The translations under genes and the position numbers were made by a program. From an uncultured Algibacter sp. (lineage in GTDB: Bacteria; Bacteroidota; Bacteroidia; Flavobacteriales; Flavobacteriaceae), in assembly GCA_947502405.1 (NCBI GenBank), contig CANMZT010000013.1, positions 1-64,000 of the forward strand: a stretch of 64,000 bases of DNA, read 5' to 3'. The notes below the pieces were generated by a model that saw only the letters and a list, made by a program, of their open reading frames with translations, was not told where the DNA came from and searched no databases. Shown here in pieces: positions 1-64,000 of this stretch (positions are counted from its first letter, which is position 1; every line of letters begins with the position of its first letter).

Positions 1-2747
1 GTGCTTCCAACTGGGGATGACCAATAGTTATATCTATAAGGGTTTGATTGCCCTTCTTGACGTCTTAATATTTTTCCTTCTCCTGAGGTTACCAAATCGC
101 TTGTCTCTGTCTGGACTAATTGACAATCATCCTCTAAATCTAATGTGCCATTTAACTCTAAGTACCAATCGTTATTTAATACTGTATCACTATGCACTCG
201 TAAGCTTGTACCTGAGTCTATGATTAAACCTGACGTACTAATGGAATGGCAAGCACTTATATCATTGGATATTTTTATAATGCTCCATGCTTTATTACTT
301 GATGTATCTTCAATATCCCAAACATCGCCATGTAACCAAGTACTCTCACTTATCCAGTTACCATCACTTGATGTTAAATAAGGCATCGGTGCTGTTTGTG
401 CTTGGGCTGTTTGTATATTTCTTAGAGAAAGGGTTTTACTATTTCCTGATATATCATCTGTTGTACTGTTCTTGATATCTGCCATCGGGTAATATGCTAT
501 TAAACTACCCCAGGATACTTTTGATCCTGAACTACGATCTTCAATATCTTTTGGAACTACTTTACCACGTACATGTCCGCCATTGTTCTCAATCTCCTGA
601 TAAACCATCTGCTGAATTTGGTTTTCACTCAAGGCTATATCAAATACGCGAACCTCGTCTATGTTACCACTAAAGTATTGAATGGCTGGTTCTACATCTC
701 TTGATAATCGACCTACTTCAAAATCTCCATTCCATAAACTCGCATCGGCTGCTATGGTTTGTCCTATATTTGATGATTCCGTATCACTCAAAGCAAGTTC
801 GCCATCTATGTAGAGTGTTTGCATACCAGTTGTTGATGAATATACCCCTGCCACATGATGCCACTCCCCATAATTAACGCCTGAGCCAGTTAATACATGG
901 GTAGTACCAGCACTTGTTCGAATTCCAAAGGCTAACCGGTTGCCATTTTTAACATAAAGCCTACATGATACATCCTCGCCTGCTATTGTTCTATCTGTGA
1001 CTCCCGCTATAGACTCTATTTTTACCCAAGCCATTAACGTAACTTCTCCTAAACCATTAATTATTGCATCGCCCGTTAAATAATCATCTGCACCATCAAA
1101 ATCTATAGTGGCTGAAGCTGGCGGGTTTACATTAAATAAATCGCGGTAATCTAAATCACCTCCTGAAACCAAATCACCGTCAGTATCTGGTAATATTGAT
1201 AAATCTGAAGGGTTTTCTATATCCTCATTAATATCCCAAGCTAAATCAAAAGTACCGTTAGTTTCAAAGGCATTATCTAAACCATCTCCGTCTGCATCAA
1301 TTGACAGTACAGCATCTGCCATTCCATTTTCTTCAACATCTAATAATCCATCATTATCACTATCTAAATCCAAAAAATCTGGAAAAAAATCAAAGTCTGT
1401 AAAAACAATGTCTAAACCTGCTCCATAGTCTAAATCTATTCCTTCAGTGGAAACTGGACCAGATGGAGCTATATAGCCAACTGTAAGTTGAGCTTCAACG
1501 TTATCTGGAATTCCATCATCATCGCTATCTAAATCCAGATGATTAAAGACACCATCATTATCAAAATCTTCACCATTAACAATATTTAAAGAATTTGCAT
1601 TAAAATCTAAAAACTGACATTGAGTAAAAGACATTCCAAATTGTCTTGTTCTAGAACCAGTTGATGTTTTTAAAGCTTGCATTCTCATGGTAAAAGAATT
1701 ACCAACAAATTGATAATAAGCTCTAAGTACTCTCAATGTTGAAAACCCTGGACCTTCTTGTAATCCAGAAGCACTTATTTGAATATCTCCAGCACCTAAA
1801 TCGAGTACCTCAAGAGACGTTGGATTTTCAGTTCCATAAGCAGCTGCATCATTATAAACTACCGATTCTCTTAAACTTCCACCACCGTCACAATCCCATG
1901 TAATTCCATTTACACGAAAAATAGCTGATGAAGGTGTTGTTGTTCCAGCATTAACTATGGTGAATTTAAAAGTAGCTCCCGGTGTTCCAACTCCAGAAAA
2001 AGTAAGTTCTGTTTGCAAATAGGTTGGGTTACCCGTAGTATCATCATCAATATTTGCTATTGTTGTGTTTGTTAATTCAGTAATTTCCATGAGTACATCA
2101 TGTCCCGCTATAGTATTACCAAATCTATATACTGCCCCAACGCTCCCTGCAGAACCTGAACTAGCACCAGCATCATAATAACCATTTTCAAAATCTAAAG
2201 AAGGCAGTGTACATTCAAATCTGTTTTCACCCAAATTTTCAGATGCATCGGTTATACCATCTCCGTCATCATCATAATCTAGCTTATCAATTACACCATC
2301 TCCATCTGTATCCAATAAAGCGTTACATGTTGCATCTCCACCAGATACATTGAAATAAATATTTTGTCCAGAAGTACTGGCTCCACTACCATTATTATTT
2401 ACAAGCTCGACACCTGAAACTACAACAGATACATAACTTCCACTACCTTGCCATCCATCATTTGCAATATCGTATAACTTAATATAATAGTTATTACCAT
2501 TTGTAACACAGCCTAAATCATATTTTGAACCATACTGATCTGTTACTCCAGATTGTGATGATTGATAACATTGGTTGTCATCACAAATAGTTGTAATTAA
2601 ATCGTTAGCTGTATTATAAACCTCTATTCTATTTTCGTAAGCCCTACTTGTCCACTTTACTGTTATTTGCACATCTGAACTTTGCGCAAAAAATAAATTA
2701 CACTTTAATAAAATAAAAAGTACGCTGAAAAATAATTTTATTTTCAT
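1..2747 (-). CDS. Large secreted protein with Ca-binding (TSP3-like) repeats and LamG domain, 3' end cut by the window
   Basis: The open frame reads from ATG at 2747 to the left edge without a stop, about 915 residues, so the C-terminus is missing. Residues 1-22 form a signal peptide ending FFAQ. Asp-rich motifs such as DTDGDGVIDKLDYDDDGDG occur near residue 146 and again around residues 380-520, typical of thrombospondin type 3 calcium-binding repeats. A concanavalin A-like/LamG domain follows at roughly 545-700 (DFDGADDYL, WHHVAGVY, LYIDGE). The last visible residues are YNYWSSPVGS. The same YWSSPV motif occurs in the T9SS cargo protein at 31950, so a T9SS sorting domain probably lies beyond the edge. 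Likely a cell-surface adhesin or matrix protein; the ligand is unknown. Confidence 0.85.
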   Translation of the reverse strand, partial: MKIKLFFSVLFILLKCNLFFAQSSDVQITVKWTSRAYENRIEVYNTANDLITTICDDNQCYQSSQSGVTDQYGSKYDLGCVTNGNNYYIKLYDIANDGWQGSGSYVSVVVSGVELVNNNGSGASTSGQNIYFNVSGGDATCNALLDTDGDGVIDKLDYDDDGDGITDASENLGENRFECTLPSLDFENGYYDAGASSGSAGSVGAVYRFGNTIAGHDVLMEITELTNTTIANIDDDTTGNPTYLQTELTFSGVGTPGATFKFTIVNAGTTTPSSAIFRVNGITWDCDGGGSLRESVVYNDAAAYGTENPTSLEVLDLGAGDIQISASGLQEGPGFSTLRVLRAYYQFVGNSFTMRMQALKTSTGSRTRQFGMSFTQCQFLDFNANSLNIVNGEDFDNDGVFNHLDLDSDDDGIPDNVEAQLTVGYIAPSGPVSTEGIDLDYGAGLDIVFTDFDFFPDFLDLDSDNDGLLDVEENGMADAVLSIDADGDGLDNAFETNGTFDLAWDINEDIENPSDLSILPDTDGDLVSGGDLDYRDLFNVNPPASATIDFDGADDYLTGDAIINGLGEVTLMAWVKIESIAGVTDRTIAGEDVSCRLYVKNGNRLAFGIRTSAGTTHVLTGSGVNYGEWHHVAGVYSSTTGMQTLYIDGELALSDTESSNIGQTIAADASLWNGDFEVGRLSRDVEPAIQYFSGNIDEVRVFDIALSENQIQQMVYQEIENNGGHVRGKVVPKDIEDRSSGSKVSWGSLIAYYPMADIKNSTTDDISGNSKTLSLRNIQTAQAQTAPMPYLTSSDGNWISESTWLHGDVWDIEDTSSNKAWSIIKISNDISACHSISTSGLIIDSGTSLRVHSDTVLNNDWYLELNGTLDLEDDCQLVQTETSDLVTSGEGKILRRQEGQSNPYRYNYWSSPVGS

Positions 2748-3173
2748 TAGTTAACTGTTTTAGGGTAATTAATTTTTACTCTAAAAAAATATTAAATAGG
2801 TAGAACAAACTTTTGTTTTTATGATTTTACTCAACTACTTATTAGACTCTCTTAGTTTAAACTGGTCACAATTATACACTGTAACCCTAATTTTACTTCG
2901 TAACAGTTTAACACACTAAAACTAAACTTTAGATAATGGAATTACTTGTGAAACAATATTTGAGGGAAGAAAACTTAAACATTGCAAATCATTTTGATTC
3001 ACAATATTAATCAAACAAAATTAGAACAAATATTCGATAAAACCAATTAAAAATCGGATAAAAAGATATTATTTAACGATTAAGTGTGCTTTTTGTAATA
3101 TAGATATTATAATACTTAGCTATTTTAAGCTATAAAAACTAAATCGATTTTGAGAAAAATAATGGTATTAATT
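2748..3173. other. 426-bp gene-free AT-rich spacer
   Basis: This gap lies between the radA stop and the start of the large secreted protein, both on the minus strand. It presumably holds the promoter of the secreted protein. A TAATTTTG match to the -7 consensus on the minus strand lies at 3016-3023, with no convincing -33 partner. I see no ORF, tRNA, hairpin terminator or repeat here. Confidence 0.5.
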
Positions 3174-4532
3174 TTACACAATAAAGCTAACTAAATCCTC
3201 AATTTTAGAAATCAATTGAATTTTAATCGTTCTATTTTTTAAAGAAATTTTATTGTATTTAGATACAAAAATAGCTGAGAACCCAAGCTTTTCTGCTTCC
3301 AAAATACGTTGCTCAATACGTTGTACGGGACGTATTTCACCAGACAAACCAACCTCTGCTGCAAAACAAAAATCTTTTTGAAGCGATACATCCTCGTTAG
3401 AGGATAAGATTGAAGCAACTACAGCCAAATCTATTGCAGGATCATCAACCGAGATACCACCTGTGATATTTAGAAATACATCTTTTGCTCCTAAACGGAA
3501 ACCTGCCCGTTTTTCTAAAACAGCCAGCAACATATTTAAACGTTTAGCATTAAATCCAGTAGCGCTTCGTTGTGGAGTACCATAAACCGCTGTACTCACC
3601 AAAGCTTGCACCTCAATCATTAAGGGACGCATACCTTCTAAAGTTGCAGCAATAGCATTTCCAGAAAGTTCTTCATCTTTTTTAGAAATTAAAATTTCTG
3701 ATGGGTTTGAAACTTCTCGCAACCCAGAACCTTGCATTTCGTATATTCCTAACTCATTTGTAGAGCCAAAACGGTTTTTATGAGCCCTTAAAATCCTGAA
3801 CACATGATTTCTATCCCCTTCAAACTGTAAAACAGTATCCACCATATGTTCTAAAATTTTAGGTCCAGCAATGTTCCCATCTTTTGTAATATGACCAATT
3901 AATAAAACAGGCGTTGCAGTTTCTTTAGCAAATTTTATTAGTTCAGTTGTACACTCTTTTATTTGTGAAATACTTCCAGAAGACGATTCAATATAATCGC
4001 TATGTAAGGTTTGAATAGAATCAATAATAACAATATCTGGCTCTAAAGCTTCGATTTGTTTAAAAATGTTTTGGGTTTTAGTTTCTGTTAAAATATAGCA
4101 GTTACTATGTTCTGGATTTATGCGCTCTGCACGCATTTTTATTTGCTTTTGGCTTTCTTCACCAGAAACATAAAGTGTTTTATATGGTAACTTTAGAGAA
4201 ACTTGTAATAATAATGTACTTTTTCCAATTCCTGGTTCTCCTCCCAACAGGGTTAATGATCCTGGTACAATACCTCCTCCTAAAACACGATTAAATTCAT
4301 TATCAAATGTATCTAACCTAGATTCTTTTGAGGTGTCAATCTCATTAATTTGTAAAGGGATTGATACTTTGTTTGTTTTTAATGTTGAAGTTTTCCAATC
4401 TTTTTTATCAGGTTTCTGAATCAGTTCCTCTACAATAGTATTCCATTCTTTGCACGCATTGCATTGTCCTTGCCATTTGGCGTATTGCGTGCCACAGTTC
4501 TGACAAAAAAAAGTAGTTTTCACTTTAGCCAT
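3174..4532 (-). CDS. radA: DNA repair protein RadA (Sms)
   Basis: RadA is a RecA-like ATPase that promotes branch migration in recombinational repair. At 452 residues it has the family's usual length. The N-terminal C4 zinc finger uses Cys10, Cys13, Cys24 and Cys27. Walker A is GGEPGIGKST at 97-106, Walker B VIIDS at 168-172, and the RadA signature KNRFG is at 252-256. The C-terminal third is the Lon-protease-like domain (GGISVDDPAIDLA). The ATG overlaps the stop of the upstream esterase-like gene by one base, which indicates translational coupling and cotranscription with the panC-panD run. Confidence 0.97.
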   Translation of the reverse strand: MAKVKTTFFCQNCGTQYAKWQGQCNACKEWNTIVEELIQKPDKKDWKTSTLKTNKVSIPLQINEIDTSKESRLDTFDNEFNRVLGGGIVPGSLTLLGGEPGIGKSTLLLQVSLKLPYKTLYVSGEESQKQIKMRAERINPEHSNCYILTETKTQNIFKQIEALEPDIVIIDSIQTLHSDYIESSSGSISQIKECTTELIKFAKETATPVLLIGHITKDGNIAGPKILEHMVDTVLQFEGDRNHVFRILRAHKNRFGSTNELGIYEMQGSGLREVSNPSEILISKKDEELSGNAIAATLEGMRPLMIEVQALVSTAVYGTPQRSATGFNAKRLNMLLAVLEKRAGFRLGAKDVFLNITGGISVDDPAIDLAVVASILSSNEDVSLQKDFCFAAEVGLSGEIRPVQRIEQRILEAEKLGFSAIFVSKYNKISLKNRTIKIQLISKIEDLVSFIV

Positions 4533-5683
4533 TAATAACCGAAATCTTCCTTGATTAACTCTGCCTTTTCTAAAACTTCATCCTTGGTTATTCCAGCTAT
4601 TTCATCTAGTGTGTAAGCAGATTGATAGGTACGCATTGCCTTTTTTGACTCGCCTGTTTCTTCATAAAACCTACCTAAATAATAACCTCCCAAAAGCGTT
4701 TCAGGATAAGCTTTTCTTGCCATTTTACCAAGTTCTTCATAATACTCATAAAACTCATTTTTTTCAATAGCTGCAGATATTGCTTTAAAATCATTTATTA
4801 ATATCTTTTTATCAATACCAAATAAATCTGAAATGGATTGGTATTTTTCTTGAAGATAAAGTACTGGCGATATTTCTAATTCTAAAATAACATCTTTATA
4901 CTCTTGTCTGGAAATAGGTTGATAAATATTAAATATACTTTCTAAGGCGCTTGGTATAGCATGCGCAGGTAACGAGTAATGTGACGCACTTTTAAAAGTA
5001 TCAAAATTATAAACTAAGTTTTCATTTTCAATTGCTGAAATATCAGAATTTAAAGCCTCTGTCATTCTTTTTATAGATTTGGCATCATTGTTAGTGTTTG
5101 CCAAATAATAAAATGTTTTTGATTGAACTTTCTCCATAACTTCAGGAAGATAGTCAATCATTTGTGGAGCCAATTCTGGGCTAATACTAATATAAGCTTG
5201 AAATAAAGGTTGTGACTTTAATAGATAATAATTTATAAAATTAGCTGTTTCTCCATGTCCAATGGCAACTCTAAAATTTCCACCTCGGTAAGTTTTTTCT
5301 ATATAAGGCATGAGCTCCATACCTATAAACTCAAAAAAAGCAGCACCAGTTTCAATAGGTAACGAATTTTGCTCAGAATACATACAGTCATCAAACCGTT
5401 TATCAATTTGATTTACTCCTACAACTATGGACTCGGGCATATCTTCCCAATAAGAATAATAATCTACATTTCCTGCAACAGCTTCAAACATATAATCGCC
5501 ATCTAAAACAATAAATATAGGATAGGTTTTATCTTCATCATTATTATAGCCTCTAGGTAATTGTATCTTTAGTTCCCTTTCTTCACCTAACTTAGAAGAT
5601 TGAATCGTTTCATATTTTACTTGAGCCTCTATCGTTTTAATCAATAGACAAAAAAACAAAAAGAAAATGACCGTTTTTTTCAT
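4532..5683 (-). CDS. Secreted alpha/beta-hydrolase (esterase D-like) protein lacking the nucleophile serine, with C-terminal TPR-like tail
   Basis: 383 residues with a signal peptide (about 1-20, ending IEAQ). The fold matches the putative-esterase family (PF00756): the RELKIQLPRGY start, VLDGDYMFE, and a nucleophile elbow at AIGHGETANF. Active relatives have GHS at the elbow; here it reads GHG, so the catalytic Ser is replaced by Gly. Residues after about 300 (YPETLLGGYYLGRFYEETGESKKAMRTYQ) look like a tetratricopeptide unit. It is more likely a binding protein or pseudoenzyme than an active esterase. It sits upstream of radA with a one-base overlap. The substrate is unknown. Confidence 0.8.
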   Translation of the reverse strand: MKKTVIFFLFFCLLIKTIEAQVKYETIQSSKLGEERELKIQLPRGYNNDEDKTYPIFIVLDGDYMFEAVAGNVDYYSYWEDMPESIVVGVNQIDKRFDDCMYSEQNSLPIETGAAFFEFIGMELMPYIEKTYRGGNFRVAIGHGETANFINYYLLKSQPLFQAYISISPELAPQMIDYLPEVMEKVQSKTFYYLANTNNDAKSIKRMTEALNSDISAIENENLVYNFDTFKSASHYSLPAHAIPSALESIFNIYQPISRQEYKDVILELEISPVLYLQEKYQSISDLFGIDKKILINDFKAISAAIEKNEFYEYYEELGKMARKAYPETLLGGYYLGRFYEETGESKKAMRTYQSAYTLDEIAGITKDEVLEKAELIKEDFGY

Positions 5684-5771
5684 TTTAGAATGATTTGAGA
5701 TTTACCAAGGGCAAGGTAAGAAATAAAGGTTTAGATTTAAAAAAGAAGATTTATAAGTTCAAAAAAAACAT

Positions 5772-6740
5772 TTAGTCATTTTTTGAAACTTTATTTCTGT
5801 TGTAAATGGGTAAATAAATTAATGATAGTCCACCAAAAATGATAATCATTAATGTTTGAGATGCCCACATAATCCAACCGAAAGCTATGCTAGGATCCTC
5901 TGGAATGCCAAAAATTGAAAAAGCCGCATAAATAGCTAAGGGGTAAGACCCTATACCACCGTTTGTAGCAGCTATGCTAAAACTTGCTGATATAAATCCT
6001 ATTAATATGGCCCCTACAGATATACCTCCTAATTCTGAAATGGAAAAAGAGGTTACATAAAACATTAATACATACATCGACCATATAAACAAAGTATGAG
6101 AAATGTAAGCCCATTTCTTTTTCATTTTGAAAATACTAAGAGCACCTTCTATTAAACCACTAACAAAATTTCTTATTTTTAATGCAATCTTTGAATCACT
6201 TTTCTTGATGAATCTAAAAAAAAGAATCATCATAACTATACCTCCTAGCAGAGCAATTATAATTTTTGTAGGGTCGAACTTTTCAATTAAAAAACCATAA
6301 ATAAAATCAAATTGAAGAAAAAGTGTAATTCCAATAATTCCGAGCATGACGATTAAATCTGCGATACGTTCTGCTACTATAGTACCAAAGGCTTTTTCAA
6401 AAGGCACACCTTCATAATTTGTAAGTATAGATGCTCTTGCAACCTCGCCAGCTCTAGGAATGGTATAATTTATTAAATATGTAGCAAAAACTGCCATCAC
6501 ACTATTTCCAAAACGCACATTATACCCCATTGGCTCTAACTGATAACGCCAACGATAAGCTCTAGATAAATGACTTAAGAAGCCTAAAAACATCCCCAAT
6601 ACTATCCAAGTATAATCTGCATTTTTAGCATATTCAAATAATTCTTCAATTGAAACTTTCGATAGCGAGTACCAAACCAAAAAAACTCCCAACAATAATG
6701 GGAGTGTAATTTTCAATATATTTTTTAGCTTTTTACTCAA
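5772..6740 (-). CDS. Flippase-like / lysylphosphatidylglycerol synthase TM-family integral membrane protein
   Basis: 322 residues with about 8 hydrophobic segments. The family (PF03706, UPF0104, AglD2/MprF N-terminal-like) is recognised from the SHLSRAYRWRYQL segment, the PRAGEVARASIL motif near residue 95, and the C-terminal ATNGGIGSYPLAIYAAF. Relatives act as lipid flippases or as the membrane part of aminoacyl-lipid synthases. No soluble synthase domain is present, so a flippase-type role is more likely, with unknown substrate. It starts only 4 bp after panD and is cotranscribed with it. Confidence 0.85.
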   Translation of the reverse strand: MSKKLKNILKITLPLLLGVFLVWYSLSKVSIEELFEYAKNADYTWIVLGMFLGFLSHLSRAYRWRYQLEPMGYNVRFGNSVMAVFATYLINYTIPRAGEVARASILTNYEGVPFEKAFGTIVAERIADLIVMLGIIGITLFLQFDFIYGFLIEKFDPTKIIIALLGGIVMMILFFRFIKKSDSKIALKIRNFVSGLIEGALSIFKMKKKWAYISHTLFIWSMYVLMFYVTSFSISELGGISVGAILIGFISASFSIAATNGGIGSYPLAIYAAFSIFGIPEDPSIAFGWIMWASQTLMIIIFGGLSLIYLPIYNRNKVSKND

Positions 6741-6744
6741 AAGT

Positions 6745-7095
6745 TTATTTTAATAAATTAGTTGATTCATCAGGGAATACTAAGGATGGTTTAAAAACTT
6801 TAGCATCTTCAATATCCATAAAAGCGTATGTGATAAGAATCAAAGTATCTCCAACTGACACTTTTCTAGCGGCAGCTCCATTAAGTGTTATTTCCCCACT
6901 ATTTCGTGGGCCAGGAATACAATAAGTTTCTAAACGCTCACCATTATCATTATTAACAATTTGAACTTTTTCTCCTTGAATAATGTTGGCAGCATCCATT
7001 AAGTCTTCATCAATAGTTATACTACCAATATAATTGAGTTCTGCTCCTGTGCACTTAACTCTATGAATCTTAGATTTTACTACTTGAATTTGCAT
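6745..7095 (-). CDS. panD: Aspartate 1-decarboxylase
   Basis: Decarboxylates L-aspartate to beta-alanine for pantothenate synthesis. At 116 residues it has the normal length. The autocatalytic Gly-Ser cleavage site is visible in YIGSITID; cleavage before Ser creates the pyruvoyl cofactor. The conserved [11 protein letters not shown] segment follows. It lies 13 bp downstream of panC, whose product consumes beta-alanine. A perfect -7 element (TATCTTTG, 7100-7107) ends only 4 bp before the ATG, so panD may also be transcribed separately as a leaderless message. Confidence 0.97.
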
Positions 7096-7099
7096 GCGG

Positions 7100-7107
7100 C
7101 AAAGATA
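7100..7107 (-). promoter_or_regulatory. -7 element upstream of panD
   Basis: TATCTTTG on the minus strand matches the Bacteroidota -7 consensus TAnnTTTG. It lies in the panC-panD gap, 4 bp before the panD ATG. If used, transcription would start at or next to the ATG. Confidence 0.5.
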
Positions 7108-7108
7108 A

Positions 7109-7960
7109 TTAATTTAATGCGATATTATCAATAAGTCTTATATCGTCTGCATATACAGCTATAAAGGCTCGATATGTTTTTTTATTAGACTTTCGTTTAA
7201 TTGGTTTTAAGGTTTTTGTATCTGCTATAATAAAGTATTCTAACTCTAACAAACTATGTTTAGCAAACTGTTTTTCAACCCATTCCGACACTTTACCAGC
7301 ACTTTTTGTGCCAAATTTTTCTTTGGCGATTTTTAAAGTTTTATAGATAAGAGGTGCCGCTGTTTTGTACTCTGGTTTTAGTCTTGTATTGCGAGAACTC
7401 ATAGCTAGACCATTTGTTTCGCGATGAATTTTACATCCTATTATTTTTACAGGAATATTGTGTTTTTCAACTAGCTTTTTAATAATGGCTAATTGCTGAA
7501 AATCCTTTTCTCCAAAATAAGCCTTATGAGGCTTCACTATTTCAAAAAAACGTTTCACAACGGTACCAACCCCATCAAAATGACCATGCCTAAACTTGCC
7601 TTCCATTTCAAACTCTAAACCATCAAAATCAAAAACTTCAGATTCAGTTTCACCTTCATAAATATCTTTAACAGTTGGTGCATATACAATAATATCTGTC
7701 TTGCTTACCGTTTTTAATAATGCAACATCATCATCTAAAGTTCTTGGATATTTTTTTAAATCATCTTTATTATCAAATTGTGTTGGATTAACAAAAACAC
7801 TTACTACTACTTTATCATTTTCATTTAAAGACCGCTTTACTAGTTGCAAATGACCTTGATGTAATGCACCCATAGTAGGTACCATTCCAATAGTTAAATC
7901 TTTAGCTTTTAAATGGCTTATGACTTTAGCCATATCTTCTTTTCTTGAGTAAATCTTCAC
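7109..7960 (-). CDS. panC: Pantothenate synthetase (pantoate-beta-alanine ligase)
   Basis: Joins pantoate and beta-alanine using ATP, the last step of pantothenate synthesis. 283 residues, normal length. Visible motifs are the ATP-binding [17 protein letters not shown] (HIGH-like) near residues 24-40, VFVNPTQFD, the catalytic-loop segment [10 protein letters not shown], and MSSRNTRL (KMSKS-like). First gene of the run panC-panD-flippase-esterase-radA; panB is not in this window. A -7 element precedes it at 7985-7992. Confidence 0.97.
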
Positions 7961-7984
7961 TTTTTAATAAAAAATTAACGCGTG

Positions 7985-7992
7985 CAAACTTA
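7985..7992 (-). promoter_or_regulatory. -7 element for panC
   Basis: TAAGTTTG on the minus strand fits TAnnTTTG and lies 25 bp before the panC ATG. It is one half of a divergent promoter region shared with the gene at 8117. Confidence 0.55.
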
Positions 7993-8023
7993 AGATTTTA
8001 CAGTCAATTAGCATAAAATTTTG

Positions 8024-8031
8024 TACTTTTG
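8024..8031 (+). promoter_or_regulatory. -7 element for the GT5-like gene
   Basis: TACTTTTG fits TAnnTTTG on the plus strand, 86 bp before the ATG at 8117. It lies back-to-back with the panC promoter. Confidence 0.55.
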
Positions 8032-8116
8032 CGTGTTTTTTATTTTCAATTTTAATTGAAAGAAAACAAGAATTGCTATTTATATAGTATTATTTTAAGT
8101 CAACAAAATCAAACAT

Positions 8117-8926
8117 ATGAAAGATAAGAGGATATTGTACGTATCATCTGAAGTGGTGCCTTATTTGCCTGAAACTGAAATTTCATCCGCTTCTTTTGAA
8201 GCACCAAGATTAGTAAACCAACAAGGTGGACAAATACGAATCTTCATGCCTCGATACGGTAATATTAATGAAAGAAGACATCAGTTACACGAGGTTATAA
8301 GACTCTCTGGAATCAATTTAGTTGTAAATGACTTAGATATGCCACTTATTATTAAAGTAGCTTCAATTCCGAAAGAGCGTATTCAAGTCTATTTTATTGA
8401 TAATGACGAATATTTTAAAAGAAAAGCTACACTAACTGATGAGGATGGCAACCTCTTTTCTGATAATGATGAACGTGCTATTTTCTTTGCAAAAGGTGTT
8501 ATTGAAACTGTAAAAAAATTAAACTGGGCTCCAGACATTATCCATGTTCATGGCTGGTTGGCATCTTTGCTACCCTTGTATTTGAGAGAATACTATAAAG
8601 ACGAGCCTTTATTTAATGAGAGTAAAATAGTTACATCTATATACAATCAAAGCTTTGAAGATACGTTAAACAAAGACATGATTAATAAGGTTAAGTTTGA
8701 CAATATTGATGAAGGTGTTATTAAACCGTTAGAAGAACCATCCTACAATAACTTAATGAAAGTTGCTATTGATTATTCTGATGCTTTAATAGTAGGGTCT
8801 GAAAACATTCCTGAAGATGTAAACTCATATTTAAAAGCATCCGATAAACCTATTTTAGAATTCAAAAGTAAAGATGAATTTGGTGAAGCTTATACAACAT
8901 TTTTTAACGAAACTGTTTTAGGTTAA
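8117..8926 (+). CDS. Glycogen/starch synthase-like protein, GT5 N-terminal domain only
   Basis: 269 residues. The N-terminus RILYVSSEVVPYLPETEISSASFEAPRLVNQQGG and the IHVHGWLASLLPLYLREYY segment match the N-terminal Rossmann domain of GT5 glycogen synthases. Full enzymes are about 470-500 residues and have a second domain with the ADP-glucose site; that domain is absent. The KTGGL nucleotide-binding signature of active GT5 enzymes is also not seen; the equivalent stretch reads EISSASFEA. Catalytic activity is therefore doubtful. Upstream of a DUF4270 lipoprotein and glmS in the same direction. Often annotated glycogen synthase; function unproven. Confidence 0.75.
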   Translation: MKDKRILYVSSEVVPYLPETEISSASFEAPRLVNQQGGQIRIFMPRYGNINERRHQLHEVIRLSGINLVVNDLDMPLIIKVASIPKERIQVYFIDNDEYFKRKATLTDEDGNLFSDNDERAIFFAKGVIETVKKLNWAPDIIHVHGWLASLLPLYLREYYKDEPLFNESKIVTSIYNQSFEDTLNKDMINKVKFDNIDEGVIKPLEEPSYNNLMKVAIDYSDALIVGSENIPEDVNSYLKASDKPILEFKSKDEFGEAYTTFFNETVLG

Positions 8927-8950
8927 GCCTTTAAATTCATTACATATTAT

Positions 8951-10666
8951 ATGAAAAAGATTTTCAAAGCCCTAAAATCCCCTGTCGTTTCACTACTTTT
9001 TTTATCATCTTTCATTGCTTGCGATAAAGATTTTAATGTAATTGAAAGCGAAGTGCTTGGAGAAAATAATACTAATTTCTCAACTGGCTTAGATACTATA
9101 AACGTAGTTGCACATAACAAAAGAGTAGACGCAGTTCGTATTAACAATTTACCTTCATATTTACTTGGAGTATTTAATGACCCTGAATACGGAAAAACTA
9201 CTGCTAGTATAGTAACACAAATAACACCTAATGCTGCCTCTTTAAATGAAGACTTTGGTATCAACCCTACAATTGATTCTGTAATAATTCATATTCCCTA
9301 TTTCTCATCGATTAAAAGTGTTGATGCTGATGGAAATACCGAATATCAATTAGACTCTTTGTATGGAAATTCGAGCGCAGAATATAAATTAACGATTTAT
9401 AGAAATAATTACTTTTTAAGGGATTTTGATCCGTTTGGAGAAGAAAACAGTTCCCAAAATTATTATTCAAAAGCTGAAGACAACCGTGAACTTTTAAACA
9501 ATTATGCATTAAATGGCTCTCAAAATATAAATTTTGATGAGCATAAAGGAGAAGTTATTATCGACACTGTTTTTGCTCCAAGCACCAAAGCTACTATTTT
9601 AATAACAGGTGAGGGAACAGATGAAATTGTAACAAGGTCTATCCCTGCTTTCAGATATAGCATAAACAGTGATACTAAAAAAGGCACTGAACAATTGAAC
9701 TTTTGGCAACAAACAATTGTTGCTAGAAGCGGTAGTGATGATTTAAGTAGTGCAAATAATTTCAGAAACTATTTTAGAGGATTCTATTTAAAGTCTGAAC
9801 CTATTGAAGACAATGGCAGTATGATATTAATGAATCTTGCTTCTTCTGAAGCTAATGTTACGATATATTATACCAAAGGAGCTAACAACTCAAGAACATC
9901 AGATGACTATGTATTAAATTTTAGTGGTAATACACTAAATACATTCAATAATGAGTTTACAAGACCTATTGAAGACGGTGATGACATAAATGGTGATGAA
10001 ACTTTATATCTAAAAGGAATGGAGGGCTCTATGGCTGTAGTAGATTTATTCGGAACAGAAGATAGCGACAATAATATGATTCCTGATGGATTAGACGACA
10101 TCCTTAGAGACTATAGAAAGACTGATGCTAATGGTAATTTTATTAAAGATAACTCAGGAAATTATATTTTAAAAAGATTAATAAACGAAGCACATTTGAT
10201 AATTTATGAGGATGGAAACGAAATAGTTAATACGGTTGATGACAATGGTGATTCTTACCATAAATATGACCGAATTTATGCTTATGATATTAAAAATAAC
10301 ACCCCTACTTTTGATTACCAAATAGACCCAACCCAAAATAATGAACCTTTACTCTCAAAAACTTTCAGTCTTGGGCAAAGAGTAAGTGATTCCTCATCAG
10401 ACTCCGGAAAATATAAGATACTCTTAACCGAACACCTAAATAATATCATACAAAGTGACTCTACTAATTATCAAATAGGGTTGGTTTTATCTAATAACGT
10501 AAATTTTATTGATAATTCTGAAATTTTAAACGGTGAAGAAGTAACTGGTATTCCTTCAGCAGCAGTAATATCTCCAAGAGGAACAATTCTTAAAGGAAGT
10601 AATGAAGCGAATGAAGATGAGAGACTATTGTTAAAAGTTTTTTTTACTGAACTAAAAGATAACTAG
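8951..10666 (+). CDS. DUF4270 family lipoprotein
   Basis: 571 residues. The N-terminus has a lipoprotein signal (LLFLSSFIACDK) with lipidation Cys24. The segment LGVFNDPEYGKTTASIVTQI and the overall length fit DUF4270, a Bacteroidota-specific family of predicted outer-membrane lipoproteins of unknown function. It starts 24 bp after the GT5-like gene and precedes glmS, so the three may be coexpressed. Confidence 0.85.
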   Translation: MKKIFKALKSPVVSLLFLSSFIACDKDFNVIESEVLGENNTNFSTGLDTINVVAHNKRVDAVRINNLPSYLLGVFNDPEYGKTTASIVTQITPNAASLNEDFGINPTIDSVIIHIPYFSSIKSVDADGNTEYQLDSLYGNSSAEYKLTIYRNNYFLRDFDPFGEENSSQNYYSKAEDNRELLNNYALNGSQNINFDEHKGEVIIDTVFAPSTKATILITGEGTDEIVTRSIPAFRYSINSDTKKGTEQLNFWQQTIVARSGSDDLSSANNFRNYFRGFYLKSEPIEDNGSMILMNLASSEANVTIYYTKGANNSRTSDDYVLNFSGNTLNTFNNEFTRPIEDGDDINGDETLYLKGMEGSMAVVDLFGTEDSDNNMIPDGLDDILRDYRKTDANGNFIKDNSGNYILKRLINEAHLIIYEDGNEIVNTVDDNGDSYHKYDRIYAYDIKNNTPTFDYQIDPTQNNEPLLSKTFSLGQRVSDSSSDSGKYKILLTEHLNNIIQSDSTNYQIGLVLSNNVNFIDNSEILNGEEVTGIPSAAVISPRGTILKGSNEANEDERLLLKVFFTELKDN

Positions 10667-10813
10667 AGATTTACGTAAAATATTTTTTGTTTTATTTAGA
10701 AGTGAATTTTATCGTATAAATTAATGCGTTCATATAATAATTACTTTTCCTAAGTATTTATTTTACATATTTGCCTTTGAATTTAAATAACCCCAAAATC
10801 AAATTAAAAAACT

Positions 10814-12667
10814 ATGTGTGGAATTGTTGGATATATTGGACCTAGAGAAGCTTATCCTATAATAATTGAAGGTCTTAAGCGACTTGAGTATAGAGGATAT
10901 GATAGTGCAGGAATAGCCCTATTTGATGGTACAGATTTAAAAGTATCAAAAACTAAAGGAAAAGTAGCAGATTTAGAAGACCGTTCAGAAAAAGAAATTT
11001 CAAAAAATGGTAATGTTGGTATAGGTCATACACGATGGGCAACTCATGGTGTTCCAAATGATGTAAACTCACACCCTCATCTTTCTAATTCTGGTGAATT
11101 AGTAATAATTCATAATGGAATTATAGAAAATTACGAATCTCTTAAGCAAGAACTTATTTCTAGAGGATATACGTTTAAGTCTGACACAGATACTGAAGTA
11201 TTAATAAACTTAATTGAAGACGTTAAAAAACAAGAAAATGTAAAACTTGGAAAAGCTGTTCAAATAGCTTTAAATCAAGTTATTGGCGCTTATGCTATTG
11301 CTGTTTTTGATAAAAATAAACCTGAAGAAGTTGTTGTTGCTCGTTTGGGAAGTCCTTTAGCAATAGGAATTGGCGAAAATGAAGATGAATTTTTTATAGC
11401 TAGTGATGCTTCTCCTTTCTTAGAATACACTAAAAATGCTGTTTATCTTGAAGATGAAGAAATGGCAGTTATAAGATTTCATAAAGGCATAAAAATCAGG
11501 AAGATTCATGATGATTCCCTGGTAGATACCTATGTTCAAGAACTCCAAATCAATCTAGAACAAATTGAAAAAGGAGGCTATGATCATTTCATGTTAAAAG
11601 AAATTCATGAGCAACCTAAAGCTATTACAGATACCTACAGAGGAAGATTATTAAGAAACGAAGCTATAATTAAAATGGCTGGTGTTGAAGACAACATGAA
11701 AAGATTCCTTAATGCTAACCGTATTATTATTGTAGCTTGTGGTACATCATGGCATGCTGGATTAGTAGCAGAATATATTTTTGAAGATTTAGCAAGAATA
11801 CCTGTAGAAGTTGAATATGCTTCAGAGTTTAGATATCGTAATCCTGTAATTAGAGAAGATGATATATTGATTGCTATCTCGCAATCAGGAGAAACAGCAG
11901 ATACTTTAGCGGCTATAAAATTAGCAAAATCAAAAGGCGCGTTTGTATTTGGTGTATGTAATGTTGTTGGATCTTCTATCGCTAGAGAATCTGACGCAGG
12001 AGCTTATACACATGCTGGTCCAGAAATTGGAGTTGCTTCAACTAAAGCATTTACAACTCAAATCACTGTTTTAACACTTATGGCTCTAAGGCTAGCTAGG
12101 GCTAAAGGAACCATAAGCAGTTCTGATTTCCGTAAGCATTTATTGGAATTAGAAATGATTCCTAAAAAAGTTGAACAATCTTTAGAGTCAGATTCCATTA
12201 TAAAAAATATATCAGACGTCTATAAAAGTGCTAAAAACTTTCTATACCTTGGAAGAGGTTATAACTTCCCTGTAGCACTTGAAGGGGCTCTTAAACTTAA
12301 AGAGATTTCATATATACATGCTGAAGGTTACCCAGCAGCAGAAATGAAACATGGCCCAATTGCACTTATTGACGAAAACATGCCTATTGTAGTTATTGCT
12401 ACAAAAAAAGGACATTATGAAAAAGTAGTAAGTAATATTCAAGAAATTAAATCTAGAAAAGGTAAAATTATTGGTATTGTAACTGAAGGTGATGTACAGG
12501 TTAAAGCATTAGCTGATCATGTTATTGAAGTTCCAGAAACACTAGAATCGCTTTCACCACTTCTTACAACCATCCCGCTACAACTATTATCATATCATAT
12601 TGCAGTGATGTTAGATAAAAATGTAGATCAACCTAGAAATTTAGCAAAATCTGTAACTGTGGAATAA
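10814..12667 (+). CDS. glmS: Glutamine-fructose-6-phosphate aminotransferase (isomerizing)
   Basis: Makes glucosamine-6-phosphate from fructose-6-phosphate and glutamine, the first step to UDP-GlcNAc. 617 residues, normal length. The N-terminal glutaminase domain begins MCGIVGYIG with the catalytic Cys2. Two SIS sugar-isomerase domains follow (VACGTSWHAG and the FLYLGRG region), and the C-terminus ends PRNLAKSVTVE as in the family. I see no glmS ribozyme-like structure in the 147-bp upstream gap. A strong hairpin terminator follows. Confidence 0.98.
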   Translation: MCGIVGYIGPREAYPIIIEGLKRLEYRGYDSAGIALFDGTDLKVSKTKGKVADLEDRSEKEISKNGNVGIGHTRWATHGVPNDVNSHPHLSNSGELVIIHNGIIENYESLKQELISRGYTFKSDTDTEVLINLIEDVKKQENVKLGKAVQIALNQVIGAYAIAVFDKNKPEEVVVARLGSPLAIGIGENEDEFFIASDASPFLEYTKNAVYLEDEEMAVIRFHKGIKIRKIHDDSLVDTYVQELQINLEQIEKGGYDHFMLKEIHEQPKAITDTYRGRLLRNEAIIKMAGVEDNMKRFLNANRIIIVACGTSWHAGLVAEYIFEDLARIPVEVEYASEFRYRNPVIREDDILIAISQSGETADTLAAIKLAKSKGAFVFGVCNVVGSSIARESDAGAYTHAGPEIGVASTKAFTTQITVLTLMALRLARAKGTISSSDFRKHLLELEMIPKKVEQSLESDSIIKNISDVYKSAKNFLYLGRGYNFPVALEGALKLKEISYIHAEGYPAAEMKHGPIALIDENMPIVVIATKKGHYEKVVSNIQEIKSRKGKIIGIVTEGDVQVKALADHVIEVPETLESLSPLLTTIPLQLLSYHIAVMLDKNVDQPRNLAKSVTVE

Positions 12668-12699
12668 AAAATTCCTTAACAAACAAATCATAATTCAGA

Positions 12700-12730
12700 A
12701 ATTGCCATGTTTAAAGTAAACATGGCAATT
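12700..12730 (+). terminator. Hairpin terminator after glmS
   Basis: Perfect 14-bp stem (AATTGCCATGTTTA and its complement) with a 3-base loop, 33 bp after the glmS stop. The T-rich tail is weak. Confidence 0.7.
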
Positions 12731-12887
12731 CTTATTATAACCCCCTATTAATTGAGTATTTAACAACAAAATATCAGTTTTTTTGTTAAAATATACTATG
12801 CGTGCATAATTTTTTATATTTTTAGCCACTAGCATAATATTATTTTTTGTGCTATCTTGTTATTATACTTAAACTAAAATTTATTAA

Positions 12888-15641
12888 ATGAAGACAATTC
12901 TCCCCTATTTAATGCTATTGTTTTGCGGGATTTCTTTCTCACAAACAACAATTACAGGTTCAGTCGTCGATGATAATAGTCAGCCTATTCCAGGTGCAAA
13001 TATTATTATTGTTGGAACTTCAACTGGTACTGTAACAGATTTTGATGGTAATTTTTCATTAACCACAAATCTGAATCCCCCTTTTACGCTTCAAGCAAGT
13101 AGTGTGGGATTTGAAACCGTTACTGAAGATGTAACATCTAATAATCAAAAAATTAATTTCGTATTAGCAGAAGGCACTTCTCTAGATGAAGTCGTTATTT
13201 CAGCGTCTAGAACACCAGAGCGAATTTTCGAATCGCCCGTAACTGTAGAGCGATTTGGCTTAAAACAAATAAAAAACACAGCATCAGCTGATTTCTATGA
13301 CGGATTAGAAAACCTCAAAGGAGTTGATGTAAATACTAATAGTTTAACCTTTAAATCTGTTAACACAAGGGGGTTTGCCACTTTTGCTAACAACAGGTTT
13401 ATGCAGTTGGTGGATGGTATGGATAACTCTACACCAGCATTAAACTTCCCGATTGGAAATTTAGTGGGTATGACAGAAACTGATGTATTGAGCGTTGAGT
13501 TACTCCCAGGAGCATCTTCTGCACTATATGGAGCAAATGCTTTTAACGGTATATTGTTTATGCGAAGTAAAAACCCTTTTGATCATCAAGGAATTAGTGC
13601 TTCTTTTAAAAGAGGAATTACATCTCAAGAATCCGCAGGAGATAATCCATATACTGATCTTAGTTTCAGAGCAGCTTACAAGTTTAGTGAAAAAGTTGCT
13701 GCTAAAATTAATTTTGGATATTTAAAAGGAACTGATTGGGCTGCAACAAGTGAAATAGATAAAATAGATCCAAACAGAACAAGAGCGGATCTTAATTATG
13801 ATGGTATTAATGTTTATGGTGATGAGGTTTCTGCTAATATTAGATCTGAAGCTCCTGAAAGTGTTAAAGGGATTATCCCAGATGTTGAAGTGAGCAGAAC
13901 AGGTTATAATGAAAGAGATTTAACCAATTATAATGCAGAAAGCATTAAAGCAGATTGGGGGTTATATTATCGTCCTTGGGAAAACGACTTCGAGATTCAA
14001 TATGTTGGAAAAGTGGGGTCTGGTTCTACAATTTACCAAGGTACCAACCGCTATAATATTGCTAACTTCTTTCAACAACAACATAAATTAGAGTTTAAGA
14101 ATGATAATTTCTTCTTAAGAGGTTATGTTGTTACAGATAAAGCAGGAGACTCTTATGATATGGTATTCACCGGAATTAATATCAATAGAGCTTGGAAAAG
14201 TGATGAGCAATGGTTTAAAGAATATATAGAAACTTACGCTGGAGCTACTCTTGGAGGCGCTACAGAAGCTGAATCACATGCCGCTGCAAGAGCTCAAGCA
14301 GAATCTGGTCGCTTTTTACCAGGAACCTCTGAATACCAAAATGCATTTAATAGAAGTATAAATGATCCTGATTTAAGCACGGGTTCTAAATTCCAAGATG
14401 CATCAAAATATTACCATTCCGATGCTAATTATAACTTCGGTCATTTAATAGACTGGGCTGAAATTCAAGTTGGAGGATCTTACAGAAGGTATAGTTTAAA
14501 TTCTTCAGGGACTATTTATACTGATTTAGATGGACCTATTGATTATTCTGAATTTGGTGTTTATACTCAAATTCAAAAGAATTTAGAATTAAATGATAAT
14601 CTAGATTTAAAACTTACTGGGTCTATCCGATATGATAAATCTGAATTTTTCGACGGCTTTTTATCTCCTAGAATATCAGCTGGTTTAACAGTTAATGAAA
14701 ACCACAACATTAGAGCTTCTGTACAAACTGGTTTTAGAAATCCTACAACACAAGATTTGTTCATTGGTTTAGATGCTGGTAGAGCCATACTTGTTGGGTC
14801 TGCACCAGACAACTTAGACAGGTATGTAAGAACTTTTGACATTAGTAATGAAGGGCAAGCATTAGGTCAAGGTTCTTCAGTAACTCAAACTGGTCGTGTT
14901 GCCTATGAAAACTCTTATACTGTAAGTTCTGTTATGGAGCTAGCTGAAACTGGAAATCCTGCCGTACTTGACGTTGCAAACCCAGACATTATTAAACCAG
15001 AGCAAGTATCTTCTGCTGAAATTGGATATCGTGGTAAATTCAATAATTTAATTGTCGATTTTAGTGCTTATTACAATAAATACAAAGATTTCATTTCACA
15101 AGAGGTTGTTATTTCTCCTTTTTATGGAACTGTTGGGGATAATTCATTATCAGTTGCTGCAATAGCTAATGACGATTATCAGGCTTGGAGCACATATACT
15201 AATTCACCTGCAGATGTTAATTCTTATGGTGCTTCAATTGGTTTATCTACAAAAGTTTTTGGAGATTTTGATTTAAGCGGAAGTTACACTTATGCAAAAT
15301 TAGATTTTGACAGGAATAAATTTCCAGATTTCACAACAAACTTCAATACACCAGAACATAAGTTTAAAGCTTCTTTTGGAAATACAGAATTATTTAAAAA
15401 CTTTGGATTCAATATAGCTTACAGATATAGTGATGATTATTTTTGGGAAGCTACTTTCGGAAATGGGCTCGTTCCAGAATACCATGTTGTTGATGCACAA
15501 ATTAACTTAAGAGTACCAAGTTTTAAATCTACGTTTAAAGCAGGTGCCACCAATCTTTTAGGAGATGAATACTTTACTGCTTTTGGTACTGGATTTATTG
15601 GCTCAATGTATTATGTTTCATGGACTATCAATAACCTATAA
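12888..15641 (+). CDS. TonB-dependent outer-membrane receptor with carboxypeptidase-like regulatory domain
   Basis: 917 residues with signal peptide 1-18 (ISFSQ). Residues about 20-100 are the carboxypeptidase-D regulatory-like Ig domain (TITGSVVDDNSQPIPGANI), common on Bacteroidota receptors. The plug domain follows (DGLENLKGVDVNTNS, LSVELLPGASSALYGANAFNGIL), then a beta-barrel ending in an aromatic-rich strand. Presumably imports a ligand with TonB-ExbBD energy. It lies 11 bp upstream of an SGNH-hydrolase lipoprotein, so the pair probably handles one substrate, possibly an ester. No SusD partner is present. Confidence 0.93.
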   Translation: MKTILPYLMLLFCGISFSQTTITGSVVDDNSQPIPGANIIIVGTSTGTVTDFDGNFSLTTNLNPPFTLQASSVGFETVTEDVTSNNQKINFVLAEGTSLDEVVISASRTPERIFESPVTVERFGLKQIKNTASADFYDGLENLKGVDVNTNSLTFKSVNTRGFATFANNRFMQLVDGMDNSTPALNFPIGNLVGMTETDVLSVELLPGASSALYGANAFNGILFMRSKNPFDHQGISASFKRGITSQESAGDNPYTDLSFRAAYKFSEKVAAKINFGYLKGTDWAATSEIDKIDPNRTRADLNYDGINVYGDEVSANIRSEAPESVKGIIPDVEVSRTGYNERDLTNYNAESIKADWGLYYRPWENDFEIQYVGKVGSGSTIYQGTNRYNIANFFQQQHKLEFKNDNFFLRGYVVTDKAGDSYDMVFTGININRAWKSDEQWFKEYIETYAGATLGGATEAESHAAARAQAESGRFLPGTSEYQNAFNRSINDPDLSTGSKFQDASKYYHSDANYNFGHLIDWAEIQVGGSYRRYSLNSSGTIYTDLDGPIDYSEFGVYTQIQKNLELNDNLDLKLTGSIRYDKSEFFDGFLSPRISAGLTVNENHNIRASVQTGFRNPTTQDLFIGLDAGRAILVGSAPDNLDRYVRTFDISNEGQALGQGSSVTQTGRVAYENSYTVSSVMELAETGNPAVLDVANPDIIKPEQVSSAEIGYRGKFNNLIVDFSAYYNKYKDFISQEVVISPFYGTVGDNSLSVAAIANDDYQAWSTYTNSPADVNSYGASIGLSTKVFGDFDLSGSYTYAKLDFDRNKFPDFTTNFNTPEHKFKASFGNTELFKNFGFNIAYRYSDDYFWEATFGNGLVPEYHVVDAQINLRVPSFKSTFKAGATNLLGDEYFTAFGTGFIGSMYYVSWTINNL

Positions 15642-15652
15642 AAGAAATTAAA

Positions 15653-17332
15653 ATGAAAAATATAAAATATATATCACTACTATTTGGTCTTATTGCTTTT
15701 ATAGCATGTAATGAACCTGAAGATGTTTTAAAAGACACCAATATTGAACCAGAACCCGAAGTCATATTACCAGAATTGGTAACTGGCTCAGTCGATTTCT
15801 CAACATACGTTGCCGTAGGAAACTCATTAACTGCTGGTTTTTCTGATAATGCTTTATTTAAAGCTACACAAGAGAACTCTATGCCTAATATACTATCACA
15901 AAAATTTGCACTTTTAGGTGGAGGTAGTTTTACACAGCCTTTAATGAATGACAATATTGGTGGACTTATTGCTGGAGGAAATATTATACTCGATCCTTTA
16001 ACAGGAGATCAATTATTCAAACCTAGATTAGTAACAACAGGTGGCGCTCCTAAAGATTTGTCTGAAGTTGTTGGGCCAATAACGCCGACAACTGATATTG
16101 TATTGAACAATCCTTCTGGCCCCTTTAATAATATGGGAGTTCCAGGAGCAAGAAGTTATCATTTACTAGCGCCTGGATATGGTAATTTATCAAACTTTGC
16201 TTTAGGTCTTGCAAACCCCTATTTTGTTAGGATGACTGGTGATACCCCCAATGCAACTGTTTTAGAATTATCAATGGCGCAAGCACCAACATTCTTTTCA
16301 CTTTGGATAGGTGCTAACGATGTTTTAGGTTACGCCACTTCAGGCGGCGATGGTTCAAGTGGTATTACGCCAATAGATGGACCTCCAGGTGTTGGTTTTA
16401 ATCAAACCTATGGTGCCATTGTAGCTACCTTAACATCTGGCGGAGCCAAAGGTGTTGTAGCCAATATTCCTTATGTAACTGATATTCCTCATTTTACTAC
16501 GGTACCTTGGAATGCCTTAGACCCTAATGATCCAGATAATGGGCCTGATTTAGTTGCACAAATTCCAACTTTAAATACTGTTTACGGTGCTTTAAATCAA
16601 ATTTTTGCTGTTATAGACCCTTCTCGTACTATAACATTCTCTGAGACAGAAGCTAATGGTGTTGTGATATATGATGAAACACTACCTGATATATCTGCAC
16701 AAATAACTGGAGCTTTGGGTGCAAGCCCAACTTTCCCTGCTTTTTTGCAGTCATTTGGTTTACCTCCTCAAGCGGCTCCTCTTGTAGCTAGTTTATTTGG
16801 TAGTATATATGGACAAGCAAGACAAGCTAACGAGAATGATTTATTTGTTTTACCTAGTTTATCAACTATTGGAACCGTTAACGAAGCGCAATCTGCTTTT
16901 TTACAATCTCAAATGTTACCAGAAGCACTTGCGGATCAATTCTCAACGGAAGGTGTTACGTTACCTCTTTCGGACAAATGGGTATTACTACCAAGTGAAC
17001 AACAAGAAATAAAAGATGCGATTGATGCTTATAACGCAACTATTGAAGCTACTGCTACAGGTGCTGGATTAGCTTTTGTTGATGCTAACGCTCTATTATC
17101 AAGGTTAGCAGCAACAGGAATAGCTTCTGATAATTTTATTTTAACTTCTAATTTAGTAACAGGAGGAACCTTTTCGTTAGATGGTGTTCATTTAACTTCA
17201 AGAGGCTATGCACTAGCTGCTAATGAATTCATGAAGGCAATTGATGTCGCATACGGTACTAATTTTGAAGCTTCAGGAAATCTGGTTGATATTGGCAATT
17301 ATCCAACAAACTATTCACCTTTATTGCAATAA
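15653..17332 (+). CDS. SGNH/GDSL-family hydrolase lipoprotein
   Basis: 559 residues. Lipoprotein signal ends IAFIAC, with Cys20 as the lipidation site. SGNH blocks are visible: block I VAVGNSLTAGFSD (catalytic Ser in GNSLT), block III WIGANDVLG (Asn), and block V DGVHLTSRGY (Asp and His). It has a long middle insertion and is longer than simple GDSL esterases. Predicted outer-membrane lipase or esterase, cotranscribed with the TonB receptor 11 bp upstream. Substrate unknown. Confidence 0.9.
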   Translation: MKNIKYISLLFGLIAFIACNEPEDVLKDTNIEPEPEVILPELVTGSVDFSTYVAVGNSLTAGFSDNALFKATQENSMPNILSQKFALLGGGSFTQPLMNDNIGGLIAGGNIILDPLTGDQLFKPRLVTTGGAPKDLSEVVGPITPTTDIVLNNPSGPFNNMGVPGARSYHLLAPGYGNLSNFALGLANPYFVRMTGDTPNATVLELSMAQAPTFFSLWIGANDVLGYATSGGDGSSGITPIDGPPGVGFNQTYGAIVATLTSGGAKGVVANIPYVTDIPHFTTVPWNALDPNDPDNGPDLVAQIPTLNTVYGALNQIFAVIDPSRTITFSETEANGVVIYDETLPDISAQITGALGASPTFPAFLQSFGLPPQAAPLVASLFGSIYGQARQANENDLFVLPSLSTIGTVNEAQSAFLQSQMLPEALADQFSTEGVTLPLSDKWVLLPSEQQEIKDAIDAYNATIEATATGAGLAFVDANALLSRLAATGIASDNFILTSNLVTGGTFSLDGVHLTSRGYALAANEFMKAIDVAYGTNFEASGNLVDIGNYPTNYSPLLQ

Positions 17333-17354
17333 AATAGTTTCAAATAAATACTTT

Positions 17355-17383
17355 AAAAACACCTTTAAATTAAAGGTGTTTTT
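17355..17383 (+). terminator. Rho-independent terminator after the SGNH hydrolase
   Basis: Near-perfect 14-bp inverted repeat (AAAAACACCTTTAA and its complement) running into a T-tract, 22 bp after the stop. Confidence 0.85.
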
Positions 17384-17433
17384 TTATTCCCAAAAAAGCT
17401 ATAAAAACAACTTTTATTTTAAATTAAAAAATA

Positions 17434-17441
17434 TATCTTTG
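17434..17441 (+). promoter_or_regulatory. -7 element for atpD-atpC
   Basis: TATCTTTG followed by C matches the consensus TAnnTTTG, 60 bp upstream of the atpD ATG. Confidence 0.6.
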
Positions 17442-17498
17442 CAGCGCGAAATCAAAACGTATTTCGCTCAATTAAGTCGCATAATATTAAACAAATAA

Positions 17499-19010
<1,512 letters not shown>

Positions 19011-19062
19011 AAATAAGTCACAGTTTTCAGTGGCTAAAACTTCAAACTAAAGACTAAGATAT

Positions 19063-19341
19063 ATGTATTTAGAAATTGTATCACCTGAAGCAACTCTATT
19101 TAGTGGCGAAGTAACTAGTATTATAGTTCCTGGCACTAACGGTGATTTTGAATTATTGAATAATCACGCTGCAATAGTATCTATACTAAAAGAAGGTGTT
19201 ATTAAAATTTCTGGTAATCTAGAATTACAAGAAGACGTTCAAGATAAATTTACTAAAAGTAATAACGGTAAAACGTTATTAAAAATAAATTCTGGAACTC
19301 TAGAAATGAAAGATAATAAGGTTATTGTTTTAGCCGATTAA
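19063..19341 (+). CDS. atpC: F1Fo ATP synthase subunit epsilon (short form)
   Basis: 92 residues, only the N-terminal beta-sandwich domain (YLEIVSPEATLFSGEVTSIIVPGTNGDFELLNNHA). The C-terminal inhibitory helical hairpin of the ~130-residue E. coli form is missing, as in many Bacteroidota. Lies 52 bp after atpD, same transcript. Confidence 0.95.
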   Translation: MYLEIVSPEATLFSGEVTSIIVPGTNGDFELLNNHAAIVSILKEGVIKISGNLELQEDVQDKFTKSNNGKTLLKINSGTLEMKDNKVIVLAD

Positions 19342-19362
19342 AACAAACAAGCTTATATAAAA

Positions 19363-19402
19363 TAAAAAAACGTGCAGCATTTAAATGTTGTACGCTTTTT
19401 TA
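19363..19402. terminator. Bidirectional hairpin terminator between atpC and the DUF4440-like gene
   Basis: Imperfect inverted repeat AAAAAACGTGCAGCATTT / AAATGTTGTACGCTTTTTT with A- and T-tracts on both sides, serving convergent genes. Confidence 0.7.
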
Positions 19403-19843
19403 TTTTACACTATTCCAGATATCTAAATACATTTTCCACTCTCCACTAACCTTTTTCCAAACAATAATATATTTACCTTCCCATGAAGATATTTCACCTT
19501 TGGGGTTTTTAGTTTTACCTTCATAATAGCCGTAATCATAGGCAATATCTTCAATAACTGTTATTTCTTCCTGAAAAATTTTATGGTGTATTGTACTAAA
19601 ACCTTCAGGAAGCTTCCAATAGTTTACCAAGTCTTCACCTTGAAGTATTTTAGATTTATTCGGGAAGATTTTAGCATCATCTGTATATGACTCACCTATC
19701 ATTTGGTAGTTAGAATTCATAACATATTCTGAAAATTTTTTTGTGTTTTCTAGAATCATGTTAATATCATTTTTGTTTCCTGTAAAAGTTTGACCTTGTA
19801 ACTGAAAAAAAGAAAAAACGAATATGACTAAAAATACTCTCAT
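19400..19843 (-). CDS. Secreted NTF2/SnoaL-like (DUF4440) protein
   Basis: 147 residues with a signal peptide ending QLQGQ. The segments MNSNYQMIGESYTDDAKIFPN and GKYIIVWKKVSGEWKMYLDIWN fit the cone-shaped SnoaL-like/DUF4440 fold. Members range from enzymes to ligand-binding proteins; function here is unknown. Monocistronic and convergent with atpC. Confidence 0.75.
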   Translation of the reverse strand: MRVFLVIFVFSFFQLQGQTFTGNKNDINMILENTKKFSEYVMNSNYQMIGESYTDDAKIFPNKSKILQGEDLVNYWKLPEGFSTIHHKIFQEEITVIEDIAYDYGYYEGKTKNPKGEISSWEGKYIIVWKKVSGEWKMYLDIWNSVK

Positions 19844-19960
19844 GATATAACGCTTAATTGTGAATGGTAAACAAGAGTATAAAATTTACAAAAACCTTAT
19901 TGTAAGTTTCTCATACACCTTTTTGATTGATACTAACGCACTTTTATATATTTGTTTAGC

Positions 19961-20401
19961 CTAAACCTTTTTTATGACATTAGTTACAATGCCCCAAATA
20001 ACAAAATCGTTATCAGCGGTTATTTTTATAATTGGATAATGGGGATTTTCTGGTTGTAACCAAACGCCTTCTTTGTTTACTTTTAGGCGTTTTACGGTAA
20101 ACTCGCCATCTAAAAAGCAAACAGCTATTTTGTTGTGAGTAGGCTCTAAACTTCTGTCTATGACTAGCAAATCTTTATCATCTAATCCTGCCCCTATCAT
20201 AGATTGTCCGCTAACACGCGCAAAGAATGTGGCTTCTTTGTTTTTTACAAGCTCTTTATCTAAGGAAAGGCGTTGCTCTTTAAAATCTTCGGCGGGTGAT
20301 GGGAATCCTGCTGATATTCCTGTATCAAAAAAAGGAGCTCCTAAGCCATTTATTTGGTTTGGAGTAAAAAAGGTTAGGTTGTTAGATTTGTGTAATATCA
20401 T
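19961..20401 (-). CDS. umuD: UmuD-like autoproteolytic subunit of error-prone DNA polymerase V
   Basis: I place the start at 20401 (MILHKSNNL), giving 146 residues. An in-frame extension to 20494 is possible but would be translated from a dispersed repeat. The predicted cleavage site is Ala31-Gly32 (ISAGFPSPAEDF). The catalytic dyad is Ser67 (SGQSM) and Lys104 (FTVKRL), the same 37-residue spacing as E. coli UmuD Ser60/Lys97. After RecA-stimulated self-cleavage it should support UmuC in SOS translesion synthesis. It lies downstream of umuC, the reverse of the usual order, with a repeat between. Confidence 0.9.
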   Translation of the reverse strand: MILHKSNNLTFFTPNQINGLGAPFFDTGISAGFPSPAEDFKEQRLSLDKELVKNKEATFFARVSGQSMIGAGLDDKDLLVIDRSLEPTHNKIAVCFLDGEFTVKRLKVNKEGVWLQPENPHYPIIKITADNDFVIWGIVTNVIKKV

Positions 20402-20432
20402 GATGGGTAATGTATTTTGTTGGCGGTTTAGT

Positions 20433-20585
20433 GCGTTAGTCCCGATAGCTACCGGGAGAAGCGTCATGTTTGAAATCCTTTTTGCTTTTCGCAAAAAGAT
20501 TAAGTAGCGAAATATTCATATTCACGATTTCATTAATTTAAAAATAGTACCTATGAGTAAAGCTCGACCCTTGTGGTAACGCCCA
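20433..20585 (+). repeat. Dispersed intergenic repeat, copy A (umuC-umuD gap)
   Basis: Begins GCGTTAG, carries a nested palindrome (20440-20457), contains a CTTTTTGC/GCAAAAAG hairpin, and ends CGACCCTTGTGGTAACGCCCA. Same family as the copies at 27166, 29741, 47858 and 63435. Confidence 0.75.
20440..20457. repeat. 18-bp palindrome, copy 1
   Basis: TCCCGATAGCTACCGGGA, one base short of a perfect palindrome. It interrupts the GCGTTAG/GGATTG start of the dispersed repeat. Related copies at 27181 and 45099. Confidence 0.75.
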
Positions 20586-20634
20586 AATAACTTTTATGTT
20601 CCTAAATTTAATTTATTTTTTTGAGATTTTGTTA

Positions 20635-21891
20635 TTATTTAACAACTATAATATCGTTAATATTTGTTGTATAACGCGGAGACAACCGTTCTTGACGCAT
20701 TTTCCAAGTCCGCTTTAAGTCTTGGCTACCTAGTTTTATCTTATAATCGGCATACTTTTTATTAAGGCTATCTATAGTGTGCATTAGGGGTTTATGCTTT
20801 GGGTTCTCGGTAGCAAACATTTGCAATTGATGATTGTTTGTAGGTACCAAGCCCATAACAGCTACACCTGCTTTTTTGTAACTAAAGTTTGGTTTATAGA
20901 TACTCATGACTGCCCTAATAGCAGCTTCGGTAATTACTAAACTGGAATCGGTTGGATATGGTAACGATACTACTGTACTTGCCTTATACTGCGCTTGATT
21001 ATTAATATACTTATTGTTTCGTAGAGACACATATATCATGTTACAGCTAGAGTGTTGTTGCCTAAGCTTTTCTGCGCAACGCATAGCAAAAGTAGAGATT
21101 CGCTCTTTTATCTCTTCCAAATCTGAAACCGTTCCTTCAAAACTTCTGGTGGTTGCTATGGCACGTTTGGCTTTTACTTCTTCTATTTTAATTTTAGAGA
21201 TACCCTCCAAATCTTTTTTTAAGCGCCACCCAACAATTGTGCAGTGTTTGAGTACCCAATCATCATCTAACTGCGTGAAATCGTATGCTGTTTTACAGCC
21301 TTTGGCTTTTAGACGTTTTTGAAGCCCAAATCCAATACCCCAAATACTATCTATCTTAGACCATTTTAGAGCCTTAATTCGTTTTTCTTCAGAATCAATT
21401 ACATATACACCTTTTGTCTCTTCGGGAAATTTACGCGCTATTTTGTTGGCCACCTTACTTAATGCCTTTGTTGGAGCAATGCCAACGCAGGTTGGAATAC
21501 CTGTCCACTTTAAAATACGATGCCTTATTTGACCTCCATATTCGGTAAAATCCCGATTATTAAATCCTTCAAATTTTAAAAATGCCTCATCTATACTATA
21601 AACCTCAACATCTGGAGTGAATTGTTCTAGAATCGTCATGACCCTATGACTCATATCACCGTAAAGCGGATAATTAGATGATAGTATTTTTATGTTGTTT
21701 GCTTTACAAAAAGCTTCCCACTTAAAAATAGGTGCACCCATGGGTAACCCTAAAACTTTTGCTTCATCACTTCTGGATATTACACAGCCATCGTTGTTGC
21801 TTAAAATAGCAACGGGTTTCTGGCATAAGTTTGGGTTAAAAGCGCGCTCGCAAGAGGCATAAAAATTGTTACAATCTACTAGAGCATACAT
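20635..21891 (-). CDS. umuC: UmuC-like Y-family DNA polymerase V catalytic subunit
   Basis: I choose ATG 21891 (MYALVDCNNFYASCERAF), giving 418 residues; an extension to 21915 adds only 8 non-conserved residues. Y-family catalytic motifs are visible: DCNNFYASCE near the N-terminus and EVYSIDEAFL near residue 100 with the active-site Asp-Glu. The HhH region (WGIGFGLQKRLKAKG) and the little-finger domain follow. It performs error-prone translesion synthesis with UmuD'. It lies upstream of umuD with a 233-bp gap. Confidence 0.95.
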   Translation of the reverse strand: MYALVDCNNFYASCERAFNPNLCQKPVAILSNNDGCVISRSDEAKVLGLPMGAPIFKWEAFCKANNIKILSSNYPLYGDMSHRVMTILEQFTPDVEVYSIDEAFLKFEGFNNRDFTEYGGQIRHRILKWTGIPTCVGIAPTKALSKVANKIARKFPEETKGVYVIDSEEKRIKALKWSKIDSIWGIGFGLQKRLKAKGCKTAYDFTQLDDDWVLKHCTIVGWRLKKDLEGISKIKIEEVKAKRAIATTRSFEGTVSDLEEIKERISTFAMRCAEKLRQQHSSCNMIYVSLRNNKYINNQAQYKASTVVSLPYPTDSSLVITEAAIRAVMSIYKPNFSYKKAGVAVMGLVPTNNHQLQMFATENPKHKPLMHTIDSLNKKYADYKIKLGSQDLKRTWKMRQERLSPRYTTNINDIIVVK

Positions 21892-22087
21892 GTGTATAAA
21901 AGTACGGAATTCCAATTTTCAAAATACTTAATTGGATATTTAATTACAAAGATGTTTTCAAAATTACATTTGAATTATCGGAATTATTAAATATTGATTT
22001 GTTAGACACTATAGTCCTGGGTGATTTTGAATGGATTGATAAAATATTGTGAAAAAAAAGAAGGCTAAATAGTATGTGAAAATTAAA

Positions 22088-22537
22088 TTAAAAAAGCTTT
22101 TCCTTTTTAATAATGGTAGTCCCAATGCGTTTGTAAGCAACTTCTTTCCCTTTAACACAAAACTTATATTCGGCTTTTGCTTTTTGCTCTGAAACAGATA
22201 AAAGTATAACTTCATCAACATTACACTTATATTTATTTGCCACTTTCTTTTTTACATGAGGCATTGTTGCACGTCCTTTTTTTAATTGTGCTTGTATTTT
22301 TTTGTTTAATGGAGGTTCAATATAATCGTCTGGTAGATTACATGCAGTTCCTGATTTTGATTTAGACACAGCATTAACTACTGCATCTCCCTTTGGCGCT
22401 GTAGCATCAATATACTCCCAAGTAAAATCAGCTTTTAATAGTACCCGTCTACCGTCTTCGATTTTTACGATGTGGTTGTTTTGAGAAAAACCACTTAAGG
22501 ACATTAAAACCAATGTAATAAGTAAATAGCGTTTCAT
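22088..22537 (-). CDS. Small secreted protein, probably DUF3157 family
   Basis: 149 residues with a signal peptide ending LSGFSQ. The opening IVKIEDGRRVLLKADFTWEYI matches what I recall of DUF3157, a flavobacterial family of unknown function. The basic middle (KKIQAQLKKGRATMPHVKKKVANKYKC) and Cys pair are notable. Possibly periplasmic. Confidence 0.65.
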   Translation of the reverse strand: MKRYLLITLVLMSLSGFSQNNHIVKIEDGRRVLLKADFTWEYIDATAPKGDAVVNAVSKSKSGTACNLPDDYIEPPLNKKIQAQLKKGRATMPHVKKKVANKYKCNVDEVILLSVSEQKAKAEYKFCVKGKEVAYKRIGTTIIKKEKLF

Positions 22538-22594
22538 AGCATTATGTTTTTATACTTGTAAAAGTACAAAAACCTGTCAGGTCTAAAAAAATCT

Positions 22595-22801
22595 TTATTC
22601 CTCTACATACTCCAAAATATCTCCCGGCTGACAATCTAACGCTTTACAAATGGCCTCTAAAGTGGAAAACCGAACTGCTTTGGCTTTACCTGATTTTAAG
22701 ATAGACATATTAGCAGTAGTAATACCAATAATTTCTGCCAATTCTTTACTTTTCATGTTGCGTTTGGTAAGCATGATGTCTAAGTTTATGATTATTGGCA
22801 T
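22595..22801 (-). CDS. Small XRE/Cro-type HTH regulator (YozG-like)
   Basis: 68 residues, essentially one helix-turn-helix domain: MLTKRNMKSKELAEIIGIT, the recognition helix ANMSILKSGKAKAVRF, and the terminal LDCQPGDILEYVEE. It starts 2 bp after the DUF2975 membrane-protein gene. DUF2975-HTH pairs are common in Firmicutes and Bacteroidota and probably act together in sensing; the signal is unknown. Confidence 0.9.
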   Translation of the reverse strand: MPIIINLDIMLTKRNMKSKELAEIIGITTANMSILKSGKAKAVRFSTLEAICKALDCQPGDILEYVEE

Positions 22802-22803
22802 GG

Positions 22804-23373
22804 TTATATGGTTAGGTCGTTTTCTTGCTTTAATGAATTACCTTCCTTAAAAACCTCAGCCATTATAAAAGCAGCTAAAGCAAGAATTAGTGGGTTTAAA
22901 TTGAAACCAAAACCGCTGAAACCTCCCAAGTTAAAACGCATTGACGAATAACTCATTATTATGGTATATACTAACACACATACTCCAATGCGTTTAAACG
23001 ATTTTACATTTTTAATACCAAATGTTTCAACATATTTTACAGACTTGATCACTTTTTGAAACTCGCTTATAGAGATAAAAATCAATACTAATGCTATGAT
23101 ATATTTCAAGTAATTAAAATATAAAGACCCGGTTTTCAAATTATCTATAGTATAAACATCTTTATCATCCATTGAATTATCAATCTTCCATTTCTTTGTC
23201 ATCGAATAATGATAATCCTTTGTGCTAAATTGTAGTTCTTTATCCTTATAATAATCCTTATTTATTTGGATATGAATAAAAAATGCTGTCAATGCTATTA
23301 AAATTAAAACTAATCCTAGTTTAAGAATTTCGCATAATACAACAGCAATATTAAGGAGTGTGTTTTTAGTCAT
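22804..23373 (-). CDS. DUF2975 integral membrane protein
   Basis: 189 residues from ATG 23373 (MTKNTLLNIAVVL); an upstream ATG at 23412 would add 13 residues. Four hydrophobic segments with the LVYTIIMSYSSM and NPLILALAAFIMAEVFKEG features of DUF2975. Partner of the HTH protein 2 bp downstream; probably a membrane sensor or anti-regulator. Confidence 0.85.
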   Translation of the reverse strand: MTKNTLLNIAVVLCEILKLGLVLILIALTAFFIHIQINKDYYKDKELQFSTKDYHYSMTKKWKIDNSMDDKDVYTIDNLKTGSLYFNYLKYIIALVLIFISISEFQKVIKSVKYVETFGIKNVKSFKRIGVCVLVYTIIMSYSSMRFNLGGFSGFGFNLNPLILALAAFIMAEVFKEGNSLKQENDLTI

Positions 23374-23413
23374 GATTATATAGTTAAACCGTTTATAAAT
23401 CCATAGCTTCACT

Positions 23414-23518
23414 CTACTGAATCTTGATTAGAATAAAAATAACTATTCCAACAAGTACGAATAGCAATAAATAATAATAAATGTTTATTAGTTTCCGCAA
23501 AACTTCAATAGTCTTCAT
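23414..23518 (-). CDS. Possible 34-residue single-TM peptide upstream of the DUF2975 gene
   Basis: ATG at 23518 opens a 34-codon frame (MKTIEVLRKLINIYYYLLLF followed by a hydrophobic stretch, ending IKIQ). It is a basic N-terminus plus one transmembrane helix. It lies 40 bp before DUF2975 in the same direction, so it may be a leader or a small partner peptide. Could be chance in AT-rich DNA. Confidence 0.35.
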   Translation of the reverse strand: MKTIEVLRKLINIYYYLLLFVLVGIVIFILIKIQ

Positions 23519-23623
23519 TTTATACAAATTATTGTTTTACGATAACAAAACTAAATAAAATTATTGAAAAACAATAATTTTTAATTAAAAAATTTAAAAG
23601 CGCTAAATGATTAAAGCATTATT

Positions 23624-23631
23624 TATATTTG
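23624..23631 (+). promoter_or_regulatory. -7 element for the biotin cluster
   Basis: TATATTTG fits TAnnTTTG and ends 7 bp before the bioF ATG, so the transcript would be leaderless or nearly so. Confidence 0.55.
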
Positions 23632-23638
23632 TTTTTAG

Positions 23639-24790
23639 ATGAAAGACTTACCAAAAAATCTAAACCAAAAACTAGAAGCACGTAAAGCGAATAATGCCTT
23701 ACGAAAACTAGGTATGCAAGATGATTTAGTAGATTTTTCATCTAATGATTATCTAGGGTTTTCAAAAAACGAAACTATTTTTGATGATGCTCATAAATTT
23801 TTGATTGAAAACAACATTAAACAAAACGGTGCAACTGGTTCTCGCTTACTTTCTGGAAACCATAAGTTATATAATGTAGTAGAACAACAGCTTTGTGAGT
23901 TTCATAACAGTCCATCTGCTATAATTTTCAATTCAGGGTATGATGCCAATATTGGTTTTTTTTCAAGTGTACCTCAACGAGGCGATATTATTTTATACGA
24001 TGAATATATCCATGCCTCAATTCGTGATGGCATTAGCATGAGTAACGCTAAAGGCTATAAGTTTAAGCATAATGATTTAACTGATTTGGAGCGTCACCTC
24101 GAGCGCAGTCGAGAGGTCTCAAATGAAACTAACATATACATCGTTACAGAATCTGTCTTTTCTATGGATGGCGACACACCAGATTTAGTTGCTTTAGCGC
24201 AAATAAGCAAAACACATCAAGCTTATTTAGTTGTTGATGAAGCCCATGCAATTGGTGTTTTCGGTTCCAAAGGAGAGGGTTTAATCCAGCAACTAAATCT
24301 AGAGCACCAAGTATTTGCAAGGATTATAACCTTTGGAAAAGCCATGGGGTGTCATGGAGCTGCAATTTTAGGGAGCAACGTTTTAAAAGAGTATCTCGTT
24401 AATTTTTCACGACCTTTTATTTACACCACTGGTTTACCTCCACATAGTTTGTCCACTATTCTAGCTTCCTATAAAGCTTTACCAGATAGCGAAAACAAAG
24501 CTTCACTCCATAAAAACATTAACTTTTTTAAAACTGAAATTGCAAAAAACAATCTTTCAGATATTTTTATAGATAGTAAATCAGCCATTCATTGTTGTAT
24601 TATTTCTGGTAACAAGCGTGTAAAATCAATCGCTTCAAAAATTCAAAATAAAGGTTTTGATGTAAAACCCATTTTGTCTCCAACAGTTCCTGAAAACCAG
24701 GAACGCCTACGTTTTTGTATTCATTCTTATAATTCTGAAAAAGAAATATCAGAAGTTTTAGCCATACTTGCTACTTTTGTATCTATATGA
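23639..24790 (+). CDS. bioF: 8-amino-7-oxononanoate synthase (KAPA synthase) with an in-frame repeat insertion
   Basis: PLP enzyme condensing pimeloyl-thioester with alanine, the first committed step of the biotin ring pathway. 383 residues. SNDYLGF near residue 35, GATGSRLLSGNH at 64-75, DEAHAIGVFG at 200-209, and the PLP lysine Lys234 in TFGKAMGCHG are present. Residues about 152-161 (RHLERSREVS) are encoded by a palindromic dispersed repeat at 24093-24121, in a loop before IYIVTESVFSMDGD. The stop overlaps the next gene by 4 bp. Sequence alone cannot exclude another alpha-oxoamine synthase, but the bio neighbours decide. Confidence 0.95.
   Translation: MKDLPKNLNQKLEARKANNALRKLGMQDDLVDFSSNDYLGFSKNETIFDDAHKFLIENNIKQNGATGSRLLSGNHKLYNVVEQQLCEFHNSPSAIIFNSGYDANIGFFSSVPQRGDIILYDEYIHASIRDGISMSNAKGYKFKHNDLTDLERHLERSREVSNETNIYIVTESVFSMDGDTPDLVALAQISKTHQAYLVVDEAHAIGVFGSKGEGLIQQLNLEHQVFARIITFGKAMGCHGAAILGSNVLKEYLVNFSRPFIYTTGLPPHSLSTILASYKALPDSENKASLHKNINFFKTEIAKNNLSDIFIDSKSAIHCCIISGNKRVKSIASKIQNKGFDVKPILSPTVPENQERLRFCIHSYNSEKEISEVLAILATFVSI
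24093..24121. repeat. Palindromic dispersed repeat inside bioF
   Basis: Sequence begins GTCACCTCGAGCGCAGTCGA and forms a CCTCGA/TCGAGAGG hairpin. From general knowledge this GAGCGCAGTCGA-type palindrome is a frequent intergenic repeat in Flavobacteriaceae. Here it is translated in frame. Confidence 0.65.
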
Positions 24791-25212
24791 GCAACACTTT
24801 TAAAACCATAGCTAGGTACCAATACTCTGCTGAAGCGCAGATCATCAAAGGGCGATTAGAATCTGAAGGAATTCAAGTTTTTTTATCAGACAATTTAACT
24901 ATTGATACAGATCCCTTAGTGAGTAATGCCATTGGTGGCGTTAAATTAAAGGTCTTATCTCATCAAGCGCAAGAAGCAGAAAGTATTTTAAAGTCTATAA
25001 ACAAATATTCTACTAATGATGAAGGCCATCCTATAAACTGCCCAAATTGTAATAGTGAGAAAATAGAATTATTTTCAACTGTAAAAGACCTTAAATCACT
25101 TTTGGCGCTTATTTTTGCATTTATCACAAATATTTTTGTTTCTACACTTCCCCTTTACTCAAAACATAAATACAGGTGTGAAGACTGTAAAACTGAATTC
25201 GATTTAAAATGA
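24787..25212 (+). CDS. DUF2007 domain protein with C-terminal zinc ribbon
   Basis: 141 residues. N-terminal half (FKTIARYQYSAEAQIIKGRLESEGIQVFLSDNLT) is a DUF2007 putative signal-transducing domain. The C-terminal part has CPNCNSEKIEL and RCEDCKTEF, two CxxC pairs forming a zinc ribbon, separated by a hydrophobic stretch that may dip into the membrane. It overlaps bioF and bioD by 4 bp each, so it is translationally coupled into the biotin operon. I know no biotin role for this family. Confidence 0.8.
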   Translation: MSNTFKTIARYQYSAEAQIIKGRLESEGIQVFLSDNLTIDTDPLVSNAIGGVKLKVLSHQAQEAESILKSINKYSTNDEGHPINCPNCNSEKIELFSTVKDLKSLLALIFAFITNIFVSTLPLYSKHKYRCEDCKTEFDLK

Positions 25213-25817
25213 AAACATACTTCATCACAGGAATCTCAACCGATGTGGGTAAAACAGTAGCCTCGGCAATCATCACTGAAGCTTTAGAAGCCGATTATTG
25301 GAAACCCGTACAAGCTGGAGATTTAGACAATTGCGACACCAAAAAAGTGGAACGCTTAGTATCAAATACCAAATCTAAATTTCATCCTAATGCTTATGCT
25401 TTAAACACAGCCATGAGTCCGCATGGTGCAGCAGACATAGACGGTATAACAATTGATATTAAAGCCATTAAAGTCCCAAAAAACAAAAACCATTTGGTTA
25501 TTGAAGGTGCAGGAGGCTTACTTGTACCTTTAAATAACAAAAACACCATTCTAGATTTAATACAGCCAGATTATAAAATAATTGTAGTATCTCGTCATTA
25601 TTTAGGCAGCATTAACCACACCCTTTTAACTGTAAATACATTAAAAGAAAAAGGTTTTGATGTGTGTATTCTTTTTAGTGGCAACAAACATAAATCTACA
25701 GAGAACATCATAAAAAAAATGACACAAGTTCCCGTAATAGGAAGAATTGATGAAGAACCCTATTTTGATAAAAATGTGGTTAAAGAGTATGCCGATAAAT
25801 TCCGTGATAAGCTTTAA
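25209..25817 (+). CDS. bioD: Dethiobiotin synthetase
   Basis: ATP-dependent closure of the ureido ring of DAPA to dethiobiotin. 202 residues, normal. P-loop GISTDVGKTVAS at residues 8-19, DYWKPVQAGD, and EGAGGLLVPLN are conserved. Overlaps the DUF2007 gene by 4 bp. An inverted repeat separates it from bioA. Confidence 0.97.
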   Translation: MKTYFITGISTDVGKTVASAIITEALEADYWKPVQAGDLDNCDTKKVERLVSNTKSKFHPNAYALNTAMSPHGAADIDGITIDIKAIKVPKNKNHLVIEGAGGLLVPLNNKNTILDLIQPDYKIIVVSRHYLGSINHTLLTVNTLKEKGFDVCILFSGNKHKSTENIIKKMTQVPVIGRIDEEPYFDKNVVKEYADKFRDKL

Positions 25818-25825
25818 TAAGGCTT

Positions 25826-25893
25826 GTCATTCCTGCGAAGGCAGGAATCCATAAAAACACAATAAAATAGATTCCTGCCTTCGCAGGAATGAC
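25826..25893. repeat. Inverted repeat element between bioD and bioA
   Basis: Two exact 24-bp arms (25826-25849 and 25870-25893) around a 20-bp centre; each arm is itself a hairpin (TTCCTGC-GAAG-GCAGGAA). The GTCATTCCTGCGAAGGCAGG type is a familiar dispersed repeat in this family. The right arm contains an ATG (25889) in frame with bioA. Confidence 0.85.
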
Positions 25894-25900
25894 AAAATAT

Positions 25901-27166
25901 ATGAGTTTACAAGAAAGAGATAGAAAACACCTGTGGCATCCACTAAAGCAGCATCAACTAAACCCAGAAAGTTTAGCTATAGTAAAAGCCAAAGGTTGTA
26001 TTTTAACAGATGAAGATGGTAACGAGTACATAGATGCCATTTCATCATGGTACACCTGCATGTATGGGCATTGCAATGATTATGTTATTGAAGCCACACA
26101 CAAACAAATGCAGCAACTAGACCACGTAATGTTTAGTGATTTTACACACGAACCTGCTGTAAAACTCTCTGAAGAACTCATTAAAATACTACCCCATAAT
26201 CAAAATAAAATCTATTTTAATGATAATGGTTCTACTGCTGTAGAGGCAGCTATTAAAATGGCATTACAATACTATTTTAATAAAGGCGAAAAACGTTCTC
26301 AGTTTATTGCTTTCGAAGATGGTTTTCATGGCGATACCTTTGGAGCCATGAGCGTGTCTGGGCTTTCGGTTTATAATGGCCCGTTCGAAGATTTTTTAAT
26401 AAAAGTAAAACGCATACCTGTACCAAACGGAAATAATACAAATGATATTATAGAACAACTAAAAACACTAGTCTCTAACCATAAAATCGCAGGATTTATC
26501 TACGAACCCTTAATTCAAGGTGCAGCAGGTATGAAAATGCAAGATGCTAAAGGACTAAACGCTATTTTAAACTTTTTTAAAACACAAAACATACTTACCA
26601 TAGCTGATGAAGTGATGACAGGTTTTGGTAAAACAGGTAAAAATTTTGCCTCAGACTATATAGAAACCAAACCCGATATTATCTGCTTAAGCAAAGCCTT
26701 AACTGCCGGTTTACTACCTATGGCCATTACCTCATGTACTCAGGAAATTTACAAAGGGTTTTTAAGTAACGATATCTCTAAAGGTTTTTTTCATTGCCAC
26801 ACCTATTCTGCAAACCCTGTGGCCTGTGCCGCTGCAATTGCAGGTATTAAGCTTTTAACCTCAAAAGATATACAAGACAATATAAAAAGAATAATACAAG
26901 CGCATAAAAAGTTCGAAAAACACATAAAAACCCATCCAAAGGTTAAAAACACACGCCACTTAGGTGTTATTTTTGCCTTAGACCTCAACACCAAAATGGA
27001 ACGTTATGGTGGTTTGCGCGATAAACTTTTAAAATTCTTTATGGATAGAGGCGTGTTTTTAAGACCCCTCGGCAATACCATTTACATACAAGTACCATAC
27101 GTGATTTCAGATACTGAATTACAAAAAGTTTATCAAGTTATCGAGCATGCTTTAGAGATTATCTAG
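25901..27166 (+). CDS. bioA: Adenosylmethionine-8-amino-7-oxononanoate aminotransferase (DAPA synthase)
   Basis: Transfers an amino group from SAM to KAPA. I take ATG 25901 (MSLQERDRKHLWHPLKQH), 421 residues. An in-frame ATG at 25889 lies in the adjoining repeat and would add MTKY. Visible are the substrate-site SSWYTCMYGHCND, the PLP-phosphate-binding NDNGSTAVEAA, DEVMTGFGKTG, and PLP lysine Lys265 in CLSKALTAG. The stop codon's last G is the first base of dispersed repeat copy B. Confidence 0.97.
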   Translation: MSLQERDRKHLWHPLKQHQLNPESLAIVKAKGCILTDEDGNEYIDAISSWYTCMYGHCNDYVIEATHKQMQQLDHVMFSDFTHEPAVKLSEELIKILPHNQNKIYFNDNGSTAVEAAIKMALQYYFNKGEKRSQFIAFEDGFHGDTFGAMSVSGLSVYNGPFEDFLIKVKRIPVPNGNNTNDIIEQLKTLVSNHKIAGFIYEPLIQGAAGMKMQDAKGLNAILNFFKTQNILTIADEVMTGFGKTGKNFASDYIETKPDIICLSKALTAGLLPMAITSCTQEIYKGFLSNDISKGFFHCHTYSANPVACAAAIAGIKLLTSKDIQDNIKRIIQAHKKFEKHIKTHPKVKNTRHLGVIFALDLNTKMERYGGLRDKLLKFFMDRGVFLRPLGNTIYIQVPYVISDTELQKVYQVIEHALEII

Positions 27167-27207
27167 GGCGTTACCCGCAATCCCGATAGCTATCGGGACT
27201 AACGCAC
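27166..27207 (-). repeat. Dispersed intergenic repeat, short copy B
   Basis: Read on the minus strand: GTGCGTTAG, an 18-bp palindrome, then TTGCGGGTAACGCCC. It is a minimal form of the family, keeping both ends but not the interior, directly after the bioA stop. Confidence 0.7.
27181..27198. repeat. 18-bp palindrome, copy 2
   Basis: TCCCGATAGCTATCGGGA, a perfect palindrome at the GCGTTAG^GGATTG position of dispersed repeat copy B. Confidence 0.8.
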
Positions 27208-27292
27208 CTTTCTGCTATAGCCAATGCTAAAACAAACTTTAGCATATCTGTAAAAGTATAAGCAAATACAGCAGCAATTTAAATCAATACAC

Positions 27293-27300
27293 TAAATTTG
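27293..27300 (+). promoter_or_regulatory. -7 element upstream of the ketosynthase-like gene
   Basis: TAAATTTG fits TAnnTTTG, 98 bp before the ATG. It suggests the 3' part of the biotin cluster has its own promoter. Confidence 0.45.
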
Positions 27301-27398
27301 CACACTTAATGTAAATTGAATTTATTTTTCAGATTAGAACGCAATACAATGAGATGCTGAAACAATCCTGATAGTAATTATACAGCATCATAACAACC

Positions 27399-28556
27399 AT
27401 GAATAAACCAATCTCCATTACCGCCATTTCATCTATATCCTCACTTGGCACATCCTATGAAGATATATGGAATAGTTACCAAAACGGTAAACACCATATT
27501 TCAGAAAAAGAGGTATCAGGTAAACCTGTATTTGTATCTCAAATTTCTGATGAATCAAAACAAGAGATAGAAGCATTAAGGCATTCAGATAGTAAATACA
27601 AATCTTTGGATGCTACTGTGCTTTACGCCATATATGCCTCTAGGCAAGCGGTAAAACAAGCCCATTGGAACGCTTCAGACAATTTTGGTATAAACATAGG
27701 TTCGTCTCGTGGTGCCACAGGATTATTTGAAACCTATCATCAATCTTTTTTAGAAAATCATAAAGCAGAAACCTTAAGTTCTCCAACTACAACATTAGGA
27801 AATATTTCATCTTGGGTAGCACACGATTTACAAACCCAAGGCCCAGAAATAAGCCATTCCATAACCTGTTCTACAGCATTACATTCTGTATTAAACGGTA
27901 TCGCATGGATTAACTCAGGCATGTGCAATAAGTTTTTAGTGGGTGGTAGCGAAGCGCCTTTAACACCCTTTACCATTGCACAAATGCAAGCCTTAAAAAT
28001 CTATTCAAAAGAAACAGGAGAATTCCTTTGTCGCGCTTTAGACTTAGATAAAACCAAAAACACTATGGTTTTGGGAGAAGGCGCAAGCATGATTTGCTTA
28101 GAAAAAGGAGCAACCAAAAACGCATTAGCGACTATAAAAGGGTTTGGATATGCTACCGAAATTTTAAAACATAATATTTCCATTTCAAGTGATGCGCAAT
28201 GCTTTCAAAAATCAATGACAATGGCTTTGGGCGATTTGAATCCAAATGACGTTGACATTGTTGTTATGCACGCTCCTGGAACTATAAAGGGAGACCTCTC
28301 AGAATACAAAGCCATTCAAAAAATATTCAAGGATGAGATGCCCGCTTTAACGTCCAATAAATGGAAAATAGGACATACCTTTGGTGCCTCAGGTGCATTA
28401 AGCATAGAATTGGCTGTTTTAATGCTTCAAAACCAAAAATGTATTGATATACCTTATTTAAAACCTCAAAAAACCTCAAAACCCATAAAGCATGTCATGG
28501 TAAATGCCGTTGGTTTTGGAGGGAATGCGGTTTCTATATTATTAAGTAAAAACTAA
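27399..28556 (+). CDS. Beta-ketoacyl-ACP synthase-like protein in the biotin cluster
   Basis: 385 residues, thiolase fold of the KAS I/II type. The catalytic triad looks intact: Cys157 (SITCSTALH), His291 (VMHAPGT) and His326 (KIGHTFGASG), with Lys321 or Lys323 nearby. It is shorter than FabF (~410). Its place between bioA and bioB suggests a role in making the pimeloyl precursor. That is inference: no bioC, bioH, bioW or bioI is visible here. It could alternatively be an unrelated FabF paralogue. Confidence 0.85.
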   Translation: MNKPISITAISSISSLGTSYEDIWNSYQNGKHHISEKEVSGKPVFVSQISDESKQEIEALRHSDSKYKSLDATVLYAIYASRQAVKQAHWNASDNFGINIGSSRGATGLFETYHQSFLENHKAETLSSPTTTLGNISSWVAHDLQTQGPEISHSITCSTALHSVLNGIAWINSGMCNKFLVGGSEAPLTPFTIAQMQALKIYSKETGEFLCRALDLDKTKNTMVLGEGASMICLEKGATKNALATIKGFGYATEILKHNISISSDAQCFQKSMTMALGDLNPNDVDIVVMHAPGTIKGDLSEYKAIQKIFKDEMPALTSNKWKIGHTFGASGALSIELAVLMLQNQKCIDIPYLKPQKTSKPIKHVMVNAVGFGGNAVSILLSKN

Positions 28557-28576
28557 ACATTTCATCTTTTAATTAC

Positions 28577-28584
28577 TATTTTTG
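28577..28584 (+). promoter_or_regulatory. -7-like element before bioB
   Basis: TATTTTTG fits TAnnTTTG in the 50-bp gap before bioB, 22 bp from the ATG. Confidence 0.45.
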
Positions 28585-28606
28585 ATATTAACTAACTGAT
28601 AGATTT

Positions 28607-29701
28607 ATGAGCGCGACTAAACATAACTGGACCAAGCAAGAAATTCTAGACATATACAACAAACCCTTTATGGAACTGCTTTATGAAGCAGCAACGGTTC
28701 ACAGAAAAAATCACGATCCAAATACAGTGCAAGTATCAACACTGTTATCTATAAAAACAGGAGGTTGTTCAGAAGATTGTGGGTATTGCCCACAAGCAGC
28801 ACGGTATCACACAGATATTGAAGGGAACGATTTAATGTCTGTTCAGCAAGTAAAAGCACAAGCATTACGTGCAAAATCTACAGGAAGCTCGCGAGTATGC
28901 ATGGGTGCAGCTTGGAGAAACGTAAAAGACGGCGAAGAATTTGATCAAGTTTTGGAAATGGTACGCACCATCAACAAACTAGATATGGAGGTTTGTTGCA
29001 CACTAGGTATGGTAACCGAAAATCAAGCAAAACGTTTAGCTGAAGCAGGTTTATATGCGTACAATCATAATTTAGACTCTTCTGAAGAATATTACAAAGA
29101 GGTTATTTCAACCAGAGGCTATCAGGATAGATTAGACACTATCGATAATGTACGTAAAACCAATGTAACTGTATGTAGCGGTGGTATTATTGGTATGGGC
29201 GAAAATATTGAAGATAGAGCTGGAATGCTTGTGGCATTATCCACACTTAATCCACAACCAGAATCTACGCCTATAAATGCATTAGTAGCAGTTGAAGGCA
29301 CTCCTTTAGAAGACCAAAAACCAGTTTCTATTTGGGATATGGTACGTATGGTAGCAACTACAAGAATAGTAATGCCCGAAACACAAGTGCGCTTAAGTGC
29401 AGGAAGAACACAAATGAGTAGAGAGGGGCAAGCTATGTGCTTCTTTGCTGGTGCTAATTCTATTTTTGCTGGCGATAAACTACTAACTACACCAAATCCT
29501 GATGTGAATGAGGATATGGAAATGTTTAAAATGCTTGGATTGAATCCGCAAAAGCCATTTACCAAAAAAGTACAACCACAAACTGTAGAAGCTAAAGACT
29601 CTGAGTTTGAAGCCTTAGGTGAAAAGCCAAAATGGACAAGACCAGAGCATACTATAGAGCGTAACGAAGCTGCAAAGGCAAAAGCCAAGGCGGTTAAGTA
29701 A
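28607..29701 (+). CDS. bioB: Biotin synthase
   Basis: Radical-SAM enzyme inserting sulfur into dethiobiotin. 364 residues. The [4Fe-4S] SAM motif is Cys54, Cys58, Cys61 (CSEDCGYC); MGAAWRN, YNHNLDSS and the [2Fe-2S] ligand region with RLSAGR follow. The C-terminal ~45 residues are Lys/Ala/Glu-rich and extend past the usual BioB core. Last gene of the cluster; dispersed repeat C follows. Confidence 0.98.
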   Translation: MSATKHNWTKQEILDIYNKPFMELLYEAATVHRKNHDPNTVQVSTLLSIKTGGCSEDCGYCPQAARYHTDIEGNDLMSVQQVKAQALRAKSTGSSRVCMGAAWRNVKDGEEFDQVLEMVRTINKLDMEVCCTLGMVTENQAKRLAEAGLYAYNHNLDSSEEYYKEVISTRGYQDRLDTIDNVRKTNVTVCSGGIIGMGENIEDRAGMLVALSTLNPQPESTPINALVAVEGTPLEDQKPVSIWDMVRMVATTRIVMPETQVRLSAGRTQMSREGQAMCFFAGANSIFAGDKLLTTPNPDVNEDMEMFKMLGLNPQKPFTKKVQPQTVEAKDSEFEALGEKPKWTRPEHTIERNEAAKAKAKAVK

Positions 29702-29740
29702 ATTTATTTAATTTTTATGCATTGCCTTATGGGTAGGTAT

Positions 29741-29830
29741 GCGTTAGGGATTGCAGAGGAAAGCCCACAGCGAAGTGCAACGTAGCGAGGACTTGGAACG
29801 TAAAGCCCGACCCCTTGTGGGTAACGCCCA
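29741..29830 (+). repeat. Dispersed intergenic repeat, copy C
   Basis: Starts GCGTTAGGGATTGCAGAGG and ends GACCCCTTGTGGGTAACGCC. The interior carries a CACAGCGAAGTG hairpin. Lies between bioB and the cupin gene. Confidence 0.8.
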
Positions 29831-29895
29831 AAATACTATTTCTAGATTTGTTACGTTTTTTTAACTTTACAATATCAAACTAAACACATTTTTCG

Positions 29896-30750
29896 TTGAA
29901 CCTTCAAGATATTCCACGGGTAAAAAGCATTACCAAATCGGATTTTTTAAAGCACTATTTTAAACCACAAAAACCTGTGGTTATTGAGCATTTTATTGAT
30001 GATTGGCCTGCATATAGCAAATGGAATTTAGAGTATTTTAAATCTATTGGTGGTAATTTAACTGTACCATTATACGACGATAGACCAGTAGATTATAAGG
30101 ATGGTTTTAATGAGCCACACGCCAAAATGAAATTGAGTGATTATGTGGATTTGTTAAAGCGTGAGCCTACTAAATACCGTATTTTTTTGTGGAATGCACT
30201 AAAGGAAATACCCAGTTTGCAAAAAGACTTTACATTTCCTGATTTTGGATTGCGCCTAATGAAAGGTATACCTATGCTGTTTTTTGGCGGACAGGATTCG
30301 CACACGTTTATGCATTACGATATTGATTTGGCAAATATTTTTCATTTTCATTTTGAAGGTAAAAAAGAGTGTATATTATTTGACCAAAAGCAGAATAATT
30401 ATCTCTATAAAATTCCACATTCCTTAATAACAAGGGAGGATATAGATTTTAATAATCCTGATTTTAAGAAATGGCCTATGCTTAAAAAAGCAAAGGGCTT
30501 TAAAACAGAACTTAATCATGGGGAGATTTTGTACATGCCCGAAGGCTATTGGCACTATATGCGTTATGTAACACCTGGTTTTTCTATGAGTTTACGCGCC
30601 ATTGCTAGAAACCCAAAAAACTTTAGCAAAGCACTTTATAATATTTTAATTATGCGCAATTTTGATAATGCAATGAGACGTGTAAAGGGGCAAAAATGGA
30701 TAGATTGGAAAAATGAACAGGCTATTGTGCGTACTCATAAACATCTATAA
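29896..30750 (+). CDS. Cupin-like (JmjC-type, cupin_8) Fe(II)/2-oxoglutarate oxygenase
   Basis: 284 residues starting at TTG 29896; the next in-frame ATG would remove the conserved N-terminus (KPQKPVVIEHFIDDWPAYSKW). The iron-binding facial triad is visible as HYD in TFMHYDIDLANIF and the distal His in MPEGYWHYMRYV. Family members are protein hydroxylases or similar oxygenases; the substrate here is unknown. Stands alone after repeat C. Confidence 0.85.
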   Translation: MNLQDIPRVKSITKSDFLKHYFKPQKPVVIEHFIDDWPAYSKWNLEYFKSIGGNLTVPLYDDRPVDYKDGFNEPHAKMKLSDYVDLLKREPTKYRIFLWNALKEIPSLQKDFTFPDFGLRLMKGIPMLFFGGQDSHTFMHYDIDLANIFHFHFEGKKECILFDQKQNNYLYKIPHSLITREDIDFNNPDFKKWPMLKKAKGFKTELNHGEILYMPEGYWHYMRYVTPGFSMSLRAIARNPKNFSKALYNILIMRNFDNAMRRVKGQKWIDWKNEQAIVRTHKHL

Positions 30751-30778
30751 ATAAACCTCTGATTTAAAAAACTTGTAA

Positions 30779-30786
30779 TATATTTG
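30779..30786 (+). promoter_or_regulatory. -7 element for the beta-barrel gene
   Basis: TATATTTG fits TAnnTTTG, 25 bp upstream of the ATG at 30812. Confidence 0.55.
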
Positions 30787-30811
30787 CCCACTTAAATTTA
30801 AAACTCAAATC

Positions 30812-31327
30812 ATGAAGAATTTATTTTTTTTATTAACTATACTAAGTGTTTCGTTAGTTAATGCACAAGCTTTTATTGGAAAGAACGATAACAAATTTCA
30901 AGTTGGTGCTAATTTTCAAGATAATGGCTCAGGTATTAATGTAAGTTATGATTATGGTATTGGCGAAAATATTTCAATTGGATTATCTTCTACTTATCTT
31001 TTGGGTGTTGATGACGCTTTAAAAAACAACGATGATGATGACTTAAATGCAGGTTTTGATAGCCGTTTTGATATTAGAGCTCGTTTTAACGCTAATTTAG
31101 GAAATGTTATTAATGTTGGTGATAATTTTGATGTATACCCAGGTTTAAGTCTTGGACTTAAAAACTTTGGCGGACATTTAGGTGCGCGCTACTTCTTTAC
31201 TGATGGCTTTGGTATATATACAGAGTTGAATGTACCGTTTGCTAAATATAAGAGTGATAAACTAACTGCTGCTGAAACATTACACAACCAATTTACTATT
31301 AATTTAGGAGCAAGTTTTAATCTGTAA
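30812..31327 (+). CDS. Small outer-membrane beta-barrel protein (possibly DUF6646)
   Basis: 171 residues with a signal peptide ending LVNAQ. Alternating hydrophobic strands, a Gly-rich pattern (VGANFQDNGSGINVSYDYGIG) and a C-terminal FTINLGASFNL strand indicate an 8-strand barrel porin-like protein. The start FIGKNDNKFQVGANFQ resembles DUF6646 as I recall it. Role unknown; own promoter and terminator. Confidence 0.75.
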   Translation: MKNLFFLLTILSVSLVNAQAFIGKNDNKFQVGANFQDNGSGINVSYDYGIGENISIGLSSTYLLGVDDALKNNDDDDLNAGFDSRFDIRARFNANLGNVINVGDNFDVYPGLSLGLKNFGGHLGARYFFTDGFGIYTELNVPFAKYKSDKLTAAETLHNQFTINLGASFNL

Positions 31328-31348
31328 GCTTGCAACCAATACATATTA

Positions 31349-31384
31349 AAAAAGCGGATTAGGTTTACACTTAATCCGCTTTTT
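31349..31384. terminator. Bidirectional terminator
   Basis: 13-bp perfect stem (AAAAAGCGGATTA and its complement) flanked by A and T runs, between the convergent beta-barrel gene and recX. Confidence 0.85.
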
Positions 31385-31390
31385 ATGGTT

Positions 31391-31864
31391 TTACCCGAAA
31401 AATTCCTTTGCTTTTTCGTACACCAAGTGCGATTCCCAGCCTCTATATAACAGATAATCGATTAATTTTCGCTTTTTTTTATAGATGTTAGTTTCTGTAA
31501 TTGAATTCGCCTTTTTTTCGGCTAAATCGTTGAAAACCTCGATGTATTCCGTATTTTCTATTTCTGCAAGTGCCTGATTTATATTAACTTTGCCTATGTC
31601 TTTTTTCTTTAATTCGTAAGTTAATCGACGTCGGCCCCAAGCCTTAATTTTAAACTTACCGCTTACAAATGTTTTGGCAAAACGTTCTTCATTAAGAAAG
31701 TTATGTTCCAAAAGATGGACTATTATTATATCGATAGCTTCGGGTATCATATGTAATGACTCTAACTTTTTTCGAACTTCTTGATGGCAACGTTCTTGAT
31801 ACGCACAATAATGCTCTAGTTTTCTGGTAGCTTCTTGTACAGTATATGTTTTTTTTGATTGCAT
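31391..31864 (-). CDS. recX: Regulatory protein RecX
   Basis: 157 residues from ATG 31864 (MQSKKTYTVQEATRKLEHYCAY); an ATG at 31882 would add 6 residues. Three-helix repeats typical of RecX are seen (CHQEVRKKLESLHM, FLNEERFAKTFVSGKFKIKAWGRRRLTYELKKKDI). RecX binds RecA filaments and limits their growth. recA is not in this window. Confidence 0.92.
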   Translation of the reverse strand: MQSKKTYTVQEATRKLEHYCAYQERCHQEVRKKLESLHMIPEAIDIIIVHLLEHNFLNEERFAKTFVSGKFKIKAWGRRRLTYELKKKDIGKVNINQALAEIENTEYIEVFNDLAEKKANSITETNIYKKKRKLIDYLLYRGWESHLVYEKAKEFFG

Positions 31865-31949
31865 AAGCTTCAAAAATAACAATGTTAATTTAACATTTTG
31901 AATAAAAATTTATAAAAACCAAATCTTAGATTTTTTAAACTTAACGATT

Positions 31950-34199
31950 ATGAAAAAAATTACTTTAATATTAATGCTGCTTCTGGCTTTTGGCTTTAGT
32001 TATGGACAAAGTATTTTTACAAACCCTATAACGGGAACTAATCCTGGTCTTACTTCTCCTTATACTACGGGACAAGTTGTTGACCCAAATATTACGGTAT
32101 CTGGAATTGTAAGAGGGCCTGATTTGGCTGGAAGAACTGCAAATAATAGGTACAATGCTCGTGCTTGGAATTCGCCTTCATTAAATCCAAATGATTATTT
32201 TGAGTTTATACTTACTCCAAATTCTGGTTATGAAATTGATTTTGTGAGTTTTGTCTACACTGGGCAAGCTTCAGGTACTGGACCTACAAACTTTGCGTTT
32301 AGAAGTAGTTTAGATGGTTTTACAACAAATATTGGAACTCCTATTGCTGCTGGAGCTACAATTGATTTATCAGCAGTAGCTTACCAAGATATTACAGAAG
32401 CCATTACATTTAGAATCTATGGTTGGGGAGCATCATCAGGTTTGGGTGTTTTTAGTATAAATGACTTTACTTTTAATGGTTTTGTAACGCCATTGGGCAC
32501 ATGTACTTCTGTTTCAACTTGGGATGGTGCATCTTGGGATGTAGCACCAAGTTCAACTGCCGTAGCCGTTATAGACGGAAATTATACAGCTGTTTTAGCA
32601 AATAGCTTCTCTGCTTGTACACTAATCGTTAACACTGGAAGAACGCTAACAGTTGACAATACTGGTTTTGTAGAAATTGAAAATGATGTTATTGTAGATG
32701 GAGATTTAATTGTACAAACAGAAGGGAACTTTGTGCAACGTGGCAATACTGGAACCTTTACTAATAATGGAACTTCTAGAGTGAACAAGCAAACTGCGGC
32801 TAAATCAGATTGGTTTTATTATACCTACTGGAGTTCGCCAGTAGCAGGTGAAACTATTGGTAGTGTGTTTCCTGACGTAGATGGTGATAGACGCTTTAAG
32901 TTTAATGCAGCCAATTTTTTAGATGCTGACGGTGATGATTTTGATGACAATGATGATGCATGGGAAGCTGCCTTAGCTGGAGAAACTATGGCGCCAGGTG
33001 TTGGTTATGCAGCAACAGAATCTCGTTTTTTTATAGGAGGAGTTGGTACAGCGTCTTTTGAAGGTTCATTTAATACAGGTGATGTATCTGTTGGAATATC
33101 TAATGTTCCTGGTAATGTTATTGCGAGCTGGAACTTTATAGGAAATCCTTACCCTTCTGCAATAGATTTTGATGCTTTTCATGCTGCAAATAATACTGTT
33201 GTAGAAGGTGCAGCTTATTTTTGGTCTCAAGCTACTGATCATGCTGAATCAAACCCTGGGAATCAGCAGAGTAACTTTAGCAGAAATGATTACGCCACAT
33301 ACACCGTTGGTTCTGGAGGTGCTGCAGGTGGAAGTCCAGTAATTCCAACACAATACATACCATCTGGTCAAGGCTTTTTTATTGCAAGTTTAGCTCCAGG
33401 CGGAACTGCAACATTTACGAACGCTATGCGTATGGCAGATGGGACGAGTAATTCACAATTCTTTAGAAATTCTGGTTCTAAAAAGAAGAGCGAAAATTCT
33501 AAAAATAGGTTATGGGTTGATTTAACTACTGAAACTGGCGTGTTTAGTCAAATATTAATGGCCTACGTTGATGGTGCTACTGATGGTTATGATGGCTTAT
33601 CTTATGATGCTCCTAAAATAGTTAGTGAAGATTTCTCTGCCATAATATATTCTTTCATGGAAAGTGATAACAACAAATATGTTATCCAAGGAAAAAGTAC
33701 AAATAGTATAAATGAAAATGAATTGGTTAGTTTAGGTTTTAATTCTAATATTGATGCTAATACAGAATATAAATTATCTATAGCGCAATTAGAAGGTACC
33801 TTTTTAAGTGACAATCCAATATTCGTAAAAGATAATTATACAAATACACTTCATAACTTATCTGATTCTGATTATAGCTTTTATTCTGTTGCAGGAGAAT
33901 TTAATGATCGTTTTGAAATTGTTTTTAATGCTAATGCTTTATCTATTGAAGATGTTAGTATTGAATCTGAAAATTTAAAAATTATTGAATTAGAAGATGA
34001 CAATGTTAATTTTACAACCGCGAATCAGCCAATAAAAACTGTTAAAATATTTGACTTATTAGGAAGAGAACTTTATAATTTCAAAGGTAAAACTAATGAT
34101 GAAACTTATAAATTATCAAATTTAAATAGTACAATATATATTGCTAAGGTTGAACTTTTAAACGGAATAATATTAACTAAAAAAGCACTTAAAAAATAA
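31950..34199 (+). CDS. Secreted T9SS cargo protein with C-terminal sorting domain
   Basis: 749 residues. Signal peptide 1-19 (FGFSYGQ). The N-terminal ~200 residues are a beta-rich secreted domain. A 'CTSVSTWDGASWD' segment follows with beta-helix-like stretches (TLIVNTGRTLTVDNTGF). A YWSSPVAGE region occurs near residue 290. The C-terminus (VKIFDLLGRELYNF to AKVELLNGIILTKKALKK) is a type A T9SS sorting domain, which directs export across the outer membrane and surface attachment. Function beyond surface localisation is unknown. Confidence 0.88.
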   Translation: MKKITLILMLLLAFGFSYGQSIFTNPITGTNPGLTSPYTTGQVVDPNITVSGIVRGPDLAGRTANNRYNARAWNSPSLNPNDYFEFILTPNSGYEIDFVSFVYTGQASGTGPTNFAFRSSLDGFTTNIGTPIAAGATIDLSAVAYQDITEAITFRIYGWGASSGLGVFSINDFTFNGFVTPLGTCTSVSTWDGASWDVAPSSTAVAVIDGNYTAVLANSFSACTLIVNTGRTLTVDNTGFVEIENDVIVDGDLIVQTEGNFVQRGNTGTFTNNGTSRVNKQTAAKSDWFYYTYWSSPVAGETIGSVFPDVDGDRRFKFNAANFLDADGDDFDDNDDAWEAALAGETMAPGVGYAATESRFFIGGVGTASFEGSFNTGDVSVGISNVPGNVIASWNFIGNPYPSAIDFDAFHAANNTVVEGAAYFWSQATDHAESNPGNQQSNFSRNDYATYTVGSGGAAGGSPVIPTQYIPSGQGFFIASLAPGGTATFTNAMRMADGTSNSQFFRNSGSKKKSENSKNRLWVDLTTETGVFSQILMAYVDGATDGYDGLSYDAPKIVSEDFSAIIYSFMESDNNKYVIQGKSTNSINENELVSLGFNSNIDANTEYKLSIAQLEGTFLSDNPIFVKDNYTNTLHNLSDSDYSFYSVAGEFNDRFEIVFNANALSIEDVSIESENLKIIELEDDNVNFTTANQPIKTVKIFDLLGRELYNFKGKTNDETYKLSNLNSTIYIAKVELLNGIILTKKALKK

Positions 34200-34220
34200 T
34201 TATACAAATTTAAAATAGCT

Positions 34221-34252
34221 AGAAAAGCGCCAACTTAAGTTGGTGCTTTTCT
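34221..34252. terminator. Bidirectional terminator
   Basis: 16-bp stem AGAAAAGCGCCAACTT / AAGTTGGTGCTTTTCT with one mismatch, then T-run; between the convergent T9SS protein and TonB receptor. Confidence 0.85.
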
Positions 34253-34256
34253 TTTT

Positions 34257-36668
34257 TTACAAGCTATACTTTAATGATAGTATTAAGTTTCTACCTGGTG
34301 CAGCAATCCCAGACGAATACGTTTTATAACGTTGGTCTGTAATATTTTCAAGACTTGCTGTAATAGCTATTGATTTGTTTACTTGATACTGCGACCTAAA
34401 ATTTAAAGTATACCAAGATGGGCTGTAAGGGTTTCCATTTTCATCTAAGGCATATATAAAATCTTTTTCAATTTCAGAAAGGGCTAATTGATTATAAGAT
34501 AGTTCTCCGTTATAATTTGCAAAAAAATCTAATTTTAAGTTATCAGAATTCCATATCAAATGTGTATTACCGAAATTAGGCGCAACATGCCTAATTGGCA
34601 CTTCAATATCTCCTGACTCCTCGGTACCTCCTATAATGGAATATTGAGATGTTAAATCAATTTGATTTGAGATAGCCAACTTCAAACCAACTTCAAAACC
34701 ATAAATCCAAGCTTTAGAAGCGTTTTGAATTGATTGAACATTGCTAAGTTCTCCATCATAAACCAATGAAGTTTCACCATTTAAATTATAATCTCTTCTA
34801 ACTAAAGCATTATCCAAATATGTATAATACGAATTCATATCAAGTATCAACTTCTCATTAAAGTTTAATTTTAAACCTATTTCTCCTCCATAAGCATACT
34901 CTGGTCTTAAATCTTCATTTGGAACAACTACCGATCCTGGTTCGGAATCAAACACCTTACCAATATCATCTATATTAGGCGCTCTAAATGCAGATGATGC
35001 ATTTAATTTCCATTGCATAATTGAATTTGGCGACCAACTAATTCCTGCTGTCCCTGTTAGTGCCTCAGATTCATTTTTTGCATATTCAAAAGGTAAATTT
35101 AAATACACATTATTTTGGGTAAAATCTGCCTCTGAAACTACATAATTGAATCTCAATCCAGATTGAAACACAAACTTTGGGTTGGGCTTATATTTAATAC
35201 TGGAATATGCTGCCACAGCTTGCCAATTTGCGTTATTTGGGTATCTAGAAACTGTTGGTGTTTTTGTATTATCAGAAATATTTTCTTCTACTGCCGAAGA
35301 TTTAATTTTATTATAAACATACTCTGTACCATAATAAAACTGTGTTTTAGGTGACATTCTTTTTTCTAAATCCAGATTAAAAGAAAACGCATCAACCGCT
35401 TCTTCTCTAATATTGCGAATAAATGATTGAAAATCTCGATCTTTTCTACTTTCCTTAAAATTTTGATACGCTAAAGTTGCTTTTATTTTATCGTATAAAT
35501 TCGATTTACTACTCAGCTTAGTTATTTGCAAATTAGACATAAACCATTGCTGCGGGCCATAATTCCACTCAGCAGATCTTAACTCGTTATCCCTATAACG
35601 AGTTAACCTATCATATCTAGGAATATCGCTAGTTGTTGTGTAGAATAAGCCTAAATTAAAACTTAAATCTTCATAAGGCTCATAATGTACCTTCTGCATT
35701 AAATTTAACTGATTGTAGCCAGAATTTCTTTGTACAAGAGGATCTTTATTTTTGATTATCTCATCACCACTAGGTGTTGTTAAAACAAATTCGGGCCTTA
35801 AATAATCATCAGGACCATGATTACCCATTCTTAAATCACTAAAATCAGTATAACTTGCACTGGTAAATAAAGCCCATTTCTCATAGCCTAAATTAAAATC
35901 AAAATGCCCTGTTTTTTCATTACTTGCAGAGGCATATCTAACTATTGCATTTCCGTTAAACATTAAAGAATCGGTATAAGATAGCTGTGGTTTTTGAGTA
36001 TAAAAACTCATTACACCTCCAATAGCATCACTTCCATATATTACTGAACCTGAACCCAGAGTAACTTCTGTGTTTTGGATGGAAAAAGGATCTATAGATA
36101 TGACGTTTTGAAGATTACCGCCTCTAAAAATGGCATTATTCATTCTAACCCCATCAACAGTTATTAATAATCTATTTGTAGAAAACCCTCTAATCATTGG
36201 GCTACCGCCCCCTAACTGACTTTTTTGAACATATACCTGCCCTGTGTTTTCCAATAAATCCGCACTTGTTTGGGGGTTTGCAAACTGAATGCTTTTAGAA
36301 TCTATACTAACAATTTTTTGAGGTATGTCTTTTTTATTTTGCTGAAATTTTGATGCAGAAATTACAATTTCCCCTAAACCTTGAGTATTAGAAACAAGAT
36401 AAACTTTGTTAGAATTTCCGATTTCAGTTTTTGTAATAGATTTTAAAACATGAGATAAATGTTTAAAATAAATAATTTCATCATCTAAAAACTCACTTAT
36501 ATCAGCCTCACCCCTAAAGTTAGTAATGACACTTTTTGACTTATCTATGTTATAGATAGCTACTCCAAAAACAGACTCCTTTGTAACTTTATTGAGAACT
36601 TTTATATTTTGAGCTTGAACACAAATAGAAACAAGTAGAAAGAAGAAAATAAAATAAAGCGTCTTCAT
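34257..36668 (-). CDS. TonB-dependent outer-membrane receptor
   Basis: 803 residues, signal peptide ending SICVQAQ. A short regulatory-like domain is followed by the plug (SADLLENTGQVYVQKSQLGGGSPMIRGFS, VIYGSDAIGGVMSFYT) and a barrel. FRAPN and NEDLRPE resemble the FRAP/NPNL boxes of haem-type receptors, but haem specificity is only a suggestion. The barrel ends ILSLKYSL. Begins 5 bp after recO, in an operon with recO and porZ. Confidence 0.9.
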   Translation of the reverse strand: MKTLYFIFFFLLVSICVQAQNIKVLNKVTKESVFGVAIYNIDKSKSVITNFRGEADISEFLDDEIIYFKHLSHVLKSITKTEIGNSNKVYLVSNTQGLGEIVISASKFQQNKKDIPQKIVSIDSKSIQFANPQTSADLLENTGQVYVQKSQLGGGSPMIRGFSTNRLLITVDGVRMNNAIFRGGNLQNVISIDPFSIQNTEVTLGSGSVIYGSDAIGGVMSFYTQKPQLSYTDSLMFNGNAIVRYASASNEKTGHFDFNLGYEKWALFTSASYTDFSDLRMGNHGPDDYLRPEFVLTTPSGDEIIKNKDPLVQRNSGYNQLNLMQKVHYEPYEDLSFNLGLFYTTTSDIPRYDRLTRYRDNELRSAEWNYGPQQWFMSNLQITKLSSKSNLYDKIKATLAYQNFKESRKDRDFQSFIRNIREEAVDAFSFNLDLEKRMSPKTQFYYGTEYVYNKIKSSAVEENISDNTKTPTVSRYPNNANWQAVAAYSSIKYKPNPKFVFQSGLRFNYVVSEADFTQNNVYLNLPFEYAKNESEALTGTAGISWSPNSIMQWKLNASSAFRAPNIDDIGKVFDSEPGSVVVPNEDLRPEYAYGGEIGLKLNFNEKLILDMNSYYTYLDNALVRRDYNLNGETSLVYDGELSNVQSIQNASKAWIYGFEVGLKLAISNQIDLTSQYSIIGGTEESGDIEVPIRHVAPNFGNTHLIWNSDNLKLDFFANYNGELSYNQLALSEIEKDFIYALDENGNPYSPSWYTLNFRSQYQVNKSIAITASLENITDQRYKTYSSGIAAPGRNLILSLKYSL

Positions 36669-36673
36669 TTGTT

Positions 36674-37393
36674 TTAGCTAAAAACTTGATTAAATACTTG
36701 TAAAGATTTTGGAGGTTTGAAACTCCCCAAATGTAGTTCAAAATAAAGCAAAATCATACTTAAAAAGGATTGCCTTTGTTTAGAATTAATTTTTATACTT
36801 GGTAAAGCATCAAATGTTGTGCCTAATAGGTTTTTTAAAAGTGTTAAATTTTCACCAGAAACACTATACTTATTACTTGATTTATTCTCGAATTTACCTT
36901 CATATAAATTGAAAAAATCCCATTCCTTATGACTTGTGTCAGGATAAAAACCTAAGTATTTAGTAAGTTTTAAAAGAAAAAGCAAATGAAAATTAGCATA
37001 CTCAGATTCCGAATCAAGCCATAATAATGTGTTTTCTAAATAACTATAAAGTGTTTGGTTTTGCTCTTCTTCCTGAAGTACGTTTGCTAAGACTTCGGAT
37101 AGAAACATAACAATAGAGCTTTTTACTACATCTGAATGTAACGTTGTGTATAAATAATTGAGTTTCGTTTCTTTAATAGCTTGTAATGACCTCTTACTTT
37201 TGTAAGTCAATTCAAGTTGTAACTGTGATAGCAATTGGAAATAAGCAATTTTAGAACTTCCTTTTTTACTTTTTAAAACACCTCGAAGTAAAAAACTAAC
37301 AATACCTAACTCTTGAGTATAGCATTTTACAATTAAATCGTTGTCTTTATATTTTAATTTTGAGAGAACAATGGCTTTTGTAGTAATAAGCAT
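36674..37393 (-). CDS. recO: DNA repair protein RecO
   Basis: 239 residues. N-terminal OB-fold (LITTKAIVLSKLKYKDNDLIVKCYTQELGIVSFLLRGV) followed by the helical domain (LSEVLANVLQEEEQNQTLYSYLE, LLFLLKLTKYLGFYPD). RecO loads RecA on SSB-coated DNA in the RecFOR pathway. No zinc-finger Cys cluster is seen. The ATG overlaps the porZ stop by one base. Confidence 0.95.
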   Translation of the reverse strand: MLITTKAIVLSKLKYKDNDLIVKCYTQELGIVSFLLRGVLKSKKGSSKIAYFQLLSQLQLELTYKSKRSLQAIKETKLNYLYTTLHSDVVKSSIVMFLSEVLANVLQEEEQNQTLYSYLENTLLWLDSESEYANFHLLFLLKLTKYLGFYPDTSHKEWDFFNLYEGKFENKSSNKYSVSGENLTLLKNLLGTTFDALPSIKINSKQRQSFLSMILLYFELHLGSFKPPKSLQVFNQVFS

Positions 37394-39744
37394 TATCTAA
37401 CAACCATTAATTTTAAAACTTTGGTCTCAAAGGTATCTAAGTCTGAAAGCATAACTAAGTAAACTCCAGAGGATACTACATTGTTTGCTAAATTTTTACC
37501 ATTCCAATATGCCGTTCCACCATCAATCTCTAGATTATACCCTTGATACCTCTGATTAATTCTAGATTGAGCCTCTGCAACTAGATTTCCTTCAATATCA
37601 GTAATTTTAATATTTACGTTTTCTGAAATATCTTTAATTTTTACTTTATCATCTACTATATTAAATCCGGGTCTTACAGGGTTTGGATAAGCAAAAGCGG
37701 CACTCAAATCTTCAAGAGCACTAGTACCGCCAGAATTAAAAGAAAGTAACCCTTTACTTGTTGCTATGTAAACCACACCATTTACACTGTCTATGGATAC
37801 ATCGTTAATTGTATTTGATGGCAATGGTGAATTATCTTTGGTAAAATGAAATATCGTGTTTTGCCCATCAGAAGAGAGATAAAACAACCCAGAATCAGTA
37901 GTTCCAATCCATTTATTATTTGAACCATCTACCTCAATATCCGAAACATATTGTTCAAAAAGCAACTCTTTAGCAATACCATCTTCTTCAATAATAATTT
38001 CATCAACAGTTGTGTTTTCTTCAGTAAAAAAATTGGAAGTATTAAATAGCACTCGTAATCCTCTAAAGGTACCAATCCATAATTGATTTCTATTATCCAA
38101 AGCCAATGCAGTGGCCAATTCTGTTGGCATATTCTCTTCTAATGTACTTACGCTTTTAATTAATGGACTATTCCCATTTTCATTAAAACCTATTAGTCCG
38201 TATTTGTATGAGGCTATCCATTTTGTATTATCATTTCCAATTACAATATCTCCATATCCAAGATTTCCTCCTGTAAAACCATCAATTATAACATCCGTAA
38301 AATCAAAAGATCTCCATTGATTTGTAGCAGGATTAAAAGATTTTAAAGCGTCATCAACAAGTGTACTTAATGTCCATAATACCCCATTTGCATCAAATAT
38401 AGGATCAACAACTCTTACGCTTATAATATCTGGCCTATTAGGAACCACTAAAGATTCTAAACCGCTATTATTTTGATCATATAAAACACTTGGAACATTA
38501 TCATTCACCTCAATAATCCCATTATTAAAGGAACTAATAAAGACTTGACTAGAATTCAGAGGATTAATGGCTATACCGTTAATATCTCTCGCATTAAATG
38601 CTTCCTCATATTTAACATTAATCCAACTATTATTATTTAAATGACTAAATCCTTTCCTATTACCATCAGGAATATAAAAAATATCATATCCGCCATAAGT
38701 CACCCAAACCCCATTAGGCTCAGCTTCAATAGAAAACGGTGTATTAAAAAGCGGCCCTTCAGGACGAACTTCTTCAAAAACCGTAGTATCTGTTAAAGAG
38801 ACCTTCAAAACACCAAAATCTTTTGTTCCAATATAAATGTTTTCTTCATCTACAGTAGCTGATGTAAATTGAGTATCTAACTCAGATGTTACTGGAATTT
38901 GAGCTGTAAGATTAAAATTTGTATCATAAACATACACTTGGTTTATAGTTGAAACAATTAAATTAGTATTTACAGACCTAAAATCAAGAGGCAAAGTTGA
39001 ATAGGTAAATAATTCACTTAATGTAGTACCTCCAATAACTTGATATATTTTTCTGTTATTATTTATAGCATAAAGGTTGTTTTCATCAGCTTCAATTGAT
39101 TGCCAATTTCCAGAAGCTACTAATTGCCAGTTTTGAAAATCTATTAAATTTTCATTAGAAACAGGGGCTTTCCTAATACCGTTTCCTGCCAAACAAGAAG
39201 CATAGATGTAATCTTCAAAAATTGCTGTTTGTGTTACGGGAATTTGACTACCTCCATTCCCTATAAAATAGGTGTCTCCAAATTCTAATCGCTCTAAATC
39301 AAAAACTGAAATCCCAAAATTTGTTGAAATATATACTAAATTCTGATAAGGATTTATGTGATTAATTCTTTTATCACTAGGTGATATTGTTGGTTTGTCT
39401 ATAATATCAACTACAGTTAAAATATTATCTCCATTATCATACACAATTTCAATAAGACCATTTTCATAACCAACAACTAATAATTGATAAGCATTACTGT
39501 AATAGATAGTTGAGATACTCTCTCCAGACAAACCATTAACAGTTGTTATTTCTTCAATAAGGTTGGTTTGTGTATCTAAGCTAAAAATAGCGTTTTCAGC
39601 AGCAGCATAAATAATATTATCTCCTTGAGCTACATCCTTTATTTCATTATATGAAAAATGTCCATTCCAAAGTGCAGAGAAATCCTGAGAAAAATGAAAT
39701 AATGGAAATAAAAAAAATACAACTAAAATTACGCTTCTTAACAT
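37393..39744 (-). CDS. porZ: PorZ-like T9SS surface beta-propeller protein
   Basis: 783 residues from ATG 39744 (MLRSVILVVFFLFPLFHFSQ, signal peptide); an ATG at 39765 adds 7 residues. The N-terminus WNGHFSYNEIKDVAQGDNIIYAAAENAIFSLD and repeated propeller blades (IYIGTKDFGVLKV, LWIGTFRGLRVL, KWIGTTDSGLFYLS) match PorZ. The C-terminal domain (FAYPNPVRPGF to KLMVVR) is T9SS-type. PorZ is part of the T9SS attachment complex that modifies cargo with anionic LPS in Porphyromonas. Upstream of recO. Confidence 0.85.
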   Translation of the reverse strand: MLRSVILVVFFLFPLFHFSQDFSALWNGHFSYNEIKDVAQGDNIIYAAAENAIFSLDTQTNLIEEITTVNGLSGESISTIYYSNAYQLLVVGYENGLIEIVYDNGDNILTVVDIIDKPTISPSDKRINHINPYQNLVYISTNFGISVFDLERLEFGDTYFIGNGGSQIPVTQTAIFEDYIYASCLAGNGIRKAPVSNENLIDFQNWQLVASGNWQSIEADENNLYAINNNRKIYQVIGGTTLSELFTYSTLPLDFRSVNTNLIVSTINQVYVYDTNFNLTAQIPVTSELDTQFTSATVDEENIYIGTKDFGVLKVSLTDTTVFEEVRPEGPLFNTPFSIEAEPNGVWVTYGGYDIFYIPDGNRKGFSHLNNNSWINVKYEEAFNARDINGIAINPLNSSQVFISSFNNGIIEVNDNVPSVLYDQNNSGLESLVVPNRPDIISVRVVDPIFDANGVLWTLSTLVDDALKSFNPATNQWRSFDFTDVIIDGFTGGNLGYGDIVIGNDNTKWIASYKYGLIGFNENGNSPLIKSVSTLEENMPTELATALALDNRNQLWIGTFRGLRVLFNTSNFFTEENTTVDEIIIEEDGIAKELLFEQYVSDIEVDGSNNKWIGTTDSGLFYLSSDGQNTIFHFTKDNSPLPSNTINDVSIDSVNGVVYIATSKGLLSFNSGGTSALEDLSAAFAYPNPVRPGFNIVDDKVKIKDISENVNIKITDIEGNLVAEAQSRINQRYQGYNLEIDGGTAYWNGKNLANNVVSSGVYLVMLSDLDTFETKVLKLMVVR

Positions 39745-39811
39745 AGGTTCTTTTTCAACATTCAAATATATTTATTACTAACGAGTTTTACTCCAAAATA
39801 ATATATTAAAT

Positions 39812-39844
39812 AAAAAAGCTCCCTAGTTCTAGGAAGCTTTTTTT
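39812..39844. terminator. Terminator between gdhA and porZ
   Basis: Stem AAAAAAGCTCCCTAG / CTAGGAAGCTTTTTT with a TT loop and one mismatch; ends transcription of gdhA. Confidence 0.85.
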
Positions 39845-39863
39845 ACTATTGTATTTATTACTC

Positions 39864-41207
39864 TTATACAATTCCTTGGGCCAACATAGCATCTGCAACT
39901 TTTACAAAACCAGCAATATTAGCACCCTTAACATAATCAATATAACCGTCCTCTTCTGTACCATATTCAATACAAGATTTATGAATATCAGCCATGATAT
40001 CTTTTAGCTTATTATCAACTTCTTCCCTTGTCCACTTATATCTCAGTGAATTTTGAGTCATTTCTAAACCAGATGTTGCCACACCTCCTGCATTTGAAGC
40101 TTTTCCTGGAGCAAATAATATTTTTGCTTTATGGAATGCTGCAATAGCCTCTTTAGTAGATGGCATGTTAGCGCCTTCACTAACACAAATACATCCGTTA
40201 TCAAGCAGTGCTTTTGCATCATCCTTGTGAAGTTCATTTTGAGTTGCACAAGGTAATGCTATATCGCAGGTTTCATGCCATGGCGTTTTACCCTTAGTAA
40301 ATCTAGCATTGGGGTATTCTTTAACATATTCACTAATTCTTCCTCTTTTTTCGTTTTTAAGGTTCATAACAAACTTTAATTTCTCTTCGTCAATACCATC
40401 CTCATCGAAAATATAACCTGAAGAATCTGAAAGTGTTACTACTTTAGCTCCTAATTGAAGGGACTTTTCTGCAGCATATTGAGCCACATTTCCTGAACCA
40501 GAAATCACAACAGTTTTACCTTCAAAACTGTCATTTTTTGTTTTAAGCATATTTTCTGCAAAATACACCGTGCCATACCCTGTAGCTTCAGGTCTAATTA
40601 AAGAGCCACCCCAAGTCATCCCTTTACCTGTTAAAACACCAGTAAATTCGTTTCTCATCTTTCTGTACATACCAAAAAGAAACCCTATTTCTCTTTGACC
40701 AACGCCTATATCTCCTGCCGGAATATCAGTATTAGGTCCTATATGCCTAAATAATTCACTCATAAAAGCATGACAGAAACGCATAATCTCGTTATCCGAT
40801 TTTCCTTTAGGATTAAAATCACTACCTCCTTTTCCACCACCCATTGGCAAAGTTGTTAAGGAGTTTTTAAAAACTTGCTCGAAAGCCAAAAACTTTAAAA
40901 TACTTGCATTAACAGTTGGGTGAAAACGCAAACCACCTTTATAAGGCCCAATAGCAGAATTCATTTGAATTCTGTATCCTCTGTTTACTTGGATTTCTCC
41001 GCTATCATCAACCCAACACACTCTAAATGAGATTAATCGTTCTGGCTCAACCATTCGTAAAAGAATGTTTTTTCCGTAATAGATATCATGTTGAACAATG
41101 TAAGGAATTACAGTTTCTGCAACTTCCTCTACGGCTTGTAAAAACTCTGGTTCATGACCATTTCTCTCTTTCACAAGGTCTAAAAATCCTTTAATAGTGT
41201 CTTTCAT
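39864..41207 (-). CDS. gdhA: NADP-type glutamate dehydrogenase
   Basis: Interconverts glutamate and 2-oxoglutarate plus ammonium. 447 residues, the hexameric small-subunit class. Substrate-site GPYKGGLRFHP at 87-97, catalytic-site PMGGGKGGSDF (Lys126), DIPAGDIGVG and the Rossmann GSGNVA at 237-242 are present. Length and PMGGGKGGSDF favour NADP use. Monocistronic with its own -7 element and terminator. Confidence 0.97.
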   Translation of the reverse strand: MKDTIKGFLDLVKERNGHEPEFLQAVEEVAETVIPYIVQHDIYYGKNILLRMVEPERLISFRVCWVDDSGEIQVNRGYRIQMNSAIGPYKGGLRFHPTVNASILKFLAFEQVFKNSLTTLPMGGGKGGSDFNPKGKSDNEIMRFCHAFMSELFRHIGPNTDIPAGDIGVGQREIGFLFGMYRKMRNEFTGVLTGKGMTWGGSLIRPEATGYGTVYFAENMLKTKNDSFEGKTVVISGSGNVAQYAAEKSLQLGAKVVTLSDSSGYIFDEDGIDEEKLKFVMNLKNEKRGRISEYVKEYPNARFTKGKTPWHETCDIALPCATQNELHKDDAKALLDNGCICVSEGANMPSTKEAIAAFHKAKILFAPGKASNAGGVATSGLEMTQNSLRYKWTREEVDNKLKDIMADIHKSCIEYGTEEDGYIDYVKGANIAGFVKVADAMLAQGIV

Positions 41208-41255
41208 ATATACAATTATTGCATTATTGTTTATTAAGCAGGTAATTTATTGATA

Positions 41256-41263
41256 CAAATATA
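41256..41263 (-). promoter_or_regulatory. -7 element for gdhA
   Basis: TATATTTG on the minus strand fits TAnnTTTG, 48 bp before the ATG. Confidence 0.5.
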
Positions 41264-41409
41264 CGTTATCTTCAAAAAAATACATATTTCTTTTTGAATT
41301 TCGCAATAATTTTTTTTGATGTGTTCGAGCTAGATTCATTAATATTTGTTAATGTTCCTAGTTTTCATATATTTGCTCATGATAATGCCCTCAATAAAAC
41401 AAACCTTTT

Positions 41410-42213
41410 ATGCTTAACTTGAAACATTTAGCTTCCGCTTTTTGCTTGTTTCTTATAGTTCAAACTACAAATGCTCAACTGGGCTTTTCACATGAAATAG
41501 GTGCTATTGCTGGCCCTGTTCAATTTAGATCTGACTTTGGTAGTCGTGATGATTCTGAGACAAATTTTGGGAATTCTGGATACGGCATTGGAATTGTACA
41601 TTATATAAATTTCTCATACCGAGCCGATTGTAATTGTTATACAACTGATACTTATTTTAATGATCATTTTAAATTACGAAATGAGATATCTTACAATAAA
41701 ACTAACTTAGAACACTTAGGAAAGTGGGTTGATCCAGACCGTACAACTATTGAAGCTAATCAACTTAGAGGACATAAAGGTGTTGCTAAAAATCTAGATA
41801 TAGGAACGCAATTAGAGTTTTTTCCATTAAGTATTCGTGATTTTCAAGGATTCGCTTACAGTTTCGCTCCTTTTGTAAGTTTTGGTGTTCACTATACATC
41901 TTTTAACCCTGAAGTCAGCACAACATATGCTAATCCAGACCCAACTGCAGTTGGTGATGTAACTGATCCAAGTAATTTTTATTCTTTTTGGGAGCCTGGT
42001 TCTGTTGATGCATCTCCGGGAAGCACTTGGTCTGTTGTTACTAGTGTTGGTGTTAGATACAAACTTACCAAAATATCAGATTTAATGTTAGATTTGAGAT
42101 TTCAATACTATTTTGATGATAATATAGATGGTTTAGACCACCAATTAAGTTACAATAAGAATAACGATTGGTTAGTTTGGTTAAACTTTGGTTACATCTA
42201 TTATTTAGATTAG
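41410..42213 (+). CDS. Outer-membrane beta-barrel protein, THC0290_0291-like family
   Basis: 267 residues with signal peptide ending TTNAQ. LGFSHEIGAIAGPVQFRSDFGSR and the Cys pair in YRADCNCYTTDTYFNDHFKLRNEISYNK resemble the flavobacterial THC0290_0291 family as I recall it. Amphipathic strands and the terminal LNFGYIYYLD suggest a barrel. Function unknown. Confidence 0.7.
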   Translation: MLNLKHLASAFCLFLIVQTTNAQLGFSHEIGAIAGPVQFRSDFGSRDDSETNFGNSGYGIGIVHYINFSYRADCNCYTTDTYFNDHFKLRNEISYNKTNLEHLGKWVDPDRTTIEANQLRGHKGVAKNLDIGTQLEFFPLSIRDFQGFAYSFAPFVSFGVHYTSFNPEVSTTYANPDPTAVGDVTDPSNFYSFWEPGSVDASPGSTWSVVTSVGVRYKLTKISDLMLDLRFQYYFDDNIDGLDHQLSYNKNNDWLVWLNFGYIYYLD

Positions 42214-42217
42214 CAAA

Positions 42218-43357
42218 TTATCCTATAGCCTGTTTTAAATCGGCAATTAAATCATCAATGTCTTCAATACCCACACTTAATCTTATAAGCGAGTCTACAA
42301 CACCTGTTTTTTTACGTTCTTCCTTTGGTATACTTGCATGTGTCATACTTGCAGGATGACCAGAAAGTGATTCTACACCACCTAAAGATTCAGCCAGAGT
42401 AAACACTTTTAGTTTCTCAACAATTTTAATAGCCTCTTCGTAGTTATTTCCTTTAGTAGTAAACGAAATCATTCCTCCAAAATCTTTCATTTGACTTTTA
42501 GCTATTTCATGGTTTGGATGGTTTTCAAACCCAGGCCAATAGACATTTTCAATTTTAGGATGACTTGCTAAAAATTCAGCCACTGCCCTACCGTTTTCAG
42601 AATGACGCTGCATTCTAACATGTAATGTTTTTATACCTCTTAGTACCAAAAAACTATCTTGAGGCCCACAAATAGCACCACTAGCATTCTGAATAAAATA
42701 TAACTTATCTGCCAAATCCTTATCGTTAACTACGAGTGCTCCCATTACAACGTCACTATGTCCTCCCAGATATTTAGTTGCTGAATGCATAACAATATCT
42801 GCTCCTAAATCCATAGGCTGTTGTAAATAAGGTGTTGCAAAAGTATTATCAACAGCCAATAGAACATTATTATTTTTTGCAATTTTTGATACGGCTTTAA
42901 TATCAATAATATTCATCATTGGGTTTGTTGGTGTTTCAACCCAAATAAGCTTCGTGTTTTTATTTATATAGGCTTCGATATTTGAAGCTTTATCCATGCC
43001 TACAAAATGAAATTTAATTCCAAAATCTTGAAATATTTTAGTAAAAAGTCTAAACGAACCACCATATAAATCATTGGTAGAAACTACTTCGTCACCAGGT
43101 TTTAATAATTTAATAACAGCATCTATAGCTGCTAGTCCAGAGCCAAATGCAAGACCGTATTTACCGTTTTCAATACTTGCAAAGGCATTTTCTAAAGCGT
43201 TTCTGGTAGGGTTGTGCGTTCTAGAGTATTCGTAACCTTTATGCCCTCCAGGAGTCGTTTGCGCATAGGTAGATGTTTGGTAAATTGGTGGCATAACTGC
43301 ACCATACGCAGCATCATGCTCTTGGCCTCCGTGAATAACTTTAGTATTAAACTTCAT
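42218..43357 (-). CDS. Cys/Met-metabolism PLP enzyme (cystathionine gamma-synthase or gamma/beta-lyase)
   Basis: 379 residues, family length. QTSTYAQTTPGGHKGYEYSRTHNPTRNALE, ETPTNPMMNIIDI, the PLP lysine Lys195 in MHSATKYLGGHSDV, and SLGGVESLSGHPASMTHASIP are all present. Sequence motifs do not cleanly separate MetB from MetC/CysD-type activities; gamma-synthase or gamma-lyase is most likely. Converges on the gene at 41410 with 4 bp between stops. Confidence 0.93.
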   Translation of the reverse strand: MKFNTKVIHGGQEHDAAYGAVMPPIYQTSTYAQTTPGGHKGYEYSRTHNPTRNALENAFASIENGKYGLAFGSGLAAIDAVIKLLKPGDEVVSTNDLYGGSFRLFTKIFQDFGIKFHFVGMDKASNIEAYINKNTKLIWVETPTNPMMNIIDIKAVSKIAKNNNVLLAVDNTFATPYLQQPMDLGADIVMHSATKYLGGHSDVVMGALVVNDKDLADKLYFIQNASGAICGPQDSFLVLRGIKTLHVRMQRHSENGRAVAEFLASHPKIENVYWPGFENHPNHEIAKSQMKDFGGMISFTTKGNNYEEAIKIVEKLKVFTLAESLGGVESLSGHPASMTHASIPKEERKKTGVVDSLIRLSVGIEDIDDLIADLKQAIG

Positions 43358-43373
43358 ATTTAAATCTTTTACA

Positions 43374-43381
43374 CAAATGTA
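43374..43381 (-). promoter_or_regulatory. -7 element for the PLP enzyme
   Basis: TACATTTG on the minus strand fits TAnnTTTG, 16 bp upstream of the ATG. Confidence 0.55.
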
Positions 43382-43441
43382 AGTTTTAATTCGGTGTATT
43401 CAAATGCAATAATTATCTTTAAACTAGGTTAACCTTATTAT

Positions 43442-44161
43442 ATGCGCCAGTACAAATACTTCATATCAATTTTCATTTTTTTTGTGTTTTTTAGTTGCGC
43501 TGAAGAACAGAAAACCACATATTCAGAGATAAATATTACTGCTAAGAATAACAACTTAGTAGAAGTTAATATTCCAAAAGCAACAGGAAATAAATCTGTT
43601 TCGAACCAGATAAATTCTGAAATACAAAAAAAAGTTATTTCGGCATTACATATAGGAAATCTAGAAGATGTTCATTCGCCTTCAATAGAAGAAAGTATAA
43701 TATCTTTTAATAATGAATATAACGCTTTCAACCAAGATTTCCCTGAATCATCACAACTCTGGGAAGCTCAAATTGATGGAGAAGTTATTTATCAATCAGA
43801 AGAATTAACAACCATAGCTATTACTACCTATAAAAATACTGGTGGCGCTCATGGTAATTTAAATATTTCTTTTTTGAATTTTGATTCGAAAACAGGACAG
43901 AAATTGAAAAATAGCCAGTTATTCACTGATATGGAATCTTTTAAAACCTTAGCAAAAGCTTACTTTGAAGCAGAAACCAAAGAAAAAAGCTTACTTACAG
44001 ATTATAATACCTTTGAATTACCTGAAAACATAGGATATAGTGAGGATGGCATTATTTTACTCTATAACACCTATGAAGTTGCACCTTATACAACCGGCAT
44101 CATAGAGTTTGCTATACCTTTTAGCAAAACTACTTCATATTTAGCCTTTAACAGCCTTTAA
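43442..44161 (+). CDS. DUF3298 (RsiV-like) lipoprotein
   Basis: 239 residues. Lipoprotein signal FVFFSCAEE with Cys20 the lipid site. The C-terminal half has TYKNTGGAHGNLNISFLNFD and LLYNTYEVAPYTTGIIEFAIPF, the DUF4163/DUF3298 pair found in RsiV-like proteins. RsiV binds lysozyme as an anti-sigma factor; this protein lacks a cytoplasmic anti-sigma part, so it is only structurally related. Its last 21 bp overlap the convergent DinB-like gene. Confidence 0.82.
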   Translation: MRQYKYFISIFIFFVFFSCAEEQKTTYSEINITAKNNNLVEVNIPKATGNKSVSNQINSEIQKKVISALHIGNLEDVHSPSIEESIISFNNEYNAFNQDFPESSQLWEAQIDGEVIYQSEELTTIAITTYKNTGGAHGNLNISFLNFDSKTGQKLKNSQLFTDMESFKTLAKAYFEAETKEKSLLTDYNTFELPENIGYSEDGIILLYNTYEVAPYTTGIIEFAIPFSKTTSYLAFNSL

Positions 44162-44605
44162 CAGTGCTAGTACATAACCATAATGTAAACCTTCATGAAT
44201 AGCTATAAATTGTAAAGCTTCATCAATATTGTTTAGGGTATTACCTGTTGTAGATACAGTATAAGCATTGTAATCTTTAAAGATTCCATTGGTATAATCA
44301 GATACTGTTCTATTAAGAGTTGGAAGTAATAATGCTTTTATTTCATTAACTTCTTCATGAGTTAAATCTCCCTGAGGCTTTGAATCTTTTCTGAATTTAT
44401 TAATCATTTCATCTGAAAGCATTGATTCTAAACCCGATAATTTATAAGCCAAAAGTTGCTCTGAAACTATAACATGCCCAATATTCCAAATAATATTGTT
44501 GTTGAAACCTTCAGGAATCTTATTTAAATCTTCCAAATCATTATTTTCAATGATTTTAGTAAAAATGTTTCTTGTATTTTTTAAAACCTGAAATGTAAAA
44601 TCCAT
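44141..44605 (-). CDS. DinB-like (DUF664/DfsB) four-helix protein
   Basis: 154 residues of helical DinB-superfamily fold. The metal-binding histidines are in IWNIGHVIVSEQ and FIAIHEGLHYGYVLALL. Members are often thiol-dependent enzymes; the substrate is unknown. Convergently overlaps the DUF3298 gene. Confidence 0.85.
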   Translation of the reverse strand: MDFTFQVLKNTRNIFTKIIENNDLEDLNKIPEGFNNNIIWNIGHVIVSEQLLAYKLSGLESMLSDEMINKFRKDSKPQGDLTHEEVNEIKALLLPTLNRTVSDYTNGIFKDYNAYTVSTTGNTLNNIDEALQFIAIHEGLHYGYVLALLKAVKG

Positions 44606-44662
44606 TTTATTAAATTTTTCGATAAATATAGTTTTAATTTGTTTTTTGAAACAACAAATACC

Positions 44663-45010
44663 ATGAAAAAAGTATACTATTTAAAAACCTGTAATACCTG
44701 TACTAGAATTTTAAAAGAATTGAATTTATCTTCCGAATTTATTTTACAGGATATTAAGTCTGAACCTATAACTGTAAGACAAGTTGAAGCCATGGAAGCT
44801 TTATCTGGAAGTTATGAAGCGTTGTTTAGTAAACGTGCTAAACTTTACAAAGAAATGGATTTGAAAAACCAAGATTTATCTGAGCGCGATTACAAACATT
44901 ATATATTAGAACACTACACGTTTTTAAGTAGACCAGTTATTATAGTTGACGATAAGATATTTATTGGAAGCTCAAAAAAGACTGTTGAAGCTGTAAAAAC
45001 AGTTATATAA
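44663..45010 (+). CDS. ArsC/Spx-family thioredoxin-fold protein
   Basis: 115 residues from ATG 44663 (MKKVYYLKTCNTCTRIL); the upstream in-frame start at 44639 is not conserved-looking. Has the CNTC motif of Spx/ArsC (Cys-X-X-Cys) near residue 10 and the C-terminal LSRPVIIVDDKIFIGSSKK. The RxxR arsenate-site pattern of true ArsC is not evident. An arsenate reductase-like or redox regulator role is possible. Confidence 0.85.
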   Translation: MKKVYYLKTCNTCTRILKELNLSSEFILQDIKSEPITVRQVEAMEALSGSYEALFSKRAKLYKEMDLKNQDLSERDYKHYILEHYTFLSRPVIIVDDKIFIGSSKKTVEAVKTVI

Positions 45011-45035
45011 ATTTTTGGTGCCTTAAAACTAACTA

Positions 45036-45128
45036 AAAACAAAAAAGTCTAACATTTCTGTTAGACTTTTTTTGCTCCTTCTCTAGGGCTCGAACCTATC
45101 CCGAAAGCTTTCGGGACTCTGATTAACT
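45036..45128 (-). pseudogene. Duplicated 3' half of tRNA-Asn plus its terminator, interrupted by a palindrome
   Basis: 45036-45098 is identical over 63 bp to 45430-45492 (terminator, acceptor 3' strand and T-arm of tRNA-Asn). 45117-45127 repeats the anticodon-loop and stem bases of 45498-45508. Between them the variable-loop bases are replaced by an 18-bp palindrome. No 5' half exists, so it is a displaced tRNA fragment. Confidence 0.9.
45099..45116. repeat. 18-bp palindrome, copy 3 (in the tRNA fragment)
   Basis: TCCCGAAAGCTTTCGGGA, a perfect palindrome replacing 5 bp of the tRNA variable region. Related to copies at 20440 and 27181. Confidence 0.8.
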
Positions 45129-45413
45129 GCCCTTACATTTATCTAGTAGCTTTTTGGTTAACTCTGGATACTTTAAAAAGTTTTCTATATAAACCTTACT
45201 TTTCATCTGTTTTATATGAGACTCAATTGCCAAAGCCTGAGATTTACTTGTACAAGCTATTACATAAAAAACCTCCCAATCCGTTGCTTTTCCTGTAAAT
45301 TTATAACTCTCAGCTTTTTTATGAAAAACCATCCTTTCTTCTAAATTAGTAGTAAAACCTACATAATACTTATTTAACTGATTTGAATGTAGAATATATA
45401 CGCATGGTTTCAT
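45123..45413 (-). CDS. Small GIY-YIG endonuclease in a tRNA-Asn-flanked cassette
   Basis: 96 residues from ATG 45413 (MKPCVYILHSNQLNKYYVGF); an ATG at 45449 would start inside the terminator repeat. The GIY-YIG motif appears as VYIL and YYVG, with the catalytic Arg in EERMVFHKK and metal-binding Glu in ALAIESHIKQM. It is a single-domain nuclease of the UPF0213 kind, with no separate DNA-binding domain. Its TAA stop lies in GTTAATCAGAG, which is tRNA-Asn anticodon-loop sequence. Likely a homing-type or selfish nuclease; a DNA-repair role is the alternative. Confidence 0.88.
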   Translation of the reverse strand: MKPCVYILHSNQLNKYYVGFTTNLEERMVFHKKAESYKFTGKATDWEVFYVIACTSKSQALAIESHIKQMKSKVYIENFLKYPELTKKLLDKCKGS

Positions 45414-45429
45414 TATCAAAAACTGTTTT

Positions 45430-45467
45430 AAAACAAAAAAGTCTAACATTTCTGTTAGACTTTTTTT
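45430..45467 (-). terminator. Terminator of tRNA-Asn
   Basis: Stem GTCTAACA-GAAA-TGTTAGAC flanked by A and T tracts, immediately after the tRNA 3' end. Duplicated exactly at 45036-45073. Confidence 0.85.
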
Positions 45468-45468
45468 G

Positions 45469-45542
45469 CTCCTTCTCTAGGGCTCGAACCTAGGACCCTC
45501 TGATTAACAGTCAGATGCTCTAACCAACTGAGCTAAGAAGGA
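45469..45542 (-). tRNA. tRNA-Asn (anticodon GTT)
   Basis: 74 nt without encoded CCA. Acceptor stem TCCTTCT/AGAAGGA, D-arm GCTCAGTTGGTTAGAGC, anticodon stem TCTGA/TCAGA with loop CTGTTAA (GTT), variable loop GGGTC, T-arm CTAGG-TTCGAGC-CCTAG. All four stems pair fully. Its 3' half is duplicated beyond the GIY-YIG gene. Confidence 0.97.
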
Positions 45543-45613
45543 ATATGCTTTTTCACTTAGCGAGTGCAAATATATGTTGTTTTTTAATTACAACAAATAT
45601 TTTTTAAAAATTT

Positions 45614-46960
45614 TTACCCGAAAATTGCTTTATAAATATCATTCCCGTTTGCGAATAATACTAAAGCTATTAAAATAAAGAAACCAACCATTTGCGCATA
45701 CTCCATAAATTTGTCTCCTGGTTTTCTTCCAGATATCATTTCATAGAGTAAAAACATAACATGACCACCATCTAGTGCCGGTATTGGTAATAAGTTAAGA
45801 ACACCTAACATAATAGACAAAAAGGCTGTAATACTCCAAAACACTTGCCAGCTCCAATAGCTTGGAAAAATATCATAAATAGCTTTGAAGCCTCCAACAC
45901 CTTTGTAGGCTCCTGTACTTGGGGTAAAAATGGCTCCTAATTGATCCCAATATGAAACCAACTTATCTTTAGCCTTTCCTAAACCAACGGGGAAAGATTC
46001 AAAAAAACCGTATTCTCGAACATCATATTTGTAATAGCCTAAAGCTTCTAAAGTTTTTGGAGATGATGCTCCTGCAATTACTAATCCCAATTTGGCATCA
46101 TCACTAACGTTAAGAGGCATTTTAACTTCTAGCTCATCGCGCATTATGGTGGCAGAAACACTTTGACCTTTAAACTTTTCTAAAGCTAATTTTACTTCAT
46201 CAGCATATTTAGTTTTATAATCATTTAATCCTAAAATAATATCACCCTCTTTTAAACCACTTGACTTATTATAAGAAGTGTCTGGAATTTGCATAACAAC
46301 AAAAGGCTGTCTCAAACTAATAAATCCTTTTTCTTTTGAATCTAACAATTGAGCTAAAAAATCTTCTGGCATTTTTATAGTTGACTGAGAACCATCTCTT
46401 TCAATAAGAATTTCTTTTCCAAATAAAACCTTTTCTGAAATTTCAGAAAACGTCTCTATATTATCCCCATCTACAGCTAGAATTTTATCACCTGTTTTTA
46501 AACCTGCCTTATTTGCAACAGTACTTTCAATCTCTAAGCCATCTTTTATGTTTTCGTTTGGAAGGAAAGTGTCTCCGTAGAAATAACTCATCCCTATATA
46601 TATAAGAATTGCTAGTAAAAAATTAACCGTTACACCGCCTAACATAATAATTAGACGCTGCCACGCAGGTTTAGAACGGAACTCCCATGGTTGTGGTTCT
46701 TGAGCCATTTGCTCGGTGTCCATACTTTCATCAATCATACCTGCAATTTTAACGTAGCCCCCTAGTGGCAACCAACCTATACCATAAACGGTTTCTCCTA
46801 TTTTCTTTTTAAATAGGGAAAACTTAACATCAAAAAACAAGTAAAACTTTTCTACTCTAGTTTTAAAAGCCTTTGCAGGGATAAAATGCCCAAGTTCGTG
46901 CAAGATAATTAGCAACGAAAGACTAAGTAAAAACTGAGATATTTTTATAATGAACTCCAT
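45614..46960 (-). CDS. rseP: Site-2 intramembrane metalloprotease RseP
   Basis: 448 residues. Zinc motif HELGH at 21-25, second metal-ligand motif LLPIPALDGGHV near the C-terminus, four membrane segments. Two periplasmic PDZ-like domains lie between (VANKAGLKTGDKILAVDG and SGLKEGDIILGL). It cleaves anti-sigma factors or signal peptides within the membrane. Stands alone upstream of tRNA-Asn; dxr, a frequent neighbour, is not adjacent. Confidence 0.95.
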   Translation of the reverse strand: MEFIIKISQFLLSLSLLIILHELGHFIPAKAFKTRVEKFYLFFDVKFSLFKKKIGETVYGIGWLPLGGYVKIAGMIDESMDTEQMAQEPQPWEFRSKPAWQRLIIMLGGVTVNFLLAILIYIGMSYFYGDTFLPNENIKDGLEIESTVANKAGLKTGDKILAVDGDNIETFSEISEKVLFGKEILIERDGSQSTIKMPEDFLAQLLDSKEKGFISLRQPFVVMQIPDTSYNKSSGLKEGDIILGLNDYKTKYADEVKLALEKFKGQSVSATIMRDELEVKMPLNVSDDAKLGLVIAGASSPKTLEALGYYKYDVREYGFFESFPVGLGKAKDKLVSYWDQLGAIFTPSTGAYKGVGGFKAIYDIFPSYWSWQVFWSITAFLSIMLGVLNLLPIPALDGGHVMFLLYEMISGRKPGDKFMEYAQMVGFFILIALVLFANGNDIYKAIFG

Positions 46961-46989
46961 ATATAGCGTAACAATTTTTTATAATCGCA

Positions 46990-46997
46990 CAAAAGTA
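46990..46997 (-). promoter_or_regulatory. -7 element for rseP
   Basis: TACTTTTG on the minus strand fits TAnnTTTG, 29 bp before the ATG. Confidence 0.5.
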
Positions 46998-47094
46998 AGC
47001 TTTTAAACCAAGTTTAAAAAGCCATTCATCTAATGGTGTCTGTTTTAACAATAATTTAAGCTCTATCTAGAGCTTTTACAACTGAAAATCATTG

Positions 47095-47102
47095 TATTTT
47101 TG
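47095..47102 (+). promoter_or_regulatory. -7 element for the SCO gene
   Basis: TATTTTTG fits TAnnTTTG, 26 bp upstream of the ATG at 47129. Confidence 0.5.
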
Positions 47103-47128
47103 CATAAATTTTAATCTTCAAGTATAAA

Positions 47129-47797
47129 ATGCTTTCCTTTTTTAAAGATTACAAGTATTTCGCTATTGTTTTTGGAGTTATATCTGTTGTTATAATTGCC
47201 CTTATTTACAATACTTTAAACGTATACCAACCGCTTCCAATTTATCAGCCTACAATGGTAAGCACAGAGTTGGTTGATAGCACAATTCAGCACCAAAAAA
47301 AATATCATAAGATCGCTGATTTTAGTTTAACCAATCAAAATGGTAAAACGATTACCCAAGATGATTACAAGGACAAAATTTATGTGGCTGATTTCTTTTT
47401 TACAACATGTAGAACGATTTGCCCTGTTATGACAGGACATATGGCTGAAATACAGAAAGAAATAATGGATGATACTGATGTGATGCTGCTTTCTCATTCT
47501 GTTACTCCTGAAATTGACACAGTTGCCCAATTAAAACGATATGCTCTTGAAAAAGGGGTTAATGATAAAAAATGGAATTTAGTTACTGGCGATAAAAAAG
47601 AAATTTACAGGCTTGCTAGAAAAAGTTATTTGGCGGTTAAAGACCATGGAGATGGTGGCCCCTTTGATATGGTACACACTGAAAATTTTATGTTAATTGA
47701 TAAAAAGAGGCAAATAAGAGGATTTTACGATGGTACTAATGCTGAAGATATTGATAGACTTCTAAGTGATATTGACATTTTAAAGCAGGAAAAATAA
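47129..47797 (+). CDS. SCO1/SenC-family copper chaperone
   Basis: 222 residues with an N-terminal membrane anchor (about 10-30). Thioredoxin-like fold with the copper-binding Cys94 and Cys98 (CRTIC) and distal His183 (MVHTENF). SCO proteins deliver copper to the CuA site of cytochrome oxidase. No oxidase genes lie nearby. Confidence 0.95.
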   Translation: MLSFFKDYKYFAIVFGVISVVIIALIYNTLNVYQPLPIYQPTMVSTELVDSTIQHQKKYHKIADFSLTNQNGKTITQDDYKDKIYVADFFFTTCRTICPVMTGHMAEIQKEIMDDTDVMLLSHSVTPEIDTVAQLKRYALEKGVNDKKWNLVTGDKKEIYRLARKSYLAVKDHGDGGPFDMVHTENFMLIDKKRQIRGFYDGTNAEDIDRLLSDIDILKQEK

Positions 47798-47857
47798 TTC
47801 CCACTGGCAATACATACATAGGATGGCTGCAAAAACTTACTTAAGCAAAAATGCCCC

Positions 47858-47951
47858 GCATTAGGGATTGTAGCGGCAGCTTTTGGCGAGGCGTACATCG
47901 AGCCAAAACTATTAGTGGAAAGCCCGACCCGACCTTAGAAGGGGAATGCCC
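47858..47951 (+). repeat. Dispersed intergenic repeat, copy D
   Basis: Starts GCATTAGGGATTGTAGCGG, includes GGAAAGCCCGACCC, ends GAATGCCC; interior hairpin TTTTGGC...GCCAAAA. Lies between the SCO gene and feoA. Confidence 0.8.
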
Positions 47952-48000
47952 AAATAAAAATTAAAAAACACTTTACCTTTATTGTTATAAACATTTATAC

Positions 48001-48008
48001 TATTTTTG
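48001..48008 (+). promoter_or_regulatory. -7 element for feoAB
   Basis: TATTTTTG fits TAnnTTTG, 26 bp before the TTG start of feoA. Confidence 0.5.
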
Positions 48009-48034
48009 CTTCTTTAAAATCAATCTAAATAAGC

Positions 48035-48271
48035 TTGCGAGATACTTTAGCACAATTACAACGCGGGGAACGTGGCATTATAACTGATGTTTCGTCTATT
48101 CACATTCCATTAAAACTTTTAGAAATGGGTTGTTTACCCGGTAATTCTGTGGAGCTTGTGCAAGTAGCTCCATTTCAAGACCCTATGTATTTGAATATAA
48201 ATGGTTCACATTTGGCTATAAGAAAAGAAACTGCTGCTCATATTTTAATTGAAAAAATAACGCATGAGTAA
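48035..48271 (+). CDS. feoA: Ferrous iron transport protein A
   Basis: 78 residues, an SH3-like FeoA domain (TLAQLQRGERGIITDVS, LLEMGCLPGNSVELVQVAPF, LAIRKETAAHILIE). It starts at TTG 48035, since no ATG precedes the conserved core. FeoA binds FeoB and modulates Fe(II) uptake. Overlaps feoB by 8 bp. Confidence 0.93.
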   Translation: MRDTLAQLQRGERGIITDVSSIHIPLKLLEMGCLPGNSVELVQVAPFQDPMYLNINGSHLAIRKETAAHILIEKITHE

Positions 48272-50363
48272 ACAGATAAATGTTGCTTTAATTGGTAACC
48301 CAAATACCGGAAAAACTTCCGTTTTTAATGCCTTAACAGGATTGAACCAAAAGGTGGGTAATTACCCAGGGATTACAGTTGAAAAAAAACAAGGGATTTG
48401 TAAACTACCTCGTGGCGTTAAAGCCCATATTATTGATTTACCTGGAACCTATAGTTTAAACGCATCGTCTCTGGATGAAAATGTGGTTATTGAACTTTTA
48501 CTGAATAAAAACGATAAAGACTTTCCTGATATTGCGGTGGTGGTTACCGATGTTGAAAACCTAAAACGCAACCTTTTATTATTTACTCAAATTAAGGATT
48601 TAGAAATCCCAACCGTGTTGGTTATAAACATGGCAGACCGCATGAGTTATAAAGGCATTTCTTTAGATATACCGTATTTAGAAGAAAAACTAAACACTAA
48701 AATTGCACTAATTAGCACGCGTAAAAACCAAGGTATTGATACATTAAAAGCATTAATTACTAATTATAAAGAGGTATCTGTTAAACCTTGTTTAGATACT
48801 ACTAGTATTGACCCAACATATTTTAATAATTTAAAAAAAGCGTTCCCAAACCAGTTATTATATAAACTTTGGTTGGTAATTACGCAAGATGTTAACTTTG
48901 GAAAAACCGATAGAAAAGATTTTGATGCTGTTGCAGATTTTAAAACTAAAAGCGAAGGCGATTTAAAACGTTTACAGCAAAAGGAAACTATAAAACGTTA
49001 CCAATTTATTAACGATGCTTTAGCTAAGGGGCAAAGCATTGATTTGAGTCAAGCGAAAGATTTACGCATAAAATTAGATAGAATTTTAACCCATAAGGTT
49101 TGGGGTTACTTAATTTTTGCAGTGATTCTTCTAACCATCTTTCAAGCTATTTACGATTGGGCCGAAGTACCCATGGATTTTATTGATGGCACTTTTGCAA
49201 GCTTAAGTGAATGGGTGAAAACCAGTTTGCCACAAGGCGCTTTTACCAATTTAATTGCCGAAGGTATTATTCCTGGGTTAGGTGGTATTGTAATTTTTAT
49301 TCCGCAAATAGCCTTTTTATTTTTATTTATTGCGGTGCTTGAAGAAAGTGGTTATATGAGTCGTGTGGTGTTTTTAATGGATCGTATTATGCGCCGTTTT
49401 GGGTTGAGCGGTAAAAGTGTTGTACCCTTAATTTCTGGTACTGCTTGTGCCATTCCTGCTATTATGGCTACACGTAATATTGAGAGTTGGAAAGAACGCT
49501 TAATTACCATATTAGTAACACCTTTTACAACCTGTGCAGCACGATTGCCTGTATACCTTATTATTATTGCTTTGGTGATTCCTGAAGGACGGTTTTTTGG
49601 TTTAAGTTACCAAGCACTAACCTTGATGTTGTTGTATTTAATTGGTTTTGGAACGGCTATTCTTTCGGCATACATTCTTAATAAAATTTTGAAAATTAAA
49701 AGCAAAACGTTTTTTGTGATTGAAATGCCCAATTATAAATTACCACTTTTTAAAAATGTAGCCATTACGGTTATTGAAAAAACAAAAGCATTTGTATTTG
49801 GTGCAGGAAAAATAATTCTGGCTATTTCTATCGTGTTATGGTTTTTGGCTTCCTATGGCCCTGGAAAACAGTTTAATGACGCTGAAACCATTGTAAAAAA
49901 CGAATATGATTCACAAATTTTAAATGAAGCGGATTTACAACAAAAAATAGCATCGCATAAATTAGAGCATTCCTTTATTGGTATTGCTGGTCATGCTATT
50001 GAACCTGTAATTAGACCTTTGGGTTACGACTGGAAAATTGGTATTGCCATAGTTAGTTCCTTTGCGGCTAGAGAAGTATTTGTGGGCACATTAGCAACTA
50101 TTTATAGCGTAGGAAGCGATGACGAGGCTACCATAAAAAATAGAATGGCAGCCGAAGTAAACCCTGTACTTGGAGGTCCATTATTTAATTTTGCATCAGG
50201 AATTTCACTACTGCTATTTTATGCTTTTGCCATGCAGTGTATGAGTACGCTAGCCATAGTTAAAAAGGAAACCAACAGCTGGAAATGGCCAACGCTACAA
50301 CTCGTTATAATGACAGCTTTTGCTTATATTGTAGCATTAATTGCATTTCAATTTTTGAAATAA
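48264..50363 (+). CDS. feoB: Ferrous iron transporter B
   Basis: 699 residues. N-terminal G domain with G1 GNPNTGKTS at 11-19, G2 GITVE, G3 DLPGTY, G4 NMAD. The C-terminal membrane domain has the FeoB gates (ESGYMSRVVFLMDR, GTACAIPAIMATR, PFTTCAARLPVY). It imports Fe(II) across the inner membrane. ATG lies inside the feoA stop region (ATGAGTAA), so translation is coupled. Confidence 0.98.
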   Translation: MSKQINVALIGNPNTGKTSVFNALTGLNQKVGNYPGITVEKKQGICKLPRGVKAHIIDLPGTYSLNASSLDENVVIELLLNKNDKDFPDIAVVVTDVENLKRNLLLFTQIKDLEIPTVLVINMADRMSYKGISLDIPYLEEKLNTKIALISTRKNQGIDTLKALITNYKEVSVKPCLDTTSIDPTYFNNLKKAFPNQLLYKLWLVITQDVNFGKTDRKDFDAVADFKTKSEGDLKRLQQKETIKRYQFINDALAKGQSIDLSQAKDLRIKLDRILTHKVWGYLIFAVILLTIFQAIYDWAEVPMDFIDGTFASLSEWVKTSLPQGAFTNLIAEGIIPGLGGIVIFIPQIAFLFLFIAVLEESGYMSRVVFLMDRIMRRFGLSGKSVVPLISGTACAIPAIMATRNIESWKERLITILVTPFTTCAARLPVYLIIIALVIPEGRFFGLSYQALTLMLLYLIGFGTAILSAYILNKILKIKSKTFFVIEMPNYKLPLFKNVAITVIEKTKAFVFGAGKIILAISIVLWFLASYGPGKQFNDAETIVKNEYDSQILNEADLQQKIASHKLEHSFIGIAGHAIEPVIRPLGYDWKIGIAIVSSFAAREVFVGTLATIYSVGSDDEATIKNRMAAEVNPVLGGPLFNFASGISLLLFYAFAMQCMSTLAIVKKETNSWKWPTLQLVIMTAFAYIVALIAFQFLK

Positions 50364-50391
50364 TATTTTAAAAAACACGACTATCCGTTTT

Positions 50392-50526
50392 ATGAATAGT
50401 ATCATTCAAAATATATTAGTTTTCTCTTCTGTTGGTGTAGCAGTTGTGTTTTTAATTAAAAAATTCCTTTGGAAAAAACCGAAAGCTAAAAAGTCTTGTG
50501 GTAGCGATGGTTGTGGTTGCCATTAA
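50392..50526 (+). CDS. FeoB-associated Cys-rich membrane peptide
   Basis: 44 residues: one transmembrane helix (ILVFSSVGVAVVFLI), a basic stretch, and a C-terminal SCGSDGCGCH motif. This matches the small FeoB-associated Cys-rich family (PF12669) by position, 28 bp after feoB, and composition. It may act in iron handling. Its last 16 bp fall in a 24-bp repeat copied at 50797. Confidence 0.85.
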   Translation: MNSIIQNILVFSSVGVAVVFLIKKFLWKKPKAKKSCGSDGCGCH

Positions 50527-50820
50527 AATAGTATGGCTTAATTATTAATATTAATCGGATTTTATTTTGACTATAAAGCTAACCCAAAAACTTTTGTTTC
50601 TGATTCTAAGAAAGGGCTTTTATTTTCAATAATCTTTATAATTAATATCTTAATTTTAAGATTCTCATTCAGTATAAACTGGATTTATATAATCTTCATG
50701 ATTGGAATTGAAATAATTCTAATATTTGCTATTAAAGCCTTTATTCAAAATAAAGGTGATTAAGTTTTTATTCTTTTTTCAGTAAAAAGTGTATTCTTGT
50801 GGTTGCCATTAAAATAGTAT
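50511..50820 (+). repeat. Pair of 24-bp direct repeats bounding a 262-bp insert
   Basis: 50511-50534 and 50797-50820 are identical (TTGTGGTTGCCATT then AAAATAGTAT). The first contains the stop codon of the FeoB-associated gene. The insert carries a headless membrane-protein frame. The arrangement resembles an insertion with target duplication or a tandem duplication. Confidence 0.85.
50542..50763 (+). pseudogene. Headless membrane-protein frame within the repeat-bounded insert
   Basis: A 73-codon frame directly after an in-frame TAA, with no ATG, GTG or TTG near its start. It encodes LIGFYFDYKANPKTFVSD, two hydrophobic helices, and ends AFIQNKGD. Likely a truncated or decayed small membrane gene; I do not recognise the family. 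Confidence 0.4.
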
Positions 50821-50850
50821 ACTTTTATCACTCACAATAGAATTAAAATT

Positions 50851-51735
50851 ATGAAACTAACGTTCATTACCCTACCCCTTGCACTGTTATTTACATGTTG
50901 TGTGTTTTCTCAAAATAATACAACCATAAAACTACTAGATGCTAACTTAACACAATTCGAAACACATATAGGCGTACCTCATAGTACAGTAGTTGGTTTA
51001 CCTGAAGGTACATTTCAGTCAGATAACGTTAGAAAAGGCACACCACTAGGAATAAATAATGATATCAAAAATGTTTTTACTACTACCAATATAAAGGGCG
51101 AAACTACTTTAAACATAAGTGGTGAAATCTATGGGTGTATCACAACTAAAAAAAATTATAGTAATTACCATTTTAGTACCATGTTTCGATGGGGCAATAA
51201 AAAATGGGAACCTAGACTAGATAGACGTAAAGATTCTGGTATTTTATACCATAGCTACGGAGATCATGGTAGGTTTTGGAACACATGGAAAACTTGTTTA
51301 GAATTTCAAGTACAAGAAACTGATTTGGGTGATTTTATTTCCCTTAATGGCAATACTGCTACTCCAAAAGTAGCAGGACCATCAGTAGTTATTAGAGGTT
51401 ACGATAAAGATGACACCAAACAATACAACCCAAACTCTAATGCTTATTTTGAAGGCAAAGGCTATATCAATGCCTATCTAGAACCGCAAAATCCGCATGG
51501 TAGTTGGAATCTTTTAGAACTATATGTAATTGATAATAATGCTGTACACGTGGTTAACGGTAAAATTGTAATGGTTGTTGAAAATGCTACGAATCCTGAA
51601 ACTAACGAGCCCTTAACCAAAGGACAAATTCAAATACAATCTGAAGCTGCAGAGTGTTATTATAAAGACATGACCATAACACCAATTACAGAATTTCCAG
51701 AATTTATTCGCAAACAGGTCAAATTTAAATCGTAA
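50851..51735 (+). CDS. Secreted DUF1080 (3-keto-disaccharide hydrolase-like) protein
   Basis: 294 residues with a signal peptide (LLFTCCVFSQ). The lectin-like jelly-roll of PF06439 is recognised by NYHFSTMFRWGNKKWEPR, RRKDSGILYHSYGDHG and WKTCLEFQVQETDLGDF. Family members hydrolyse 3-keto-glycosides or bind glycans; the substrate here is unknown. It stands alone with a terminator. Confidence 0.88.
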   Translation: MKLTFITLPLALLFTCCVFSQNNTTIKLLDANLTQFETHIGVPHSTVVGLPEGTFQSDNVRKGTPLGINNDIKNVFTTTNIKGETTLNISGEIYGCITTKKNYSNYHFSTMFRWGNKKWEPRLDRRKDSGILYHSYGDHGRFWNTWKTCLEFQVQETDLGDFISLNGNTATPKVAGPSVVIRGYDKDDTKQYNPNSNAYFEGKGYINAYLEPQNPHGSWNLLELYVIDNNAVHVVNGKIVMVVENATNPETNEPLTKGQIQIQSEAAECYYKDMTITPITEFPEFIRKQVKFKS

Positions 51736-51780
51736 ACTGAATACGATATAATCATTTATACTCACAATATTTTCTATTTA

Positions 51781-51822
51781 AGTTCTCTTTTTCTTAAGTA
51801 AAAGGAGAACTTTTATTTTTTT
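51781..51822 (+). terminator. Hairpin terminator after the DUF1080 gene
   Basis: AGTTCTCTTTT / AAAAGGAGAACT stem with one mismatch, followed by a long T-run. Confidence 0.75.
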
Positions 51823-51826
51823 TAGT

Positions 51827-51834
51827 TACATTTG
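51827..51834 (+). promoter_or_regulatory. -7 element for the metal-transport operon
   Basis: TACATTTG fits TAnnTTTG, 43 bp before the DtxR-type regulator. Confidence 0.55.
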
Positions 51835-51839
51835 AAAAA

Positions 51840-51859
51840 TTTTTAAGCTTACTTAAAAA
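51840..51859. promoter_or_regulatory. Candidate operator for the DtxR-type regulator
   Basis: Perfect 8-bp inverted repeat TTTTTAAG-CTTA-CTTAAAAA beginning 6 bp after the -7 element, over the expected transcription start. The position suits autorepression by the product of the next gene. Confidence 0.5.
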
Positions 51860-51877
51860 TAGTTTAAAGCACTACCT

Positions 51878-52537
51878 ATGTCTGTAGCTATTGAAAATTT
51901 TGTAAAGGCTATTTACAAAAACGGAAAACGCGACCATAACGATACCAAACCAGGTAATATTGCCAAGGAATTGGGCATATCCAATGCCGCAGCTACTGAT
52001 ATGGCTAAAAAACTAGCCACTAAAAATTTACTACACTACGAAAAATACCAAGAGCTAAAACTTACTAATAAAGGCACAAAAATGGCGCTTAATGTAGTTC
52101 GTAAACACCGCCTTTGGGAAGCTCTTTTATTTAAACTTTTTGATATGTCGTTACATGACATTCACCGTGAAGCCGAATTGTTAGAACATCAAACCTCCGA
52201 TTTATTAGCCAATAAAATAAGTGAGTATTTAGGGAATCCAAAATTCGATCCTCATGGTGATCCCATCCCAAATGCCAGTGGAGAAATTACCACTATTGAT
52301 ACTTCCATTCCACTTTCAAATACTGAAGAAGGTAAAACATATACCATTTCTAGACTTATGAGTGATGATAAAGAGTTTTTTGATTTCTGTGCTCAAAACG
52401 GATTAAAATATGGCAATTCAGTTTTAATATCTAAACAGTTCAGCAAAAATAAAATGACTCAAATTTTAATAAATAACAATACTATTCTTCTAAACGAAGA
52501 TTTCACCTCAATAATTTATGTTAATGAACAAAATTAA
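51878..52537 (+). CDS. DtxR/MntR-family metal-dependent repressor
   Basis: 219 residues. N-terminal winged helix (AKELGISNAAATDMAKKLATKNLLHYEKYQ), dimerisation/metal domain (VRKHRLWEALLFKLFDMSLHDIHREAELLEHQTSD, with the family's metal-ligand His and Glu residues), CDPHGDPIP-like FDPHGDPIPN, and a C-terminal FeoA/SH3-like domain. It presumably represses this operon when metal is sufficient. Metal specificity (Mn or Fe) cannot be set from sequence. Overlaps the next gene by 20 bp. Confidence 0.95.
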   Translation: MSVAIENFVKAIYKNGKRDHNDTKPGNIAKELGISNAAATDMAKKLATKNLLHYEKYQELKLTNKGTKMALNVVRKHRLWEALLFKLFDMSLHDIHREAELLEHQTSDLLANKISEYLGNPKFDPHGDPIPNASGEITTIDTSIPLSNTEEGKTYTISRLMSDDKEFFDFCAQNGLKYGNSVLISKQFSKNKMTQILINNNTILLNEDFTSIIYVNEQN

Positions 52538-53366
52538 AAATACAACTTCATGTAACCTTAAGTGCAGTATTAAGGTCTCAACAAGTAAACTTACTTTACT
52601 ATTGGCGCTTCTATTATCATTAAATTTTGCATTTACCCAAGAGGATAACTTAGGTGCTTTAGTAACCGATAGACCTGATGCAACCGAAGCCTCCTCCACC
52701 GTTGGGAAAGGTATTCTTCAATTTGAAACAGGTATTTGGTACGAAACTTTTGAGGAAAACGATACTAAAATTCAAGATTACAACTACAACACCATGCTCA
52801 TTCGCTATGGTATTTTAGATAATTTAGAACTACGCTTAGGTTGGAATTTTATCGAAGGTGTAACCACCGTTAACGGCACCAAATTAGATGATGTAATGAG
52901 TGGTTTATCCCCTTTACTGCTAGGTATGAAAATTGATATAGCCGAAGAACAGGGTTGCATGCCAGAAATCGCGCTTATTGGTCATGTATTTCCGGTTTTT
53001 AGTGCCTCAGCTGATTACCGTCCAGAGTATACTGGTGTAGACTTTAGGCTATCGCTGTCTCATACACTAAGTGAAAAATCAAGTTTGGGTTATAATATTG
53101 GAGCACAATGGGGTGATGATTCTCCCGAAGCCGCTGCTATTTACACATTGGCTTATGGCTATAGCTTTACCGATAAATTTGGGATGTATGCCGAAGTTTA
53201 TGGCGATTTACCAGAAGACAGTTCTGCCAATCATTATTGGGATGCTGGAATGACCTATTTGGTAAACAATGATTTGCAATTAGATGCATACGTAGGCACA
53301 AGTATTACAGAAGGGCAAGACTTACTGTTAGGCATGGGATTAAGTTATAGAATAAGAAAAAAGTAA
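52518..53366 (+). CDS. Outer-membrane transporter-like beta-barrel (MetA-pathway/phenol_MetA_deg-like)
   Basis: 282 residues with a signal peptide (LNFAFTQ); starts at 52518 or 52524. VTDRPDATEASSTVGKGILQFETGIWYE, LRLGWNFIEGV and the strand-rich remainder ending LSYRIRKK fit the barrel family PF13557. Located inside a metal-uptake operon, so it is a plausible outer-membrane metal channel. That is inference. Confidence 0.8.
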   Translation: MLMNKIKNTTSCNLKCSIKVSTSKLTLLLALLLSLNFAFTQEDNLGALVTDRPDATEASSTVGKGILQFETGIWYETFEENDTKIQDYNYNTMLIRYGILDNLELRLGWNFIEGVTTVNGTKLDDVMSGLSPLLLGMKIDIAEEQGCMPEIALIGHVFPVFSASADYRPEYTGVDFRLSLSHTLSEKSSLGYNIGAQWGDDSPEAAAIYTLAYGYSFTDKFGMYAEVYGDLPEDSSANHYWDAGMTYLVNNDLQLDAYVGTSITEGQDLLLGMGLSYRIRKK

Positions 53367-53370
53367 ACTA

Positions 53371-54276
53371 ATGAAAAAGCAACTTATAACACTTTTAGCA
53401 ATTACACTTTTTTTTAGTTGTAAAAACGAAAAACAAAGTAACGGTAAGCTTAATGTAGTAACCACCACAACAATGATTACCGATTTGGTAAAAAACATTG
53501 GTGGCGAGCACATTAACCTACAAGGACTTATGGGTAGCGGTGTAGATCCGCACCTATACAAAGCAAGTGAAGGCGATGTTACCAAACTAGCCAATGCCGA
53601 TATTATTTTCTATAACGGTTTACACTTAGAAGGCAAACTGGTTGAAGTTTTTGAGAAAATGAAAAACAAAAAAACCATAGCTATTTCTGATGCATTGGAT
53701 AAAAGTACGCTTATTGGTTCAGAATATTTCGCATCAAATTACGACCCGCATATTTGGTTTGATATCAACTACTGGAAACAAGCAACTCAATTCGTGGTTA
53801 AAACACTTTCAGAAGCCATTCCAGAGCAAAAAACCAATTTTGAAGCCAATGGCACTAAATATATAGAGCAACTCAACACACTAAAAAACAAGGTAGAAAC
53901 CACTATAAACACGCTTCCAAAAGAGCAACGTATTTTAGTAACAGCACACGATGCCTTTAATTACTTTGGTAAAGCCTTCAATTTTAAAGTTGTTGGTTTG
54001 CAAGGGCTTTCCACAGCCACAGAAGCAGGTGTTCAAGACGTGCAAAAATTGTCCGCTTTTATAATAGAAAACAAGGTGAAAGCTATTTTTGTAGAAAGCT
54101 CGGTACCAAAACGAACCATCGAAGCGCTTCAGGCATCAGTAAAATCTAAAGGGCACGAAGTAACAATTGGAGGAACGTTATACTCTGATGCTCTAGGAGA
54201 TGCAGGAACTATCGAAGGCACATATATTGGCATGTTTGAGTATAATGTAAATACTATTGTAGGGGCGTTAAAATAA
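53371..54276 (+). CDS. Metal ABC transporter substrate-binding lipoprotein (TroA/ZnuA/MntA family)
   Basis: 301 residues. Lipoprotein signal LFFSC with Cys17. Cluster A-I family ligand sites are visible: His in GSGVDPHLYKA, His in YDPHIWFDI, His in VTAHDAFNYFG, and an acidic ligand near LYSDALGDAG. No long His-rich loop as in ZnuA, so Mn or Fe is more likely than Zn. Followed by the first intergenic element. Confidence 0.95.
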   Translation: MKKQLITLLAITLFFSCKNEKQSNGKLNVVTTTTMITDLVKNIGGEHINLQGLMGSGVDPHLYKASEGDVTKLANADIIFYNGLHLEGKLVEVFEKMKNKKTIAISDALDKSTLIGSEYFASNYDPHIWFDINYWKQATQFVVKTLSEAIPEQKTNFEANGTKYIEQLNTLKNKVETTINTLPKEQRILVTAHDAFNYFGKAFNFKVVGLQGLSTATEAGVQDVQKLSAFIIENKVKAIFVESSVPKRTIEALQASVKSKGHEVTIGGTLYSDALGDAGTIEGTYIGMFEYNVNTIVGALK

Positions 54277-54729
54277 GTTTTCAGTCGCAGTCACAGTATT
54301 CAGTATTTACTCAAACAGATAAATGAATAAAAAAATTATTAGAAGCTATTTCCTGCTATCCGCTATATCTTTTTTGAAGAAAAATCAAAAAAGGATGCCG
54401 CTTCTATCAGGGCTAGATTATCTGCCAATGTCAATTTGAAGTAGAAAATTAGTAAGATATCTGTGAGAGTAGAGTTATTAGAAAGATTAAAATTAACTTT
54501 AGAAATAAAAATAAAATAGTAAAAAGTCAACACCCAAATCAATTCGCAGAATTGAGCGTCAAGGCGCAGAATAGATGAAGAAAAGCTCCGAGAACAGGAG
54601 AACGCAGTTCGACGCGGAGTTTTCAAATCGGTTTTAAGTTTTTATAAAAACTTAAAAATTCCTCGGCTTGACCGTGATTTTTTGGTTCGTTTTTTATCAA
54701 GAAAAAATGAACATATAAACAAATTAAAA
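54277..54729 (+). repeat. Composite intergenic element 1 in the metal operon (no gene)
   Basis: 453-bp gap. It opens directly after the stop with a 22-bp block (TTCAGTCGCAGTCACAGT core, 54277-54298), contains TAAAAAGTCAACACCC at 54520-54535, and closes with GATTTTTTGGTTCGTTTT...AAAATGAACAT at 54675-54714. The same three blocks occur in order in the next gap (55468-55826) with a different interior. Open frames here look spurious. Confidence 0.75.
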
Positions 54730-55467
54730 ATGGAAAACAAGATTGCCGTAAAAGTAGACGACCTCACCGTAGCCTACAACTACAAACCCGTACTCTGGGA
54801 TATCGATTTAGAAATCCCTGAAGGCGTACTCATGGCAATAGTTGGACCAAACGGCGCAGGCAAATCAACCTTAATAAAATCCATATTAGGCATCTTAAAA
54901 CCCATAGCAGGAAGCGTAAGCATTTACGATAAACCTTATGAAAAACAACGCCAACTCGTAGCCTACGTGCCCCAAAAAGGCAGTGTAGATTGGGATTTCC
55001 CAACCACAGCATTAGATGTTGTTATGATGGGTACTTACGGAAGCTTAGGTTGGATAAAACGTCCCGGACAAAAACAAAAAAAAGCAGCCTTAGAAGCCTT
55101 GGAAAAAGTAGGTATGCTACCCTTTAAAAACCGACAAATAAGTCAGCTTTCAGGTGGGCAACAACAACGTATATTTTTGGCACGAGCCTTAGTACAAAAC
55201 GCATCAATTTATTTTATGGACGAACCCTTTCAAGGGGTAGATGCCACAACAGAAATAGCCATCATCAACATTTTAAAAGAATTAAGAAAAGCAGGAAAAA
55301 CAGTAATAGTGGTACACCATGATTTACAAACCGTACCCGAGTATTTCGATTGGGTTACCTTTTTAAACGTAAAAAAGATTGCCACAGGCCCAGTTAAGGA
55401 TATTTTTAATGATGATAACCTTACTAAAACTTATGGAATTAATTATAAAGTGAGTATTCAAGAGTAA
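54730..55467 (+). CDS. Metal ABC transporter ATP-binding protein
   Basis: 245 residues from ATG 54730 ([16 protein letters not shown]); a frame extension to 54682 reads the flanking repeat and is not conserved-looking. Walker [11 protein letters not shown]-loop [13 protein letters not shown], signature LSGGQQQR, Walker B IYFMDEP and the switch His (VVHHDLQ) are present. The WDFP motif after the Q-loop is typical of Mn/Zn/Fe importers. Partner of the two permeases downstream. Confidence 0.97.
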
Positions 55468-55826
55468 AAAGAGTTTTCAGTCGCAGTCACAGTAAACAGT
55501 TTTCACTCAAATGAAAATGAAGATAAAGATAAAGATAAAGCAATGAAATAATAAAAAGTCAACACCCGAGTTCGGACACAGTCCGAATCTTCAATCTGCA
55601 GAAATAGAGAGCATTATCGAAATTTAAAATATATTTTAAATTGAAGATACAAACGCAGTTTAATGGAATCGCGAAGCGCAGCTTCTGGCGTGTAATTCCG
55701 AAAGCGAACGGTGCTTTAGCAATTTACTCAGATTGATATGATTTTTTGGTTCGTTTTGCATCAAGGCAAAATGAACATTAAAACAATAAAGCCAAAGCGG
55801 TAGAGATTCCTGCTTTGGCAGTAATT
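55468..55826 (+). repeat. Composite intergenic element 2 in the metal operon (no gene)
   Basis: 359-bp gap. Shared blocks with the previous element: 55473-55494, 55552-55567 and 55740-55778. The interior differs and includes TTCGGACACAGTCCGAA. A run GATAAAGATAAAGATAAAG lies at 55520-55540. A half-copy of the GATTCCTGC repeat (55805-55825) follows and touches the permease start. Confidence 0.75.
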
Positions 55827-56954
55827 ATGGACATAACAGAATACATAAAACTAGTTTTCACTGACTACACCCTAAGAACCATAACACTTGGTACTGCAAT
55901 TTTAGGCGCAGTAACAGGTATGCTAGGGAGTTTTGCTGTTCTAAGAAAACAAAGTTTATTAGGCGATGCTATATCACACGCAGCCTTACCAGGAATAGCC
56001 ATAGCTTTTTTACTTACCGGTGCAAAAGACAGCAACACCTTACTATTAGGCGCATTAGTAAGCGGGCTTTTAGGTACCTTCTGGATTAGAGGCATCATTA
56101 GTAAAACCCACCTAAAATCAGATACGGCTTTAGGGTTAATTTTATCATTGTTCTTTGGGTTTGGCATGCTTTTACTCACCTTCATTCAAAAACAACCTAA
56201 TGCAAATCAAGCAGGATTAGATAAGTATTTATTCGGACAAGCAGCAACATTATTAGAAAGCGATGTTTGGATGATGACTATAGTTACAAGCATTTGTTTA
56301 TTTGTATTACTCCTGTTTTGGAAAGAATTTAAAATCTTATTATTTGATGCCGACTACACCAAAACTCTTGGTTTTAACACAAAAATGATTGATATTTTGA
56401 TTACTTCATTTATCGTTTTAGCCATTGTTTTAGGCTTACAAACCGTTGGCGTAGTATTAATGAGCGCTATGTTATTAGCACCAGCAGCCGCAGCAAGACA
56501 ATGGACAAATAGTTTGAGTGTAATGGTGTTTTTAGCTGCGATTTTTGGAGCGTTTTCGGGTGTATTTGGTACTGCCATAAGTGCAAGCCAAAACAATTTA
56601 TCTACAGGTCCTATTATTGTTATTGTCGCTAGTATATTTGTACTCTTTTCATTTATATTTTCACCAAGCAGAGGCTTATTATTTAAGCAAATCCGATTTA
56701 TTAAAAATCGTCGAGATTTACAGTTGCACAAAACTTTGGCATTCATGTACAATATTGTGGAAAGCCATGAAAACATTTCACATCCGCACGCTATAAAAAT
56801 CCTGAATAATTTTCAAGGCTACACAAAAAGCACGCTTCAAAAATTAGTTAGTAAAAACTATGTAACTCTAAATGGTGGCATGTGGAGTTTAACTGAGGAA
56901 GGTTTTCAAGCAGCATCAAATTTATACAACCAACAAAACGATAATAATGAGTAG
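55827..56954 (+). CDS. Metal ABC transporter permease 1 with C-terminal winged-helix tail
   Basis: 375 residues from ATG 55827 (MDITEYIKLVF); a TTG at 55815 in the preceding repeat half-copy could add 4 residues. Residues 1-280 are the ABC-3 permease domain with about 8 TM segments (GDAISHAALPGIAIAFLL, GVVLMSAMLLAPAAAARQW). Residues 283-375 are a soluble tail with the pattern KNRRDLQLHKTLAFM...TLQKLVSKNYVTLNGGMWSLTEEGFQAA, a DtxR-like winged helix. Overlaps permease 2 by 8 bp. Confidence 0.93.
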   Translation: MDITEYIKLVFTDYTLRTITLGTAILGAVTGMLGSFAVLRKQSLLGDAISHAALPGIAIAFLLTGAKDSNTLLLGALVSGLLGTFWIRGIISKTHLKSDTALGLILSLFFGFGMLLLTFIQKQPNANQAGLDKYLFGQAATLLESDVWMMTIVTSICLFVLLLFWKEFKILLFDADYTKTLGFNTKMIDILITSFIVLAIVLGLQTVGVVLMSAMLLAPAAAARQWTNSLSVMVFLAAIFGAFSGVFGTAISASQNNLSTGPIIVIVASIFVLFSFIFSPSRGLLFKQIRFIKNRRDLQLHKTLAFMYNIVESHENISHPHAIKILNNFQGYTKSTLQKLVSKNYVTLNGGMWSLTEEGFQAASNLYNQQNDNNE

Positions 56955-58107
56955 CGCACAAATTGAAATACAATTAATTGCGAGTTTGGTTGCTGTAGCC
57001 TGTGCCATTCCAGGGACATTTTTAGTCCTAAGAAAAATGGCAATGATTAGTGATGCTATTAGTCATTCTATTCTCCCAGGAATTGTTATAGGTTTTTTTA
57101 TCACACAAGATTTAAACTCACCACTTTTAATTTTGCTTGCTGCCTTAACAGGAATATTAACCGTAGTTTTGGTAGAATACATCCAAAAAACAGGTTTAGT
57201 TAAAGAAGACACCGCTATTGGTTTAGTATTCCCAGCGTTGTTTAGTATAGGCGTGATTATGATTGCGAAAAACGCCAATGATGTTCACTTAGATGTCGAT
57301 GCAGTTTTACTAGGCGAATTGGCTTTTGCGCCTTTTGATAGATTGATAGTTTCAGGAGTAGATGTTGGCCCGAAATCCTTGTGGATAATAGGTAGTATTT
57401 TAATCATCACTATAGGGCTTTTATTTTCCTTTTTTAAAGAATTAAAAGTAAGCACCTTTGATGCAGGTTTAGCAGCATCATTAGGGTTTTCTCCTGTTGT
57501 AATTCATTATGGATTAATGACGGTTTCATCGGTTACCACGGTAGGTGCTTTTGATGCCGTAGGTGCTATTTTAGTAGTTGCATTAATGATTGCTCCTGCC
57601 GCAACAGCCTATTTATTGACCAACGAATTAAAGCGTATGCTTATTTATGCCATTTGTTTTGGTGTGTTTAGTGCTATTTCAGGTTATTGGGTAGCCCATT
57701 GGTTAGATGCTTCAATCGCAGGATCTATTACAACAATGTTGGGTCTAATATTTCTTATTGTTTACTTATTTGCACCAAGAAAAGGTATTATTGCTGTATT
57801 ATATAGAGAAAAACAACAACGCACTGAAGTATCATTATTAACTTTTTTATTGCATTTAAAAAATCATACCGAAGAACGAGAGCGACATGTAAATCACCTC
57901 AACGAACACATCAATTGGCAGAAGGTACGCTCAAAAACCGTTTTAGATTTAGCATTGAAAAACAATATGATTCAACTAGATAAAAATATTGTTTCACTAA
58001 CTGAAAAAGGCGAAGATTTCACCTCTCAAGCTATTGACTACATCATCACCAACGAGGACACTCAAATTGAAGATATGAAGGATGATTTCTTCTTGTTTAG
58101 GGGTTAA
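56947..58107 (+). CDS. Metal ABC transporter permease 2 with C-terminal winged-helix tail
   Basis: 386 residues. ABC-3 permease domain at 1-280 (SDAISHSILPGIVIGFFI, VGAILVVALMIAPAATAYLL). The tail 282-386 (LYREKQQRTEVSLLTFLLHLKNHTEERERHVN...LALKNNMIQLDKNIVSLTEKGEDF) has the same winged-helix pattern as permease 1 and the operon's DtxR-type repressor. The two permeases probably form a heterodimer with the ATPase at 54730. A hairpin terminator follows. Confidence 0.93.
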   Translation: MSSAQIEIQLIASLVAVACAIPGTFLVLRKMAMISDAISHSILPGIVIGFFITQDLNSPLLILLAALTGILTVVLVEYIQKTGLVKEDTAIGLVFPALFSIGVIMIAKNANDVHLDVDAVLLGELAFAPFDRLIVSGVDVGPKSLWIIGSILIITIGLLFSFFKELKVSTFDAGLAASLGFSPVVIHYGLMTVSSVTTVGAFDAVGAILVVALMIAPAATAYLLTNELKRMLIYAICFGVFSAISGYWVAHWLDASIAGSITTMLGLIFLIVYLFAPRKGIIAVLYREKQQRTEVSLLTFLLHLKNHTEERERHVNHLNEHINWQKVRSKTVLDLALKNNMIQLDKNIVSLTEKGEDFTSQAIDYIITNEDTQIEDMKDDFFLFRG

Positions 58108-58117
58108 TTCAAAAAAA

Positions 58118-58150
58118 AGTCCAGTCAGGTTTTAAAAACCTGACTGGACT
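58118..58150. terminator. Hairpin terminator after permease 2
   Basis: Perfect 16-bp stem (AGTCCAGTCAGGTTTT and its complement) with A-tract before and A-rich, not T-rich, sequence after on the plus strand. Transcription stop is therefore less certain; it may be a mobile palindrome. Confidence 0.6.
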
Positions 58151-58169
58151 AAAAATAGCAATATTTAAA

Positions 58170-58529
58170 ATGGCACAACACAACGAACTCGGTAAAAAAG
58201 GCGAACAACTAGCCGTAGATTTTCTTTTGAAGAACAACTACGATATAGTAGAACGCAACTATCGTTTTGAAAAAGCCGAAGTAGATATTATTGCACAAAA
58301 AGATGAGATTTTAGCTATAGTTGAAGTAAAAACAAGGTCTACAGCCGATTTTGGAGACCCTCAAGATTTTGTGAAGCCAAAGCAAATAAAAAATCTAGTA
58401 AAAGCGGTTGATGAATATGTTACTGTGAATGATTTAGACGTTGAAGTACGTTTTGATATTATTGCTATTGTAAAAGAAGGCAAAGGTTTTAATATTGAGC
58501 ACTTAGAAAATGCTTTTTACCATTTTTAA
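58170..58529 (+). CDS. YraN / UPF0102 nuclease-like protein
   Basis: 119 residues. Restriction-endonuclease-like core: HNELGKKGEQLAVDFLLKNNYDIVERNYRF, then EVDIIA (Asp) and IVEVKTRS (Glu-x-Lys). Family members are putative nucleases related to Holliday-junction resolvases; function unproven. Confidence 0.93.
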   Translation: MAQHNELGKKGEQLAVDFLLKNNYDIVERNYRFEKAEVDIIAQKDEILAIVEVKTRSTADFGDPQDFVKPKQIKNLVKAVDEYVTVNDLDVEVRFDIIAIVKEGKGFNIEHLENAFYHF

Positions 58530-58562
58530 GACTCTGAAAACTAGTTTACTGTAAATCCAAAC

Positions 58563-59894
58563 TTATTCATCAGTTTCAAAAAACGCCTTTAAAGCTTTAA
58601 AATCAACGGGCTTATCAGCTATCTTTTTGTCTTTATCTAAAATAAAATAAGCCGGTGTAGATGTTACGCCGTAAGCATCACCAATTTCATTATCCCATTT
58701 ACCTTCCCCATAAACATGAATAAATTCCGGGAAATCGTAGGTTAAATTTTTCCAACCATAGGGTTCATCTTCTAAACCAACTGCAACTACTTTTACTTTC
58801 CCTTCTGGAAACGCTTTTATAAAAGTATGTAATTGAGGAATTTCATCTAAACAATGCGAGCAGGTACTACTCCAAAAGGTAATAATAAAATTTTCGGCAC
58901 CTTCCAATTCTGTAAGTTTCTTTGTAATCAGGTCTTCTTTTTCTTTAATTTCAATATCAAAATCTGGTGCCACTTGCCCTTTAGAAATATTCTTAAACAA
59001 AATTAAAGCATGTAAAAGATCCTGATCATTCAAAGCAACGGCTACATCCATCAAATAATTTTCTGCTATATAATTTGAAACCGATTCAAAACCTAAATCA
59101 GACATTTGTTGCCACAAATCAAATAATAAAATCCGTTGCACTTTATGGGGAGCCACTTTTAAATGACTGTAAACCACATCTATATTCTTCTTGTATTTTG
59201 ATATTTCATCTTCAGATTTAGAAGACGTCCCGAAAACATAATTAAGTATTTTTTCTTCTAAAAAATTAGAGCTTTGCAATGTTGGGTTGCTAAAATCTAC
59301 ATAATCGAAATAGTGCTTTTCTAAATTTTCAATATAAGTATTTACGTCTTCAATTTTTTCTGGTATATAGGGTTTATTTGCCTTTATAAAATCTAAAGCC
59401 ATTGTTCCCTTAGCAGCCTCCTCAAAACTAGTTTGTGTTTCTCTTTGTGTTTTAAAAATAGCTTGTAAAGCAATGGTATCATTACTTTTTTGGCTATAAT
59501 AATTTCCTATACTTTGGGTAACCATAGACATACTATCGGTATAAGATGTTAATAGCTTATTATCTGTAGATTTTATAAAATCCACACCTGTTTCAGCCAT
59601 AAATGTTAATTCGACATCTTCTTCCCCATTATACATAATATCGAAATTATAATCTTCCTGAGGCACCGCATAAACCAATCGATACATGCCTTTAGTAGCT
59701 GTAGAATCTAAGGTAAACTCAAAACTGCCATCTTCACTAATCTCTGCATTCGTTACATAATCAGATATTGTTGGGCCAACTTTATAAAGCAATGCGAAAT
59801 TGTAATCTTTAGCTGGATAAAAAACACCTTTTATTTTATGTTGAGCAAGTAGTATGCTTGGGATTAAAAGTGTTAGAAAAAGAATGCGTTTCAT
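58563..59894 (-). CDS. TlpA-like thioredoxin-fold protein
   Basis: 443 residues, signal peptide ending PSILLAQ. N-terminal half is a DUF4369-like beta domain (IKGVFYPAKDYNFALLYKVG) and helical linker. The C-terminal thioredoxin domain has the active-site CSHC in FWSSTCSHCLDEIPQLHTF and the cis-Pro region STPAYFILDKDKK. Predicted periplasmic thiol-disulfide oxidoreductase. Located downstream of mfd with 33 bp between. Confidence 0.92.
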   Translation of the reverse strand: MKRILFLTLLIPSILLAQHKIKGVFYPAKDYNFALLYKVGPTISDYVTNAEISEDGSFEFTLDSTATKGMYRLVYAVPQEDYNFDIMYNGEEDVELTFMAETGVDFIKSTDNKLLTSYTDSMSMVTQSIGNYYSQKSNDTIALQAIFKTQRETQTSFEEAAKGTMALDFIKANKPYIPEKIEDVNTYIENLEKHYFDYVDFSNPTLQSSNFLEEKILNYVFGTSSKSEDEISKYKKNIDVVYSHLKVAPHKVQRILLFDLWQQMSDLGFESVSNYIAENYLMDVAVALNDQDLLHALILFKNISKGQVAPDFDIEIKEKEDLITKKLTELEGAENFIITFWSSTCSHCLDEIPQLHTFIKAFPEGKVKVVAVGLEDEPYGWKNLTYDFPEFIHVYGEGKWDNEIGDAYGVTSTPAYFILDKDKKIADKPVDFKALKAFFETDE

Positions 59895-59927
59895 CTATTA
59901 AAGTTTTTATTTTTTAAATTTCAAAAA

Positions 59928-62900
59928 TCAAGCCACAATAGGTTTTAAAGCCTCTAATGCTTGTTTTACTGATTTTATGTTTTCAAAAGTTAGCATTAAT
60001 CTTAGTCCACTTCTTGTTTGTTTCTCTTTCATTTTGCATGCTTGTGGATGCTTTTGAACAAATTGAAGCACTTTGGTAAAGTTACTACTTTGATAAAAAC
60101 TACTCTGTTGGTCATGAATAAAATAACCAATAAGTTTGTTTTGTTTCATAATTACTTTTTCAAAACCAATTTTAGTAGCTAACCACTTTATTTGGACACT
60201 GTTTAATAAATCGGTCACTTGCTCTGGTAATTCCCCAAAACGGTCAATTAATTCTGATTCAAACTTGCTTAATTCTTCTTCTGTTTTCAGATTATTAAGT
60301 TGTGTGTATAAATTTAAGCGTTCTGCTATATTATTAACATAACTATCTGGGAACAATAATTCAAAATCAGTATCTATGGTTACGTCTTTAACATAAATTT
60401 TATCTTCTGCTTCATCTTTATAGAGGTCTTTAAACTCATTTTCTTTAAGCTCCTCGATAGCTTCATTTAGAATTTTTTGATAGGTATCAAACCCAATTTC
60501 ATTAATAAACCCGCTTTGTTCTCCACCTAGTAAATCTCCCGCACCTCGAATTTCTAAATCTTTCATAGCAATATTAAAACCACTACCTAATTCTGTAAAT
60601 TGCTCTAGTGCTGTGATACGTTTTCTAGCATCATCAGTCATTGCCGAATATTCTGGTGTGATGAAATAACAAAAAGCTTTTTTATTGCTTCTTCCCACAC
60701 GACCGCGCATTTGGTGCAAGTCGCTCAACCCAAAATTATTGGCATTATTAATAAAAATAGTATTGGCATTTGGCACATCTAAGCCGCTTTCCACAATAGT
60801 GGTACTAACCAAAACATCAAATCCGCCATCCATAAACTTAAGCATTAATGATTCTAACTTTTTACCGTCCATTTGCCCATGGCCAATGCCTATTTTAGCA
60901 TCTGGCACTAAACGTTGTAGCATACCAGACACTTCTTTTATGTTTTCAATTCGATTATGAATGAAAAACACTTGTCCGCCACGTTGAATTTCGTAACTAA
61001 TAGCATCACGAATAGTTTCTTCATTAAAACGAATAACATGACTTTCTATGGGATAACGATTTGGTGGTGGTGTGGTAATTACCGATAAATCTCTAGCCGC
61101 CATTAAACTAAATTGCAAGGTTCTTGGTATTGGCGTTGCCGTTAAGGTTAATACATCTACATTATCCTTTAAGGTTTTAAGCTTCTCTTTTACGGCTACA
61201 CCAAATTTTTGCTCTTCATCAACTATTAATAATCCTAAATCTTTAAATTTTACATTTTTATTTACGAGCTGATGTGTACCAATGATGATATCTACTTTTC
61301 CTTCGGCTAAAGCCTCTAAAGTTTCTCGTTTTTGTTTGGCTGTTCTAAATCTATTTACATAATCAACAACTACTGGGAAATCTTTTAAACGTTGTTTAAA
61401 AGTTCTAGAATGTTGATACGCTAAAATGGTAGTTGGCACTAAAACAGCAACCTGTTTGCCATTGTCTACGGCTTTAAAAGCGGCACGTATTGCTACTTCT
61501 GTTTTACCAAAACCTACATCGCCACAAATAAGTCTATCCATAGGGCGTTCGCTTTCCATATCAGCCTTAATATCTGCAATTGCTGTACTTTGGTCGGGTG
61601 TGTCTTCGTAAATAAAAGACGCTTCCAACTCATGCTGCATATAGCTATCTGGGTTATACTGAAAGCCTTTTTCGGTTTTCCGTTTCGCGTAGAGTTTTAT
61701 CAAATTAAACGCCACGTGTTTTACGCGCGCTTTTGTTTTTTGTTTAAGGGTTTTCCAAGCAGTACTTCCTAATTTGTATATTTTAGGTGGTTTACCGTCT
61801 TTACCATTAAACTTGGTGATTTTATGAAGCGAATGGATACTTAAATACAACACATCGCGCTCACCATAAATCAGTTTTATAGCCTCTTGCTTTTTACCTT
61901 CTACATCTATTTTTTGAAGACCGCCAAAACGCCCAATACCATGATCTATATGAGTAACGTAATCGCCAATATCTAAGTTGGTGAGTTCTTTTAAAGTAAT
62001 GGCTTGCTTTTTAGCATAGCCATTTTTAAGACTGAATTTATGATAACGCTCAAAAATTTGATGGTCTGTATAGCAAACAATTTTGTTATCGTGGTCTATA
62101 AAGCCTTGGTGTAATGAGAGTATTACGGTTTGATACTCTTTTACATCTAGTTTGGCATCATCAAAAATATCATGAAATCGTTTGGCTTGTTGCTCGCTTA
62201 CACAGGCGATGTAATTGGTATATCCTTTTTCGTGATTTGCATTTAAATCTTCAATTAAAAGGTTGAATTGTTTGTTGAATGCGGGTTGCGGTGTGGTGTT
62301 GAATATGATTTCGTCATTACGAGGAGCTTGCGACGTGGTAATCTCATCCATTGAAACAGATTGCTTCGTTGCATTCGCAATGACGTTCGTTTTAAAAACA
62401 GCTGAACTTCCAAATTCAATTATAGAAAAGTCTAAAAGTTGTTTTTTTAATAATTCTGAATTACAAAATAGCTCATGTGGTTGGGCATGTTTGATATCTT
62501 CAGAAAGTCCCTTAAATGCCTCTTCTGCTTTAGTATAAAAATCGTCTATTCTTGAAAATAGTAAATCGGCATTTTTTAAACCAATTACCGTTTTTTGAGC
62601 AATGTATTTTAAGAAGCTTTGGCGCTTTTCTTCCATCAACTTATTCGCCACGTTAGGAATAATATTGATTTTTTTTATTTGCTCTATGGATAATTGCGTT
62701 TCTACATCAAAAGTTCGAATAGAATCTACCTCATCTCCAAAAAACTCAATGCGGTAAGGTTCATCATGCGAAAACGAAAACACATCTACAATACCACCGC
62801 GTACTGAAAACTCACCAGGTTCGGTAACAAAATCTACGCGTTTAAACTTGTATTCAAACAATACTTCGTTTACAAAATCTATAGATATTTTATCATTAAC

Positions 62901-63338
62901 ACCTATTTTAAGGGTATTGCGTTCTAACTCTTTACGGGTTACTACCTGCTCAAAAAGTGCATCAGGATAGGTAACAATTACGGCTGGCTTTTTTTGAGAA
63001 TTAATGCGGTTTAACACCTCTGCTCTAAGTAATACATTGGCATTATCGGTTTCCTCAATATCATAAGGTCTACGATAGCTACCTGGGTAAAACAACACAT
63101 CTTTTTCAGTGAGTAGTTGCTCTAAATCGTTTAAATAATGTGCCGCTTCTTCTTTGTCATTAAATATTAAAAGGAATGGTTTTTCTGCAGCTTTAAATAC
63201 ACTTGAAATTACAAATGAAAACGCAGAACCTACAAGTCCTTTAAGATGTGTTTTACTTCCGGTTTGGGTAATAGTATTCTGCAGATTTTGCCCTTGCAAA
63301 GTCTGTAAATAGGTTTGAGAGATTGTAGATTGACTCAC
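59928..63338 (-). CDS. mfd: Transcription-repair coupling factor Mfd with an in-frame repeat insertion
   Basis: 1136 residues, slightly shorter than E. coli Mfd (1148). The UvrB-like N-terminal region, RNAP-interacting domain (DIGDYVTHIDHGIGRFGGLQ), SF2 translocase with Walker A GDVGFGKTEVA near residue 606 and DEEQ near 707, TATPIPRTL, and the C-terminal TRCF domain are present. Residues about 318-343 (VIANATKQSVSMDEITTSQA...) are translated from a dispersed palindromic repeat at 62312-62385. Mfd removes stalled RNA polymerase and recruits UvrA. Confidence 0.97.
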   Translation of the reverse strand: MSQSTISQTYLQTLQGQNLQNTITQTGSKTHLKGLVGSAFSFVISSVFKAAEKPFLLIFNDKEEAAHYLNDLEQLLTEKDVLFYPGSYRRPYDIEETDNANVLLRAEVLNRINSQKKPAVIVTYPDALFEQVVTRKELERNTLKIGVNDKISIDFVNEVLFEYKFKRVDFVTEPGEFSVRGGIVDVFSFSHDEPYRIEFFGDEVDSIRTFDVETQLSIEQIKKINIIPNVANKLMEEKRQSFLKYIAQKTVIGLKNADLLFSRIDDFYTKAEEAFKGLSEDIKHAQPHELFCNSELLKKQLLDFSIIEFGSSAVFKTNVIANATKQSVSMDEITTSQAPRNDEIIFNTTPQPAFNKQFNLLIEDLNANHEKGYTNYIACVSEQQAKRFHDIFDDAKLDVKEYQTVILSLHQGFIDHDNKIVCYTDHQIFERYHKFSLKNGYAKKQAITLKELTNLDIGDYVTHIDHGIGRFGGLQKIDVEGKKQEAIKLIYGERDVLYLSIHSLHKITKFNGKDGKPPKIYKLGSTAWKTLKQKTKARVKHVAFNLIKLYAKRKTEKGFQYNPDSYMQHELEASFIYEDTPDQSTAIADIKADMESERPMDRLICGDVGFGKTEVAIRAAFKAVDNGKQVAVLVPTTILAYQHSRTFKQRLKDFPVVVDYVNRFRTAKQKRETLEALAEGKVDIIIGTHQLVNKNVKFKDLGLLIVDEEQKFGVAVKEKLKTLKDNVDVLTLTATPIPRTLQFSLMAARDLSVITTPPPNRYPIESHVIRFNEETIRDAISYEIQRGGQVFFIHNRIENIKEVSGMLQRLVPDAKIGIGHGQMDGKKLESLMLKFMDGGFDVLVSTTIVESGLDVPNANTIFINNANNFGLSDLHQMRGRVGRSNKKAFCYFITPEYSAMTDDARKRITALEQFTELGSGFNIAMKDLEIRGAGDLLGGEQSGFINEIGFDTYQKILNEAIEELKENEFKDLYKDEAEDKIYVKDVTIDTDFELLFPDSYVNNIAERLNLYTQLNNLKTEEELSKFESELIDRFGELPEQVTDLLNSVQIKWLATKIGFEKVIMKQNKLIGYFIHDQQSSFYQSSNFTKVLQFVQKHPQACKMKEKQTRSGLRLMLTFENIKSVKQALEALKPIVA
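62312..62385. repeat. Palindromic dispersed repeat inside mfd
   Basis: 74 bp with inverted ends (CGTCATTACGAGGAGC... and ...GCATTCGCAATGACG). From general knowledge this CGTCATTGCGAG-type palindrome is a common intergenic repeat in many bacteria. It adds about 25 residues to Mfd without a frameshift. Confidence 0.75.
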
Positions 63339-63357
63339 CTAATTTTTATTTGAAATG

Positions 63358-63365
63358 CAAAGATA
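63358..63365 (-). promoter_or_regulatory. -7 element for mfd
   Basis: TATCTTTG followed by C on the minus strand, 19 bp before the ATG. Confidence 0.6.
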
Positions 63366-63434
63366 AGGCTTAGATACATTTTATTAAGTACCAATTTGGC
63401 AAATATTTTCTGAGTTTATTAGAAGTTTTATATT

Positions 63435-63520
63435 GTGTTAGGGATTGTAACGGAAATCCTTTTTGTGAGGCACGAGCAAAAAGATTGTAATGGAAAGCCC
63501 TACCCTTGCGGTAACGCCCA
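63435..63520 (+). repeat. Dispersed intergenic repeat, copy E
   Basis: Starts GTGTTAGGGATTGTAACGG, contains CTTTTTGTG...CAAAAAG hairpin, ends CCTTGCGGTAACGCCC. It lies between the divergent mfd and TerB-like promoters, so the family is not restricted to 3' ends. Confidence 0.8.
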
Positions 63521-63560
63521 AAAAATTAAAATTTCAATTTAAAATCTTAAAAAAAATATG

Positions 63561-63568
63561 TAGGTTTG
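63561..63568 (+). promoter_or_regulatory. -7 element for the TerB-like gene
   Basis: TAGGTTTG fits TAnnTTTG, 23 bp before the ATG at 63592. Confidence 0.55.
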
Positions 63569-63591
63569 CAGCACTAAAAAAAGATGTATAT

Positions 63592-64000
63592 ATGTCGTTT
63601 TCAAATTTATTTGACGGAGGTTTTAAAAAGCGTAATAAAAGCCATTTTGCTGCAATTGTGCGTGTAGCAATGGCTGATGGTGTAATCACTGATGATGAAA
63701 AGGCCTTTTTGGATCGATTAGCACAGCGTTTAGAGATTGGTGAAAACGACTATAAAGCTATTTTAAAAGATTACAATTCACATCCGATTAATCCACCTGT
63801 ATCATATGATTTACGTTTAGAGCGTTTATATGATTTAGTTCGAATGATACATGTAGATACTATTACCGGTGATGATGAAATGTCGCTTTTGAAAAAGATT
63901 GCAGTGGGACTTGGTTTTCATGCAGTGAACGTAAAATACATTATCGATAAAGCATTAACACTAGTAAATAACGGTGCTGATTTAGATGATTTTGTGGACC
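63592..64000 (+). CDS. TerB-like protein, 3' end cut by the window
   Basis: ATG at 63592 (MSFSNLFDGGFKKRNKSHFA) opens a frame of 136 complete codons to the window edge. The helical IVRVAMADGVITDDEKAFLDRLAQRLEI followed by the EF-like acidic pattern (MIHVDTITGDDEMSLLKKIAVGLGF) fits the TerB/DjlA-N tellurite-resistance fold, commonly metal binding. Function in flavobacteria unknown. Confidence 0.8.
   Translation, partial: MSFSNLFDGGFKKRNKSHFAAIVRVAMADGVITDDEKAFLDRLAQRLEIGENDYKAILKDYNSHPINPPVSYDLRLERLYDLVRMIHVDTITGDDEMSLLKKIAVGLGFHAVNVKYIIDKALTLVNNGADLDDFVD

Follow-up and report, generated by a model that had tools for sequence, protein, structure and literature searches.

A GIY-YIG nuclease gene in a rebuilt tRNA gene: a putative homing-like mini-element of Bacteroidota chromosomes

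Why should the gene for a small GIY-YIG nuclease lie between an intact tRNA-Asn gene and a second copy of the 3′ half of the same tRNA? This arrangement, a unit of about 394 bp, stands in the window, the 64,000-nt stretch of an uncultured Algibacter sp. contig analysed here (the window's genome is G000; the other G-numbers denote surveyed genomes and the L-numbers loci that were read). The order given in the initial annotation holds: on the minus strand, the complete tRNA-Asn gene and its terminator come first, then a GIY-YIG gene for a 96-aa protein, and last another copy of the tRNA 3′ half with a terminator of its own (Table 1), although the tRNA call begins one nucleotide before the position, 45469, at which the gene had been said to start. 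The 63-bp direct repeat is perfect and ends exactly at the borders claimed for it, and the nuclease stop codon does lie inside GTTAATCAGAG, which duplicates anticodon-loop and 3′-stem sequence of the tRNA. The junction, by contrast, had been placed in the anticodon loop; in the displaced copy it falls in the variable loop and is marked by a hairpin that had been overlooked. As proposed, the ORF list gives the nuclease as the sole protein of the unit: a 42-aa ORF on the opposite strand is the only other frame of at least 40 aa, and the list contains no integrase gene of the kind that a tyrosine-integrase island would carry. A pattern search for the 44-nt core of tRNA-Asn, with up to 3 mismatches allowed, found it once each in G000, G002, G007 and G009.

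Table 1 Features of the tRNA-Asn locus and its flanks, in window positions
Feature	Position	Strand	Basis or remark
Intact tRNA-Asn(GTT)	45468..45542	-	tRNA call
Terminator hairpin of the intact tRNA, element side	45435..45466	-	inverted repeat
GIY-YIG nuclease gene, 96 aa, ATG at 45413, TAA at 45123-45125	45123..45413	-	ORF and Pfam; stop codon common to the displaced tRNA piece
GTTAATCAGAG, nuclease-side scrap of the displaced tRNA (anticodon loop, 3′ stem)	45117..45127	-	sequence comparison
18-nt perfect palindrome TCCCGAAAGCTTTCGGGA in place of tRNA nt 46-50 (GGTCC, variable loop)	45099..45116	.	
Displaced tRNA-Asn 3′ end, last 25 nt (T arm, acceptor strand)	45074..45098	-	
Terminator, displaced copy	45041..45072	-	inverted repeat
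Direct repeat copy 1, 63 bp, perfect	45036..45098	.	
Direct repeat copy 2	45430..45492	.	
ArsC-family flanking gene (PF03960)	44663..45010	+	directly after the tRNA terminator in the empty-site relative G007
M50 peptidase gene (rseP-like), flanking, upstream of the tRNA	45614..46960	-	used to locate the orthologous site

The protein belongs to the GIY-YIG superfamily (Pfam PF01541, E 9.3e-14; score 51.9 bits, cut-off 22.6). Residues Y6, Y17, G19, R27 and E64, which we take to be the catalytic tyrosine, the Tyr/Gly pair, the arginine and the glutamate of GIY-YIG nucleases, are invariant in 18 of 18 aligned proteins. Its nearest solved relatives in a PDB profile search are UPF0213 proteins (1zg2 and 1ywl, E 3.4e-12 and 6.5e-8), and SLX1 (7cq2, named in the PDB as a structure-specific endonuclease) is matched at E 1.6e-5. 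These PDB matches give no tRNA or mobile context; we know of no role for UPF0213 in mobility, and a literature search found no paper joining any two of UPF0213, YhbQ and GIY-YIG. The dN/dS ratios of four nuclease pairs (0.16, 0.23, 0.11 and 0.24; a fifth pair is identical and a sixth was left out for length) indicate that the gene is under purifying selection. Collections of viral contigs, phages and plasmids, each queried either with the A2 protein or with the nuclease at this locus, contained no relative of the nuclease that would point to a vehicle.

The initial annotation had called for a search for other GIY-YIG genes abutting tRNA genes, and such genes are found widely. From two surveys covering about 770 Bacteroidota genomes, 120 loci were read; at 103 of them a tRNA gene lies no more than 500 bp away, and the closest one is in every case on the strand of the nuclease. 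At the family level (E ≤ 1e-12), relatives occur in 51 of 397 genomes, at 77 places, all of which were read, and 58 loci; a tRNA lies within 500 bp at 49 of the 58, again with the nearest always on the nuclease strand, and at least six of the remaining nine (L044, L057, L071, L072, L078 and L079) contain displaced, hairpin-bearing pieces of tRNA. At the phylum level, a profile search was positive in 98 of 395 genomes at E ≤ 1e-20; a longer list supplied 68 loci, and at 59 of these a tRNA, each time on the nuclease strand, lies within 500 bp (54 of 62 without six loci that duplicate others). A named-genome collection, which overlaps the survey genomes and from which the A. marinivivus record was excluded, gave a tRNA within 500 bp at 21 of 25 loci, at 573 bp at one and none at three, with all 22 linked loci on the same strand. 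The tRNA-linked loci include some from Xanthomarina, Flavobacterium, Psychroflexus, Roseivirga, Niabella and Mucilaginibacter records. As a control, the 12 other PF01541 places of G000 (11 distinct) have no tRNA in the roughly 1.2–1.5 kb read on each side.

The association reaches down to the tRNA species. On a tree of 64 of the 77 family-level proteins, 11 labels that combine tRNA and side (six loci were labelled by hand) change 11 times, one more than the minimum of 10, whereas shuffled labels change 44.6 times on average and none of 200 shuffles was as low as observed; the deep forks of this tree are weak because few alignment columns underlie them. Nucleases of one clade in the family-level set go with one tRNA species and one side of it, and for the most part share the position of the hairpin. 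This agreement bears on another account of the locus, in which a tRNA 3′ half was duplicated by chance next to a GIY-YIG gene and is now decaying. Some nuclease copies are indeed broken by internal stops or truncation (L053, L066, L072 and others), but dN/dS ratios of 0.11–0.24, the fit between tree and tRNA labels, and the recurrence of tRNA neighbours across genera at 103 of 120 loci leave chance duplication with almost no credence.

Two layouts recur. In layout A, at most Asn, Met, Phe, Val and Asp loci and at others, an intact tRNA is followed by a terminator, the nuclease gene, a displaced 3′ piece and a terminator; in layout B, in a second Asn group, at Arg-CCT and at most Pro loci, a displaced 5′ piece precedes the nuclease gene and the intact tRNA. 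Among the 99 of 120 loci with an intact tRNA within 300 bp, a displaced piece could be anchored on both sides at 81, and 18 gave no two-anchor piece; the anchors were tRNA letters on either side, and pairing was not used for choosing the insert. At 77 of the 81 anchored junctions the insert contains a perfect hairpin stem of at least 5 bp, against 5.9 predicted by shuffles that preserve base composition only, not dinucleotides. Its usual form is TCCCG...CGGGA or CCCCG...CGGGG. The unit has a common composition, namely a tRNA half with its terminator (the 3′ half at the window's locus), the nuclease gene, a short scrap of the other half, and a hairpin where the displaced old half resumes. Flanking the nuclease after insertion are an intact tRNA and, across from it, the old half with its hairpin mark.

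At the family level the position of the hairpin is mostly characteristic of the clade. It replaces nt 46–50 in the main Asn group of layout A, 15–17 in Asn of layout B, 36–40 in Met, 23–26 in Arg-CCT, 57–61 in Phe and 29–45 (the whole anticodon arm) in Val, with L030, L043, L055 and L085 as exceptions to clade-specific positions. In the phylum-wide set, Asp has its hairpin mostly in the T loop, a hairpin takes the place of the whole anticodon arm at some of the Pro, Arg, Ala and Lys loci, and beyond the family the tRNA-Asn hairpins occupy other positions. One and the same tRNA species can bear it at different positions in different lineages (Asn at L043, L182, L186, L194, L199 and L200; Met at L055 and L145). 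In a set of 24 distinct anticodon-arm hairpins, which is biased in that most were found by a pairing criterion, pairs 1–4, 6 and 7 each occur with more than one Watson–Crick type. A variant arrangement is seen at L034 (1234-1320), where a full-length second tRNA-Asn with a variable-loop hairpin lies upstream of the intact tRNA with no nuclease between them.

The orthologous tRNA-Asn site was sought in ten genomes of the genus, nine of which are readable there (the G005 contig ends inside the flanking gene), and the element is present in two, G000 and G002. The predicted empty-site allele exists: in G007 the tRNA and a similar terminator read straight into the ArsC-family gene with no GIY frame, and empty alleles were found for tRNA-Met as well. 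G001, G003, G004, G006, G008 and G009 have the tRNA-Asn with different downstream sequence and no GIY frame. Presence and absence at an orthologous site, as in free-standing homing elements, are found at both tRNA-Asn and tRNA-Met. By eye, recombinase-like sequence directly follows the same tRNA-Asn in G004 (L022) and G008 (L027), so the site seems to be used by other integrating elements too.

Between G000 and G002 the nuclease has a dS of 0.351 and a dN of 0.055, and the neighbouring rseP-like, DinB-family and ArsC-family genes have dS values of 0.858, 0.931 and 0.548 (Fisher p against the nuclease 0.001, 0.002 and 0.20, respectively). Because the nuclease has fewer synonymous changes than the rseP-like and DinB-family genes, these values suggest that it was transferred or converted after the two species split; the signal is modest, as the ArsC-family dS does not differ significantly from that of the nuclease. 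The identity of the repeats had been taken to reflect either a recent event or gene conversion. A recent event no longer fits, because a second species has the same insertion at a nuclease dS of 0.35, and since the insertion is not new the perfect repeats more likely reflect homogenisation.

That same identity makes the tRNA-Asn locus uninformative about which half the element brought with it. Among 68 layout A rows in which both ends could be compared, the 46 nt from the intact and from the displaced tRNA end reach 85% identity in 42 and fall below it in 26; 13 further rows showed no displaced end. At the tRNA-Met locus of G250, in another genus, the two are only 57% identical. Here the terminators of two relatives with an empty site, G781 and G784, which have no GIY frame at this locus, match the displaced terminator of G250 at 32/34 and 31/34 positions and the tRNA-adjacent one at only 23/37 and 24/40; at this locus, then, the half and terminator beside the intact tRNA came with the element. 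A third relative, G787, has a terminator that resembles neither. The earlier proposal that the unit carries its own tRNA 3′ half and pushed the old one downstream is thus clear at tRNA-Met of G250, where the end on the rebuilt side is the element's and the far, displaced end is native, as in the fungal mitochondrial insertions discussed below; tRNA-Asn agrees in layout and is consistent with the same origin of its halves. A GIY gene stands beside tRNA-Met in 4 of 17 readable genomes of this other genus (G250, G019, G791 and G785). For tRNA-Val the outcome is equivocal: the displaced versus adjacent 40 nt of G002 gave 30/42 versus 27/46 against G000, 33/42 versus 33/44 against G007, 32/42 versus 28/44 against G008, 28/47 versus 28/48 against G009, 30/44 versus 28/43 against G003 and 24/47 versus 25/48 against G001; for G005, the displaced end scores better in one of three comparisons and the adjacent end in the other two. 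Right after tRNA-Val in G004 (L213) lies a 26-codon GIY-YIG remnant (E 3.2e-4), a decayed copy.

Could the displaced tRNA with its hairpin instead act as a working RNA, whether as regulator, as decoy or as signal for processing, so that the locus would serve the host or its defence and would not be a mobile element? Whole anticodon arms have been exchanged for hairpins of similar size (tRNA nt 29–45 or 28–44) with pairing retained, the nearest tRNA is always on the nuclease strand, and the nuclease is under purifying selection, all of which would fit such a function. However, the layout A pieces inspected by eye mostly lack the 5′ acceptor strand and so have no full tRNA fold, presence is patchy at both tRNA-Asn (2/9) and tRNA-Met (4/17) sites, and a search of defence models with 18 family members returned weak matches only (best E 1.1e-5). 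We consider a working RNA improbable.

Units also occur in head-to-tail arrays, with unit lengths that range from 315 to about 408 bp: five units of 391 bp at tRNA-Met in G131, five of 315 bp in G683, four of 322 bp in G578 and three of 358 bp in G654, together with six places spaced mostly 381 bp apart in G165 and unit pairs in G019, G299, G354 and G190. At L049 (1900-2000, reverse orientation), L223 and L224, remnants of the tRNA-Met 3′ end that contain hairpin-like inserts stand in repeated units with no nuclease gene; they are possible non-autonomous derivatives. A Phage_integrase gene lies beside a Met-type GIY gene in G131 (L059), and in G165 (C1 4439709-4459403) about 20 kb separates the intact tRNA-Asn from its displaced pieces; in both genomes it seems that islands inserted within or next to the arrays.

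Tyrosine-integrase islands at tRNA genes carry the tRNA end that they replace and displace the old one, which raises the question of whether the unit is the footprint of such an island, its attR being the tRNA 3′ fragment, with a GIY gene left over. The same tRNA genes do host islands, as the recombinase-like sequence in G004, the Phage_integrase gene in G131 and the 20-kb gap in G165 illustrate. Yet the unit differs from these islands in having a nuclease only: there is no integrase in it at tRNA-Asn, several clades displace the 5′ half, 77 of 81 junctions bear a hairpin, and the tRNA species follow the GIY tree. An integrase footprint is accordingly very hard to credit.

Palindromes of the junction type are not confined to tRNA genes. 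When as many as 3 mismatches are allowed, three matches to the pattern TCCCGAWAGCTWTCGGGA lie in the window, against 0.03 expected; the exact palindrome TCCCGAAAGCTTTCGGGA is unique in the genome, and a sister palindrome, TCCCGATAGCTATCGGGA, has 38 exact copies in G000 and stands in the window at 20440-20457 (one mismatch) and 27181-27198. Among 22 copies of TCCCGATAGCTATCGGGA inspected in 20 stretches (L121–L140), many lie inside a dispersed repeat, GCGTTAGGGATTG...GGTAACGC, and at least four of these sit between the arms GCTCCC and GGGAGC. Given this abundance of the sister palindrome, the hairpin type is not exclusive to GIY elements, and the junction hairpin may belong to a separate palindrome family. 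A REP/RAYT system was considered and rejected: the one PF01797 match in G000 lies within a 1274-aa frame, none lies in the unit, and there is no convincing transposase. Rfam, searched at gathering scores over 13 loci, returned tRNAs and one trp leader and nothing else. G000 also has six tRNA-free GIY-YIG genes of another subfamily (L001–L006) that are flanked by repeats, L003 and L005 being neighbours. Their inverted-repeat scores are 34 (L002), 31 (L005), 28 (L003) and 20 (L004), against a best of 20 and a median of 11 for 42 control ORFs; L001 and L006 have direct repeats instead, with scores of 51 and 26, for which there was no control set.

The reading that we favour, at a probability of roughly 0.7, is that the unit is a homing-like, gene-rebuilding mini-element of the bacterial chromosome, with a GIY-YIG nuclease as its sole gene and one specific tRNA gene as its site. 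The nuclease would break a tRNA gene that lacks the unit and thereby start recombination, and repair through the shared tRNA half would copy the unit in, formally as a Campbell-like insertion, so that an essential tRNA could be invaded without loss. The product would read native 5′ half, element 3′ half, element terminator, nuclease, scrap, hairpin, native 3′ half and native terminator, with layout B as its mirror image, and a single crossover or copy-in at the shared half would give the same product whatever the first break. Recombination between the repeated halves would presumably generate tandem arrays and occasional loss.

Within this reading, the hairpin would either spoil the cut site in the displaced copy or be the structure on which the nuclease acts. 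On the homing route, the nuclease would cut the unit-free tRNA gene and the hairpin would ruin the site in the displaced copy; the fungal mitochondrial insertions and the phage nuclease SegB offer precedents. A carrier nevertheless keeps its intact tRNA, only the displaced copy being interrupted, so that insertion does not destroy the site as it does in homing elements; the usual homing immunity is absent because the intact tRNA retains the presumed target. In a special case of the favoured reading, which we hold tentatively, the hairpin of the displaced half, and not the intact tRNA, would be the substrate of an SLX1-like nuclease, breaks there would excise or amplify units through the repeated halves, and free units would re-enter by crossover at the tRNA half. 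Cutting of the donor in this way accounts better for the persistence of the insert as a hairpin and for a carrier's tolerance of an intact tRNA. It also fits the near constancy of the hairpin (77/81), the retention of pairing as its sequence varies (24 anticodon-arm hairpins), the profile matches to UPF0213 (3.4e-12) and SLX1 (1.6e-5), the tandem arrays, and the inverted repeats around three of the six tRNA-free GIY genes, which score above all controls (28–34 against 20, with one gene tying at 20). Against it, most of the anticodon-arm hairpins were picked by a pairing criterion, no excised form was seen, and palindromes of the same family stand at sites with no GIY gene in view.

A wider extension is possible, although we would not bet on it: the units may form a new class of hairpin-ended mini-transposons of Bacteroidota. 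The target of an SLX1-like GIY-YIG nuclease of about 80–100 aa would then be a TCCCG...CGGGA hairpin set into one of the loops or arms of a copied tRNA gene, and the nuclease would use tRNA homology to move or amplify units while the host always keeps one whole tRNA. The palindrome-bracketed sister GIY genes elsewhere in G000 would be a tRNA-free branch, and such nucleases would spread part of the palindromic repeats of the phylum.

Two ingredients of the favoured, gene-rebuilding reading are already known in principle, namely an endonuclease ORF that carries the end of the gene it enters, in fungal mitochondria, and the cutting of tRNA genes by a GIY-YIG enzyme, SegB. In the fungal mobile ORFs or mORFs (for example at atp6, in Allomyces and Glomus sp.), an endonuclease ORF has been inserted with its own copy of the downstream part of the gene, the native end has been displaced downstream, and foreign origin was inferred by comparison with relatives, according to the available text (PMC3630166). 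The carried gene end and displaced native end are common to mORFs and the GIY-tRNA unit; mORFs differ in lying in protein genes of mitochondria, in the Glomus atp6 case with a LAGLIDADG enzyme, and no hairpin is mentioned in the available part of that source (PMC3630166). The GIY-tRNA unit, by contrast, occupies bacterial chromosomal tRNA genes, displaces either half, has a junction hairpin, forms arrays and encodes a nuclease of only about 80–100 aa.

SegB of T-even phages is, in the accessible portion of its description, a free-standing GIY-YIG homing endonuclease that cuts inside tRNA genes and is enriched beside phage tRNA genes; in phage T6 it causes a unit of tRNA plus segB to be amplified in tandem by way of microhomology, and its 83 mapped cleavage sites are reported with no preference for particular tRNA isotypes (PMC13096335). 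GIY-tRNA arrays resemble this amplification, but SegB is phage-borne and the same portion of text describes no carried tRNA half or hairpin junction (PMC13096335), whereas the present nuclease clades are each tied to one tRNA and reside in bacterial chromosomes. In the available text of a survey of the GIY-YIG superfamily, ‘Bacteroid’ is absent and ‘tRNA’ appears three times (PMC1564403). In a literature search that covered subscription journals thinly, no account came up of GIY-YIG units that rebuild tRNA genes of bacterial chromosomes, of layouts with either half, or of a junction palindrome or hairpin.

A mini-element of this kind would be a very small self-spreading system, in which one protein of 80–100 aa lives in essential tRNA genes by means of a spare half, phylum-wide. 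It would offer many natural nuclease–tRNA pairs in which target reading by a bare GIY-YIG domain could be studied, would explain the hairpin-bearing tRNA fragments found beside tRNA genes, and is a candidate source for some palindromic repeats of Bacteroidota genomes. One further observation concerns the lineages with a T-loop hairpin, which are those of Asp, Phe, Gly and Leu: by our own comparison, the SegB motif RAWTSGAAC, as given in the available text (PMC13096335), reads as the reverse complement of a T-loop sequence.
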